64,000 nt of DNA, from contig CM056994.1 of the NCBI GenBank assembly GCA_029891345.1, positions 136,158,457-136,222,456 on the forward strand. Direction: 5' to 3'. Below the pieces are notes generated by a model. It was not told the origin of the DNA, did no database searches, and saw nothing but the letters and a program-made list of their open reading frames with translations. The translations under genes and the position numbers were made by a program. Source of the stretch: Dryococelus australis. Its lineage: Eukaryota > Arthropoda > Insecta > Phasmatodea > Phasmatidae. Positions 1-64,000 of this stretch are shown here, one piece after another; the stretch's first letter is position 1, and each line of letters begins with the position of its first letter.

Positions 1-2055
1 TAACAAATGATTACTTTAATAATGTGATTTGATATAATTAATACGTATTTATATGCAGTTTAAAGACATTTTTATAGTTTTCAACACTTACATAAGTTAA
101 GATTCACTGGGTTATAAAAGAGTTTTATTTGCAGCTATACCTTCTCTCCTTAGTGATAAGTAAGATAGTATGCATTGCTAGTTGCATGGAGATTTCCAGA
201 ATAATTCACAACTTACAATGGGACATGTCTTCCGCCCGCATGATGCGTGGGCGTAAACCCGGCTTTAAGTGGTGACTCTCCTTACAAACGCAGTGCCGTG
301 CGGACCAACGTAATAATAGGGTGCAAGCCGACGAGAATATTTGTCATGTCCGTCATCCTAATTTTATTCAGAAAGTTACCTGAGGAGTGTTTTAATACTT
401 GGCTAAAGTTTTGCGGGCATTTTAAGTAGAGGCCCATGTAAAACTAGATAGTTATTTGAGTGCTTCGCCAGACGATGCCAACGCCAACAGAGTGAACTGT
501 AAGATGAACTCATCAGTACTAATCTATCTCTGATTCTTTAAATTCATGACACCCAAGTTTGATTTTTGTGTAGAACTGTTGAATAAGTGTTTATTAGTCC
601 TGACATGATTAATGATTCTCACTAAATTGAATAAGGACTTAAAAAATATGTACCACAGGATGAACATAATTTTCAAGTTAGTTATATCATACCCAATAGC
701 TACGAGATTAATGATTTTTGTGATTTTACCTACTGAATTAGCCAGGAGTAAATCGTTTTGTGTTTTAAAGAACATTAACTTCTGCAGTGAAACAGTGACA
801 GATTTATTTAACTGATCACGTAATCAGCATGCTCTATAGAGTGGTAGTAATTGAGTACTTGAAAAGTTCATTGAAATAAAAATTAAGTAATTTCACCAAG
901 CCCAAACTTAAGCTATCTGAAATTTAGGTCGGATCAGTCGTAAAATTAAGATATCCCACATTCCCGTTCTTAAAAAATAAAATTATTTTTCTTATTTATC
1001 CAAGTGATTTCTTATATAGGTACGTTGGTAACCAAAGGAGCAGTAATTACTCAAAGCATGGTATAATCAAACTGAGTTCTCATCCATGTAATTTACTGTT
1101 GCTAGTTTCTTTATCAGTGTTGAATTGTGTCCAAGTGCTTTGTTTGCAGAGCTGTTAAGTAGTTTCTTTTGTTTTATTGTGTGACCATTTTATTCATTGA
1201 TTTGTGGTGCAGCAGTGCTATGATCTCTGTGCTATTAATAACCATTCCTACAACATGCCTAACCACCATATTTATCCACACACAACACAGAATCTTTAAA
1301 CATTACAGAACTCTTCACAATTACGTGCTTAGCAGAGAGGTGTGCAATGTTGAGGACACTGAAAAAGCATTGGAGTTTTTGGGACAAATGAAAAACCAAC
1401 AGTAAATATGGGCGTTACTTGAATCTGATGAGAGAAATTTGGGCCAATTATTTTCTACATAATATTAGAAAACTTCCATGGCAAGACTATGTGTTAACAT
1501 ATGCAGTGCTGGGCAATATTCAATCTAACACAATTTATAACTAATGACTTAGGCCTAAACATGTAATCATGACTTTAAAATTGAATAGTTATGGTCGTAA
1601 CATGACTAATGAGTGTATGTTTTTTGTTAGTTATTTAGTTATGAAAACCTACTTTTGATTGAGATCTTTACTTAATTCACAAAATATGACTCCTTTTGGC
1701 CACTGTAAACTCTTGTATTTTGCGATGTTTTCATACATAAATGGGAAAATGGATTAAATAAAACTACTTTTTCAATCATTGTTACTTTTGTGGTGGCTAA
1801 TTAGTTGTTACGAAATACTTTGGTCTACTAATGAATATATTGTATGATTTAGTTCATTACGCCCAACAATGAACCTAGTTGACAATAATTATTACTCTAA
1901 TGACATGAATACTGATGTACATATTACACTAAGAATGTAATCGGTGTTGACCATCATTAAATGATACTATTTCGCGCACAATATTTAGTTTAATTCATAA
2001 TAATAGTGTGTTCTTACCAAACTCTTAATTTTTATTCCTGTTTTTTTCTCCTCGC
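1..2055. other. no recognisable gene (AT-rich DNA)
   Basis: Open frames here are short (78 codons or fewer), in low-complexity AT-rich sequence, and none shows a family motif I recognise. The stretch near 200-460 is more GC-rich and holds a 60-codon frame, but nothing links it to a known protein. Confidence 0.6.
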
Positions 2056-2190
2056 ATCCTGGATCCAATGCCGACAAAATCTTCATCCATGAAGCCCCCC
2101 TCAATATTCTTGTCATGGTATAATACACACTTTACATCCCATATATTTCACTAGTTCAATTAGCATCTCAAAGTCAATATCTTCAACCAT
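2056..2190 (-). pseudogene. MADF-domain relic (N-terminal part)
   Basis: The minus strand starts with ATG at 2190 in a good Kozak setting (AACCATGG). It reads an acidic N-terminus then DFEMLIELV, the usual first helix of a MADF DNA-binding domain. After one frame change it continues with VLYHDKNIEGGFMDEDFV and GIGSRM, matching the MADF pattern of a leucine-tyrosine-aspartate block followed by an acidic helix. MADF proteins are insect regulators that bind DNA through a Myb-like fold, and related proteins also occur as accessory proteins of PIF/Harbinger transposons. The frame break and absence of a clear splice donor after GIGSRM mark it as broken. The upstream 140 bases are GC-rich, unlike the surroundings, and could be an old promoter or 5' leader. 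A MITE lies 139 bases away. Family assignment is by pattern only. Confidence 0.5.
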
Positions 2191-2199
2191 GGTTGACGC

Positions 2200-2240
2200 T
2201 CGTCTGCCGGCTACAGTAGCTCGCGTTGTAGCCGGGCGTA
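2200..2240. other. GC-rich hairpin upstream of the MADF relic
   Basis: GCCGGCTACA is followed about 11 bases later by TGTAGCCGGGC, a near-perfect inverted repeat (one bulged G). It sits in a short CG-containing island upstream of the MADF-like ATG. Confidence 0.5.
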
Positions 2241-2328
2241 CCGAAGCCCAAAGATAAACACGCCGGGACAGCATTCGTCTGCAGCAGCCCAGCCGCTCTT
2301 TTGTTTAGACAGCCGTATTGTTGATATA

Positions 2329-2547
2329 GGCTGTTCACGGTAGTGAGCACTTTTTAGGGCCCATCCAACACGCATTAACCACTAATAAATATATCTTATT
2401 GCAGCATCACGCATTACATTTTGATGGTGGTAAAATATGTTCACTGTGTCTATTGGTCATATTGCAACGTGAAGCAAGAAGATGGAATTGGATGAAGGGA
2501 AAAATTTATAAGGACCTTAAAAAGTGCTCACTTTACCGTGAACAGCC
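2329..2547. mobile_element. MITE, family A copy 1 (219 bp)
   Basis: The left end reads GGCTGTTCACGGT and the right end is the inverse, ACCGTGAACAGCC. The inverted ends extend about 35-40 bases and include AGTGAGCACTTTTTA / TAAAAAGTGCTCACT. TATA flanks both sides, consistent with a target duplication of TA or TATA. No ORF is present, so it is non-autonomous. The interior (cattaaccactaataaatat) is found reverse-complemented inside the copy at 61283-61516, confirming one family in opposite orientations. Confidence 0.88.
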
Positions 2548-3228
2548 TATAAGTTAAATAACTTTAACTTTTTATTTTTAAAATGTCTTAATACTTGAAA
2601 ATAGGCGCTACATTAAAATAAAGATGTAAGTAATGCTACTTTAGACCTACTCAATGTGTTAGGTATTTATATTATTAGTGAAATTTTTTATATCCGAATA
2701 CTCGCTACGTTGATAAATGAAGTAGCAAAGAGAATGAGTATCATACCACGATGTAGACATGTATTTTCTCTCGGCCATGCATAATACAATGGTTCACTAT
2801 AAATTATGGTATTTTTTCGTACTATAACCAATTTGCAATAGCACAACGTACAAAGCTGTAAATTACAGTTCACATCACTGAAATGCGCCTTTTCTACCAT
2901 ATCAAAAGGCGTTTTCGAAACAAATATTGTAGTAGTTGGTAGTTCAGTTCTGGCATATGTTTACCAGTTGTAAAATTATGCTCTTTCTTTTTATCCAATG
3001 ACAAACTGTTACAAATTAGTTTTGGTTGTAAAACTTTACGAAATATTATTTACCGTATAAACGTGCCAAAAGACACACAGATGTTACAATCCATGGTCCA
3101 CGAATGGATAGCCTGTTCCGTTTCATAATGAGTTATTTCCGGATACTCAAGAAATGCATACTTTTGCGTACTTATCACCGAACGTGACATTCCATGTGTA
3201 TACTATCGTTGTTCGAATTCCCAATTAA
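2548..3228. other. no recognisable gene
   Basis: AT-rich sequence with only short frames. Nothing assignable was seen. Confidence 0.5.
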
Positions 3229-3596
3229 GGCAGTTTCTGAATTCTCAGTGTATACTTGTTAAGTATATACATTTGCGTACTAGCATTGATGTGTACTTAT
3301 TGAAACTATTCGGAAATAACATCAGCTATTCATATTCGACTGTCGCACATTCTGGCGGAAATACCAGAAACTACGTAACAGAAAAATTCGGTGCAATATG
3401 GTTATATATTTACGTTACAACTTCTACGATTATGCATTAAGTAGACGTATCATAGACAAATAAAGTGTTACATAACCTTAAAAACATTAATTTATTTTTG
3501 TCATGGTTTTGTACATTGCCATCTTACTAGTTTAACTGCTGAAACATGGCTTTAGCCGGGAATGGGTAGCATTAGCGGGCGTGTATAATTTACAGG
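3229..3596 (+). repeat. partial copy of the end of the large inverted repeat
   Basis: It starts GGCAGTTTCTGAATTCTCAG and runs through blocks shared with 4324-4640 in the same order, including the GTGTATACTTGT segment, the GAAACTATTCGG segment and GAAACATGGCTTTA near 3542. It is a direct, truncated relative of the left arm of the 7.3 kb inverted repeat. Confidence 0.75.
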
Positions 3597-3784
3597 ACGG
3601 AAATGAAAGGCGATCCAGAAATAATGTACAGTGGTTGCTTGGCAGAGTAGCAAGACAACACGTGTATGTTGTTTTGAAGGACAACTAATACAAACAAATA
3701 GGCCAATATAATGTCTGTGTTTGCTCATTGTACACTTTGAGTACAAATCATACAAAAGAAAAACAAATTACAGAAATATAGAAA

Positions 3785-4010
3785 GTTCTGCACCCTTGTA
3801 TCCTAAGGTTATGTTTATCTGTTCAGCTTCTCTCGATTTCACAAGTATTCATACCACACTAATAGCCTTGGGATATTGCTTTATCACATTGGAAGATTGT
3901 AAACAAATTAGGAGAGTTGTTATGGGATTTGTTGCATTTATTTATTGTGTGTAAAAAGTTATTACACAGAAACTGGCATTTGTTCCTCGTCCCTCAAGCC
4001 TAGGCTACAA
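3785..4010 (+). repeat. dispersed direct repeat (partner at 6545-6760)
   Basis: The segment with GTTATGTTTATCTGTTCAGC and GGAAGATTGTAAACAAATTA recurs at 6545-6760 with scattered substitutions. No protein family is recognisable in either copy. Confidence 0.75.
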
Positions 4011-4098
4011 TCACCATAGTGTTCCCATTACAAAATAACAGTGGCGTACTGGCGTTGCTGTGAAAGTATGAAAATGTACTGGCTACAATGGCAGTAAA

Positions 4099-4316
4099 GG
4101 TGTTCACGGTAAAGTGAGCACTTTTGAGAGCAACCTTTGAAAAATGCTACTGCTCTTATCTGCATATATTGTAATGGGCAGACTGGCTGTCATGTGCCCA
4201 GTTAAGTTGGCAACGATGGACTGAAAGTAGTTCCATGTGTTAGCGTTAAATTACAAGTGTTAAATAAACATTTGTGAATATTGAAATATTTTATTTTACT
4301 TTCTATTTTATTAATT
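4099..4316 (+). mobile_element. MITE, family A long-subtype copy, truncated
   Basis: The left end (TGTTCACGGTAAAGTGAGCA) matches family A. The interior resembles the copy at 54126-54494, sharing CATGTGCCCAGTTAAGTTGG and the stretch before ATTTGTGA. The right end is missing because the sequence passes into the start of the large inverted repeat near 4322. Confidence 0.72.
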
Positions 4317-4323
4317 CATATTA

Positions 4324-6385
4324 GGCAGTTTCTGAATTCTCAGTGTATACTTGTCAAGTATATACATTTTGGTACTAGCAGTGATGTGTACCAGTTGTGT
4401 ACTTGTTGAAACTATTCGGACAATTAATCGCCTCGTCATGCTAGACTGGTCGCGCATCCTGGTGGAAATATCAGACACTATGTAACAGAAAATTTGATGC
4501 ATGGTGTTATGAATCCATTATGACATCATCTATGGTTTTTGATAAAGTAAAGAAATAACCACGAGGGCCAGCGCAGAAACATGGCTTTAAATAAACTAAT
4601 AATAGGAGCAATAGTGGGCGCGTATCATTTACATGTCACTAATAATGAAGTTATGTTTCATTGTTTGTTTGTAACTGCGTATCACATAATTACTCCAGCC
4701 ACACACTGCCATGCATGTGAAGCTGGATTATGGAACAATTGTTATTTTGTACTGCAGATGTGTTATTGACACACATATTATTACTTACATACTTTCAAAC
4801 ATTTTCTCCATTCAAGGAACACATTTATGCTTTGCTCTCATGTTATGGAACAAATCCTGTAGCTAGTATATCAGTCCATTACTAATGAAATGAACACCTT
4901 GGCAGTAACACTTTTAAGTGTTAAACATTTTAGTTATGGGCTCCTAGAAATAAATTTATTATTGTTTCATATTACACAACAAAGAAAACGTCAAGTCCCA
5001 TATTAATATTCATACCTAAAACTTGAATGCTATTACTTCACCGGCGTACTGCTACAGGTATAGGGTTTATTATATTGTTTTATTTCTCCATAATAATGAT
5101 AATGCAATGTTTCTATTCTCTAAACATACCTTTAGGTGCCAATTAAGAATGCCACAAATTGATATATGTACTAGTGGAATGTTTTGCAATGGCTTGTTTG
5201 TATTCTAACATCTCATCCAAGAAATATAATTATATTGTACTGCTATTCTGTTAGCATGACTGCATTGCTTTTATGACTGTCAAGTTGCCAGTCAGGTATC
5301 ACGCAAATCAACCCTAATGAAAGGATTTGCTGCATAAATGGGGCTGAGCTGTCAAAGCGGCACCAGGATCTCTCAAAACGTCACACAAAACTATTCTGCA
5401 GTTTCCTGGACGTCCAGTTTTATATATATTTTAGAGTGCTTGTTTTAGGATGTGAAATAAAGTACTGGGTATTATTGCATTTGCACCAAAATCTCTAAAT
5501 TGTTCATATTCAGAATATTTACTGCTACAATGAGAACAAAGAGAATATAAACATATATTTTTCAGACTTCTGCTTTAACCCAAAATGCCACGTCTCAAGC
5601 ATTTTACTGCAAGGTGTCATAAAGATGCCATGCTGTATAATGGTTTGAAATCATGAATATGTTATTGTACACTTAACAGTTCTCCAGTTTGTTCCACAGT
5701 TCATATACAAAATTGTTGATCACTTTACATAATGTAGCTAATCTGTGGAAAAATATAATTTATTGTAGATTACAATAATAATGATCCAATTTTGTTCCCA
5801 CTGAGGCAGGGTCAATGGATGAGATGAGGGGAGGGGAATAGTAGCAAGTGGAGCACGTTGCCGTGCAGGAGGGCCAAACTTGTCATTGTCTGCCAGTCTT
5901 AAAGATTAGTGTGTTGAGATGGGAGAGGCCTGGAACTATGACTGAATGAAAAGGCAAAGACAATGGAAGCAACCTGCGAAAACCCATCAACAGCATTGCC
6001 ATGTTTTGTGGGAAACACTATATGTACTGTATTTTGTCATCGTTGGCAGAACAAAATGCCATAGTGAAGTTGCAATAAATTACACTAACACTCAAATGAC
6101 AATTCCTCGATATATCCCTGACTTTTACGTGTTTTCTGTGAGGGTGAACATCCTGTATTGTTACAATCATAATGTATATCAATGCTCTATTGAACTCAAT
6201 TTAACACAAAATGCTTTTTGTCTACAATGTCTTAACCCCCCTACCCCTTCCATTATTTTTCACAATATACACAGTTTATTTGAACACTGCACCAACGAAT
6301 GCTGGTAGTTAAAATTACTTTGTTTTTACTCTACATACGGTTACCACTATTTTATTCTAACTTTTAGGGCAAATGTACCATTTGT
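4324..6385 (+). repeat. left arm of large inverted repeat
   Basis: This arm pairs as reverse complement with 7545-11625. Landmarks: GGCAGTTTCTGAATTCTCAG at 4324 pairs with the end at 11625; the frame starting at 5023 pairs with 10808-11059; the TGAGGCAGGGTCAATGGATG block near 5810 pairs with about 10230-10250; the GCATTGCCATGTTTTGTGG block near 5993 pairs near 10100; the GACTTTTACGTGTTTTCTGT block near 6120 pairs near 7810; the poly-C tract near 6236 pairs with the G run at 7684. The short open frames in both arms have no known domain, so I treat them as chance ORFs kept by duplication. Confidence 0.9.
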
Positions 6386-6544
6386 TGTATGAAATATGCA
6401 ACCACATAGGGCCAAGAGAGATTGCAAGGGATCACCTAAGAGTTAAAATAAACAATACCCTGGCAGCAATAGGCTTATGTTAGTCACACACGTTACAGAT
6501 GCTATTTATTATAAATTTACAAGACCATAGCAGGAATATAAAAT

Positions 6545-6760
6545 TCTTGCACCTCTGTATCCTGCGGTTATGTTTATCTGTTCAGCTTCTGTTGATTTCA
6601 CAAATATTTATTCCAGATCATCAATAGCCTTGCGATATTACTTTATCACATCACTGGAAGATTGTAAACAAATTATAGCAGTTGTTATAGGATTTTTTAA
6701 AATTTATTTATTGTATTTAAAGGGACATCACAGACACTGACATCCTTTTCTCTTTCCCAG
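6545..6760 (+). repeat. second copy of the 3785-4010 repeat
   Basis: It shares the GTTATGTTTATCTGTTCAGC and GGAAGATTGTAAACAAATTA blocks with 3785-4010 and lies in the spacer between the two arms of the large inverted repeat. Confidence 0.72.
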
Positions 6761-6781
6761 ATACCTACCCTATAATGTGTT

Positions 6782-7180
6782 TGATACAAAAAGAAAGATA
6801 AATACAATTCAGTGAGGTTAGTACATACTAAATTGGAAATGCAGAATGCAATTTTAATATTATTTGTATGCCAACACATCAGAAATATGCTGCAGAAATC
6901 TATAAAACGCTCATAATGTTGTCCATATTTCTATGCACATTTATTAACCTGACAATTATTTACACAACCCATTCACGGCAATATACACATTGATAACAAA
7001 AGAAAGATAAATACAACACAATGGGGGTTTGTAATATCTTGGAAATACGGATTGAAATTGCAATATTATTTGTATAAGCATACATCTGGGAAATATGCTG
7101 CAGAGGTCTAAACAACACTCAGAATTTTATTCATAATAGAAAGCAAATTTATTAAGCTGACAATTATCAACACATGCAAC
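6782..7180 (+). repeat. tandem duplication, about 209 bp unit
   Basis: Two adjacent units both contain AAAAGAAAGATAAATACA, then AAATATGCTGCAGA, then a TTTATTAA-CTGACAATTAT segment. The offset between matching blocks is close to 209 bases. It occupies the spacer of the large inverted repeat. Confidence 0.75.
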
Positions 7181-7865
7181 AGAACAACATTTTGTAAATA
7201 CAACTTATTAACTTTTAAAACTTGTGAGCTTTATAACCACAAAACATACAAGTTAATTTTCACACCTGAAATACAATATGACGACTGTCGTGAGTACGTA
7301 AGTATGCCCAGGAAGTATACAATTTCAAATACTTACCAAGTAGAGATTCTGTGTGTACTATTCTGGAAATTTTAACAGTGCTAGCTAGTATACACATGGT
7401 GATGTTACTTCCAGGGACAAGTATGCATAAGTATGCATTTTTTGAGGATCTATACTTGGTATTTAAAATTATATCTTTGTTTGGCATACTTGCATACATG
7501 TGTGTATGTATGTGTGTGTGTCTATATATATTTTTTCTCATGCAACAGATGGTACATTGGTCCTAAAAGCTAGAATAAAATAGTGGTAACCATGTAGTGC
7601 AAAAACAAAATAATTCCTAATTACCAGCATTTGTGAGTACAGTATTCAAATAAACTGTGCATGCTGTGAAAAATAATTGGAGTGGGGGGGGGGGGGGGGG
7701 ACGTTAAGACATTGTAGAGAAAAAGCATTTAATATTAAATTGAGTTCAACAGAGCATTGCTATACGTTATGATTGTAACAATACAGACTGTTCACCCTCA
7801 GAGAAAACAGGGAAAAGTCAGGGATATATGGGAATTGTCACTTGAATCAGGGAAAATATAAATAG

Positions 7866-8505
7866 TTGCTACTCTGCAAAAGGTGTTAGTTGTCTGAATA
7901 CACGATAATATAATTATGAGCATACACATTTTGTAAGACTTCAATTTTCCAGTGTGTGATCAGTCAATAATGCATACACCCTATTTGCCATGTGTTTTCC
8001 CTTCGCCAAGCCTTCGGGCACATCAGGGAATGGGACCCTCCAAAGCCTGCCTAAATCACCTTACCTTTGAACAGTGTGTTATGAGAGTAATTCTTTCAAT
8101 CATGCAATAAGTCAGCAGTTCAATATCAGGTGTGTGGATCAGCCTTTAATAGGCCCACTGTTTAGTAAACACTGCAGATAGTAAATGTGAGGGGAGATCA
8201 ACCCGCTGTTCCTGAGAACATCTAGAGTCTCCAGCTCTCGAACAGCCTCGACACTGCCACATGTGGTGACAGGCACCTAGTCGGATAACAAATACGTCAA
8301 CAATTCTTCCCAATCGCAACCTCACCGGCCCTCAAAACATCTTGCACCTCCAACCGAGGCACCACACTGCATCAGCCTACATATATGTACAAAGTAATGT
8401 ATTGGTGTGATTGTAACGAGCACTCATGTGAAGTCAGTAGCATGTATCACAAGAAATATCGATGGACTGAATCAAATGTCAGTCCTGCTTGCTTGTTCTG
8501 TTGCA
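7866..8505. other. unassigned insertion in the right arm
   Basis: These roughly 640 bases have no partner in the left arm, while both flanks do. The sequence is more GC-rich than the arm. I see no terminal inverted repeats, poly-A tail or coding motif, so its class is unknown. Confidence 0.55.
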
Positions 8506-8592
8506 GTGTAATGTAATGCAACTTCACTGATGGCATTTTGTTCTGTCAACGATGACAAAAGACAGTATTGTATTTCAATATTCCCAAAAATA

Positions 8593-9933
8593 CAGGGTGA
8601 GCCCTTTAAAAGAGTCCCAGTGGGACATGTGTGTAAACAGAGTGAGGGTATGAGGAAATACAGACCAGTGTGACAACAACATATAGAGTAAGGTGCTGGA
8701 AGTGTTCACCAAGTGACCTTGAGGCATGCTGCGCGCAGCTTTCGCGAGCTACGGTTGGTTGAGTGATGAACAGCAAAGAGGAACGTTATGGATGTGTTTC
8801 AGTGCACCAGCATGGTGTTGACGGTTCAGCAGCGTATTTTTGTGGTGGAGATATATGCATCCCACGGTTCTTGGAAGGAGTGTGCAGAATTGTTTCAGGC
8901 GGAGTTTGCAGTGGGTGGGGTTACAGCGATGCCCCCTGCCAAACCAGTGATGCAAAAACTGGTTGCAAAATGGCGTGCAACCAATGCGTGCTGAATAAAC
9001 AAAATGTGCGTCAAAAGACTGTCCGCAGTGAGGCAAAAGTCGCCGACCCAGCACAGATAATGACACGCAGTCCACATAAATAGTCTCAGCATTTGTTGCA
9101 ACAGTTGCAGGTGTCCCATTCAACCACTATGCGGATCCTGAAGCAGGACCTGCACCTGCACGCATACAAATTTACTGTGGTGCATCAGTTGCTGGATGTG
9201 GAAAAGGCAGCTCAAGTGCAGTTCTGTGAGTGGTTTCTGCCCAATATTGCTCCGGAGGTGTTGCAGGATGGATAAATATTCTTTTCCAATGAAGCATGGT
9301 TCCATCTGTCACGGTATATAAACTCCCAGAACATGCGCCATTGGTTAGGTGGCAATCCACACGTGTTGAAGGAAGCTACACTGCATCCTCAGAAACTGTG
9401 TGTGTGGTGTGCCGTGTCATCACGTTGCATCATCTCCATGTTCTTCCATGAGACTGTGAACTCGGCTCATTGCATCGAACACATTTTCAACGTTTTTGTG
9501 GGACAACTGGCGGAGGATGAGCAATAATGATTACTTTCAGCAGGATGGAGCCACGGTGCATACTGCATGTGTAACGATCGCATGCAGAGTCGGTGTTTCA
9601 GCCTGATTGTGTAATCAACTGCAGAACAAACAAACCTATGCCACCCCATTCTCCAGATTTATCCATCTGTGATTCCTTCTTGTACGCCACTCTAAAGGGG
9701 CAGGTCTACAGCAACAACCCGCCAACATTATCACAGCTATCGCTGCCATCCAACAGCATGTCCTCGCCCATGCCTTTCATAACTTTTGGTGTCCTCTGCA
9801 CACCTGCCTCGAGATCAATGGCGGCCACTGCCAGCAGCCACTCTACGTATTTTGTTGTCACACTGAACTGTAGTTTCTCATTCCCTCGCTCCGATACACG
9901 TCCCACAGGGCTTCTTTTAAAGGACTCAACCTG
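8593..9933 (+). mobile_element. Tc1/mariner-superfamily transposon with long TIRs (1341 bp)
   Basis: The left end is CAGGGTGAGCCCTTTAAAAG and the right end is the near inverse (CTTTTAAAGGACTCAACCTG). TA flanks both sides, the target duplication typical of the superfamily. The inverted repeats extend roughly 100 bases (matching GTGTGACAACAACATA on the left with the inverse of TATTTTGTTGTCACAC on the right). The element lies wholly inside the right arm of the large inverted repeat and must be younger than it. It is complete end to end, but its gene is dead. Confidence 0.88.
8788..9770 (+). pseudogene. Tc1/mariner-like transposase, decayed
   Basis: The frame starting with MDVFQCTSM carries an N-terminal helix-turn-helix-like block (VQQRIFVVEIYASHGSWKEC) that begins many insect transposases of this type. 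After stops and frame changes, 9093-9275 gives the middle HTH region (HSTTMRILKQDLHLHAYKF). The catalytic core follows: FFSNEAWFHLS near 9280, then NSQNMRHWLGGNPHVL, VWCAV and FFHETVNS. A degraded QDGAT region near 9540, a PPHSPDL-like segment near 9640 and a VYSNNPPTLSQL block near 9705 complete the order expected of a DDE enzyme of about 330-350 residues. The first catalytic aspartate, normally in FSDEAWFHLS, is asparagine here. Multiple stops mean it cannot make transposase. Confidence 0.82.
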
Positions 9934-11627
9934 TATATTTCAGGGGAATTAGGAGCTACTGCCTGGTAAACAAGGAAAAGTAAGGGAATTCCAAAATGGA
10001 AATTCAGTGGACACCCTTCAATACTTTCACATACATACAAATCCACAGTGAAGCAGGTGTAACTATTTGCTTCGTATTCTTTCATCATGTTAATCCACAA
10101 TACATGGCAATGCTGTTGGTGGGTTTTCGCAGAAATCTCTCTCATCTCAACACACTAAGGCTGGCTGACAATGCCATGTTTAGTCCTCCTGTAGGGCAGC
10201 GTGCTCCACTTGCCACTATCCCCCTTCCCCTCATCTCATCCATTGACCCTGCCTGATGTGGGAACAAAATTGGAGCATTATTATTGTAATCCACAATAAA
10301 TTACATTTTGCTACAGATTAGCTACATTACATAAAGTGATAAACAATTTTGTATATGAACTGTGGAACAAACTGGATAAATGTTAAGTGTACAGTAACAT
10401 GGTTTCAAACCATTATACAGCATGGCATCTTTATGACACCTTGTAGTAAAATGCTTGAGACGTGGCATTGTGGATTAAAGCAGAAGTCTGAAAAATGTGT
10501 GTTTATATACTCTCTGTTCTCATTGTAGCAGTAAACATTCTGAATATGAACAATTAGAGTGTTTGGTGCACATGCAATAATACCTAGGATTTTATTTCAC
10601 ATTAACCTAAAACAAGCACTGTGAAATATCTATAAAAAATAGGCATCCAGGAAACCACAGAAGGGTTTGGTGTGACGTTTTGAGAGTTAAAGTATTATTT
10701 CCTGAAGGAACAAGATCCTGGTGCCTCTTTGACAGCTCAGCACCATTTCTACAGCAAACCCTTTCATTGGGGCTGATTTGAATGATACCAAACTGGCAAC
10801 TTGACAGTCATATAAGCAATGCAGTCATGCTAACAGAATAGCAATACAATATAATTATATATTTTTTGGATAATGTTAGAATACAGTAACAAACACTACA
10901 AAACATTCCACTAGTACATATATTAATTTGTGGCATTCTTAATTGGTACCTAAAAGTATGTTTGCAGAAAAGAAATTCTGCATTATCATTATGGAGAAAT
11001 AAAACAATATAATAAAAGCAATACCTGTACCAGTACGCTGGTGAAGTAATAGCATTCAAGTTTTAGGTATGAATATTAATGTGGGACTCTTGCAGTTTTC
11101 TATGTCGTGTACGTGAAATAACAATAAATTTACTTTAGGAGCCTATAACTGAAATGTTAACACTTCAAAGTGTTACTGCAAAGGTGTTCATTTCAGTTGT
11201 ATTTGAGATATTATATTTGAGATATTCTAGATACAGGATTTGTTCTATCACACGAGAGCAAAGCATAAATGTTTGTTGAATGAAGAAAATGTTTGAGTGT
11301 ATGTAAGTAATAATATGTTTTTCTATAACAAATCTAAAGTACAAACTTGACAAATGTTCCATAATCTAGCTTCACATGCATGGTGGTGTGACTGGAGTAA
11401 TTATGTTATACTCAGAAAATGTCATCGTGTATTTATAACACCATGCATCAAATTTTCTGTTTTCACATAGAGTCAAATATTTCCACCAGAATGTGCGACT
11501 AGTCTTAACATGACGAGGTGATTACGTTTCAGAATAGTTTCAACAAGTACATGACTAGTACCCATCACAGCTAGTATGCAAATGTATATACTTAACTAGT
11601 ATACACTGAGAATTCAGAAACAGCCTA

Positions 11628-12024
11628 AAGGAACGCTCGTCAGTACTGGGCAGCTCTCTCAGTGCCAAGTGGAATGCGGCCTTAGTGTGTTTTCACCTTG
11701 TTGGTATTTGTGCGCTTGCACACATATTAAAATTAAGATTTCACTTTCGTTTTGAGACAGTATAGAGTACAGTATAACATGAGCCATAACCAGTATTTGC
11801 TTACTGCGTTTATGAACCACAGACACGCACATTACGTAAGGATTGCGCGCCAAAAAGTGGCCAAAATAATTCAAATAGTTTTTAAGCTTTTCGTGTCACG
11901 AGTTAAATATGTTCATTGTGTTGTATATTAAAATTTATCAGTGTGAAAATAAATGCAAATGAATCCCTCCATGTGCAGAGCCGTGCATGTGCGTAACTTC
12001 AAAATGTGAGGTTAGTTTGCCTGT
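11628..12024. other. no recognisable gene
   Basis: About 400 bases between the large inverted repeat and the Harbinger-like element. A 71-codon minus-strand frame is present but has no recognisable domain. Confidence 0.5.
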
Positions 12025-12027
12025 TAA

Positions 12028-13016
12028 GGGCAAGTTTCACCTCTTATTCATTAAACTCAGCTTAACAAAACAAAGGCAAAATTTTAACTGATTTAATGGC
12101 ATTTAACATTGGAGCATTTCACCATGCACATCTAGCAGATAATTAAATCCATGTAGTAAATCTAAGTTCAGAGCCTGGCATTTGAAGAAAATTGTGCATC
12201 TAGAAGATGGTGGCAAGGATTTTGTTCACTAATCTATGGAATATGAGTTGTGTTGTCTTTGAAATCCTAGCAGAAAGAAATACGTTAATTAAATGAAATA
12301 TTAAACAGTGATAGAAACAGCGTGCTGACACTTTTATGTTGTAAAATATAACAGTACAAATAATGCCAGTGAATGGGAGATCGCAAAATTGAATAATAAT
12401 TGCTGCTGATTTTAATTCAACCAACATATAACATGACTTTTCATGAATCATATTTTCATTGTCCTAGTGCATTGTTTGTTATTACTGCCATGTAGATAAA
12501 CTAGCATACCACAGCAACAAACAATAGAATTAGACTTCATTGTTAAACATACTGCACTTGGCTCAAAGAGGCTATAAAATACAAACAACAATTTAATGTA
12601 GGCTAATTGTTTTACATAACATACCTAATATTAGTCAATTTAAAATAAAAAATGTTTGTGACATGTATATTTTGCATAGCCAATCTAACTTACATTTTAG
12701 TATGTATTCATGTTACAAGTATCAACCAAAACTACACAGGAGGGATTGCAATTAATACTGTGATCACAATGAAGGCATCTGTTGAATTTATTTATCATAA
12801 CCTTCAAAGTATTGTAATATGTTTTGGCAGCCATATTTCTTTCGTAAGCGGAGTTTAAGAAGTTAAACGGCTGAAAATGGGTGTTTGAACTTAAACTCTG
12901 GTAAGTTAAAGTTAATCGTGTTTTGATGGCGGTTAAAATGCAATCAATCAGTAATCCTAGTTAATTCGTTCTTAAACTCTGCTTAGTAAGTAAAACTTGT
13001 GTGGTGAAACCGGCCC
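12028..13016. mobile_element. non-autonomous PIF/Harbinger-like element (989 bp)
   Basis: The left end reads GGGCAAGTTTCACC and the right end GGTGAAACCGGCCC, imperfect inverted repeats of the GGGCC..TTTCACC type common in animal Harbinger elements. TAA flanks both sides (12025-12027 and 13017-13019), the 3-bp TWA target duplication expected for PIF/Harbinger. Subterminal TTAAACTC / GAGTTTAAG-like segments also pair. The interior has two short frames without a transposase motif, so it would need an enzyme in trans. Confidence 0.78.
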
Positions 13017-13019
13017 TAA

Positions 13020-16000
13020 GTGGTAAGTTGTTATGGTTTAGTTATTTATCTTATATCTTTAGACCTTGCATGTAAAATGTTGTGTTTTTTGTGCCACATT
13101 TTCATTCATTTTGTTTCACTTATTATTTACGTGTGTTAATATAAGTGATTACATGACACAGTGGCGGGATTTGGAGCCAGTGAGCAGCCAGCCCACCACC
13201 ATGTTCAGTAGTAGCATCTTGGTGATCACGTGAGGCGGATGTGTGCATGCGTCCTCCCCGGGCATTTCACCATTTTTGCACCAATCATGTTATCTACAAT
13301 AGTTTTGACTTAATTCTTCAGAACCTACTTTGTTTGCAATCCGGGGAGCGAGCCGCCTCACAGTCTGTCTATTTGTTCATGGATGGAATTTAAGTTGCCG
13401 TAAATTTTTATTCAGGCTTCTGCCGCCTTCTCTGTGTAAGTGCATCCCTGCTTAAACCGGACAGTAATATTGTCAGTGCTTCATATGAAGGTCTCGTGGA
13501 ATAAATAAGAATGCAGCGTGACTCATCTTTTATTTCACCAGCCACTTATTGGCCTTTTACCAGTTTCATTGTGTAACTTGGTAATTAATGGTGTTGGAGG
13601 AGACCAGAACAGTCTCCACAGGAATGAGTAAGCGTTTGGGTGGAGGCTGATAGACCCCACTAGCCTGGGCACTTGGAATTTAAGTCGCAAAACGTTGTCA
13701 ATGCTTGGTATGTGTCGTGTTGGGACAAAACACCACACACTAGCCCAGGCCATATTTCTACAATTTATTTTGGATGCCGCTATCATAGAACTTGTGAGCA
13801 ACACAGATCAACGGCGGATTCCTGGAGGAAGCCACATTCAGGGCGGTCAACCACACCACCCCATTTTCTTTGTGCTCACGGCTGATGAGCGTTGGTACCC
13901 ATCCCAGTAAATATTTCCTATACCAACCTTCCTAAGTGTGTGATCCTGATTTCTCCAAGTATTTATGTTACATTTTCTCTATACTCAATATCAATATTGA
14001 TACCAAGACATTTTAACAATACTCAATAACGATACTTTTCCAGATACCAAATTAAAATTGCCATGAAAAAGCCAAACAACTTGGCCAAGAAAACTGATCA
14101 TTTTATTATAGTGTTGTTGACACACACAAACTAGTTACATAAAAACCCACACAACACTTGAAACAAATGTTGGATGGCCTGTAACTCAAACATCCTTAAC
14201 CAATGATAAACCAGCAACACCATCTCCTTCGAGTCTAAAGAATCTCGTTTTCACAAGAGAAGCTGTAGTTTGTCATGGCCAGATTCATTCTTCCCTTACT
14301 GGCAAGAGGGAAAAAGGTTGTCTAGCAACTACCATAGCACCCTTCCCACTGCCGTCATTTCTTCTTGAGGGAGGGGAGCTACAACTCATTACGGTACTTC
14401 CAGCTTCGGTTCTTCCACTCCAGTCTGTACCACATGTTGTATCGCAGCTAGAGTTACAAACGACTTGTACACAGTTTTATATTTTTCAGTAAGTAAAAAT
14501 ATTATGAATGTTGTGCAGCAATAAGAATGCGATAACAGTATGTAAATAATATGGAAATTTCATAATTTTGTGCTGTGTGATAAAAAAAAAAAAAGAAGGT
14601 AAATACCACTAGGAAAATGATAAAATGTCATACTTTCAGGTATTCTCATGCGTTACTCAATACCATAAAATATCAATGGTTTAGAGGTATTACAGCATTG
14701 AGGATCCCATCCCCAATATAAATAGAAAAATGCATTCATTGTATCTTTTAAGAAACTCAAAATTAAGTGGCATTTTAATTTTTATAACAGAGAAAAGTTT
14801 TTATACTTGCTGTGTGGGTGATTCATACATGAACATTATCCAATCATAAACATTCAATACCTACCATATTTTGTTGCTTAATCGTAGCACATTTTGTACC
14901 AAAAATTTCTTTAAAATGTGAATTATGGTTAGATGCTTAACAAAAATGTAAAGAGTGCATGTTTGCAGTGTAACCAGTTCCTGTCTGCATTTAACATCCA
15001 TTCCCTATAAATGGAACAAATTTCCCTTAAATTGTTTGAGCAAATGCTCAGTAATGGGGAATGTCCCGCCTATCAACAAAAGCAGCAACTATTATGCTGT
15101 TCTCACCTTCCATTTGGCAGTCGCTCGGTAGTTGATACAGGGCAACCTTGCTTCCTCCTCTTATACGCCATTCAAGTGGGGAGGAAGTGCTTTGCTATCT
15201 TTGGCTATTTTCAGGCACAGTCAGATGATGTGCTGTATATCACTTCCTCCCAACACGCCTGATGGAAGGAGAACTGGTTTACATAGCAACTATTGGAGCA
15301 TTTTCTCTTCCTTCCCTTTCACACCTTGTGAAAGGGGAAGTTGTTGCCTAACAACCAGCCATGCGTTCTTCCATCATCACTCTTTTGGCCATCTAGCAGT
15401 ATGGTGGGAGGCGAATAACCACCATGCAGGGTCAACTTTGCATCCTTTATTAGGGGAGGTAAAAACACTTTGGTTGCCATTTACCTTCAACAAAAACTTG
15501 TCTCATCCTGAACGACTCCATCTTGTTCTTTCCATGCTTTGTGATGGGGAGACAGATGGAATCACCCTCTACATGAATTTGTTTGTAGAAGGGTGTCTGG
15601 AGTATGGCACATTCCTAAATGTTCTAGTTTGGCTGCATTGCCAAAAAACTGCAACTTTTTGGCTTTTCTTTACTCTTTTTACAATTTAAATTATAGTATG
15701 ACCAATATGCAATGAAATATATTTTATATCAATAACTATACTGAATATGTGGTCATAATGTTTCAATATTGTGTTTCTGTGGTGCATATGTGCCTTCCCA
15801 CCCATTCTTTCCCCAGGCTCAAAGCTCACCGATATTTCTCACTGGACAACTAGTGGTGCAGAATCAGGTAAAGGAGATGTGTCCGCTTGGTCTCACACCT
15901 GTAAGGTTTACTACAATGTCGTACACAATGTGGAAGTATTTCCATCTGAGGAATTACATGTAAGTGGGCCTTCATCAACGTGATTGCATGGTTCCCACAT

Positions 16001-16133
16001 TTTTTAGGTAAACAATTTGAAGTATTTTTCAAAAAAACTTCTTCAAAAACTTTCAAGAACACAATATTTGTGATAAATTCGGACATTGCAATGAAAATTC
16101 ATAAATGATAAACTTTTAAAACCAATCAACTTA
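13020..16133. other. no confident gene; low-copy or unassigned DNA
   Basis: The 13.1-13.9 kb part is relatively GC-rich and holds 70-90 codon frames on both strands without a recognisable domain. The 185-codon frame at 15132-15689 has no family signature. Short blocks with TTGCCTAGCAAC-like and GGGAGG-like wording recur near 14300, 15150, 15340 and 15460, hinting at a degraded repeat, but I cannot define a unit. Confidence 0.45.
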
Positions 16134-16141
16134 CACTTCGT

Positions 16142-18720
16142 CAGTGGCGAAGGAAGGTGGGTGCGGGCCACCCTGGGTGTCACCACTGAGGGGGGTGACA
16201 AAACGAGTTTGTCACACTTCTAAGTGAGTGTGTTAAGCAAAAGCTTTAGTTTGATATTAAGAAAGTAAAATATTACAGCGTCATCTTTGACAGTACACCA
16301 GACATCTCACACATTGATCAGATGTGTGAAATTGTCCAATATGTTCACATCGAGAATAAAAAAAATAGAAGTAAAGGAGTAATTTCTAGGCTATTTTCTG
16401 CTAACTGGAAAGAAAACCCTTGACATAACAAAAGACATTATAAAGGCAACTGAGCAGGATGGGTTGGATATCACATTGTGTCGAGGTCAGGGGTATGAGT
16501 AATGCCTACACAATTGCTGGAGTGCACCCTGGAGCCCAGGTGTGGATTTGTAAACTTAATCCTAAAGCATTATTTGTTACTTGTACAAATCACTATGTTA
16601 ATCTGTGAGGAGTGCATTCTTATTGCAACTGTTTTGCAATGTGTAACCATTTATGGGACCTTAGAAAGTCTGTACTGCTTTTTCTGTTTCCACTCACAGA
16701 TGAGATGGGTGATCCTTGTTACTAATGTTGGCGTTGAGTTACAGTCAAGACATTTTCAGATACAAGATGGAATGCTCTCTACGAAGCTGTAAAACCTGTA
16801 CATGCTAATTTCAAGAAGACTGTTGATTCCAATAACGAACAGTGATCCCACAGAAACTGTCGAAATCAAAAGAGCAGCGCAAATGCTTTTGCCATCAGTG
16901 TAATTTTGGTAAACGCTTTTTGTATTTTTGGAGTTATGTATTATATTTAAACCACACTTAAAAATATCTACAAAACGTTGGAATCAGTTTTGAGAAGTTT
17001 TATCAAAATGAGAAGTCTGATGATATTTTTTAAAGACAAAAGAAATGAGTTTGTGAAGCTAGCACGGTAGTTTACAACAAACACTTGTGAAGGGGTGGAC
17101 ATAACTTTAGTGAAAAGAAGAACCGTCAGAAAAAAAGAAAATGATGCCCGGAGGAAAGGTTTAAGATGAATGACCCACGTTGAATGAAGTATTGAAAATA
17201 TTAATGTTGGACTGCATTGACATGTTTTATTAAGCAATCAACACTCGCTGCAAGAAAACATGGAAAGTATATCAGCTCGGTTTGCAGATCTCGAGATGAA
17301 AAATCTGATAACTTCAGAAGACGAACTTCCACAGTTAATACAAAACTTAATCGTAAACTATGATGAACTTTCTGTAGATGGTTTTTTTTAGAGAGATTCC
17401 ATGACTAAGAAGACATCTACAAGCTGCCGAAGTTTCAAAAGAAGATTTGTTGGAATGGTCTTATAAGATTTTTAAAGATTGTTGTTGAATATGAACTTTC
17501 AGATTCTGTACCAAATCTTACTTTAACCTTAAGATTCTTGTTAACATTATGTGTTTTAGTAGCATCATGTGAGAGGAGTTTTTCTAAATTAAAATTAATC
17601 AAGAGTTATCTTAGGTCCACTTGTAACAGGTTACTGTCCTTTTCTCTCGTAGATTTCAGTAAACACCAACGTACTAGCTCAATGTGGGTTGGAGACTTTT
17701 GACTACATAATAATGAAAGTTTTTTGATACCAGGCTTGCCAATAAATAAAAGAAGAAGTTAATGTCTGGAGATTTATTGTCATCTCGGCAAAACAAACAA
17801 TTGACTCTTGCAGCTGACAAACAAAAAAAAACCAAGACAGAATGGCAACCTTTATAAAACAAAACTTCTCACTTTGAGAGTTACGAAGAGGTGAGAGAAT
17901 CCTGGTACCCTATTGACTCCTCGCACCAACGGAAATTAAATTTAATAGATATTTTAATTGAAATGTCCCAAATACAAAAGAAGGTTAACGTTGCGGGCGC
18001 TGGTCGGTACGAGTCACATGATCACACGTAGCAGGCTGTCCGACTGACAGCTGACAAACGATTGTGCTGCGATGAACTGTTGTGATACCCAAGAAAGGTC
18101 GTGCTTCTCTATATATTGGTCAAAAGTTTCCTAATTGAAAACATATTGTTTTCGAGCAGACGGTCACGTCAGCCAAAGGTGACCTCTGTTATTTTCCTCG
18201 TTTCACCATGTTGTGCCTTGCGGTGGCAGATATTTTTAGTTTACTAACCCAGTGAAAAGGAAAAGATGCGCTACCGTACTATGACATCTGTTACTACTGA
18301 TGAAATGAGGAAAGAAAAATAATAAATTTGGAAAAACGAAAATATACAAACAAGTTGTCATTGCCACGACCTTTCACATATTACATGAATTACTATTCTT
18401 GACTGAAATATAGACAATTTAAATACTTCCCGAATATACCAATTATATATATCTAGCTGCAATGCTACACACTACGAGTCACGCTCAGCTCTCTGGCTTA
18501 GCCATGTTGTCAATTAAAAATGCAGTACAGAAAGGAATTATTTTTGACATTTCAAAATTTGCAAAAAATAAGTTATGAAAATAGTAAATAAACCAGAAAA
18601 TAACACTTCCAACTGGAAAAATATTTTTTTATTATTTTAATAATTTCAATTTAGGGGGGGGGGGGGGGGGAGGCAAAAGTCTCCGCACCGGGTACCATCT
18701 AATCTTGCTACATGCCACTG
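16142..18720 (+). mobile_element. hAT transposon, complete but dead (2579 bp)
   Basis: The left end begins CAGTGGCGAAGG and the right end finishes GCTACATGCCACTG, the imperfect inverted termini of a hAT element. The 8 bases before (16134-16141, CACTTCGT) and after (18721-18728, CCCTTCAT) agree at six positions, consistent with an aged 8-bp target duplication. Just before the right end come a G run (18654-18670) and GGCAAAAGTCTCCGCACCGG, a layout typical of this hAT lineage. Transposase remains fill 16203-17700. The 17.7-18.6 kb stretch is noncoding and may include a further insertion. Confidence 0.85.
16203..17700 (+). pseudogene. hAT transposase (ZMYM-type lineage), decayed
   Basis: Pieces in successive frames follow the order of hAT transposases related to zinc-finger MYM-type proteins. 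The RNase-H-like start appears near 16270 as KKVKYYSVIFDSTPDISHIDQM, with the catalytic aspartate. Near 16330 a segment resembles the FLGFL region, and SRSGV near 16485 stands where RGQGYDNG is usual. The 16502-16792 frame gives NLILKHYLLLV and YGTLESLYCFF, then a WVILVTNVGVEL block. PTETVEIKRAAQMLLPS lies near 16850. The C-terminal dimerisation motif is well kept near 17535-17610: LRFLLTLCVLVASCERSFSK followed by LKLIKSYLRS. Many stops and frame changes make it non-functional. The family call is firm because the dimerisation block is characteristic. Confidence 0.85.
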
Positions 18721-18728
18721 CCCTTCAT

Positions 18729-19194
18729 ATGAGATTTCAAACAGCTTCTCGTATGCTACCTAGATCAAAATTTATACAACAAATAGAACATCTTGCTTTT
18801 GATTTATCATCGGGAACATTCAATAACCATAATGAATAAATATTATGAGAGAGTCACATGTAACTGGAAACACATCCCTGCATTTTCATGGGATGTATTT
18901 GAGAACCACGGGGTATTAAATTGAATATACTCAACTCCCACCCAGACAAGATGGCAAATAACTGAAAGTAGAGTAGGTATGACGACACAACTGCTGATGA
19001 TAATCGTACATGGAACAAACTTATATTATTGTATGCTGTCAAAAATGGCACTAAACTCCTATAAAAGCAATTTGTATGTATCATAAATTTTCCTTTGCAG
19101 ATAACATCTGCACATCAGCTTAATTTGCCCAAATAAATACCACATAAATAAATATAATAAAAATTAAGCACTTTCAAACACCTGATATTTTTTT
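18729..19194. other. no recognisable gene
   Basis: AT-rich sequence with one 76-codon minus-strand frame lacking known motifs. Confidence 0.5.
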
Positions 19195-19458
19195 CAAGCA
19201 CATTTCAAGGGCCTCCCTAGTTACATATCATGTGCCCAATAGTAAGCTGTTGTTTTAATTCCAATTTTTAAAATACTATGGAATATTTCAATGTACATAC
19301 TTTTTCAGGACAAAAATAAAAGTCAATATTTTGTTGCCAATTTATAAACTCGGTTATTGAATCTTTGAAAAATGTCAAAGTCAGCAAAAATTGCTGTAAT
19401 TAGCCCTGTATTTACAGTATGGTATTTTATCTGTAAAAAAGTATTTTAAACTATATAG
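19195..19458 (+). repeat. dispersed repeat, left half (split by a Tc1 insertion)
   Basis: This segment, including ATATTTCAATGTACATACTT and TTTTTCAGGACAAAAATAAA, matches the reverse complement of about 52930-53165. The match resumes beyond the Tc1-like element at 24182, so the transposon inserted into this repeat. Confidence 0.8.
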
Positions 19459-20393
19459 TACAATCACATTATTATGACCACCTGCTAGAAGTGCCTTCTG
19501 CAGCGTGTAGCCCATGACATATGGCCCGTTATGTGGGCTGGTGAAGTGGGTATATAAGGCGACCGACAGGCCAGCTGTACACAGTGTTCTTCCTGCTGTC
19601 ATGAGTAATTGGGAATACCTGTCATCGAGAATGTGAAGCTCTACGCAGGTGGTTATCAGAATAGGCTGAATTTTGCGTCACGATGCAATTTTTCTAAGAA
19701 TGAACTGTTTACAAGCATAATTTTTTTCAATTGTTGCACAGATTATTGTGAATGATTTTAGATGGTTATTTAATTTTTTTATTGTCCTATATGGATGCCA
19801 TAATTTCTAAATTCCATAAAATGTCCAGTAGCATGGATGTCTCAGACCACACTTTTACAGATAAATGTATATTTCAAGTGGTTATTTTAATAACTAACAA
19901 TTAACTAAGGCCAGCCTCATAAAAATATTTTTTTAAGGGCTGATTTGTTCAAATAAATATTTTTTTTTGTTTGTTAAAAACTGTGTTACATGTGTTTGAA
20001 AAATTGTCCTCAAAGTCTCATGTCTTTAGCATGGACAGTATTTAAGAGAATCTAAATGAAAAAGTATATTTAGTTTTCCACTTTTTTCTGGAGTAAATTT
20101 ATTTACCTTTACTCTAGGTTGGCTGCACTGGTTTCAAATTGGAGGGAAAAGTTATAAAAAAAAGTGTGTATACCTATTGTGAATGTATTTTTCAGGTGAG
20201 TACGAAAATTGTACGTTATTAGTATGGATTGAGTTCTGGCTAAGTTGTTAATGATAAATTAAAATGTTAGTAACCATTTAAAAGCCAAGTGATGGTATAA
20301 ACGTCATGAAAAGTTTCATACTGAGTGATCTTTACACATTGAATATAATTTTAGTTAACCTAACTATTGTCCATAGCATGGACACACTCAAGT

Positions 20394-20430
20394 GTCTTTA
20401 GCATGGATTGTTTTCATCCATGCTAAAGAC
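20394..20430. promoter_or_regulatory. perfect 15-bp hairpin upstream of the lysine-rich ORF
   Basis: GTCTTTAGCATGGAT (20394-20408) and its exact inverse ATCCATGCTAAAGAC (20416-20430) enclose a 7-base loop. The same core occurs unpaired at 19829 (TAGCATGGAT), 20022 (GTCTTTAGCATGGACA) and 20373 (ATAGCATGGACA). The hairpin lies 76 bases before the likely start codon at 20507. It may be a transposase-binding site or an RNA element. Confidence 0.8.
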
Positions 20431-20506
20431 TAAGAATATATGCTACAGACACATTTATATATCATTGCAGTTCAGACTTACCTGTATTTTATCATTGTTG
20501 CAGCCA

Positions 20507-23067
20507 ATGGCTAGAACCAAGGGGCCTTTAAGCAATGAAGAAAGGTTGAAGCGGAAGAGAGAGTGTGAGAAAAGGAGGCGTGGGGGAAAAAAAAGCGCTG
20601 AAAGAAAAAAAAACATGAAATCTACTTAAAGGCAAAAGAGTTGGGAAAAGTTAAGTTGGTGAAAGACATGAATTCATGTGAGAGAAGAATGTATAGAAAG
20701 AAGTGGAGAACAGAAAAAAAAGTACAGGCACAAGAAAAAAGAATGTGAAGAAAAAATGAACACTTTTGTCAGAGAGAATACGCCAGAGACTTCAGATAGT
20801 GATGAAGAGACAAGTGAGCCTGCAAGTATACCACATGTACCAACAGTTGCAGAAACTTTGAACACATCACAAAGTATAAAAGAAAGTGGAAGTTGCCAGA
20901 AAAAAAGGGGTAGGAAACAGGTTCACCGGGACAGAGCAAAGGCTTACCGTCAAATAAATAAAGGCCCAAAATGAGAAACTCAGAAAAAAAAAATGAAAAG
21001 TACAAGAAACGATACCAAAGAAGTAGCTTGGGCGTGAGCAGCAAGCAAGATTTGACATCTAAAACTAAGGTAAAAATATTAAGAGGGAGAAATATAGGAA
21101 AGGATATCAGAAAAAAGCTTCCGTTTGGTGGAGTGATTCCCAAAGAGTAATCAGAAAACTATAAGAGGTTAAAATCAAGTCAGAAAGAGAAGCAAATATT
21201 TACTAAAGCCATATTTGGAAAGATTATCAAGAAGTATAGACTTGCAAAAAAGGCAAAGAAGTTTCTTTCTCGCTCAATTGTAAAGGGTAACACAAAGCGA
21301 TTCAAGAACTTATGCTATGGACGAATGAAAAGGAATATAGTAGAGTATACTCAAAATGCGGTAACAACTTTTCTGGAACAGGATGACAACTCGTGTTTAT
21401 GTCCTAAGAAGAAAGACGTTAATTTCAAGGAAAGATATATAGAAGCAAAAAATATATATTTGGCACACTATCAGAAATCTCCACCTCAAGTTCCAACGCA
21501 TTCAGAGTTTTCAAATAAGCAATCCTGCTTTTTGTAGACTGCGCCCCTTTTGGATAGTGGCACTAAAGGTGAGTGATCGAGACACATATCTGTGTTATAC
21601 ATGAGAACTTTAAATTGATAGTGCAGAAAATGCATTTGTTAAAAGTTGTTGACACAAATGATGAAGGGAAGTTAGTTAAAATGTTGATATGAGAGGAAAA
21701 AACAGAAGATTGTTACAGAAGGGTGTGTGCTCTTTGTAAATATAAAAGTGTGTGTTACAAAGACTTTGACTATCACCAACAAGTGGCTGTAAAGCAGTGG
21801 ATAACTGAGAAAAAGAAAGTTGTAAGTAACAAGACAAAATTGGAGATTGTAGTAAAGAGGACAATGAAAGATGAAGTACATTTAAGTGTAGGTGATTTAG
21901 TGGACATGTTTGAAAATAGTATAGTGGGTTTCATGCAAACACAAGTTCACAAACAGTAGTATTCAGTCATGTCAAAACAAAAGAAGAATTTACAGTGTAC
22001 AGATCTCCTATTCCACATAGATTTCTCAGAAAATTATATGTGCAAATATTCTGCTGAAGAACAGTCTGTTCACTTTGGGGCTTCCCACTGGTGTATTTTA
22101 TGCAAAAAGTGGTATAAAAACAGTCATTAGGCACTTTATCCAAAAACCAGCATCACGATGTCTTTGCCATAGTTGCACATATGTTTCCAATAATACAGAA
22201 GTATTTAGCTACACTTCCAGATGTTAGAAACTCACATTTCTATTCAGACAGTCCAAGTACACAATACCGTAATAAAACCATGTATACAATGATAAAATAT
22301 TACATTCCTAGCATTGAGAAAATTACTTGGAATTACTCTGAATCTGACCATGGTAAGGGGACCCCAGATAACAGAGGAGGTCTTCTAAAATGTACTATCA
22401 TATGCAAGTACTACCATCTGGGAACGCAGATTCCAACTTCATTATCGGAACATGGTAATAGATTAATTATTATTTATGAGTATATAAACGTAGCCATTTA
22501 TTTTTATCCATTGTTGAAGCTAGTGTATTAGATTTTTCATAAAATGTTTTGTATACATGTGAAACCCCTCATTTACACCCTGTGATTATACTTTTTTTTT
22601 TCTTTGGTCCTATTCACTGTTTTTACATTATAACCTTCCCTCTTTTTAACACTTTCCTGCATTTTACAACGTTTTTTACTGGTCCCTTGAAAAGTGTAGA
22701 TAAGGGGTTTCACTGTATTTCATTATTGTTTTAAAAATCCATTAAACTGTCTATAAAAATTTTTATAATAAATACAAACTTAAGTTAAGCATGTTTTATT
22801 ATTTAGTAAAATCATGTTTCAGATTGTACTGAAGCCTCTAAATGCTCAAGAGTATCCTATGAAATTGGAGACTCGGTAGTTGTGGCCTACAATGGAATCC
22901 ACTACCCAGGCAAAGCAACAGCAGTACATTTTGATGATGTTGAGGTCATGGTAATGCATCCTACAGTTAGAGGGAAATATAAATGGCCAGCACAGAAGAA
23001 CAAAATGAGGTATCCTTTTTATGATGTGGTGAAAAAGATTGGCAATCCTGTACCATGCAGTTCTTGA
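20507..23067 (+). pseudogene. lysine-rich transposase-like protein, decayed
   Basis: The start is taken at 20507, just after an acceptor-like TTGTTGCAG. The N-terminus (MARTKGPLSNEERLKRKREC) is very basic. Frames continue at 20678-20974 with an acidic stretch (SDSDEETSE) between lysine/arginine-rich segments. The 21060-21300 part (KILRGRNIGKDIRKKLPFGG, then FTKAIFGKIIKKYRLAKKAK) also occurs at 27490-27675. Near 22017 comes HIDFSENYMCKYS, near 22240 SDSPSTQYRNKT and near 22338 SESDHGKGTPDNRGG. Together these could supply the D, D and E/D of an RNase-H-like nuclease. The C-terminal frame 22882-23067 has the VVVAYNGIHYPGKATAV and KYKWP blocks. Several stops and frame changes show it is inactive. 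The nuclease role is inferred from spacing and motifs, not established. Confidence 0.65.
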
Positions 23068-23289
23068 GCAGCAACCTTTACTTTTCAGGATTTCCAGTTG
23101 TAATTTGTTTTCTGCGTAATTGTTGTGAAGTAATTTTTAATGCATTTATTTGGGTTTTCAGTTCTGCCACTGCTTAAGACTTACTTATGAACACTTGGTT
23201 GAGCAAGTTAATTTTTTTCCTTCAGATTTTTAAAACAAGTTTTACATTCCCATAATTCAGTTCAGGAAAATGCAGCCTATTCTGATATT

Positions 23290-24109
23290 CACCCACTGCG
23301 CCACTGGTGTCTGAGGTGAACGTCAACTACGACAATGCATGAAGGCCAACTGACCAGCTACAGTTGAACAGCTCACCATCCAAATGAACTAGGAAGCATC
23401 CAAACACATGTCTACTGCAACAGTTCAGCAAACCTTTCTGGGAATAGGGCTCGAGAGTAGATGGAGAGTGACTTCACCCATGCTAACACAGCTGCATCAA
23501 CAAACACAATTGGAATTTGCTCAACAGAATGGTGACTGGGCTGCTGGTGATTGGTGACAGGTAGCCTTTTCCGATGAGTCACGTTCTCAGCTGTGTAGAA
23601 CAGATGGATGTCGGCTTTTCCGGCGAGAAACGTCAGAGAACCGACACCTTGCATCTACTGCTGGACAAACAAAAGGTGATGGGGGCAGTGTTATGGTCTG
23701 GGGAATGTTCTCGTGATATTCTCTAGGTACCATCACCTGTGTGGAAGCACTCTTCATCAATCTGGTTATGAATTCATCCTTGGCGATAACATCCACCTGT
23801 ACATGATGATTGTCTTTCCTTGGGAGGATGGGATCTTCCAGCATGATAATGCACCTTGCCACACAACTAGAAGTGTCCGCGCGTGGCTGGTACAGCACAA
23901 TCAAGAATTCAAAGTCCTTCCCTCGCCTCCAAACAGCCACAATCTCAATCCAATTGAACATCTGTGGGACCACCTCAATCATCGTGTTCGCTATCTGTCT
24001 CCTCCGTCATGCACCCTTCAACAGTTGTGGGAAGTACTGCAGACAGCATGGCTCTAGGTATCCATGGAGACCTATCACCACCAGACTGAGTCACTGCCAG
24101 CTCATCTAG
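23290..24109 (+). pseudogene. Tc1-like transposase, C-terminal two thirds, decayed
   Basis: The order of motifs is that of a Tc1-like DDE transposase: WQVAFSDESRSQLCRTDGCR near 23560, GGSVMVWGMFS near 23690, then FQHDNAPCHTTRS near 23835, and NLNPIEHLWDHLNHRVR near 23945. All three acidic catalytic residues are still visible (FSDES, HDNAP, PIEHL). I count 36 residues between the second D and the E, rather than the 34 of classic Tc1, which points to a DD36E lineage. Its N-terminal paired-like DNA-binding domain is disrupted or lost around the 3.6 kb insertion. A stop and at least one frame change remain in the catalytic part. The 114-codon frame at 23713-24057 is the longest intact piece. Confidence 0.85.
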
Positions 24110-24181
24110 CTGCTGTCCGTACTGGGAAGTACGATTACTCTCGATACTAGCAGGTGGTCATAATAATGTGATTCGACTGTG

Positions 24182-24340
24182 TATAGCGACAATGTTGTAT
24201 CTTTTCTGAATAGATTGCTGTATTAAAACCCTTAGTCGCTACTTGAATTTACAAGTAAACTGAACACACGCGCAGCTTGTTTATGCTATTTTCCATCACT
24301 GTAGCAATGCTTCCTAAGCCGTAACCTTGGGGCATTTAAC
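24182..24340 (+). repeat. dispersed repeat, right half
   Basis: The segment with TTGTATCTTTTCTGAATAGA and AACTGAACACACGCGCAGCT continues the match to the reverse complement of 52740-52910, directly joining the left half at 19195-19458 once the Tc1 element is removed. Confidence 0.8.
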
Positions 24341-25900
24341 ACTTTTTACTAGGAAGCTCCCTTAATGACAACTGATTTCTTTAATATATTTAAAAGACTT
24401 TCAAGGAGCGTAGGAACTGTCACATGCACATTTGCAATACCCACTGTACTAGATGACTTCCGCCCCAATTTCGAGCATGCCACTCATACAAGGGCAAGTC
24501 ATTACTCGATAACAGTGCTACGGGACATGTGCCTACGTGGTATGTTGGTGCACGTCAAGAGAGAATACAGACATGTGGTCCCAGGTTATACTGTTCACTA
24601 AGAAACTCCAAAAGCCATCACCAGCACCCCCCCCCCCCAATGTAGAATTATATTGTTGGCTGAGACATCGGCACCCTCCAGGATAGCCGAGCTAGTCCTA
24701 CAGCTCGCCACTGGAGGGCAGCACCCAGTCTACTCCAGCAGCTGCAGCCTCCAACACAGACAATAAGAAAGGACCACGCCTCCAGCAGGGGAGATAAGAA
24801 ATGAAAAGCGTCACTTCAGAACCAAAGGTTTCAACCCCAAAGTGCAAGGCTACCTTCCCCTGCAGCATCCCAGCTTCCCACCTGATAACAGTATATAAGG
24901 GATAGCACCCCTTAACTCTAGAGTCTCTGCTCATCCACTGCTTGCAAAGGCAGGATGCACCCACCGGGGTGTGCAACCCTGATACATCGGAGATCCCACC
25001 ACTTACAAAGGCTGGGATTTTCATACCTGTCAGAAAACATCACCGACCAGAAGCTCAACTCTTGAGCAGCCGTTGACTCGCCTCTGCAGCAACACAGATC
25101 CCACATCTTCTGGGAGACTCCACCATACCAGTGGCTCTAGATGACGATATCCTCATCTACCACTCACCTCTTGGTAACCACCAGAACTCCCTTTGGTAGC
25201 AGTTCACGTCGACGTCCTGTCTGGATCTTCTCCAGCCCACTAGACAGTGCAGCTACAACTACCCTTCTGGTAGTTGCAAGTTAGGTTCCTTAACACCACC
25301 TTCTTAATAGTTAGGTGCTGTTAAATGCGTTAGCTATCAAGTTTGACTAATTTGCCAGTTTTATTTTCTTACACCTAGCTCTTTTCCAGGTTGCCTTAAC
25401 ATGGATTTAATGATAGGTTCAGCTTCCGTAATGTTACATTAACTTGATAGGAGTTAGTGTGGAATCATCCTATTTTCAAAATACGTCAATATAGCACGTA
25501 TTATAAAAAATCTTTATGACTGTCATTGGCTGCATTATTCGAAACCCCTTTTTACATGGTATTTCTAGTAACTAATCTCACCCCAGAGGAAAAGCTGGAA
25601 GATGCACAAACCACCAAGGTAGGCACACACACTACTAAGAGGCAAACTGAGCTCTGCCAATTGGTAGATTTTCAGCTGCACCCAAAAGCATTAGGTACTC
25701 CAATCCACTAAGAGAATCGACCAGACCAAGTGTTCCATACTCCGCCACCCGGAAATTCTCTCAAAATAGGCAATATTGCAGTCCCAACAAAATTTTTCTC
25801 TCAATTTAAAATTTATAATGCTATAGAATTTTTCTTACTTTATTATTATTGCAAGTACATTATTATATGAAAATTCAAAACTATTTTGTCGATAGCAAAT
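24341..25900. other. no gene; possible LTR-like block at 24655-25400
   Basis: A C12 run (24627-24638) precedes TGTTGGCTGAGACATCGGCA. This is followed by a GC-rich stretch, a TATATAAG box near 24892 and a T-rich region, which together resemble a retroelement LTR. I found no second copy and no internal domain in the window, so it could be a solo LTR or chance. Frames here have no recognisable motif. Confidence 0.3.
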
Positions 25901-26460
25901 TTTATACAAATTTTAAGTATCTAAAAATCATTCCCTCACACTGTCCCACAAGACATTTTTGAAGGTTAAAAGTTTTTAATGATGGTCCTGAAATGAAGAA
26001 AGTGTATATTAACGAGTATGAAACCAAAGCTAAAATGTAAATGAATCAAACTAATTTTTATATTCATATTTGAACAAAAATGAGTTCCTCACAAAAACTT
26101 GTTCTTTGTCCCAAAGTGATGGTATCATTCCCTCACACAACTCAGTTAAAACACAATACTGGTTGTAGGGAGCAGCACCTTACATTGAAAGGTAAATTCT
26201 ACATCAGAGGAAGCCATTTTGAAATTCATTTACAAGTTACAAGAGTTGGCTTTGTTTGTACAAAGATATCTTTTCATACAAATTCAGAAAAGGTAAGTTG
26301 TGTTTTTGTTACATCATTCCCTCATATAGCATAACTTTTTTATCACTGATGTTGAAAATATGAAATATGTTCAGTTTATTTGCCCATAGGGAGTAGTTAA
26401 ACACATGTGCTTCATAACCTCAAAGACAGTTTGTTGCAGTGTGATACCAATATTGTTTTG

Positions 26461-26509
26461 AAAAGTCATTCCCTAATCATCATTCCTTCATTGCGAGGGG
26501 ATGACTTTT
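26461..26509. promoter_or_regulatory. 14-bp hairpin built from the repeated TCATTCCCT motif
   Basis: AAAAGTCATTCCCT (26461-26474) pairs with AGGGGATGACTTTT (26496-26509), with one wobble. The loop holds a second motif-like copy (TCATTCCTTC) that can alternatively pair with GAGGGGATGA. Its position upstream of the basic coding region mirrors the hairpin at 20394-20430. Confidence 0.72.
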
Positions 26510-27403
26510 GTCTTCTTGTCTGAAAATAACATTTGTGTAGGTAATTTTAACAATAATTAAGTACCGCAGGTACCCCAGTAACCTAAAAAATTAAGTTTAA
26601 GGACATTAACACATTATATAACTTTAATTTATTATAAATATATAATTCTCCAATAGATTTTACATTTTGAAACTATAATAAAAATTGACTAATTGGGGTC
26701 AGGCTAAATTTTATTTATTATTCCTCGCTATATTTCAGGGAATAATTTAAAGTCAATAGGCATACCACATATGTTAGGTCAGGAGCACAATATATAGGCT
26801 AGATATATTCAGCAAAACCTGTAGTCAACAATCTGAATATTATTTATTTTTAAAGTAGCATTCTTTGTTTCTAGGTTCACTAAAATCTCTTTCACAAAAT
26901 GTGTAATATGGTTTATATTGATCTGATTTGTTGCTTTTACTAAAGCTCTTTCCCTCATGTACTTCCCATTTATTTTCAGATTCCTGGATGGAATGGGGAA
27001 AGTCAACAAACATGATGCTAAATTACAGAAATAAGAGTAGGTATGATATAAAGTGAAGTGAGGTCATGAAATTGGATGCAGGAAAACTTCAAGAGATGAA
27101 GGCAAAGGAACATCTGAAATAGGCAAATTAAACCAGTAACTGAAATGAATCCACAGGATCACAGATAGAAAAAGAAACAGTGGAGGAAAAATTCACAGAA
27201 CTACAGGCAAAAATTATCAAAAGTAAAAAGCATTTTTTCTAGTACAGAATTACCTGGTAGTTGTAGCAGTAGTATGGCTGAAGCTCAGCACACTGCATGT
27301 GAAACAGAGAGGGTCCATGACAATATATCTACAAGTAGAAAAGAAGTAGATCGTAAACAAATTAGAAGCAGAATTGAAATATTCCAAAGCTCAAGCAGAA
27401 AAA

Positions 27404-27426
27404 AATATATATATATATATATATAA
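27404..27426. repeat. (TA)n microsatellite
   Basis: A short pure TA run within the lysine-rich element remains. Confidence 0.85.
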
Positions 27427-27690
27427 AAAAGGGCTTACAGGTTAAAACAAGGTAACAGTAAAATAATTATTTAATCCCTGATGACACCCCATAGCAAAGT
27501 GGCTGCTTTAATTAGGAAAGAAAATGTGGCATAATCCACACGAAAGAAACTTCTATTTGGAGAAGTAATATCTTAGCAACTAAGTAATAGTTTCCTTAAT
27601 TTAGGTAAACGTCATATAGAAAAACAAATGTTTTATAAAGTATTAAGAGGGCAAATCATTAAAAAAATCACTGCATCCCTCTTTTGAAAT

Positions 27691-29259
27691 TGATGCCGGC
27701 TAAGGGCCAGCCACAGGTAGACCATGACAGCACTAACGCTAGCGGTACACGTGGATAAGCACATGTGCGCCTCCTGCTACAAGTACGCACTTTCCCAGAA
27801 CGGGGTAAAATGTTTTAGTGTATTATGTACTTTTTTTTGGGGTAAAATATGTTTGAAAAGTGTAATATGTCTTATTTCAGAGTTTTGTGTAATGTTGATG
27901 TTTCAAATTCAAAGTGCGGGCGGCACCGACGAGAAAGACAATAATATTCAGGCGAGAATGCCTTCAAAAGACAATTAAATAACAACAAAAATGCCATATT
28001 TAAATTGTATCTGTAATAAGAGAGGAGGAGATGTCGGAGAGGCCATTCGGCCCGCGCCAGTTTGTGTATGAGATGCCATCCGCCCATGTTTAGGGCTTTT
28101 CATTGTAATTTCTGCTTAATTGCACCAATCAATATTAAGGGTAATGTGTTTGTGTAATTGTTTGAGGGTTTTTGTCATGTTAAATATTATGTTTTGCAGC
28201 CATTCACCCACGGCCACGTGGTTAGCTACTACCAAGTCCGTATCTGCACCATCACAGCGTTATGAGGGCTAATTCGTGTTCCATCGTGTGCACCTTAATT
28301 TTGTGTCAGGATTTATGTAATATTTTGAATAAGGGTTCTTGTATTTTTTATGTTTGATGCATTTTTGTTCATGACCACGTGGTCAAGTCATGTACTTGTA
28401 TTTTCCCGCCATCTGGCGCCTTGTATGCTCGTTCACTGATGGGAATATTTTTGCTAACGCCCACATCATTTTGGTAGTTGGTTCTGAACAAATGTACTGT
28501 GAAATACTGCATTTTCCCGCCCACATGGTCTGCTACTAACTTCATCCAGCAACATCCGCACCATCTGAAGCTACTTTCACACATCTGTGTATTTATTTTG
28601 CCTGCTCATAACTTTTCCCATGTTCACCCAATGTTATTTTGTGTAATTTTGTACGGTGAGATTATTTTTGCACTAACCCGTTATGTGTATGACCGTCGCC
28701 ACATACCACGTGGTTCGGGGACAAGTCCCAAGTAGGCGCTCATTGCGTAGTTATCCGCACGTGTTCATTCCATACTCCGTGTCCTGTCTCTGGGCAAACC
28801 TGCAGTCCATCCTAGCGGCTGTAGGCCCCTTGCCTTGTGGAGGCTGTATTATCAAACACAGCAGAGCATCATCCAGTCAGAGTGCGCAAGTTAAGTAACA
28901 TGCTTGTAGAATCACCCACCGGAACTGGCTAGTCACGTCCGAGGAGTAACTCATATTTTATTTCTGGCATGTTGTAACCTGGTCAAAATAAATGTACCTA
29001 TCAGCGTAAAATTTGAAAGCCTCTTTATGTAATGTTGGCACCCAGCCCAGCCAAAGTGTGTGATTTTTGCAGTGTTATGTATTAAAGTTGTTTTGTAAGT
29101 ACGCCCGGGTGAGACGAACACACAGAACCCACAGCATACCTGAGATCCCTGAGTCTCAAAGTACAGTGTGTAAGAATCACAGCTGGTGCCCATCAACCAC
29201 AGGTAAGTGTATCATAATAGTCTCTGTGTCTCACCCGACAGCATCAATTAGTGCTTACA
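27691..29259 (+). repeat. 5' LTR of a Ty3/gypsy retrotransposon (1569 bp)
   Basis: It starts TGATGCCGGCTAAGGGCCAG and ends CTTACA, immediately before a TGGCGCC primer-binding-like site at 29262. The first 670 bases are repeated at 33684-34655, which identifies it as an LTR. The 3' LTR lacks a match to 28363-29259. Its length is large for an insect gypsy element. Short frames inside it are not genes. Confidence 0.85.
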
Positions 29260-29261
29260 AG

Positions 29262-29279
29262 TGGCGCCAGAGTGTTCAT
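29262..29279 (+). other. probable primer binding site
   Basis: TGGCGCCAGAGTG directly follows the LTR end, the position and TGG-start expected for a tRNA primer-binding site. The priming tRNA was not determined. Confidence 0.55.
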
Positions 29280-29312
29280 CCTCGTCGGGACTACCGTGTC
29301 ATTCGCAACAAA

Positions 29313-29602
29313 ATGGTGACCACGCCAGAACAGCGAGAAGACATCAAGACAACCGCGTCGGCACCCGTGACACATACTAACGCGAGAAGTTGGGACATCC
29401 CGATGAATCAATGTGTGCATTGTGGGAAACTAAAACAACTTGGACTACAACCTTTCGGAACAAGGGTTATGTCAATGCACACCCGATACCATGCCACTGC
29501 TGTCAGAACGCCTGTGCATGCGCACCAGATGTGACGGGATGGGGAAGCAATGGTCCACATGTCAACAGTGTCACCAAAATTCCCACCAAAGATGCTTAGG
29601 GC
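29313..29602 (+). pseudogene. 5' leader or gag N-terminal frame of the gypsy element
   Basis: An open frame begins at the methionine at 29313 (MVTTPEQREDIKTTAS), 50 bases after the primer site. It includes cysteine pairs (NQCVHCGKL), and in an overlapping frame at 29390-29599 a run of cysteines and histidines (PCHCCQNACACAP). It could be the N-terminal part of Gag with a frame break, or a separate leader peptide. No named domain is evident. It is followed by the recognisable Gag core at 29677. Confidence 0.4.
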
Positions 29603-29676
29603 CGGAGGGATAGGCTACCTTTTGCGACTGGATCATAAACTGTACTGAGTGCCGGAACAATGACTGTGTAAGGAAC

Positions 29677-30199
29677 ATGCCGCCGGTAACACCGCAAAAT
29701 AAAACCAACTCAACACCTGTTGTAGTGATGTACATGCCACAAGGTTTGACCGGACTAGACAGAACTGTTTTACTACCAACTTTTGTGGGTCACGACTCTG
29801 AGGACCCAAGTTCGTTCCTAGCCATATATGAAGAGAAGTTGCATAGGCGTAGAGTGCATCGCGAAGACTGGACTGAGGTAACCGCCAATGGCCTTAGAGG
29901 CACCACTGCTGCATGGTGGAATTTAATCTGCGAGTACAGAGTAACATGGGAGAACTTTTGTGAGAGACTTCGGCAGGTTTGATACCGACGGTGACGCCAT
30001 CCAGGCCCAGACCCGGCTGTACCACGAGCAGCAGCAGGAACGCGAAGGGATAGAAGAATTCATCCAGTGCAAAGTAGGGTTATACAAGCGATTACACTTA
30101 AGGCAGGCCACAAATGGCATGTTGGAAATCACTGTCGCATTGTCAACACCTGACATTATGCCTTATTTATGTGGAACCACCAGAAGTAGTGTCTAATAG
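29677..30199 (+). pseudogene. gag: gag (retrotransposon Gag core), frameshifted
   Basis: The 29677-29982 frame ends with the typical Gag motif order: LPTFVGHDSEDPSSFL, then WTEVTANGLRGTTAAWWNL and WENFCERLR. Reading then shifts to the frame beginning at 29960 (RDFGRFDTDGDAIQAQTRLY) and a glutamate/glutamine-rich helix (HEQQQEREGIEEFIQ), which are the following Gag helices. This is the capsid-like part that would coat the retrotransposon particle. The change of frame near 29960 and stops afterwards show it is broken. The expected zinc knuckle was not found downstream. Confidence 0.75.
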
Positions 30200-30339
30200 T
30201 TCGCGCGGGAAGCATGTTTATATGAAAGAGATATACGTGCGAGACAGTGGTACCAACCTCCGGAACAACACAGTGAACGACCCCCACCTACAAACGCCAC
30301 AATAATTGTTGATATTGATGTCATTCGGCCTCCACCTTA

Positions 30340-30665
30340 ATGTCAATAACACAATCGCCGCCAGAGTGGAGAAGTCCGCCAACTGTGGGTGCAAAAGAGT
30401 ACCAAGTGAGTGACAGTACTGTTCGAGCATTGTGTGTAAACATTAAGTTAGAAGGCAAGAATGTAATTGCCGTTGTAGACACTGCTGTGAGTCATAGTTG
30501 TATGCATGAGGCATTCATTCAGGCCATCACCACTCAAGTGCCACCACGTTGCTTGCAATTTGCCACCACACACCAACAGTGTGAGGCCACAAGTGTTATG
30601 CACGTGGCAGTAGGGATAAGAGACATGCAAACGAAGTGCGACATATACATTGTGCCGGACTTATA
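30340..30665 (+). pseudogene. pol: pol: retropepsin-like protease
   Basis: The frame 30340-30666 contains the protease start VRALCVNIKLEGKNVIAVVD followed by TAVSHSCMHEAFI. The usual active-site D-T/S-G-A reads D-T-A-V here, so the catalytic glycine is replaced. It goes on to CDIYIVPDL and, one frame on, MILGLPWLIDN near 30671, the flap-proximal and linker pattern seen between protease and reverse transcriptase in Ty3/gypsy elements. The neighbouring Gag and RNase H confirm the identity. Confidence 0.75.
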
Positions 30666-30929
30666 AAGAAATGATCCTGGGGTTACCATGGTTAATTGAC
30701 AATCAAGCTGTCATCGAGCCACATCTCGACCGCCTTCACGTGGGGACATGTGGGAGGTGGATGCTGTACGCCGTGGGAGTAACACCGCCGCCCACAAAAA
30801 ACACAGTGCTGCTGGATCAATTTGCCCACGACATACTGGGGCAGTATCAAGGGAGGCTGCAACATCTGCTGGACCAGTACGCTGGTATCTTTCACACCGA
30901 GGGGGAGCTTCAACGCACAGACGTTACGG

Positions 30930-31425
30930 AACACGCCATCACAACACATGAGAACCCGGTCTACACGAAGCTGAGGGATCCAGGTATCTACTTCCGGAAC
31001 ATGATAAATCAGCAGGTATGTGAGATATTGAGTGACCATGCTATTGAACCTACGCAAAGTCTCTATAACTCGGGAATGGAGGTTTTGTGTTGATTTTTGA
31101 TCACTCAATAAAATCACAGTAAATATGCCACCACCTGTCGTAAACATTAAAGACACTGTCAATATTAGGCCTGCTAGTGTTAGTGTGGTAGAGTAATTAT
31201 GAAGAACACTTACACTATCTGAGCCTTGTGTTTGAACAGTTAGAACGTAACAAACTGAAGTGTAGGGTTGACAAATGTAAATTAGCAATGAGTAAGATGG
31301 AGTTTCTACGACACTGTCTCTTGGGGGACGGACACGAACTAGAATCACAATACATACAACAAATACAGAATAAACCAGCCCCCACATCATGTAAACAAGT
31401 GAGACAATTTTTATGGACTAACTAA
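30930..31425 (+). pseudogene. pol: pol: reverse transcriptase, palm core deleted
   Basis: The N-terminal RT region is present (VTEHAITTHENPVYTKLRDP, then INQQVCEILSDHAIEPTQS) and ends near 31090. After about 110 bases of unrelated or unreadable sequence, the thumb-side region appears as HLYHLSLVFEQL-like sequence then NKLKCRVDKCKLAMSKMEFL near 31250-31310. The fingers/palm part carrying the YVDD catalytic motif is missing between them, so an internal deletion has removed the active site. Stops interrupt the rest. Confidence 0.78.
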
Positions 31426-31429
31426 TGGG

Positions 31430-31960
31430 TTGCAGGAATTTATTACTCATTTTTCTGTTATCACCGCACCTTTCACAGAACTGTTGTCAGAGAAGCATCA
31501 ATTTGTATGGACATCAAAAGCTAAACTGGCATTTCAGAACTGTAAACCATCAGCCAGGTTCAACCCTGATCTTCCGGTTAGTGTGCAGGCAGATGCTAGT
31601 CAGGTGAGTATTGGAGCGGTGCTCTACCAAATCGACGAACATGGGCATAAACACGTGATCAACTACCATAGTGTGAAGTTTGGCAATGCAGAAAGAAAAT
31701 ATCATGTAAATGAACAGGAATGTTTGGCGATCGTGCACACGTTGCGCAAATACAGACTGTACTTGCTAGGCCGTAAATTCACGTTGAAGACCAACAACTG
31801 ATGTCTAGTTTGGTTGGACGGAATGCATAATGGTAAGAGTATACTCGCTCGCTGGGCACTGCTGTTGCAAGAATTTGACTTCGAAGTAGAGCACGTGGCA
31901 GGTGAAGCAAACGAACTGGCAGATGCGTTGTCAAGAAATTCATATCCGCAACTCACAGTA
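31430..31960 (+). pseudogene. pol: pol: RNase H
   Basis: The frame 31430-31801 reads the connection and RNase H start: FVWTSKAKLAFQNCK, then SVQADASQVSIGAVLYQ with the catalytic aspartate, NYHSVKFGNAERKYHVNEQE with the conserved glutamate, and ALRKYR-like LRKYRLYLLGRKFTLKTNN. A stop after TNN interrupts the expected TDH. The 31814 frame continues with ARWALLLQEFDFEVEHVAGE and ADALSR, the standard end of the gypsy RNase H. This is the clearest domain of the element. Confidence 0.88.
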
Positions 31961-32229
31961 ACAGGCGACATTGAATGGGAGGAGGTACTACCACCCTCCC
32001 GCGCCACGTTGGTAATGGTATTACCCCAGTTCATCGTGCAAAACATTGTCCCCAACTGTCACAGTGACCGGGATGTTTTGCAAAAGGTACATATTGCTCA
32101 GAAAAATTCCCCAGATGCCGCACAGTGCTGTCAACATTCTGCAGAAAGGTTTTTGGAGCACTGGAGAGTTATAAACAGAGAAATTTGGGTTTGCCTGCCA
32201 GGTAATTGCGGGAAATGGAGAGCATACGT

Positions 32230-32870
32230 GCCTATACGGAGAATAGACTGCGATGTTCCGCAACCACCCCTGCCAACCAACCGAGCCATTCAAAAGTCAC
32301 TCTCGACATCATGGGCCGATACCCCCGCACCAAAAGTGGGAAGCGGTTCCTGGTGGTCATAACAGATTTGTTGACGAGGTGGACAGAAGCCTTTCCTATC
32401 AGTAACATCAGAGCGCATACTGTGTTACATGTCCTGCCAAGTGATTTTTTTTCCGAGGTGGGAATATTCGGAATACTTACTAACAGATAACAGCACTCAG
32501 TTTGTAGGAAGGAAGTGGTGGGAGTATTGCACCACATGGGGAACTGAACACCGCACCACACCCGACTGAACATCGTAATCAAGACGTGAAAATATAATTA
32601 CAGGTCTGGTTGGGAGCAGATCACACGAAATGGACGGAACTCATTCCGGAAATTATTTTCTGTATACGCAACAGGGTCAATGCCGCCACAGGGAAATCAC
32701 TCGCGGAAATGGTACAAGGCAGAGAGTTACGTGCACCCGCAAAAACCCACCGGTATCGCCTGATAAAATTCCAACACATCAACAACAAATACACAAGCAG
32801 GCCCAGGCGAATCAAGAAAGGTATTGTGCCACATAGGTACCGGATTGTTGAAAGTAACCGCTTGAACTAA
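32230..32870 (+). pseudogene. pol: pol: integrase, fragmented
   Basis: The catalytic core start is recognisable as TLDIMGRYPRTKSGKRFLVV then ITDLLTRWTEAFPI near 32300-32400 (the D of ITDLLTRW is the first catalytic residue), followed by SDFFSEVGIFGILTNR where VLTDNG-like sequence is expected. After further breaks, 32610-32870 gives WTELIPEIIFCIRNRVNAAT with GKSLAEMVQGRELRAP, the conserved C-terminal portion of the core. Later sequence to 33560 is mostly stops. The HHCC zinc domain was not recognised. Confidence 0.8.
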
Positions 32871-33659
32871 TCCCCGGAATGTATGTTTGTGCAAAGGAAA
32901 ACCCATTGTCAGCAGGGACGAGGCATCATTGTGCAGGACTGGCACCCCGATGGATGGTGCCAGTGAGGGTAATGTAAAAATTAGAGAACTCAACGTTCAT
33001 TGTAAAACTGGGACAGAGACATGGCGCAAAAAGTCACCGCGATGACCTGCGTATCGCTCACATACCACTAGTGAAGAAAGGCAAGGAGACGCTGGCAAGC
33101 TGAACACGTGGAAAGCGGCACAGCACACCAGAAGTTACGCGCAGTGACAGAAGCGACATGAGTGAGATTGTAAACAACACCACCAGAACTGTAACTCCAT
33201 ACCAGTCAAATGTAAATGACAGCTTGCTTGATGCCACACCATTCAGGGGCATTACACCTCCGGAACACTCCACAACAAACAGGGAGAGTAATTACAGTGC
33301 AAATGTAGATCTCAGTGTAACCAATATAAGTTAACATCCCGTTTAGAGGTTTTACTGAGCTAGTAGGCTAGAGTATTGCAGAGCAGGATAGTTTTAAGGG
33401 GGTTTGGGAATACCAGTAGGGAAGTGTGTGCGACGATTAGTGAAAAGTGTGACGTAAAGATGACTCATCATGTCCATCGTAAGAGAAGAGAGGAGCCACC
33501 GCTAAGCCCCAGCAACATGGTTCCAGCTAGCATCCCACCTTCTACAAACGCCGCAGAATAGAGTACCTCCAAGACCATGCCACATCTGTCTGCGACCAGT
33601 GGTCCTGGTTCAGACATGGGCAGATCAAAGAGTAACAGGGTTGAGCAGCTCGCACCGTC

Positions 33660-33683
33660 TTTGTCTTCGAGGGAGGGGTCGTT
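33660..33683 (+). other. probable polypurine tract region
   Basis: GAGGGAGGGG lies a few bases before the 3' LTR start at 33684, where plus-strand priming would occur. Confidence 0.5.
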
Positions 33684-34655
33684 TGACACCGGCTAAGAGC
33701 CAGCCACAGGTAGACCATGACGGCACTCAACGCTAGTGGTACACGTGGGTAAGCATGTGTGCGCCTCCCGCTACAAGTCCGCACTTTCCCAGAATGGGAT
33801 AAAATGTTTCAGTGTATTATGTACTTTTTCTTTCCGGGAAAAATATGTTTAAAAAGTGTAATATGTCTTATTTCAGAGTTTTGTGTAATGTTAATGTTTA
33901 AAATTCAAAGTGCGCGCAGCATCGAAGAGAAAGACAATAATAATCAGGCAAGAACTCCTTCAACAGACAATTAAATAACAACAAAAATGCCATATTTAAA
34001 ATGCAACTGTAATTTTGTCCTAAAATACTTTTGGTGGCTTTTCAATTTTCAATATAACATTTTACTCAGCGAGCTCTGCTTGTGTGAACCCCGTAGGCAG
34101 CCATGGTAGGTCCGCGTGACCCTTGCCTCGGGGCAGTCGTCCTAGGAGAGCTGGCGAGGTAAGACGCTGTCATGTACGCTCTTCATATTTTTGCACTGAT
34201 GTACGTTTCAACAGTTTACTTTAGCATACCGGTTAACCTTTGCTTTGCATACATTTTGCCAGACATTCCCAGCATAATGCTATCCACTTAATTATTTGCA
34301 GCCTTTCAGGCTTTTTAGAATTTAAATGACAGGAGAGGAGGAGATGTCGAAGAGGTCATTCGGCCAGCGCAGTTTGTGTACGAGATGCCATCCGCCCATG
34401 TTTAGGGCTTTTCATTGTATTTCTGCTTAATGTGTTTGTGAAATTATTTGAGGGTTTTTATCATGTTAAATATTATGTATTGCGGCCCATCACCCACGGC
34501 CACGTGGTTAGCTATCAGCAAGTCCGTATTTGCGCCATCACCACATTATGCGGGCTAATTCTTCTTCCATCATATGCACCTTAATTTTACGTCAGGGTTT
34601 ATGTAAAATTTTGAATAAGAGTACTTGTATTTTTCATGTTTGATAAATTTTTGAT
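33684..34655 (+). repeat. 3' LTR of the gypsy element, rearranged and truncated
   Basis: It matches the 5' LTR from TGACACCGGCTAAGAGCCAG onward. About 320 bases (near 34005-34330) are present here but absent from the 5' LTR. The match ends near 34655, so the last 900 bases of the LTR are missing. Confidence 0.82.
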
Positions 34656-34689
34656 CCCGGGTTGACGCGTCTAAGCCCAAAGTGTAATT

Positions 34690-34920
34690 TTTATCCCAAC
34701 GTGGAGAATCCCGCCCTAGCAAGGTGGAAATTAGTCAAAGTTGTGAGTTTTGTGACATAACCTTGATGCCGTCGGGTGAGACGCGAGACGAACGATAACA
34801 CAAATTACTTACTGCTGCGGGCGTTAGCGGTGTTTCCCACCACACTGTTGAGACTCAGGGTTCTCAGCGATGCTGTGGGTTCTGTGTATCCGTCGCATCC
34901 GAGCGTACTTACGATACACT
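34690..34920 (-). repeat. inverted LTR 3'-end fragment
   Basis: On the minus strand it reads GTAAGTACGCTCGG, then ACACAGAACCCACAGCAT, CCCTGAGTCTCAA and TCTCACCCGACGGCATCAA. These match, in order, the last 165 bases of the 5' LTR (29096-29259). It is a second LTR copy in reverse orientation abutting the truncated 3' LTR. Confidence 0.75.
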
Positions 34921-35084
34921 TTACAATGCTAAACATTTACTAAACATTTTATCACGAATAATTGTGTGGCGAGGACACTGTCACTATTGAAACACTGAGA
35001 GACTTACTTTTTATTTTACCGCTCATACAAATAACGTGCCAAGCAATTTAATGATGATAAATTAGAATGTGTCTACCTAACTCT

Positions 35085-35165
35085 GGGTGCTCCCCTGCCC
35101 GCAATTACTCTAGCGCACTCCTATGTGGATGACTTCACCGTGGTGTTTGAAAACACAATCTTCAG
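35085..35165 (+). pseudogene. possible reverse transcriptase YVDD fragment
   Basis: A short translation reads LPAITLAHSYVDDFTVVFEN. YVDD followed by a hydrophobic strand is the reverse-transcriptase active-site pattern. The segment is only about 27 codons and the flanks do not extend the match, so chance cannot be excluded. Confidence 0.3.
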
Positions 35166-35169
35166 TAGT

Positions 35170-36735
35170 GTGGACTGACTATTTTCCCTGAAGATACAAA
35201 TTACAAATTGAATCAATACATGAATACGTATGATTATTTGGCATCACTAGCGTGGACTCGTCAGGGCTCGCCCTCCAGCAAAGTAAGCCAGTATGACTAA
35301 TAAATGATTACACTAGCTTTATATGAAAACAAATTTAAAAAAATTGAATTGCTACATGGATGATTTATTCACAAGAACTTGTTAACTAAAATGCCTAACC
35401 GCCAACTTTATTAATTCCTACAAGTAAAATATTATAAAATAATTAAATTTGGCATAAATCATACATTGCAATTTTTACATAACCAATAAACTTTTCTCAA
35501 CATATCTGCTTGCCTTATTTCTGGCCTAACAAAACTTCTTACAAAACAAACACACTGAAAACACATTGTCTAACATATTTGGCAGAAATTTAAAAGTTTT
35601 GAAACAACAAATTGCACAACAAATATTCAAACTTGTTAAAAAAGGAAGTAACTAATACTGACATAAACTGCCACCTATAAAACAAAATCACGTAACCATA
35701 CCTTGGAAAACATGTTAGTATAGGTGGATGCACTTCAGTTATTGCTGCTGAAAATTTTGTCGTGTGGCGGCATCCTTCCAGGTTAAATACAGACAGAACT
35801 GTACTCTGACTTTACCCAGCTTGTTGTCAGAAAATGTGACCACAATAGAATACAATTTTTAATTTAGGTCGTTACTTCTATCTGTTGAAACGGAGAATGG
35901 AAAGTCTGCAAATGCTGAACAACTTCTGATATTGATGATATTGCATCAGCTAACATTACATTCTGAATACAATTTGGACGTATGTTGCTTTCTGAAGCCT
36001 GAACTGAGACACAGTTCATGTGATTTGGGTTGCGCTAGATCAGACGTGCTGGATCAATATTACAGGCTACTGTCGGAATACCGGGGCCTTGGATTATGCG
36101 GAGTAGGTCGAGTTGGCATCCGGCTTGGCACAAAGTCTGGGATTGCGAGCACACCTTACTTGTTCAGACATCCTTACATTGCCCACTTGACTCGTAACCT
36201 GTTTCTCCAACTGCAGGGGTGGTTGGGTACACCACTGGTGCTGGCCCCAAGCCCTAGTGTCTTACTGCTGGTGTTGACAGCTGGAATACCAGGTTCTGTG
36301 TTAGGCAGGCTGGCTGCTTGTCGACGTGTGGTGTGAGTAGGAAATACACCTCTTGAATAAAAACACACGGGTAGGGAACAATACGTATTTATCACGTAGT
36401 AATAAACACAGTGGCGCGTACTATCGCCTACCAAGCAAAATGTGGTCGGAAGTAACCTACGGTAAAACAGGTGGAGGTGATCTGCTCAACTAACTTGGTA
36501 TAGAATTACTTTGACGGTTATAAAAACAACTCAGTCACAGCTGCTCTAAATCGAGATGTCTCAAAGAGATTTTAAGAAAAAAGTTACCACTACTTTTAAT
36601 GGTAGTGGGTGTAGTTGGTACTACAGAAAGTAATGGCAGTTGTCAAACCAGGAGGAACGACAATGGAGAGTGTGGTATTGGTGTCTGCAGGCTTACTGTT
36701 GAAGAGCTGGTGGTAGATGCTGCAGAACCTTTGGA
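35170..36735. other. no confident gene
   Basis: A 134-codon plus frame at 35932-36336 has no recognised domain. An ACACAGTGGCGCG motif near 36410, preceded by AATAAAAACACACGG, resembles an LTR end plus primer site or a hAT-type terminus, but I found no matching partner. Confidence 0.35.
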
Positions 36736-36905
36736 GTTGGTGGCAGCCGTTGACAGCAGCCTCTGGGACTGCTGCTGGCTGGTGGTAGGAGCCACTGGAA
36801 CTCCTGGTGGCTGTTGAGAGAAGCCTCTGGAGCTTCTGGTTGTTGGTGGTGGTAGCCTCTGGAGCTGCTGGTAGGCTTCGCTGAAGCCTCTGGAGTTCTT
36901 GGAGA
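36735..36905 (+). repeat. degenerate minisatellite (CTCTGGAGCTGCTGGT-like)
   Basis: Units such as GCCTCTGGAGCTTCTGGT, GCCTCTGGAGCTGCTGGT and GCCTCTGGAGTTCTTGG recur with irregular spacing. The open frames across it are a by-product of the repeat. Confidence 0.6.
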
Positions 36906-39107
36906 GGACCGTGATGGCCTAAAGTTCAGTAGAGAGCCACAGCACACGAAGTGGTGAGGCGAGCTACTGGCAAAAATAACACCCATTTTCAGCTGTGCAC
37001 TGTCTTTTAAAGTGTGCTGGTCAGATTCATGCTGGGACCGGAGTGGGAGGTGTAACGTTGCCTTGTGATGTCTCTCTAGTGAAAGGTTAGGTGGGGGTAA
37101 CTCCCTTTCTGCCCGGCACTCGGCTCTGGCAGGGTTTGGTCACCCTCAGGCTGCTTTGTGGCAGGTGGTAGCTTGGTGACGCTTGTGGCAATTAGGACTG
37201 GGGAGGTTTCTTGGCTGCTTGCGTAATGTCTCATTCGTGTGTCTAGAATCGCTGTCCAAGATACTGGCAATCTAAATGGCACTGGTGAATAGTGTTGCCG
37301 GGTTTGACTCTTCCTCAGGTTACATAGAAATACATGAGGTTGATGAGTCATAGTCCATTAGCAATAATACTGGAAAGCAGCATGTGTGAAGTTGTATCTG
37401 TACAAACACAGGAGAATTTTTTTGCAACACCCATGCCTGCAAACATTTTTCTGAATGCAGCACCGGCATAATCTGCTGTGTTAGGTGGAATAATATACTC
37501 AACTAAGAACAAAGGAAATTACATTCTGGTTTTGTGATGTCCAAGTCAGCATTTTTAGTGTTAAAATAGCCGGAGATCTTGTTTTCTTCTTGGCTTTTTA
37601 TATGCCCCACATGTTTCAAACATTTCATGTTACTGGTTATGTCTTTTCTAAAACTGTATATTATTTTACTCAAACCTACAGACATAGCAGAACACAGATT
37701 TATTGCCCTTCTGAGACTTCTGTATACACACAAAATTGGCACTGTATGAATCCTATATGTTTGAAAGTACTAATTTTTGTTTGACTTGCTTATTTTTAAA
37801 CACGATAAAAATCATGCATAAAATTAATTACTGCCTACATCAATAAAAAATCCTCAACTCATACACTGCAGCTACTGTTAACCTAAAATCATAACATGAC
37901 AAAATGCTCGAAAGTTACCATCAGCTACATCCCATACACAAGTAATGTTCGAGTGATTATTATCCTACAGACACAAAACATGTAAACACTTTGCTCTTAA
38001 AGCAAACTATGGTGACCCACAAAAACATAAGTGGTATGTAAATAACATCCACCTTCATGTCACTGTACGATATATAAAGCGAAAAAAAAAACATGCCGGG
38101 CATCTTAAGACTTTCGCAACAATGTTTTGCAATTGCTAGGCAACAAAACTCCATTCAATGACTGAAAAATTCAACAACACAGATCTATTCCGCAACTCAA
38201 CAGCTTCACTTTACAGCCATGTTTATTGTTTGATAACTGCTGGGAGGGTAAATTTTGTTGGCTCAACAGGTGAATATAAAGAAAGATAAAGAGAAATGGA
38301 GTCTCAGATTCTTCAGTAACAGCTGAAGAGAAAGAAGCTGTCCGTGACAAAGAGACTTTTTTGTGTATGTGTTATACCATCTCCACCTTTAAGCAAATAC
38401 CGCGGACTGCAAACAAACATTTTTTTTAAATCTGTAAAAAATCATAAGCTTTCGTAAAACAGTGAAATAATGCACCAACCCATAAATTTTACGGACAAAT
38501 TGTAAAAGTTGGCAGGTATGAACATGGCATCACTCATGCATGAAGTTATGTTGACTCTATTGACTAACAGCACAATGCAGGCGGGAATTCCATATTGGTA
38601 TACAAGATTTTAAGTACAAAGTAGAAACACAATAATCTTTTAAAATTTTGTCAGGCTAATGAAAATAAAACTTTAGATGGAAATATTTATTTTTTATAAA
38701 TTTAATTGCTGCATATTGCTTTCAGCAAGTGTTGTAAATATGTACTCATACACAATCAGTTAAAAACCAGTTTATACCACTGGTTACAAACCAGTTGATA
38801 CCATGCAATGGTAATGGTGTCATTTTTTTTGACACCACTACCAAGCTGGTGTGTCTATCTGTCATTCAACTGTCAAAAGTGTGTGTGTATCTGAGACAGA
38901 GGGTATGGTCACGAGAAATATAACATCTCAACTAAGTGTTCATTTTTTTCTAAACCTCTCTCTTCCAAATGCATTTGTGGATAGAAATGTGAGAATTCTA
39001 AAATGAGACATTTCAATATTAATAAAAATATGCATTAAAACTAAACAATATCTCTCATGTAGTATCACATGTGACTACAGTAAATATATCATATTTTATA
39101 TTAAGAA
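36906..39107. other. no recognisable gene
   Basis: Mostly AT-rich. Frames of 60-97 codons carry no motif I recognise. This is downstream of the host gene terminal exon. Confidence 0.5.
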
Positions 39108-39666
39108 AATTTTATTATAAATATAAGTTACATAAAATCAAAACACATTTTGGACATTAAGAACTATTTTATAATTTTTCCTTATTACACTTATTGAATA
39201 GTATGGTAAAAATCAAACTTCTTGACTAAGTAACAAGTGCAAATACAGAAAAACTCGAAGTTTTGATAGTGATTCACTTGGTAAGCCAACCCTTTTCCTG
39301 AACATCTCAGTTCAACATACATAATCATTGTAAGTTCAGTTGTTATAAAAACCCTGAGCCTGTTGCATATATGATGATAATTAACACAGTAACAGTAAAA
39401 CAATATGTAGTACACATAACAACTGCCTCCATAAATTTATAAACAGCACATTATTTATAATAGTGATAGTCAGAAAATGGACAATTATAATCATGTGTGT
39501 GAAATTACAGTAAAAATCACTCTTCAAATACTGACACTGCATTTCACGCATCTTCAACAGCAGACTCTGGTGGAAGGCTTGGCAGAGAGAGCTTTTCATA
39601 ACAGCTGTTCACAAGAGGCAGATGAGGTGCCACTTCGTTAGGTTCAGTCAGAGCAACGCTGGGTAT
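39108..39666 (-). CDS. terminal coding exon plus 3' UTR of an unidentified host gene
   Basis: On the minus strand a pyrimidine-rich acceptor (TTTCCTTTCGGCAG) ends at 39667. It is followed by 40 codons in phase 0 and a TGA at 39546-39544. The peptide runs IPSVALTEPNEVAPHLPLVN, then SCYEKLSLPSLPPESAVEDA. The composition is ordinary protein, rich in Pro, Glu and Leu, unlike the repeat-derived frames around it, and there are no stops. An AATAAA on the minus strand near 39113 gives a plausible 3' UTR of about 430 bases. I do not recognise the protein. Upstream exons would lie at higher coordinates, but none was confidently found, so the preceding intron may be long and repeat-filled. The phase and exon status are inferred from the splice acceptor alone. 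Confidence 0.5.
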
Positions 39667-40002
39667 CTGCCGAAAGGAAAGAAAAAACTATCATTATAAT
39701 TACAAGCAAGAAGTGACTAGGTGTAATATATAAGACAAAATAATTCTTATTTCTAGATTCTGGCAGTCTTATATGTAGCAAATATGATAGACTGCAACAA
39801 CACAGGTTGGTTGGGTTTCATGGGGCGTGTATCCAATTCTTCACCCTGCCGTTAAAGGTAAAGTTGATTCTGGTTCACAAATGACATTTTATAATGTAAA
39901 ATTGTGACTAAATAATGCAGGTAGATTACATCAATTTAGAGCCTGCTGTAAAATAAAATCTGAGAATATACCATCCAACAATAACAAAGTTTCAAAATAA
40001 TT

Positions 40003-40744
40003 TGTAACATTGCAGTTTATATAAATCTTTATCGCTTTTATAATTGTTTTTCAGTTTGCCTTTTAGTTAAAATCCTCAGTTTCATTTGTCAGTGAGTGTA
40101 ATTGTCAAAATTTTCCTTTCGCACCACTAGGCACCACCGTGGGGCTGTATTTCAGTTGTTATCTGTATTATGTGGCACTTTTGAATTCTCAGGCTACAGA
40201 GCGAGGTGACGTAACTTTTGAGGTTATGATTTTTTTCTTTTCTCATGCTATCAGCAGTTCCGTATTTTTGGCCTCACATTGATGTAATGTTCAGCCAATA
40301 GAAAGTCTCGAAGCCTGGACAAATGTGTATTTTTAGATTTGTATTCAGGAGTGGAGGTAGCTGCGCGTGCCGAGGTGAGTGTAGCTAGCCCTGTATTGGT
40401 TCCCATTAGTAAATCAACCTTTGAAGAGACAATATGTCATCCAGTATAATGTAAACCATGGTGTAGAGAAGTTGTAGTGATGAGAGATTTGTGGGAGGCC
40501 GATAGGCATCAAGGGGGAAGGTTTCTTGTTCCTCCCCCTTGCCTTCTTAAATTTTCCTTGCTAGTCGAGATGTGTACTTGAACTTTCTGTAACCGCTACT
40601 GTGACGCTGTGAACCTCTGAATTTTTAATGAGAAGGAAGTAGTGTTAATAGGAATGTACACTGTGCTAGACCTTCAAAAATAAACCTGGTTAGATTCCGA
40701 CATGGAAATTTTCTCTTATTATTTTTCTCTCTCTCTCTCTCTCT

Positions 40745-40830
<86 letters not shown>

Positions 40831-41017
40831 TAATATATATATATTAAATAATAATAATAATAAAAAAACCAGATTAACAACAGTTGTAACTGTGAACCGA
40901 CTGAGCCTAGCAGAACCCCTATTTGTAGTGAACAGGACAATGCTGATAAATGTTCCCCAATGTGTGTGCTGAAGATTTGTAACCTGTATTGTAACATGGC
41001 AGGAAGGCTATGTTGCA
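40003..41017 (+). repeat. LTR-like unit, copy A (about 1.0 kb)
   Basis: It starts TGTAACATTGCAG and ends TGTTGCA, forming the short inverted TG..CA ends of an LTR. Most of it matches 49667-50418 in the same orientation: TTTTATAATTGTTTTTCAGT, GTTTCATTTGTCAGTGAGTG, AAATGTGTATTTTTAGATTT and the AATAAA region before TTCCGACATGG. It is longer than copy B because of extra sequence near 40400-40560 and a TA microsatellite. Five-base target duplications are not evident at either copy. Confidence 0.65.
40725..40860. repeat. compound microsatellite (TC)n-(TA)n-(AAT)n
   Basis: A TCTCTC run passes into about 80 bases of TA and then an AATAAT run. It lies within the LTR-like copy A and is absent from copy B, so it expanded after the two copies separated. 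Confidence 0.95.
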
Positions 41018-41304
41018 AAATAGCGCCATAACGTCACGCGAGGACTTGGACACCCCTGAGAAGCAGCAACATGTCGCAGTAATGTGTGGCTGAATGATAC
41101 CAACGTTGCCATTTCAAGTAGCACACAACTCACAATTAAGCATAAAGAAGTTTCAACACTTAAATTTCATGAAGCAGCACTGTAACAAGCAGTAATGAAT
41201 TGTGAAATATGGTTGGTACATCATTGTTACATGCAGATATTCTGCATCCTTTCCATTACCCCCCTCCTACTAGAGCATCATCGTTAACTGAAGAGAAGGC
41301 GGGG

Positions 41305-41560
41305 TTACAAATGAGTCATCATATAATACTGATTCAAGCCACAGTCTTCCCAACCCTGGAAGATTGAATAATTTGAGCGGTCATTGCAGAATTTTCTGAT
41401 CATCACTGCCCTCCCCTTCAGAGCAACTCGTGGGGTGAAGAACCTTCTGGATCGGATCAGCTCAGCTACATAAACTGCAGCATGCTTCCGAGTCAGGAGT
41501 CTGGAGTCTTGTACTGCAATTAGTACCAGGTGTGTGGCACCATCGAACATCAAGGGGAGA
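41305..41560 (-). pseudogene. BEL/Pao integrase N-terminal fragment
   Basis: The minus frame reads HLPLMFDGATHLVLIAVQDS, then RLLTRKHAAVYVAELIRSRR and FFTPRVALKGRAVMIRKFCN. The pattern of an arginine/leucine-rich strand, an H..KHA.V helix and an FWIPR-like step followed by a cysteine resembles the zinc-binding start of BEL/Pao integrases. The second histidine/cysteine set is incomplete. It is an isolated fragment with no neighbouring RT. The identification rests on pattern similarity only. Confidence 0.42.
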
Positions 41561-41744
41561 TGCTGATGAGTGAAGTCAGTGACATCAGGAGAATAGACAA
41601 TTAGGCTGACCAGTTGGACTTTGGAAAGTGGGATTCAAGGCATGAGTGATAGATATTTGGAAAGATGTTAATGTATGGCAATTGACATTTTGATCAACTA
41701 ATCAACTACGATTATAACTCCTCTCTCTTTACGTGAAGTATAAC

Positions 41745-43760
41745 CTTACTTCAACCAATGTAAGTTGTCTACTTCAACCACCCATGTGAGAGTTGTGCAC
41801 GCACAACTTTGCGCATAAGTTCTCAGCCACTTAAATCTCCCAGGCGGCCAAGCACGTGGCCACAAAGTTACGCAACCAGCAAGCATACCCCCTTCCCCCC
41901 TCCCCATGCACTGAGTGCCTACAAGCTTCAGCCACTTTGGGCGCGGCTGATTGCCGCTGAAGATACACGAACCAAGGAATGCTGACAAGAGGGTTCCCAC
42001 CTCCCACGCCAGCCACTACGGCAGAAGGACATCTCGCACCTTCCTGCACCTTGCTGTAGCAGCCAGGACTTCTCACGATATAAGTCCGTGCACAGCGGGA
42101 CTCCAGTCAGTCATTCATATTCTTCTCTTGAGTTCACCCTGAGCACTCCTTAGTGCTGGGGCCTCCAGCGAAACCTCGAGTCTTCTGTAGCCATCGCGGC
42201 TACCCTCTGCGATTACATCAGTCTTCATCACCAATGAACACAAATATACCTTGCTACTTAAACTTCTTTTGTCTCCTAAGAGACCCGCATCAGACAGTTT
42301 TAGTTGAGTAGTTAAATATTCAGTTATCTAGATCACTTTCCCTTCAGCTTAGAACCAGGTTGCCTACACCTGGCTATCGTAGTTTTCCTTTAGTACTCAG
42401 TCTGTTCGGTAGAAGATAGCACGAGTCACTATATTTATTGATTCCTCAATAAATACAGTTTGTTCTCTATCCTAACGCTTTCATTTCTAGAATACGTCTA
42501 TTTCGCTTGCTAGGAATAAGTTGCACTGTGCACTACTGACAGAAACCGGTACTTATGTAATCTGTACTTATGTAATTTGTACTAGCTTGACGGTGCCCCC
42601 CCCCCCACCCCCCTCGGGGACCACTAGTCTGGAACAACACACCCATTAGACGGCTACCTGTTGCTTCCTATTACCCCCCGAGCACTGAGGTACTGGGAGG
42701 AAGGAACAAAGGAGCCACAACCACCAGGAAAACCTTCCACCAAGGAGAGACAGCAAACCTAGACTTTATCACCTACCAGAGCACCTAGGTGCTGGGGGCG
42801 GTATTGGTCTGGGTGTTGCAGCCTGGCCTTGGCTGGAGACTTAAATCCAGTAGTAGTATTGGTGGCCCACATGGTTCAATGTCTCTGATCCTCCTGCAGA
42901 CGTGGAGACTCTTACCGAGCTTGTGCCACGAATCAGCTATTGGACCTACACTATCCTAGGGCATTGTTTCTCGTCTAAAGTCCACATCGTATCTTGTTCA
43001 GCAGTGACTTAACTCTATGACTTACAAGATAAGACACGGCCGAAGGCATAGGGAACAAAAGATTGCTCATCTAGCTGTCCAGCAGCGGAGTACATTAGCT
43101 CCTCCTACGCAGGAGAGACAGGCGGAAAGGGACCGCGCTGCCTCTCAGAGATTACAGGCAGTCTCGACTGTCCACGTGGTACGTTATAGTCATTTTACAC
43201 CGCTTGTCCACATCAGTCTCTACTACCACCCTGTAGTGAGGGGTTTAGCCTACCGGACTGAACCTAGATATGGTTTAGCCAACCCAAACTTCTGGAGCCA
43301 AGAATCAATGGACTGGAACTTGAAGTATAACATAATTTAACTCAAGTACTGTAACAATAGTCTCACTCAGCCAGTTAATCCATGTCTCCACCTCACCGAA
43401 GACCTTCCGGGTAAGTCAGGTTACTAACACCTCCCGTCTGCTACCTATAACCGCGCAATTGGTCTAGCATATCAAATCTCGGCGACCATGCCACATAGTC
43501 AATAGCTGGGCACACATCAAAGTGAATATCTAGTGTAAAGATAAGGAAAATTAATTATAACAGAGACTGATATAAACATCGCCCTAACTAATAGGAATAA
43601 GCATTAATAGTATAGATTCAATGTTGTAAATAACTGTGTGTATTTTTATTACACTGTTAACAAATTAAGACATTAAACTTAATCCTTTTACTTTTATTAC
43701 GACCTCCATCCCTCACTAACTTGGATAAGCTTCTGGCGGTGACATGTGAAAGTCGCGCTA
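41745..43760. other. GC-rich region, possible LTR at 41745-42520
   Basis: A TATAAG box near 42079 and AATAAATACAG near 42460 could be promoter and polyadenylation signals of a solo LTR. A C11 run sits at 42596-42606. The 107-codon frame at 43017-43340 has no recognised domain. No second copy was found in the window. Confidence 0.3.
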
Positions 43761-44043
43761 CAATCGGCGCAAGAAACACTCATATAAAATTGAAAACATG
43801 CATACCTATGATTGCTACAACACAACGGCTTGGCTTCTTTGCATAACTGCTTGAGAAGGATAGGGATTTTTTCCATTCGCTTATGCCAAGTCCTACGCTA
43901 ACCGATCACATGCTGATGTTTCTAACTAGTCAGGTCAGTGCAAAATTAATTTGTCACAAGAAAGTAAACATTCAATAGACAACGTAGTAAATTTCCAATT
44001 TCTGTGTTTTGTATAAACAAGAATGTGTTAAAAGGGAGAGAAA

Positions 44044-44197
44044 ATGCATTATGGTGACAATTTCAATGTAAACTTAATCTCTTGTGTTGATCCTTTGCCT
44101 GTTTTGTATAACAAAAGCAATGCAAACTATAAAAATGAAACTGTGAAAAGAAACACATGGTCAGACACAATAAGCAAAAAATCTGAAGATGTTCATG
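44044..44197 (+). pseudogene. MADF-BESS gene exon 1 (MADF first half)
   Basis: ATG at 44044 sits in a fair Kozak context (GAGAAAATGC). The 51 codons include NLISCVDPLPVLYNKSNANY followed by KNETVKRNTWSDTISKK. This matches the MADF pattern of an LI..V...P.LY helix, then Y(K) and a conserved W..I helix. The exon ends at a strong donor (CATG|GTAAGT) in phase 1. MADF domains are insect DNA-binding modules of the Adf1 type; the protein would act in the nucleus. This exon itself is intact, but the continuation is broken. Confidence 0.68.
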
Positions 44198-45081
44198 GTA
44201 AGTACACCTATTTTGGTTCCAAGTACAAGTAGTAGATAACTAGTCTGCTGCTGAAATAAACAAACACAATATAATTATGTTTATTAAATTACTGCTCACA
44301 ATTTTAAGCATCTTAAATATACCAGAAATTGGTTGGTGTACATGAAAATTCATTTGGTCACATGCATGACCAGCAAATATTTTTCTGTTTCCATCCTTAT
44401 TTATGTTTACATTTATGTGATGTGCATTTCTGGGTCAGTAGCAGAAAAAACTATGTTACTGATGGCTACATATTTAGCCAAAAACATTTTTGAATTATTT
44501 CCACTAACTGAAAATTGTGCAGATCTGGGATTTTCTTTTGGGTAATAACGTAATAATATAAAAACAGGCTTTTCAGTCAAAGTATATAGGTCTACATCAA
44601 ATTACAAGGCATTGTTTAAGAGACTGTTATCAGGAAAGACAAAAAACATAGCCATAATGTTTATTTTATAATTTATTACTCACATCTAAATGACGTAACA
44701 ATAAAAGCTAGGATATTTAGTTGAAACGACACTAACCTGGTGTGACCTTAGATTTTTGGTAAAGCACTGTTGTTAAGCACAATTGTGTATGGTCAGCTAC
44801 ATCTCCCAGTGATATGGAATTTTTCTTAACAATGGGGTAACACTGGTTAACGACATTAGTTTCAGTGATTACACAGATTGTTTCTTTACCAAAGGTTCAT
44901 GTAGGGTAATCAGATGCTAACAGTTCGTCATTTGCAACTTTAACCATATGCTTTGCATGTTTAAATTCAATTGTTCTGCGTAAGGCTTGAAATATTGAAA
45001 CCTGCGTCTTACAGAAGTGTATGTGTGTAATGCATTGCTACTTGGTACAAGCAATTAAGAAATGTGACTATTTTCTTTCAG

Positions 45082-45221
45082 CCTAAACTGCATCTGCACA
45101 ATGGCTGTGAATATGGGAACAATATGCACAGGAGCGAAAAGCAGCGCTTTCAAGAGGTGCAGCTGCAAAAGAGTGGTCTGTGATGCAGCATTTGACATTT
45201 CTCGATAGGTACATTCGTCAT
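45082..45221 (+). pseudogene. MADF-BESS gene exon 2 (MADF second half), with in-frame stops
   Basis: The acceptor TTTTCTTTCAG ends at 45081. In the phase set by exon 1 the exon reads a TAA as the second codon, then TASAQWL, a TGA, and IWEQYAQERKAALSRGAAAK followed by EWSVMQHLTFLDRYIRH. The second part is the typical end of a MADF domain (W..L..Y.RE, then W.....L.FL..Y). Correct splice phase but two stop codons indicate a formerly functional gene that has decayed, or two sequencing differences. A possible donor GATAG|GTACAT lies at 45208 and would give phase 2. Confidence 0.65.
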
Positions 45222-46024
45222 TGAACATAAGGTTAACAATAATTCTATGTTACTAGTATCAACTGTAGTTATTTTGGGAACCATACACTTCTGCTCACTA
45301 GACAATATTCATTTCAATTTTATAATGCTATATTCACATTTTTTACATTCTAAACCATTTTGGTTACAGACTATTTTTGAATAGGCGTAAGCAATTTTTA
45401 TTTTACAAGCCTCCATTTAACTAAATTTTTAGGTAACTTTTCCCCCAATATCAGCTTTTGTCAGTGTACCATGATATTCTGTTCTAGAGCTGCATTTTAC
45501 TGGACTTACATAAAATTGCTGTAACATAAACACAGTCCCCTACAGTAGTTACAAACAAAGCCTGCAAAGAATTTATGTTGGGATACCTAAAATTAACAGT
45601 GGGATAATTGGTATTTTGATTAGGCTATTATACCAGGCACAGAACATCTTGGCAGCTGAAAGTCAGGCGCTCTGACTTGCTCCTCCCGTTAGCTGGTGCC
45701 AGTAGCCTATCATGGCTGTGCGCTGTTGCCTAGTTGGCAATGTTATAGTGACCGCACTGAGTCAAGCAACAGGTTTCTCAGATGCACTCAAAGTATTGTG
45801 AAATATTTTATTAAAATTAAGCCACTTTTTGCAAGAGGCACATTTTGCTGAAGAAGTAGGTGAAAATCCTATGCCTGTAACTGTATCGGTTAGTGATTTT
45901 ACGTTATTAAGATATTTGCATGACAGTTGGCATAAACTCACTAGTATTTTTTTCAGAATGGAGGATATTCTTTGTTCTTCTCATGACAGGAAACCATATT
46001 TTATAGATATATCTTTATGCACGT
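45222..46024. other. intron-like sequence of the MADF-BESS pseudogene
   Basis: AT-rich, with a 65-codon frame at 45829 of no known type. A segment near 45640-45760 resembles the reverse complement of 48690-48800 (sharing GGCACAGAAC.TCTTG), possibly the ends of an inserted element, but the match is interrupted. Confidence 0.4.
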
Positions 46025-46275
46025 GAGTGAAGAGATTTAGGTGGCTCTCAACAGCGAGGTCTTAAGAGCAGATGAGGGTGATTGAAGTGAATGTGGAACA
46101 GCACCAGAATGAAGGGGCGTGGGGAAACAAGAGATCCCTGATAAAACCCGCTGACCAATGGCATCGTCCGGCACAATTCCCACTTGTGAAAATCGGGTGA
46201 CCCGGTCAGGGATTGAACCCTGTTCGCCTTGGTGGGATGTGAGCGTGCTAATCGCTCAGCCATCATGGGTGGCCC
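46025..46275 (-). repeat. tRNA-derived SINE
   Basis: On the minus strand, TGGCTGAGCGATTAGCACGC resembles an internal A box, and GGTTCAATCCC further on is a near-consensus B box within AGGGTTCAATCCCT (a T-arm-like stem). The acceptor stem does not pair well, and about 150 further bases of tRNA-unrelated sequence follow, ending CACCTAAATCTCTTCACTCA. This is the layout of a SINE transcribed by RNA polymerase III, not a functional tRNA gene. It sits in the second intron of the MADF-BESS pseudogene, antisense to it. Confidence 0.68.
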
Positions 46276-47299
46276 CTGCACCAGAAGTAACCCATCAGCT
46301 TTTGGCCGGGAGCTAGACCGAGCGCTCCTGTAAGGTCTCTGGGGTTTGGTCCTTCCAGGCTGCTGGAACCTTCCCGTTGTAAAGGACTGGTCTGGTTGGC
46401 TGTCGGCAGGGCACAAAGTCTGTCATCTTCTACACAATTGGGAGCTTAGGAGCCACCACTCATTTCTGAATACCTGTTCAACAGATCTCTGGGAGTGAGC
46501 GTGCAACAATGGATAGTACAGGTTGGGGCTTCTGTGTCCTAGGCTGAGGTGCGGGTGCTGGATGAAGGACCTCAGGGGATCCTTTATGCAACGACGGAAG
46601 GCTGCGGGGTAAAGGATAGGCGTATTAATTCAGCAATTCACTGTGGAATCTCTGAAGGGCCTGTGCGTACTGCATCGCTGAAGAGGTGCATAGGATTCTC
46701 TGGGGTCACTGGGTCCTGCAGGTGCCTTATACCTGGAGGTATAAGGCCGGTGAATACTCATGCAGGCGTTCAGATGCAGTAATGTCAAACTCATATTCTC
46801 CTTGAGACCCTGTCTCTTGGAGTAGGTCATTAAGATGCATAGTACACTCTCCTCATCGAGGAGTGGAAGGCAGGCTCCTTGTTTTCCCTTATTACGTGTC
46901 AAGCCACGGGCAGACTGTAACTCAGTGGACACCCTATTCCATCATCTGGCAGGGACCGCACTATGCGCTGGAAGTCAGGCCGCACTGGCTAAGGTCAGAC
47001 AGGTGGGTGTTGCTTCGGGTATAAGGCTCCACAACCCAATGAACGTCCGTCTCTCTTGGCAGGAACCCGCAGTGGACAGGCTGATGGAAACCAAGCTGAC
47101 AAGCTATACAGAAGTCAGCGTACCTGTGAGTGACCCCCATTCCACCCACGGAGTAGATGGAAAGGTGGACAGAGCTAAGTGTGTGTGTGGGTTTAACAGA
47201 AGTGTCTGTTGATTCGTTTGAGCAACTTCTCCCTGATTACCTGCTTTCCTTTCCTTTTGAGGAATCCACAGGGAGCTAGGTACTAGGTCTACAGGAAAG
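46276..47299. other. GC-rich unassigned DNA
   Basis: Several 60-125 codon frames overlap on both strands without a recognised domain. It is next to an LTR-like block and might be retroelement interior, but I cannot show this. Confidence 0.3.
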
Positions 47300-48110
47300 G
47301 TGATTCTCAAGGTTTCGGTTTAGTTCAAGTTTATTTCCAGCAATTGAAAACGTGGTGACGTACTCGTTACTGCACATCTGCATGAGTAACGGCCGATAAA
47401 CTGTCCATACACCGTGGTAGCCGGTAGAGGTAACAGGTGTTAAGCTGGGGTGAGTGGTGTGCTAAGCGTGGTGTAGCCTGGCTAAGTGAATAGCTTCTCC
47501 TATTGTTGCTGTAGTTCCCTAGGTGTACGATGGTACGCTGAGCTGGGCACAACGTAGGGCGAAGACTAAGCAAGGTGAAGTAGGACCAATCCTGAGGAGG
47601 ACTGTACGATAGGAGTTTCCCTGTCTCAAACATGAATGTGTTGAGGAAAGGGGTGGGAGTTAGCAGGGATCTTCATATAGAGAGTCGCTTAACTAATGTC
47701 GCCAAGTGGTCAGACCACTATGCTACAAGGGCCTAAAGTATTCCAAGCAATGGGTGCTGGAAGAGCAGCCAGAATACAGGATGTGTCTGAGCAGCTAGTG
47801 CTAGACTGGTGGGTGACTTGTTCTGAGCAGTGAGTGCTAGAAACAAAAACCAAATGCCCCTGGAGGTTCGCACAAGACCTCCTTTTATAATAAAAATTGG
47901 GTAGTGCCCACCACTGATTGGCCGGCATCATGAGGGTGAGGGAGTAACCGCAGAACGGGAGGAGTAACAATGGCATGACTGGCAGCTGTGACATCACCGG
48001 CCGGTTCGAGGAAGGGAAGCAAAGATTAACGATAATACAACTACTGTTATCTAGCGGCGGAGAAATGAACTCGTCCTGCATGCATAGTTATGGTGGGCCA
48101 GCGAATAAAA
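47300..48110 (-). repeat. possible LTR, minus strand
   Basis: On the minus strand a GC-rich part is followed by TTATTATAAAAGGAGG (TATA-like, near 47885), a leader-like stretch, and AATAAACTTGAAC near 47320, in the order expected of an LTR promoter and poly-A signal. No second copy was seen. Confidence 0.35.
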
Positions 48111-48978
48111 CAAGCTGAGTAGTATACAGTACAATCTCAGCTCACGTGGTTGAAAAATTGTAAAATAAATTCCTATTTCAACAATGCTAAACATCAGGAT
48201 GGAGCTGAGGTAATCTGAATACAAATAATAGGGACGCATAATGCATCAGTTGTTTTAACAAGTTCTATAGCAAAACCGTTGACTTTTTTTTTTGTTATAC
48301 AAAAGTGAATTATGGAAAGAAGTTTGTAATGGGAGGGAATGACATATATGTGTGGACAGACAAGAGAAGCTTGTATTACCATTATAAGTTACAACAACAA
48401 AGATGTATTATTTTTTTATGCTCCATATGACTGTAAGTAAAAGACAAATATTACATTTACAATTAAGAAATGTTACAAATCTATAAATTTTAAAGTGTTA
48501 AATCATTTTTACTACAAATGTAAAATATTAGACATTTGTCTGCTGAAAGTTTTCTAACAGATATAAACTCCTTAAATACGATGTAGGCCAATATGGTTTA
48601 TCAATTTCTCCTTCTACTTTATTTAAATGTTTTTTACGCATAGAATTTTAATTTATATTATCACAAATCAAATTTCAAGACACACATATTACAACATAAC
48701 GAATGCTTAACAGATGTGGCAACAGGGCTTTGTAATGCTCACCGATAGGCTGAGATGGAGCAGTCAAGAAGTTCTGTGCCGGGTATAGTAGCATTAGTCA
48801 GTATTGTTTACCTTTTTCTATCAGTAGGCTAATAACTTTATTGGAAAATATATTTTTTGTTTCATTGCTGCAACAGTCTTTACTTGTGAATTAAATATCT
48901 TTGTTGTTATATAATTAAAAACAATGACTGCTTAGTAAAAATGAGGGAAACATGTTTAACTCAATTCCCTGACAAAAG

Positions 48979-49370
48979 AACATTTGTTGTAGGACAGTTT
49001 CAAATTTCAAAAAGAAAACTCAGCCTGTCAGCAGCAGGGAAAATCTGTGGCGGCTGCAACTGACTCAAGAGAGCTACAACATATTGGAAGATGAAACACA
49101 AAACAGTGTTGACAATCCAGAGTTCACATCACCAATTGCTCACAGGTGTCAAACACACCAGTTGTGAAAAGAAAAATAATCTGTCACAACATTTGAGACA
49201 CTGATATTTTGCAGCAGTTTGAGGCTCTCTTTTCTGCTACTGCTGCTGTGAAAGAGGCCATTGCAGAGCAAAAGAGAGATCCTGATGAGGAAGCCTTGAA
49301 ATTTTTCATGGCATCATTACTGTCGACGTGGAAGAAAATTTCTTGTACAAAGAGCAAAGGTGATGAGTGA
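48979..49370 (+). pseudogene. MADF-BESS gene last exon (BESS end), frameshifted
   Basis: An acceptor-like GACAAAAG ends at 48978. The first frame (RTFVVGQFQISKRKLSLSAA) agrees with the phase 2 of the preceding exon but meets a stop. Linker pieces appear in other frames (ETQNSVDNPEFTSPI, then NTPVVKRKII). The C-terminal frame from about 49210 to the TGA at 49368-49370 reads QQFEALFSATAAVKEAIAEQ, then DPDEEALKFFMASLLSTWKK. This is close to a BESS protein-interaction motif (acidic, then a hydrophobic FF..SL helix). Two or more frame changes make the exon non-functional. Together with 44044 and 45082 it defines a three-exon MADF-BESS relic whose last intron was enlarged by a SINE and LTR-like DNA. 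Confidence 0.6.
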
Positions 49371-49666
49371 TGTGACACTAATTTTTATTCATTAACTATC
49401 TAATCAAGAATAACTGTTGGCAGCTGTTGTGTTCCATGGTTCCAAAGTGTTGTAAATAAATAAATTAATGTTTGCCTAAGCTTATATTATCTTATTTAGA
49501 CTATCTTCCTCTGTCCTTCCACCACTCTTCTGCTCACTATCCTACCCTTCACCTCTCTTTCTTACTCCCTCAATAACTAGCTCTTCCCATCTCTTTTTGT
49601 GGTCTCCCTTGCAACATCCTTCCATTGTACCTTAGCTCCAGCATTCCTACCACTTTCCATTCTGTG

Positions 49667-50418
49667 TGTAGCATTGCAGTTTACACACATTTTATTGCTT
49701 TTATAATTGTTTTTCAGTTCATTTTTAGTTAAAATTCCCAGTTTCATTTGTCAGTGAGTGTAATAGTCCAAATTTTTCCTTTCATGCCACCTGTTAGAAG
49801 TAAAGGCTTTATCAGTTTTGGTGCGAGTCTGTATTTCAAGTGTTATCTGTATTACATGGCTCTTTCGAATTCTCAGGCTTCAAAGTGAGGTGATGCAATT
49901 TTTGAGATTACGTTTTGTTCATGTTTCCCATGCCATCAGCAGTTTTGTAGTTTCAAGCGCGCCATGATGTCATGTTCAGCCAATAGGAGGTCGCAAGCCC
50001 CGACCAAATGTGTATTTTTAGATTTGTAGTTTGGAGTGGGGATAGCTGTACATGCCGAGCTGTGGGCAGCGAGCCCAGGGATTATTATTAATATTAGTAC
50101 AACTGTAGAGACAACATATAATTCGTGAGATTTTTTCGTCAAGTGAACAATTGAGGTCGAGACATGTACTGAATCTGTGAGTGTTAAATGAAAAGGAAGG
50201 CGTGTCGTGTGATGTCCTACTGACATAAAATGTGATTGTTTTAGACCTCCAACAATAAATAGAGTATAATTCTGAATTGGACATTTCCTGTTATTGTTTC
50301 TACAAAACCAGGTGAACCAATTTTTGTACTTTACATGGGTAAGGCTAGCCGAACCCAACGTAAGTGCTGAAGAGCTGTAACCTGCATTATAGTATAGTGA
50401 GTAAAATGCTATGTTGCA
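49667..50418 (+). repeat. LTR-like unit, copy B (752 bp)
   Basis: It starts TGTAGCATTGCAG and ends TGTTGCA. It matches copy A at 40003-41017 in the same orientation over most of its length. AATAAATAGAG near 50251 is a candidate poly-A signal. The 187-codon minus frame across it is an antisense artefact. Confidence 0.65.
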
Positions 50419-52194
50419 AAATGAACGCGTAGACAGAGTTTGTGATAACACATGCATGAACTTGTAACTGTGGATGAAGGCCACGTTGCATGTGGGCATG
50501 CTTGTCGGGCCTCATTCTGACTTCTGTTTTTATTACCAACTTAGCAAAACAGGCACTTGGTTGCATTAACATCTGGATATTGAGATACATGTAACTAACA
50601 GTTATACAGTATGGATAATGTTTTCAAGTTAAATATTCATAACCAGAAATTTTATATAACATTATAGGGGCATACCTCAGATACACTTGCATCATAGCTA
50701 TGTGTATAATAAAAAAGAAGATATGTATGAAAAATCCAAGGGAAATAAGCATGCAGATATAAAGAGCCTACTGGTGGCATTCAGCTGTTTAAGTCACAGT
50801 GAAATTTTGACAAAAACTAACAGTCACTAATTCGCAGTGTCATGAATAATTAACTGAACTGATTGTTTGAAGAATATTTAACCATTGCGGGCTTTAACGC
50901 TGAAGAAAGTAAAATTAACTGAAACTGCAATGGAATGTGAAGATGAGACAGATAAAGGAATGCCTTGAGAAAACCCAACAGCAGTGTTCACCATGTTTCT
51001 CACATGTAACAAAATGACGCGACTTCAATGGAATGAAACCTTGTTTATCATAGTGTGAAGCAAAAAGTCTTGAGCACTGCAACTCCTGCCATGAACGAAT
51101 TGGCCAAGTTGTATACAAGATGACAGCCACATTTCACTTGCCAATATAACACACTTATGTGAATTCTCAAATATTTTTAAACAGGGAGTGGTTGATTATT
51201 CACATTTTCGTTCCCTATAGAGCACAGCATTATATAGACAAAAATTGTTGAATGTCGTGTTTGTATATACATTTTGCCAACAAACAGGAATGTTTAAGCC
51301 TGTAGTTAAATTGCAATCAATAATGTCATGAACTTTATATGTTCATTTGTTGATTGATTGGAAAATATTAATATCACATTTGATGGGATGTAATGTTTGG
51401 CTGCATCAGTCTTCATTAGGTCACATTAGAAATTATATGTATCAATGGCAGATGTAGATGTACGCAGTAATAATAAAGAATGGCATCTTTTGAAGAGATT
51501 GCGAAAAACCTGAGAACTGCATTTTTGGGTTTACAGATTATGCTGAATAAAGCATTACAATATAAGTAAATTTTTAAAATTAATTCTTTTTGTACACTTC
51601 AACTAATAGTTGATGAATCACTTTTTACTAGTTAAATACAGAAATTTTGTAAACTTTTTGTTAGTTTATTAAAGTTAACTTTTATTTTAATACTACATTT
51701 TACTACCCCAGCATCCCAATGTTTTCCATAATGCTTCAAACTATTGGTTTATCTGTATTTTACATCACATTTTTCTTCAGAAATTTGTGTACACACACCA
51801 TACCCTGCAACAATACTAATACTTTATAAGGCATTTCAATGATAACACACAGCAAGATGGAATTTACATTTGTTCGAGCAAACAATGTAAATTTGAAATT
51901 GTCTGTTTCCATAAACATTACATTTAATATTACTGCAGCAGATTTTGGCCCCTAGGTGTCAGCCACTTTGCTTGAGAATGTTAATTGCATGTAAACATGA
52001 TATTTATTGCATGTATGAACAATAGTAAAATACAGTAAGAGTTTTGCACAATTGTCAGTCTTTTTGTTGTAAATTAATTTGAAAATGTTTATTCCAAAAT
52101 GTCGTTTTCACTGAAGTGAGTGTGTTGCTTAATTATTCATTACGCAAAACCATGTACATAAGTTACCATGATACTTTCCACTTTTCATAAACAG
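50419..52194. other. no recognisable gene
   Basis: AT-rich sequence with scattered short frames and no family motif. Confidence 0.5.
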
Positions 52195-52304
52195 TGAAAT
52201 TATATCTTTGTAAAGGGCGACATCATTACATCAATATAAAAGCTGCCAATGAACGAATGTTGTGTTGGAAGGCAAGATACAATGAGGAACAAAAAGTCAC
52301 TTTG
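52195..52304 (+). CDS. possible internal exon of unknown gene
   Basis: After an acceptor-like CTTTTCATAAACAG, an open stretch encodes KLYLCKGRHHYINIKAANER, then MLCWKARYNEEQKVTL. It ends at a possible donor (TTTG|GTATAT). The amino-acid composition (charged, with spaced Cys, His and Trp) is protein-like, but I recognise no domain. It could be an exon, or a remnant of a mobile-element gene. Confidence 0.28.
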
Positions 52305-52428
52305 GTATATTCTCTTGTTTTACATTCTCAAGTTACATGCAGTAAGACAAAAAGCACACCAAAAATATTTATATTTGTAAGCTAATCAAACTCTGTTTGC
52401 AGAGAATTTTTGTTTTTCTGTTATTAGA

Positions 52429-52469
52429 GGCTGCCCTGAGTACCAAACCGGTATTACAAATACCATCAT
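52429..52469 (+). CDS. possible small exon
   Basis: A pyrimidine-rich acceptor (TTTTCTGTTATTAG) and a strong donor (CATG|GTGAGT) enclose about 41 bases coding for GCPEYQTGITNTIM in one frame. It would follow the candidate exon at 52195. Joined frames are uncertain. Confidence 0.25.
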
Positions 52470-52739
52470 GGTGAGTCACAATTTAACTTTATTAACAACA
52501 CAACATACATTTGTACCCTGCAATAGGATGTGTCATTAATAAAAAGTTAAGAACATTAAAATAACAAATTATGGGCAAATGGAATATTAATGTCATTTAC
52601 AAACAGTATGTATTATTTCGTCACAGTAAATTATACATGTATGACAAATGCTGTTAATACTGCTTTTTAAAGTGGTATTTCAAGAATTCAGCAACATGAA
52701 ACACTTTTCAGGAGGGTAACGTATTAAAAAAATTTCAAA

Positions 52740-53165
52740 CACCTGAATGTCACATCTTACCAGAAAGAAGCATTGTAATGGCAACTAAAAATAGCATAAA
52801 CAAGCTTTGTGTGTGTTCAGTTTCCTCAGAATTTTAAGCAGCGACTACCTTTAGGGTATCAATAGAGCAATCTGTTCACAAAAGATACAGCACTGTCACC
52901 ATAGTTTAAAACTGTTCTACAGAAGATTAAATATCATAAACAGAGGTTACTTACAGCTACTTTGCTGACTTGACCACTTTCAATGACCACATTTATGTTT
53001 CAATACCCAAATTTACATATTGACAACAAAATAACAACTTTCATTTTTGTCCTGAAAAAATATTTACATTGAAATACTCCACATATTTTTAAAAAGATAA
53101 TATACACACCTGCTTACAAGACCCATATAACAAGGGAGGCCCCTTTAAGTTGGCATTTTACAAAA
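52740..53165 (-). repeat. paralogue of the Tc1 target site (uninterrupted copy)
   Basis: Its reverse complement reads through ATTTCAATGTAAATATTTTT, TCAGGACAAAAATGAAAGTT, TTTTAAACTATGGTGACAGT and GTATCTTTTGTGAACAGATT without interruption. The same blocks are separated by 4.7 kb of transposon at 19195-24340. It supports the inferred insertion point near 19460/24180. Confidence 0.8.
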
Positions 53166-54125
53166 ACAAAAAAAACCCACAAAAGAGTATTGTTTGACAG
53201 AGCAACAAACTTTAAAGAATATGTTAATAAACGTGGTCATTATTGAATAGTATTGGTTAACAAGAAAACTCTGAAATAAAACATACAAAACTTGGTGAAC
53301 TATACATTAAATTGAAAGTACACCTAGATTTGCAACCTTTAATCAAATACGTACATTTAGTTTTCAACTTAACTGGCATTGTCCGGAAATTGGTTAAGAA
53401 ATGTGCAATTGCTGAAATGTATGAAGGGGATACTTTACTTACGTGATGAAACCACTACACTGTATTTGTTTAACTGCAAACATCAAGAAAAGGATCACAT
53501 TTCTCCCAGTCAGCTTGGTTTCATTTGGATCCTACCAAATGCAGCAAATAAAGTACTTTCCACAGAGACTTTTAAGAGGTAGCACATACTCTTGTTTAAA
53601 ACATTATGAAAGCATTTTTTTTTTGCAAATAAAACTTTCCTTTAGTTTGTCATATGTCAAGTACTTTTACTATAATCATATTCAGTTTAAAAACTCTGGT
53701 ATTTCAGAAAAAAAAAATTATTTTTCTAATATACTTTTGTGCAATACAATTGGTCGTATCACCTCACATCATAAAGTACTTGATCGAAAAGCTACAAACC
53801 AAAATATAACATTTCCTAAATCAGTCTTCGAATACAGATATTTATTCAAAAAATTTTATACATTGAATTACTTAAAATTATATTCTATGTACCCACATTC
53901 AGTAGCATTCCACTCAAAGAAGAGTTAGTTTATCCTCTTGAATTATGCCCCCATCTCTACTGAATATTATACGCTGCTATTCACACCATAACCTTCAGAA
54001 ACATACCACACCACTGCCAGTTGACACTTCCTACATCAGTACTGAAGAAATCTCGCAACTAGTTTTTTTGGGAACTGGCACAATGAAAAGAACAATTTGA
54101 ATGTGTGGCATTAAAGTCCTGTAAA
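53166..54125. other. no recognisable gene
   Basis: A 161-codon frame at 53443-53928 is made of low-complexity aromatic- and lysine-rich sequence from AT-rich DNA. I see no domain. Confidence 0.5.
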
Positions 54126-54494
54126 GGCTGTTCATGATAAAGTGAGCAGTTTTGAAATAAACCCTAGAAAATGTCACTGTCCCTGCCTGCATATACTTTA
54201 ACAGGTGCCCTGAGAGACATGCGCCCAGTAAAGTTGGTAACAATGGATGGAAAGCAGCTCTATATCTTAACGTCGAATAAAAAGTGTTAGGTAACCATTT
54301 GTGATAACTGAAATTATTTCTTTCGCTTTCTGTACTTTTCTAATAATTTCAACAGTTTCACTTGACCAACGCATGAATAAAGTGATGAGGCCAATGGCAA
54401 TATTAATTTTACATAAGGTGAGAGAAAACACAATATATGTACAAGAAGATCTTAAGCAGGGCTTTCAAAAGTACTCATTTTACTGTGAACAGCC
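54126..54494. mobile_element. MITE, family A long subtype (369 bp)
   Basis: The ends are GGCTGTTCATGATAAAGTGA and the inverse TACTCATTTTACTGTGAACA-GCC. The interior matches the truncated copy at 4099-4316. Flanks are TAAA and TATA, so a TA-containing duplication is possible but not clean. It lies directly downstream of the Harbinger transposase relic on the minus strand. Confidence 0.8.
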
Positions 54495-54544
54495 TATAGT
54501 TGACTTACGTTTGCAGCTCTCCAGTTCTCTTCATCTCGCAGTTA

Positions 54545-55412
54545 AGTGATGCTTTTGTAATTGGTAAAGGTCATGAGAATATACCGATCAGGTCTCATTT
54601 TCAAGTTATTTAACACAGTTGTAGTAAGAGTGATTACTGTAGCAGTCTCAGCTGAACCACTCATGGTCTGGTTATATATTTGCCAATGAGCCCCAACAAA
54701 ACCAAAATTATTTTCTACAGTCCTCCTGGCTCCAGATAACCGATAATTGAATGGCATCACACAAATTGCTTCCTAGGTAGGGTTTCATTATGCATGTCTT
54801 TAGCGGAAATGCATCAGCTACAAATACAAATGGTAAACTTTTCTGTGTACCAGGAAGTAAGCTCACCAAAAAGTTACATCTTGTGTTAGCAACATCTGTC
54901 TGAAAGAACTGGCTGAAAAATCACACCCCCCCCCCCCCCAACATTTTTTGAGTTATAATCACAACATTGACCCATGTAAACATGTAATTAGCATTGCAGC
55001 ATTCCATCAATACAATAGAAAACTACTTATTATAGTTGAATTATCGTGAGCCAGATTTCGGGAGGCACTTGGAATGGACATGTATCCCATAAAGTGCGCC
55101 AAGGCAGTTGGAGAAATTATACTTTCCCAGAATTCTGTGACAATGTTTTTCCAATCACTCTCTGTACGCTTAGCCATGTATTCAACACTCAACACATTGC
55201 ACAACATGGTGCAAACTTCAATGATAATCTTGTTTGCAGTAGACCTGTCTACACAAAATTCCCACGCTAATGAATGGCGAGATCCTCCTTGAGCAAGGTT
55301 TTCAACATCATTGAAAGTTTTTGCTCGGGTGTCAAGAGTTTTCCTGCGAATTCCCTTCAGAAGGAATGGTTTCATCAAACTTAGCAAACTTTTCAAACTG
55401 GAAGCTGTTCAT
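54545..55412 (-). pseudogene. PIF/Harbinger transposase (HARBI1-like), decayed
   Basis: On the minus strand the protein starts near 55412 (MNSFQFEKFAKF). It continues with SLLSLMKPFLLKGIRRKTLD and LAQGGSRHSLAWEFCVDRST then ANKIIIEVCTMLCNVL, the helix-turn-helix region of Harbinger transposases. In another frame NFSNCLGALYGIHV replaces the usual NFPNC.GA.DGKH, so the first catalytic aspartate is tyrosine. SGSR, FNY and FSIVLM follow. A G14 run (plus-strand C at 54926-54939) disrupts the centre. LPGTQKSLPFVFVADAFPLK and FNYRLSGARRTVENNFGFVG near 54720 give the C-terminal part. Multiple stops and frameshifts: inactive. Harbinger transposases bind TIRs with help of a Myb-like partner. Confidence 0.88.
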
Positions 55413-55670
55413 CCTCTTATTTACGAATAACTGCTGGTGGTAGTAATTCTTGATATTAGGGAAAATTGTGAACAATTAGCAGACTTGTTCTCTTTCCTGA
55501 TTTAGTGGACTTACCAACCACCTTCTGCTACAGATTACTTTTTCTTTCTTTATTGATTCTACAGGTCATTGAGTACCACCTGCAGAATCCAAGAGATGCC
55601 AACCATTTGCAAAAGCTATAAGTAGTATTTTGTTTAAAAATCTGTAATGTTCATTTATTTTCAGAAGTGA

Positions 55671-55815
55671 ATATTCATCTCAATGCTTTCAACATAGTGA
55701 TATTCACCTCGAAGTTCGCAACATAATGATATTAGTCTCAATGTTCTCAACATAATTATATTGCTCTTAATGTTCTCAATGTAATGATATTCATCTCTAT
55801 GTTCTCAACATAATT
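55671..55815 (+). repeat. tandem repeat, five units of 29 bp
   Basis: Five consecutive units of the form ATATTCATCTCAATG then CTTTCAACATAGTG are exactly 29 bases each, with substitutions. No coding reading is supported. Confidence 0.9.
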
Positions 55816-57119
55816 ATACACAAATTTACAGTGCTAGAGAAACAGTACATGTAAACTAAAGAATGTTTATTCTCATTCACTCTACAGCTGTTGTTTTTAA
55901 CCTTTAAACACAATTTTGAATTATTTTTTAATTAATATTAATAAAAGTCTGTTTGGTCTGTTATAGGCTTCAACCAGCAGTAGGTGTATGGACCATACGC
56001 ATAGTTGATTTGTAGTTTAGTGAAGTAAGATCTCTTTTAAATACTACCCTTTTAGACAACTTTCTTAGACTGTTGAAAATTGAGTATTTATTTTGATACT
56101 GAGATATGCTACGCTTGAAACAATTTGACAGTAATGAACACATACCAAAAGAAAGAAGTTTCAAATTCTTTAAATAGGCCTACCCTTAATGAGTTCAATT
56201 GTGTTTGCCAACATAAAAGCCCTATAGAAAAACACGCAATTTTCATCCCCGTAAATTTCACAGTTTCTTACCACAGATAATGAACACTTGCTATTTACAT
56301 ATGATAGAATGTCATTAATTGATTTTCATAAATGCAACGTTGTTGCAGTTTGTGCTTATAGCAAATATATTCTGTGTATCATATAAGAAACGTATCTGGC
56401 ACATTACATGTTGAGACTTTTGGTGTTGTATCAGAATTAACAATATCCATTCTAAACCAATTCATCAACCAACATCCAGCATCACATAAGATAAACACAT
56501 GCCACTTTAACGATTTGACACTCAATGCCTCATTTATTACTCTCGAATCTTGCTTGTCAGAAATTGATTCTGCTGCAACTACTGCAATAGATTTCTCAAA
56601 ACAAAGACATTTTCACTACAGCACACAGTTAAATATTATATTTCTTTAACAATTTTGCTAAACATTAATTTATTTATGCTAATATTTACAATTTTCCACA
56701 CTGCCAAGAATCTGATTTAAATTCTCGTTATAGCAAGTATACTTTAGAAAACAACACATTTGCAGGAAAACCTATTTTGAAAAACTGAAAATTAGGGATG
56801 GGGCGAGTCAATTCTTCGATCCATCAATTCTTACATTTTACTCGGAATCTATTAATCAATGTTTCTGCCATCGATTATAGATTCCTTGTGTCTACATTGC
56901 ATCATATAGCCTATGCTCCTATGAAAGGTATTTTGTTTTAACTGCTGGAAAATACGACGCTGCGACAGAGCTGCGAAGTACTACGGATTTTTTGTAATTG
57001 TTACTGATTGTAACGTCCAGTTACGGAATTACGGAGGCTTCCTTATTTATTACGGAAATTGATAGCCTTAGCCTTAACAATATGTCTGAATTTTTTTGTA
57101 TTTTTTTAGTTCTAATATA
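55816..57119. other. no gene; possible hAT-like terminus near 56800
   Basis: TAGGGATGGGGCGAGTCAAT and the following ATTC/GATC-rich wording (56794-56890) resemble the terminus of some hAT elements. No opposite end or transposase was found. The 91-codon frame at 56374 has no known domain. Confidence 0.35.
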
Positions 57120-57124
57120 TTTAC

Positions 57125-57340
57125 GGTACGCTGTATTGTCTGAAGTATGGTAAATATCCTACTCTTACCAGAAACTTGCATGCGAGTCGACAATTTCAAT
57201 ATTCTCTGGACACAAGAGTGATACATATATAGGGTATGATGTATTGTCTGCCGTGCAGTAAATATCGTACTTTTACCTGAAGCTTGCATGCCAGTCAAAA
57301 ATTTCAGTATTCTCTGCAAACAGTGCTATCAATTCAGTAT
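57125..57340 (+). repeat. tandem duplication, about 108 bp unit
   Basis: Two adjacent units share GTATTGTCTG, GTAAATATC, CTTGCATGC and TTTCA-TATTCTCTG at a constant offset of 108 bases. Confidence 0.82.
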
Positions 57341-57349
57341 CAGAGGCAG

Positions 57350-58600
57350 TAAAATCATGGCAACACTGGAAAATAGAAAACAGCATTGTTGTCAAGTGAT
57401 GCGGTGTCGCCATTCTGTATTATCGTTGTGTGTTATACAGTTTTAAGTTTGTTGGTTTCAGTAAATGTGCACAGTGGTGATTTTACTGAATGAATCTGCA
57501 AATAAATTATTTAATTCTATTGCAGAACAGACGTAATTTTAGTGAAGTAAACTTTCTAGGATTACCCCATTGAAAAACACATGTTTGAGAGATTGCAAAT
57601 TTTACAAACAGTAAGGTTGCATGTTTTGTAAATAATATATTTGTAAACCGTTACTATAATTATTGGAATATGCGTGGCCTCAAAAAGCTACACTTTTCAA
57701 CACACTTGTGTAGCGCGACTAATATTTATTTTTGTCGATAAACGCAAATTCAACGAGTGTAAGGTTAACTTCTGTCTGTGTGTGTGTGTGTATTTCTGCA
57801 TCTGTACGAAATCGAACAGCGATGTATGTATCATGTTTTGTTTTTTTCATTGAAGTTAAGTTTTCAAAGTTACAGTAATTTAAATTTTATTTCCATACAT
57901 ACAAAATTTTCCACTGCTCCATTAAAACAATATATAACTCAAAATGGCACACACACTTGTAACAACATCAAAACATTGCCGTCTCACGAAAGACTAAAAC
58001 TAAAGCACCCAACCTATCAGTGCTTCCCCCCCCCCCCCCCCTCAAAAAAAATAAAAATAATCCCAACGAAGTTAACTTGGCAATTACAAAAATAGAACAG
58101 GTTGAAATGCCAACCTAGCAATTCTTCAACAGAGATAATTTTCAGCAGTGTCCACCCCAATCAAACAGAATTTGAGCATCTCTGTCAACTGCAAATTAAG
58201 GCGCTCTTATGATTGAGAAAGTAACAAGTAATTCAATGAATGAGGTGTGTTACTAAAATAAACAAACCACCAAAGAGCTTCAAGAAGCTAAACATCCTAG
58301 GCCTACTATTCAAATGTTTTGTCTTAAATGCATATCTGCATTTTCATTTGTATTAATTTACACTAGATATAATTTAATGTGCAGAACTGAATTTAATAAC
58401 ATGACACTTGTATTTTTTTGTAATAGTATTAACAATTTATGAAAATTTCAAAATGGATGTTTTTTTTATTAAAGGTAAGCTCTAGATATACACATTTTTA
58501 GTCTATTTAAGTACACTGTAAAAAGTAGGTTATAAAAAGACTTATCAGGAATTGAACAATCACCACTTTCTTCAATATTATGCTATGCTTAAAAACAACA
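57350..58600. other. no recognisable gene
   Basis: AT-rich, with a short GT run near 57776 and a C16 run at 58026-58041. Frames are short and unassigned. Confidence 0.5.
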
Positions 58601-59260
58601 TAATGTAGCGGCCAGATGAGAGTCGCTCACAATTATCACCACTTAAACTATGACAGGGTATGGATTGAGAATGTTTTACAAACACGTGACGCTGACCTAC
58701 TGGGAGACATATAAAATGCCCATGAACACCCCCCCCCCTCTCCCAGTGACTTGATGACGCTTGAGGTACTTTGACATTAGTTGCCGGAGCTAACAATGAG
58801 AGCATCATGAGACAGAGGCCTAGAGGAGCTCTGGGTCCCCTCTTTTGTGTTATTTGGTGAGTATAACCCGAGCAAGCAGTTAGGGCGTAACGTTATCCTT
58901 TGAGACCTCGTCGCCCCCTTAAGAGCTAATTAATATTAGCTGGCAAGGTTAGGCACTTTGAGAATAGTGTAACTTAACGGCACCGAGCTGCCTGTAAATA
59001 ATTGATAACTGAATAATTATTTGTTTAATAATTTATTGTAACATGTGTCATAGTTCAACATAGTAGTTGTGTTATGAACTTGCTGAAGTTGTTAGTGAAC
59101 TAGTAGCGCTATGTCCCTGGATAAGTATGTCTAACCCATCCTAGTCTTGATAGCAATTGATTGAGATATTATTGGTTCAGTGGTCAGAATAGGAGATAGT
59201 AAAGGGGGAGGCACTACACTGTAACGTGCCTAACATCCCACCTCGTGCTTAGGCACGTTA
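58601..59260. other. possible LTR-like block ending in a hairpin
   Basis: TGTAGCGGCCAGATGAGAGT begins a relatively GC-rich block resembling the start of some gypsy LTRs. The block ends near a 12-bp perfect hairpin, TAACGTGCCTAA (59222-59233) and TTAGGCACGTTA (59249-59260), with a 15-base loop. No retroelement coding region adjoins it, so the LTR call is weak. The hairpin is certain. Confidence 0.35.
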
Positions 59261-60100
59261 GCTTAATACTTTCTTTGACATTTTCCATTGTGCAACGCGT
59301 AGAATACGGTTCACAGTGCAAAAGACACGTGGCTGCATATCACGTCGCCACATCACGCACAAGTGTAATTATTTACTTCCCCACTACCTTGTATTCTGCA
59401 TTTTTACTTTACTCACAGCTGTTCATGTCAACTAGTAATTTCAGTTCATATAACCCGCCCTCATTGTTCTATTATAATTATTCATATTTCCATTGCTTCT
59501 TTTCAACCCACCCAGCTGTTATTCTCGCATGCGCAGTAAGCGTCAGTGTATGGTAGGTCAGTTTGCCACGCGCACACATCTGATGCTTGCGCAGTTTGCC
59601 TTGCCAGGCCAACTTTTGTCGCCCTCCCATTCCCCTAGAACTGCTTGTATTTTTAGGTTGCCTAACAACATGCATGTGGAACAATCTGTTCCTTTTATTG
59701 GGATGAAACACTCGTTTTGTTTTTGTGTGGCTTTGGGGTGCTTTCCAAATTCTTCCTTTCTTGTGGTTTGCTTTACTCAAAGTGCGCAGCACCAAATACA
59801 CTAACATACATACATTGTTGCTAACATGTCAACATGATTACCGAAATACCCATCTACTACACACAACATTAGAAAACTTGTCAAAACTCTGATTGATTTG
59901 GGCGATTGTAAGTGTGCAGTTGAATTACACGAATAACTGAGGTCCCAGTTAGACAGTGATAACACAGAACACCTTCAAACTTCCCGCCTGTGCGTTTGTA
60001 GTTCCAATGTGCTTTCACCAAGTGCTAGTAGTAATACGGGTCACAGAAAGTGCTGAAACTTTGCCTTATATAAGTATCTGTGTTATATGGTTGTAGTTAT
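59261..60100. other. no confident gene
   Basis: Overlapping 100-110 codon frames on both strands at 59245-59807 show no domain. This may be the outer part of the Harbinger element whose coding remains start at 60168. Confidence 0.35.
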
Positions 60101-60167
60101 CTACCTAGATTTGAGTGGAAACATATACATAATTGTTTCTCGGCCTTGTATAAACAAATGAACTGGC

Positions 60168-60390
60168 ATGGTTGGAATTAACATTCTTTTTCCGAACACG
60201 ACAGAATATGAGAAAGAATTGTTAATAGATTTAGTAGAAGAAAGTATGCTCATAATTGAGAGCAGAAAGATAGGTACTGTGTCTTTGAAAGACAAAGAAT
60301 TTGCGTGGCAAACGTTTCCTTCTAACTTCAATTCACAAAACGTCGTTCACAGAACTGCAGAATAGTTAAAGATGTGTTACGATAACGCAT
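60168..60390 (+). pseudogene. Myb/SANT-like protein of a Harbinger element, truncated
   Basis: The frame includes NTTEYEKELLIDLVEESMLI, then IESRKIGTVSLKDKEFAWQT and FNSQNVVHRTAE. This fits the Myb/SANT-like domain found in zeste-type regulators and in the accessory protein of PIF/Harbinger transposons: E+.LL.LV helix, IE.K, K..AW..I and FN(S)....RT..QL. The match continues past a TAG at 60363 (LK..YDN), so a stop replaced the usual glutamine. The next helix is missing because minus-strand transposase sequence begins at about 60385. In an intact element this protein binds DNA and helps import or target the transposase. Confidence 0.7.
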
Positions 60391-60634
60391 GTCCCAACGA
60401 CACCAGGATAGCCTGCAATCTCATAAAAGTTTTTCACGATAATGTGCTGTTCTCATCTACTGTCTGACATTTTAAAAACATCATTAGCCAAAAGTGCAAT
60501 CTGGTGTGTTACCCTGTTTACTATTCTACAGGCTGTGGACTTGTGTATACCCATTATATCGCTACACACAATCAAAAATGACCTAGTGCATAAAATCTGT
60601 GTCAACAGAAATTGATTGAGGGGAGAAACAGACC
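60385..60634 (-). pseudogene. Harbinger transposase, middle part
   Basis: On the minus strand, directly continuing the fragment at 62245-62480 once the Tigger insertion is removed, the frame reads NQFLLTQILCTRSFLIVCSD, then IMGIHKSTACRIVNRVTHQI, the helix-turn-helix segment. KNFYEIAGYPGVVG near 60420 is the start of the catalytic domain. The expected GAIDCTH with the first catalytic aspartate is not preserved (VIVTHL instead), and homology stops near 60385, at the junction with the Myb-like frame. The catalytic domain is therefore deleted. Confidence 0.8.
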
Positions 60635-61047
60635 TACAGTCAACTCCCAATTATCCGCGGGCGGATTATCCGCTTTGCGACTTAACCGCAGTATATTGAA
60701 TACATATTTGTTTAAGTTTTCTGTAAATACTGGCGAACAAAGTTAAGTGTGTCAGATGTCCAGTGGAATACAGTAAGCCTATACAAAAGTAATTATGGCT
60801 GAAGAGTATAATCTTTATGTTTCCATTAAGCTTGCAATATAGCTTTTGTGTCTGACGGCAACCTCAGCTGGCCAGGCCGCATACGTAGCAGCCGGTAGCT
60901 AGCCACCCCGTCACAGTGGCAGTGAACCCGCGGCGGCGGCTGCTAGTCAGCCCATCCTACGCGCACCTACTGTCCTTACATTTTACTTGTGCGGGAAGTC
61001 TTCTATAGTATGTTTCCATGTTTTTTGTGCACATTTTCTGTCAAGTA

Positions 61048-61640
61048 ATGTCTGCAAAACAAAAGCGCGTAGTTTTGAAATTGCAACAGAAATAAGAGAT
61101 AATAAATAAACTGGAAGGGGGAGTTCCATAAAACAACTTTCGGTTATGTATGGCATGGGTAAAACTACAGTACGAGACATGTGTGACATTGAAAAAAGCT
61201 CCTACAGTTTTCAAGAAATGCAGATTCTACAAGTGGAATGTCCAAAAGAAAAACAATGAAACCGTCAACATACAAGGACATAGGCTGTTCATGGTAAAGT
61301 GAGCACTTTTTAAGGACCTTCGAAAATTTTTCTTTCGCCCAATTTCTATCTTCCTGCTGTTTTTCGATATTAACATTGCAATCTGATCAATAATCACAGG
61401 GTATACATTTCAGCAATCTCAGAAGTGAATGCCTGAGGCTGCAATAAGATATATTTATTAGTGGTTAATGCCTGTTGGGAGGACCTTAAAAAGTGCTCAT
61501 TTTACAGTGAATAGCCTATAGGCAAGGCAATGTTAGAGTGGTTCAGCCAAAAATGTGCCGTGGGAGAGTTAAATTATGACAGTTTGTTTGTGAACGCAAC
61601 ATTATTTATTGGTAAATTACACCATTTGGCCTATATCTTA
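61048..61640 (+). pseudogene. Tigger/jerky-type transposase, N-terminal remains
   Basis: From ATG at 61048 the frame reads MSAKQKRVVLKLQQK, a stop, EIINKLEGGVP, a stop, then KQLSVMYGMGKTTVRDMCDI. This is the CENP-B-type N-terminal helix-turn-helix of Tigger and jerky transposases. After the MITE (61283-61516) the coding resumes as AMLEWFSQKCAVGEL, the second DNA-binding (HTH_Tnp_Tc5) region. The DDE core expected after this was not found, so the 3' half is lost or unrecognisable. Two stops and the MITE insertion make it inactive. Confidence 0.8.
61283..61516. mobile_element. MITE, family A copy inside Tigger (234 bp)
   Basis: The ends are GGCTGTTCATGGTAAAGTGA and the inverse TCATTTTACAGTGAATAGCC. 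TA flanks both sides (CATA and TATA). The interior is the reverse complement of the copy at 2329-2547 (GCAATAAGATATATTTATTA block). The Tigger reading frame lies on both sides, giving an unambiguous insertion. Confidence 0.9.
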
Positions 61641-62244
61641 ATACAGCAATATTGCGTAAAGTTATTTACTAATCTTTTTAGTTAAATGCAATGACTATGG
61701 TAAATGTCAGAGTTATGTATGAAAAGTAATCGTGTTCATGTACTATTCTTATCGGGAGACGTGGAGTCGAGATGATTTAGTGTTTTGGGTCACTTTTACT
61801 TTCCTTGTAGTCTTTTATCCTCACATTTTAAAACACGTGTCATTCACAAATACCTGACTTGAAGGGGGAAGGAAGGTCACGGCAGATGCAACACAGATAA
61901 GAAAGAAGAGAGGTAAGCGGAAAAGGTCACTAGCAGGGGAGGGAGGGACGAGGTTGCCCCACCTAAACAAAGGCTGACAGCTTGATGAGGGTTCTCGTAG
62001 AAAGGGATGGTTGCCCTTGTTCGTGTGACATTGCAGGCAGTTGCCAGCTCTCATGGTCATTTCCGTGAGGACACACACACAATATAAGTTTTAAATTTTA
62101 TACAACAGCATTGAAAGTTTCGAAGTCAAGCAAATTAATGTAAAAAAATGGTATGTTTAATTGGGCATGCTGATTATCCGCGATTTTGCATTATCCGCGG
62201 TATTCGCCCCTGCAATTACCGCGGATAATCGGGAGTTAACTGTA

Positions 62245-62480
62245 TTCCTGTTGCTATCAAGAATTAAATTGTTTTCAATTTTATGTAGCAATTCCAAAGT
62301 GGTCTGTTTCGAAAGACGGAACCGCATCTTAAATTTCTCATCATATAGGTCCTGGAAAGGATACTGTTTCCTCATATACCGTCTTGGCCTAGGTACTTCA
62401 TGGAAAAAAGTGTTGCTGAAAAACAGTTTCCATTTAATCAAGTTCATGTTCTCGTTTATTTTCTGAAGAATACATTGTGA
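62245..62480 (-). pseudogene. Harbinger transposase, N-terminal part
   Basis: The minus frame reads VPRPRRYMRKQYPFQDLYDE, then KFKMRFRLSKQTTLELLHKI and ENNLILDSNRN. This is the start of HARBI1-type transposases (arginine-rich, then a YDE..F..RFR(L/M)SK...ELL pattern). It is cut by the Tigger insertion right after SNRN and resumes at 60634 with RSVSPLNQF. A start methionine may be at about 62450 (MNLIKWKLFF), but it is not certain. Confidence 0.82.
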
Positions 62481-62499
62481 TAAAAATAATTTGCTTATA

Positions 62500-62766
62500 A
62501 GTAACAACCACAATAGGAGTTACAAGATCACTATTAGGGTGGCCCCTAGCTGACTATAGGGCACTTTCCTTTCATAGCACTACACTGCCCTGTGTGCATA
62601 TGTCGAAGATATGTCTACACTAATTAAGCGGGAAAAAACTTGATCACTCACTCACTGTGGCATGTTGCATTGTCGAACGGTGTGGAACCTGGAGCAGACA
62701 GCAGTTCCTCCAGGTACTGAACGCCCACTGGAACAAGCTTAACAAGTGCCCTCATGATGGGCTCGT
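62500..62766. other. no recognisable gene; possible Harbinger outer sequence
   Basis: TTAGGGTGGCCCC near 62535 has the look of a Harbinger terminus with a TTA flank, but I found no matching opposite end near 59.3-60.1 kb. Confidence 0.3.
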
Positions 62767-64000
62767 TTAAATATGGAGATCTGAACTGTCCCTTGCTGTC
62801 GGCCGGGGCGGTTGGGGACATTCCACCGGCTCTACCGGGAGTGGTTGGGAGTTACCGTTGAGATTGCTTGTTTGTGGTTTGTTTTGATTCCGGGAAAGCG
62901 GTCTTCTTTCCCTAGCTTGTGACTGGATATCCGGCATTTCTCCCCTTTCGTAAATATGGTTTGCGGTGGCCACAGTGGTCCCGATCTAGCGGACTGTGAC
63001 AGGATATCTCGCTGGTGCTTGGGGCCCACTTCCCCCCTTGGGTCTCTATCTCATCTTTGAATTCGGTGGGGGTTGAGGGAAGGGTATGACTTGCAGACCC
63101 CGCTGTTCTCTGCAGTACGTTAGGCCCAGTTGGTGGAAGACAGCTTGTTTCCTGGCTGGCTGTGGTTGCTGCTGGGGGTGCCAGCTTTTTCGTTGGACCC
63201 GCAAGTGGGGTTAATGCGTGGTGGCCATCGAGTCTGCTGCAATGTGTGTCCATAGTGTCTGAGGGCATCTAGGCTTAGCCGTTGGAGGCAGTACTGGATA
63301 CGCCTTTCCTCTGCAACACTTCTCAGAGTTTCCCATGTATTGTCAGGCGTCCCTGCTCATCCCATCCCAGATATACCAGATGGCTATATCCACTAGGGTT
63401 TCCTTGGTACTGGTGACAGATATCGGAGTGGAGGGCTTAGGTACCCATATCCTCCATTTTGCACGAGGTTGACCATTGCGGGACCACTCTACATCATTTC
63501 AGACCTCAAAGCGTTTAGGGTGCATCATGAGTAGCCCCTGTATTTCGAGGTCTCGTTGGTGGACGGCAATTTGATCTTTGCTGATTTGCAACTGTAGCAG
63601 TCGGATGTGCTCTTCCAGGCCAATTTCCAGTGGTTGAGGTGGTACCAAGCGATCCAAGTTGACTGAGACTCTACGTTTGTGGCCTAAGTAGACTCTACAC
63701 CGGCTGTGATCCATTACACATTTCTCTTGGTCGAGCCAGGGGTGGTCGAGGATGACCATTTCCTGGAGCAATAAATTTGGCAGCGCTGGTTATTTTCTGA
63801 AGTGTTAAATTCAGGGTTATCCGTCTATCCATGGCGAGAGTACAGTTGGGCTTAGTCATGTGAACGGTTTTTAGTTGTGGTCATACAGTTTTACATTGTT
63901 CTGTGGTAAGAAGGTCACTACGCATAAAGTTTCTTGTGGCAGCAGAATCTAGCAGTGCTTGACCCTTTGGTTGTTTATGACGATTTCGACATGTGGTGCC
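62767..64000 (-). pseudogene. Ty3/gypsy-type protease region and flanking pol/gag sequence, partial
   Basis: On the minus strand near 63960-63900 the translation includes ALLDSAATRNFMRSDLL, a retropepsin active-site block (D-S-A-A in place of the usual D-S/T-G-A). After a frame change, 63771-63499 reads MVILDHPWLDQEKCVMDHSR, then CRVYLGHKRRVSVNLDRLVP, the flap-to-linker region that precedes reverse transcriptase in this family. The following 0.7 kb encodes a proline-rich, basic sequence without RT motifs. The element continues beyond the window on the 5' side of its own orientation. Stops show it is a relic. It is not the same element as the one at 27.7-34.7 kb, as the protease wording differs. 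Confidence 0.55.

Follow-up and report, generated by a model that had tools for sequence, protein, structure and literature searches.

The window, as we call the whole 64-kb stretch analysed here, carries two related elements on the plus strand, E1 and E2. E2 is the 5' half of a truncated and decayed DNA transposon at 25750..27676. An initial annotation had described a truncated relative at 25.9-27.7 kb beginning at 25928; the ends of its relatives place the start at ~25750, since they start at 25751-25756 (at window position 25751 in four of six, L048 being shorter) and match up to 27676. The 5' terminal repeat is degenerate in the window and reads GGGTAATTCTCTCAGAATAGGC... in the copy L046. 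The word TCATTCCCTCA is found at 25928..25938 (site 1, plus strand, offset 181 in aligned copies), 26125..26135 (site 2, plus, identical in all six aligned copies) and 26314..26324 (site 3, plus, an exact match). As annotated, it occurs at these three places, and neither strand of the 64 kb holds a further copy; in 100 dinucleotide shuffles the mean count was 0.02 and none reached three, an enrichment beyond shuffled sequence. A 5' splice-donor-like GTAAGT (26293..26298, plus) lies 21 bp before site 3. At 26461..26509 there is a cluster with plus near-copies at 26466 and 26480 and a minus near-copy at ~26494. It contains the 14-bp hairpin already noted, which is indeed built from the E2 word: the 14-nt arms (26461-26474 and 26496-26509, 21 nt between them) are 93% complementary, the left arm holds TCATTCCCT, and another near-copy lies inside the loop.

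E1 (19647..~23295, plus) has both ends and a broken coding region. Its relatives carry terminal repeats (GGGTGG...); four of six begin at 19648-19650, and all four copies that reach the end stop at 23294-23295. Its single sites are TAGCATGGAT at 19829..19838, TAGCATGGAC at 20027..20036 and TAGTATGGAT at 20220..20229 (all plus), the third lying 24 bp past a splice-donor-like GTGAGT at 20196. The E1 cluster (20374..20445) holds plus copies at 20374 and 20399 and minus copies at 20416 and 20436, and includes a perfect 15-bp inverted repeat (20394-20408/20416-20430). The basic start of the coding region, MARTKGPLSNEERLKRKRECEKRRR..., follows at 20507..20626 (plus), and the catalytic blocks HIDFSENY, SDSPSTQYRNK and WNYSESDHGKG lie in two frames at 21960..22528 (plus). 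The two loci are related: a match of 28 residues between the E2 fragment and the E1 protein has 12 identities (E 6e-05), and less broken E2 relatives have the catalytic blocks found in E1. E1 is itself nested in another element (19464-24180), which we take to be Tc1/mariner-like, with CACATTATTATGACCACCTGCTAG at ~19465, its inverse near 24147-24172, and transposase-like pieces (HDNAPCHTT..., NPIEHLWDHL) at ~23680-24060.

Relatives were sought in the same genome (3.4 Gb, 646 contigs). The E2 DNA query returned 11 rows and the E1 DNA query 51, many of them a short interspersed repeat inside E1 (22597-22720, ~120 bp matching many genome places at ~75-88%). Twelve stretches were taken from these DNA searches. 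A 76-residue catalytic query gave 346 candidates, of which 150 were scored, and 11 further elements, picked by long open frame or E-value, were read among these matches. A third word, GTCATTCTCCTGG (E3), was common to L055, L056 and L061; a fourth, TGTATCCTCNGT (E4), was found in L060, and a fifth, TGTCACTGGTCTAACA (E5), in L058, together with a perfect 19-bp hairpin. L059 is a deleted E3-type copy that kept one site. The layout was not found in five of the 11 (L057, L063-L066), where the stretch perhaps misses the 5' end. Within the portion of the 76-residue query that matched, identity to E2 was 52% for E1 (L050), 45% for E3 (L055), 54% for E4 and 49% for E5. The arrangement proposed for the window, in which every lineage has its word both in single copies and in a hairpin, ahead of the basic coding region, recurs in five lineages.

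Fourteen 5' regions of 950 bp were compared (E1, n = 6; E2, n = 3; E3, n = 3; E4 and E5, n = 1 each), leaving aside L045-L048 and L054, whose 5' region is interrupted or not complete, L059, with its one remaining site, and the five elements in which the layout was not found. At two mismatches or fewer, the own-lineage word occurred 5 to 8 times per region and the words of other lineages 0 to 3 times, the three being the short E1 word in L061. Against 300 shuffles, with one region taken per lineage, the own word was observed seven times in the E2 region (mean 0.31, maximum 3), seven in E1 (mean 1.00, maximum 5), six in E3 (mean 0.13, maximum 2), six in E4 (mean 0.03, maximum 1) and five in E5 (mean 0.04, maximum 1). 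The words are therefore concentrated by lineage, as had been suggested; that each lineage has a word to itself held only in part, since the E2 word also stands upstream of more diverged transposases, 48% and 58% identical to E2 where the 76-residue catalytic stretch matched. The check proposed with the annotation, whether the commonest word is also the strongest inverted repeat, gave a positive answer: the two overlapped in 13 of 14 regions, compared with 11 of 60 segments of the window that lie away from the elements, and in 11 of 14 against one of 60 when at least four word copies were demanded. The exception, L051, has no hairpin by the criterion used. Hairpin arms measured 11-18 bp, and the loops varied.

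Near-constant distances between the words, which the annotation did not contain, were seen across lineages. Counted from the 5' end, the single words of E1-E3 lie near 180, 377 and 570 bp and the plus/minus cluster near 725. For sites 1-4, hand-picked from the word scan of the 14 regions, the distance from site 1 to site 2 could be measured in E1-E3 only (E4 has no detected site 2 and E5 no site 1, and for neither of them was the 5' end located). In 11 copies it was 197, 196, 195, 198, 197, 179, 196, 197, 196, 196 and 197 bp, that is, within 195-198 bp in 10 of 11 copies from three lineages. From site 2 to site 3 it ranged from 147 to 215 bp, the 215 bp of E5 including a microsatellite. Site 3 and the cluster were 152-155 bp apart in all 13 copies with both sites, from five lineages (standard deviation 0.99); L050 lacks site 3. 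The two minus copies in the cluster were 20-21 bp apart in 12 of 14 copies, with window E2 and L043 retaining one. The DNA between the sites could not be aligned across lineages: blastn with one region per lineage gave matches of 12-16 bp only, the best of them 14 bp between E1 and E5 at the donor-like site. In nine E1-E3 copies examined, this site, GTRAGT, falls between 531 and 584 bp; it adjoins site 3 in E5 and L061 as well, and E4 has the weaker CAGGTAAT. The cluster would thus fall in a predicted first intron, the acceptor before the start codon being judged by eye. The start codon lies at 860 (window E1) or 964 (L055).

Scanning the whole window for this architecture with a fixed-slot detector, its slots defined after E1-E3 had been seen, gave 409 for E2 and 392 for E1, and the best score elsewhere was 304, which was also the maximum among tiles outside the elements (200 scores, both strands). 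The maximum of 300 shuffles per region was 339 for E2 and 355 for E1. The same detector scored above shuffles in seven of the eight E1-E3 regions tried, L044 being the one that did not. Among the later copies it missed three of five: L058, L060 and L061 did not score above shuffles because sites are missing or the stretch ends. The sites of these three and of L044 come from the repeat search or the word scan instead. Conservation of the sites within lineages was mixed across E1-E3. It reached 0.958 at E2 sites against 0.858 elsewhere (46 of 5000 random placements), and was not clearly higher at E1 sites (0.926 against 0.899; 980 of 5000) or at E3 sites (0.878 against 0.858; 2140 of 5000).

Words were also found near the 3' ends of some copies. 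In both L051 and L053 the E1 word stands ~205 bp short of the 3' end, L051 having a second copy 20 bp on; L050 has a variant at 185 bp. An E2 copy, one base short, is present in L043, and an E3 copy was seen by eye in L062. No 3' word was found in L049 and window E1 (E1) or in L044 (E2). The 3' words keep the orientation of the 5' single sites and are not mirrored. AATAAA stands ahead of the 3' word in L051 and L053; L053 also has ATTAAA after the word, and in L051 the 3' copies follow the sole AATAAA/ATTAAA of the last 420 bp.

The family is a DNA transposon with terminal inverted repeats and 4-bp target duplications and without a Pfam match. The terminal repeats are GGGTGGTTATCAGAATAGGCTGCATTTT / AAAATGCAGCCTATTCTGATATTCACCC in E1 copies, where the 5' end is GGGTGGTTATCAGAATAGGC... 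and the 3' end is inverted, and GGGTAATTCTCT... / ...AGAGAATTACCC in the E2 copy L044. Among five copies with both ends read, the duplication was exact in three (L044 AGCT, L053 CTAA, L049 ATCA) and imperfect in L051 (three of four letters) and window E1 (two of four). Searching the genome for the terminal-repeat pattern was of little use (six matches against one in the control). The transposase fragments carry blocks of the HxDFSENY, SDxPxxQYRNK and WNYxExGHGKGAPDG types. Pfam gave nothing at the cut-off for ten pieces of window E1 and E2 and four pieces of relatives, which do not cover the protein intact throughout; a PDB sequence search gave no match, and no relative was confirmed in viral contigs. 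A literature search with DFSENY returned no paper holding the string among the matches listed. In a predicted structure (mean pLDDT 44.1), viewed for the RNase H-like order of catalytic residues of a DDE/D transposase, HMDFGENY, SDSPSTQYRNK and WNYHEAGHGKGAPDG were placed on or beside predicted strands. The elements share with CACTA/EnSpm a family-specific, repeated subterminal word that is also palindromic; membership is ruled out by the GGGT termini and the 4-bp duplication, as CACTA termini and 3 bp are required. Membership in hAT (Hermes) was likewise rejected, for the duplication is 4 bp and not 8 bp, and no BED finger or hAT dimerisation match appeared in the scanned pieces. The 4-bp duplication is shared with Sola, which we take to be the nearest named superfamily by duplication length, set beside our elements by description only.

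To follow the words beyond the copies already read, word pairs at the expected spacing were searched genome-wide. The E3 pair occurred five times (control, none), and four of the five lay ~2.0-2.3 kb upstream of a catalytic match on the same strand, one being L055. The E5 pair gave three matches (control, none), two of them ~2.3-2.6 kb upstream of a catalytic match, one being L058. The E2 pair gave 33 rows (control, one): 24 came from two tandem arrays, one from a repeat-like place on C9, seven from known E2 copies and one from C6:80243059, where a transposase with 48% identity to E2 follows ~2.4 kb downstream. The E1 pair TTTAGCATGGA gave one match and one control match, perhaps because site 1 of E1 reads CAGTAGCATGGA. 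The E2 hairpin was found at seven distinct places (control, one per strand). L044 is among them, and two others lie upstream of a transposase, C4:157008887 (58%, 1.7 kb) and C1:163777453 (69% over 35 residues, 5.1 kb). The remaining four were not tied to a transposase match; three of these, at C3:127400640, C11:127200204 and C17:286268506, have an identical length of 49 bp and are perhaps another, non-autonomous repeat family. In all, word-pair patterns tied five previously unread loci to a transposase.

The E2 word is thus common to diverged members, yet words differ between others. The basic N-terminal region of E2, used as a query, returned 22 rows, five from E2 copies. Two of the 17 non-E2 matches (C6:80241890 and C4:157007495) carry the E2 word, the other 15 being unread, and none of the E1, E3, E4 and E5 loci that were read is among the 22. 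By catalytic rank (150 scored of 346), E4 stood 8th, C6:80241890 15th and C4:157007495 51st. This fits a word that would follow the N-terminal region; if it does, the matches C4:253387900 and C17:25074101 should carry a TCATTCCC-type word.

We consider it fairly probable that the words serve as subterminal sites to which the transposase of the element itself binds through its DNA-binding part. The near-diagonal matrix of words and lineages, the overlap of commonest word and strongest hairpin, the near-constant distances, the paired minus copies of the cluster, the 3' copies, the conservation of the E2 sites, the N-terminal query and the precedents of Hermes and CACTA all point this way. We counted against it that the 3' words have the same, unmirrored orientation, which a simple symmetric pair of ends would not show, and are missing in some copies; that the sites of E1 and E3 are not clearly better conserved than the DNA around them; that only two of the 17 non-E2 N-terminal matches are known to carry the E2 word; and that the layout was not found in five of 11 further elements, L059 retains a single site and the detector did not exceed shuffles in four copies. 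The words would be read at the DNA level, probably by the basic N-terminal region of the transposase. The 5' single sites and the plus/minus cluster, with one or two 3' sites, would make up a fixed scaffold on which several transposase molecules may assemble both ends for cutting. Transposase on these sites may also repress the gene, because they sit upstream of, and inside, the predicted first intron. When the DNA-binding part changes in a lineage, a new word would arise and the places would be kept. One possible form of this, which we put forward tentatively, is a conserved ruler whose letters may vary: the scaffold distances of ~196 and ~153 bp would be kept, perhaps for helical or nucleosomal phase, and word and reader would be replaced together. 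Each lineage would then be deaf to the transposase of the others.

The words could instead be mainly transcriptional control sites, that is, promoter or first-intron operators read by an element protein or a host factor outside any cutting complex. The 5' sites of E1-E3 lie upstream of the start codon, around the donor-like site and in the predicted first intron, and they are distant from the ends for a synapsis site; the copies near the 3' end in some E1, E2 and E3 elements speak against this reading, which we regard as rather unlikely. An RNA-level signal, in which a first-intron hairpin controls splicing or feeds small RNAs, appears improbable. Such a role would suit the donor-like site adjoining site 3 and preceding the cluster by ~150 bp in all five lineages (in its weaker form in E4), as well as hairpin arms that alter together between lineages, but the same word also stands in single copies upstream and near the 3' end, and the arms measure 11-18 bp with variable loops. 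The 3' copies of L051 past its sole polyadenylation-type hexamer argue in the same direction, more weakly in view of the ATTAAA after the word in L053. The words might also be sites for a host insulator or nucleosome-phasing factor, acquired by the elements. Spacings of ~153 and ~196 bp are close to the length of a nucleosome and of a nucleosome repeat, respectively; that the word changes from lineage to lineage while its places do not would better fit an element-encoded reader, and we give the host-factor reading very little weight. Short words do recur in AT-rich DNA, two-copy repeats are common and the null segments show some word/hairpin overlap, but we take chance repetition in decayed DNA as already refuted by the shuffles, the tiles, the five lineages and the word pairs that led to transposase loci with 0-1 control matches.

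Binding of these words by transposase would belong to a kind of system already known, and the view of the initial annotation that the pattern is undescribed for DNA transposons was mistaken. The subterminal repeats of soybean CACTA elements are specific to the family and form palindromes; a DNA-binding protein encoded by the element is believed to read them, and they to change with it (PMC2613891). In Hermes, a hAT element, BED domains bind subterminal repeats that occur singly and as palindromes (PMC10368747). In CACTA elements (En/Spm, Tam1, Tgmt*), as here, the word varies between families of one species and the transposase is conserved; they differ in their CACTA ends and 3-bp duplication, against GGGT ends and 4 bp, and in dense arrays beside the ends (four repeats in 159 bp, 24 in 732 bp), against a few sites at wide fixed distances here (PMC2613891). 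Hermes likewise uses one motif both singly and in palindromes, with ends that are asymmetric and one binding domain, but has 8-bp target sites and many short motifs concentrated towards its tips (PMC10368747). Galileo, of the P superfamily, has several sites for its THAP-domain transposase inside the end region; these are contained in long terminal repeats that are themselves repetitive, and the outermost is ~70 bp from the end (PMC3688188). Sola elements share the 4-bp target duplications; those of Sola2 are AT-rich (PMC3627910), in contrast to AGCT, CTAA and ATCA here. Among the papers listed by literature searches on regularly spaced subterminal sites, including searches concerned with nucleosomes, none was seen to describe constant wide spacing across lineages with changed words. 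What is new is the fixed distances, the setting in a predicted first intron and the lack of a Pfam match for the family.

It would benefit sibling transposons of one genome to leave each other's copies unmoved and to escape titration by dead copies. A set of words that changes at constant distances is a natural series for the co-change of transposase and site, and the same series could show whether spacing, not sequence, serves assembly. Of all these features, the constraint on spacing most merits experimental work.

Some minor observations were made on the words and the window. The head TGTC before the variable part of the word is common to E1, E3 and E5 (E2 partly, E4 not), in an alignment chosen post hoc, and TCATTC is common to the E2 and E3 words; both are weak leads. 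Another weak lead is L066, which has two TCATTC-like word copies 172 bp apart and no score above shuffles. Tandem arrays contain TCATTCCCTCA in units of ~65 and ~93 bp at C3:16027892-16031079 and C11:10239502-10240256. Elsewhere in the window, tandem repeats occupy 36749-36894, 55671-55818 and 40745-40844 (32/64-bp units, 29-bp units and a (TA)50 run).
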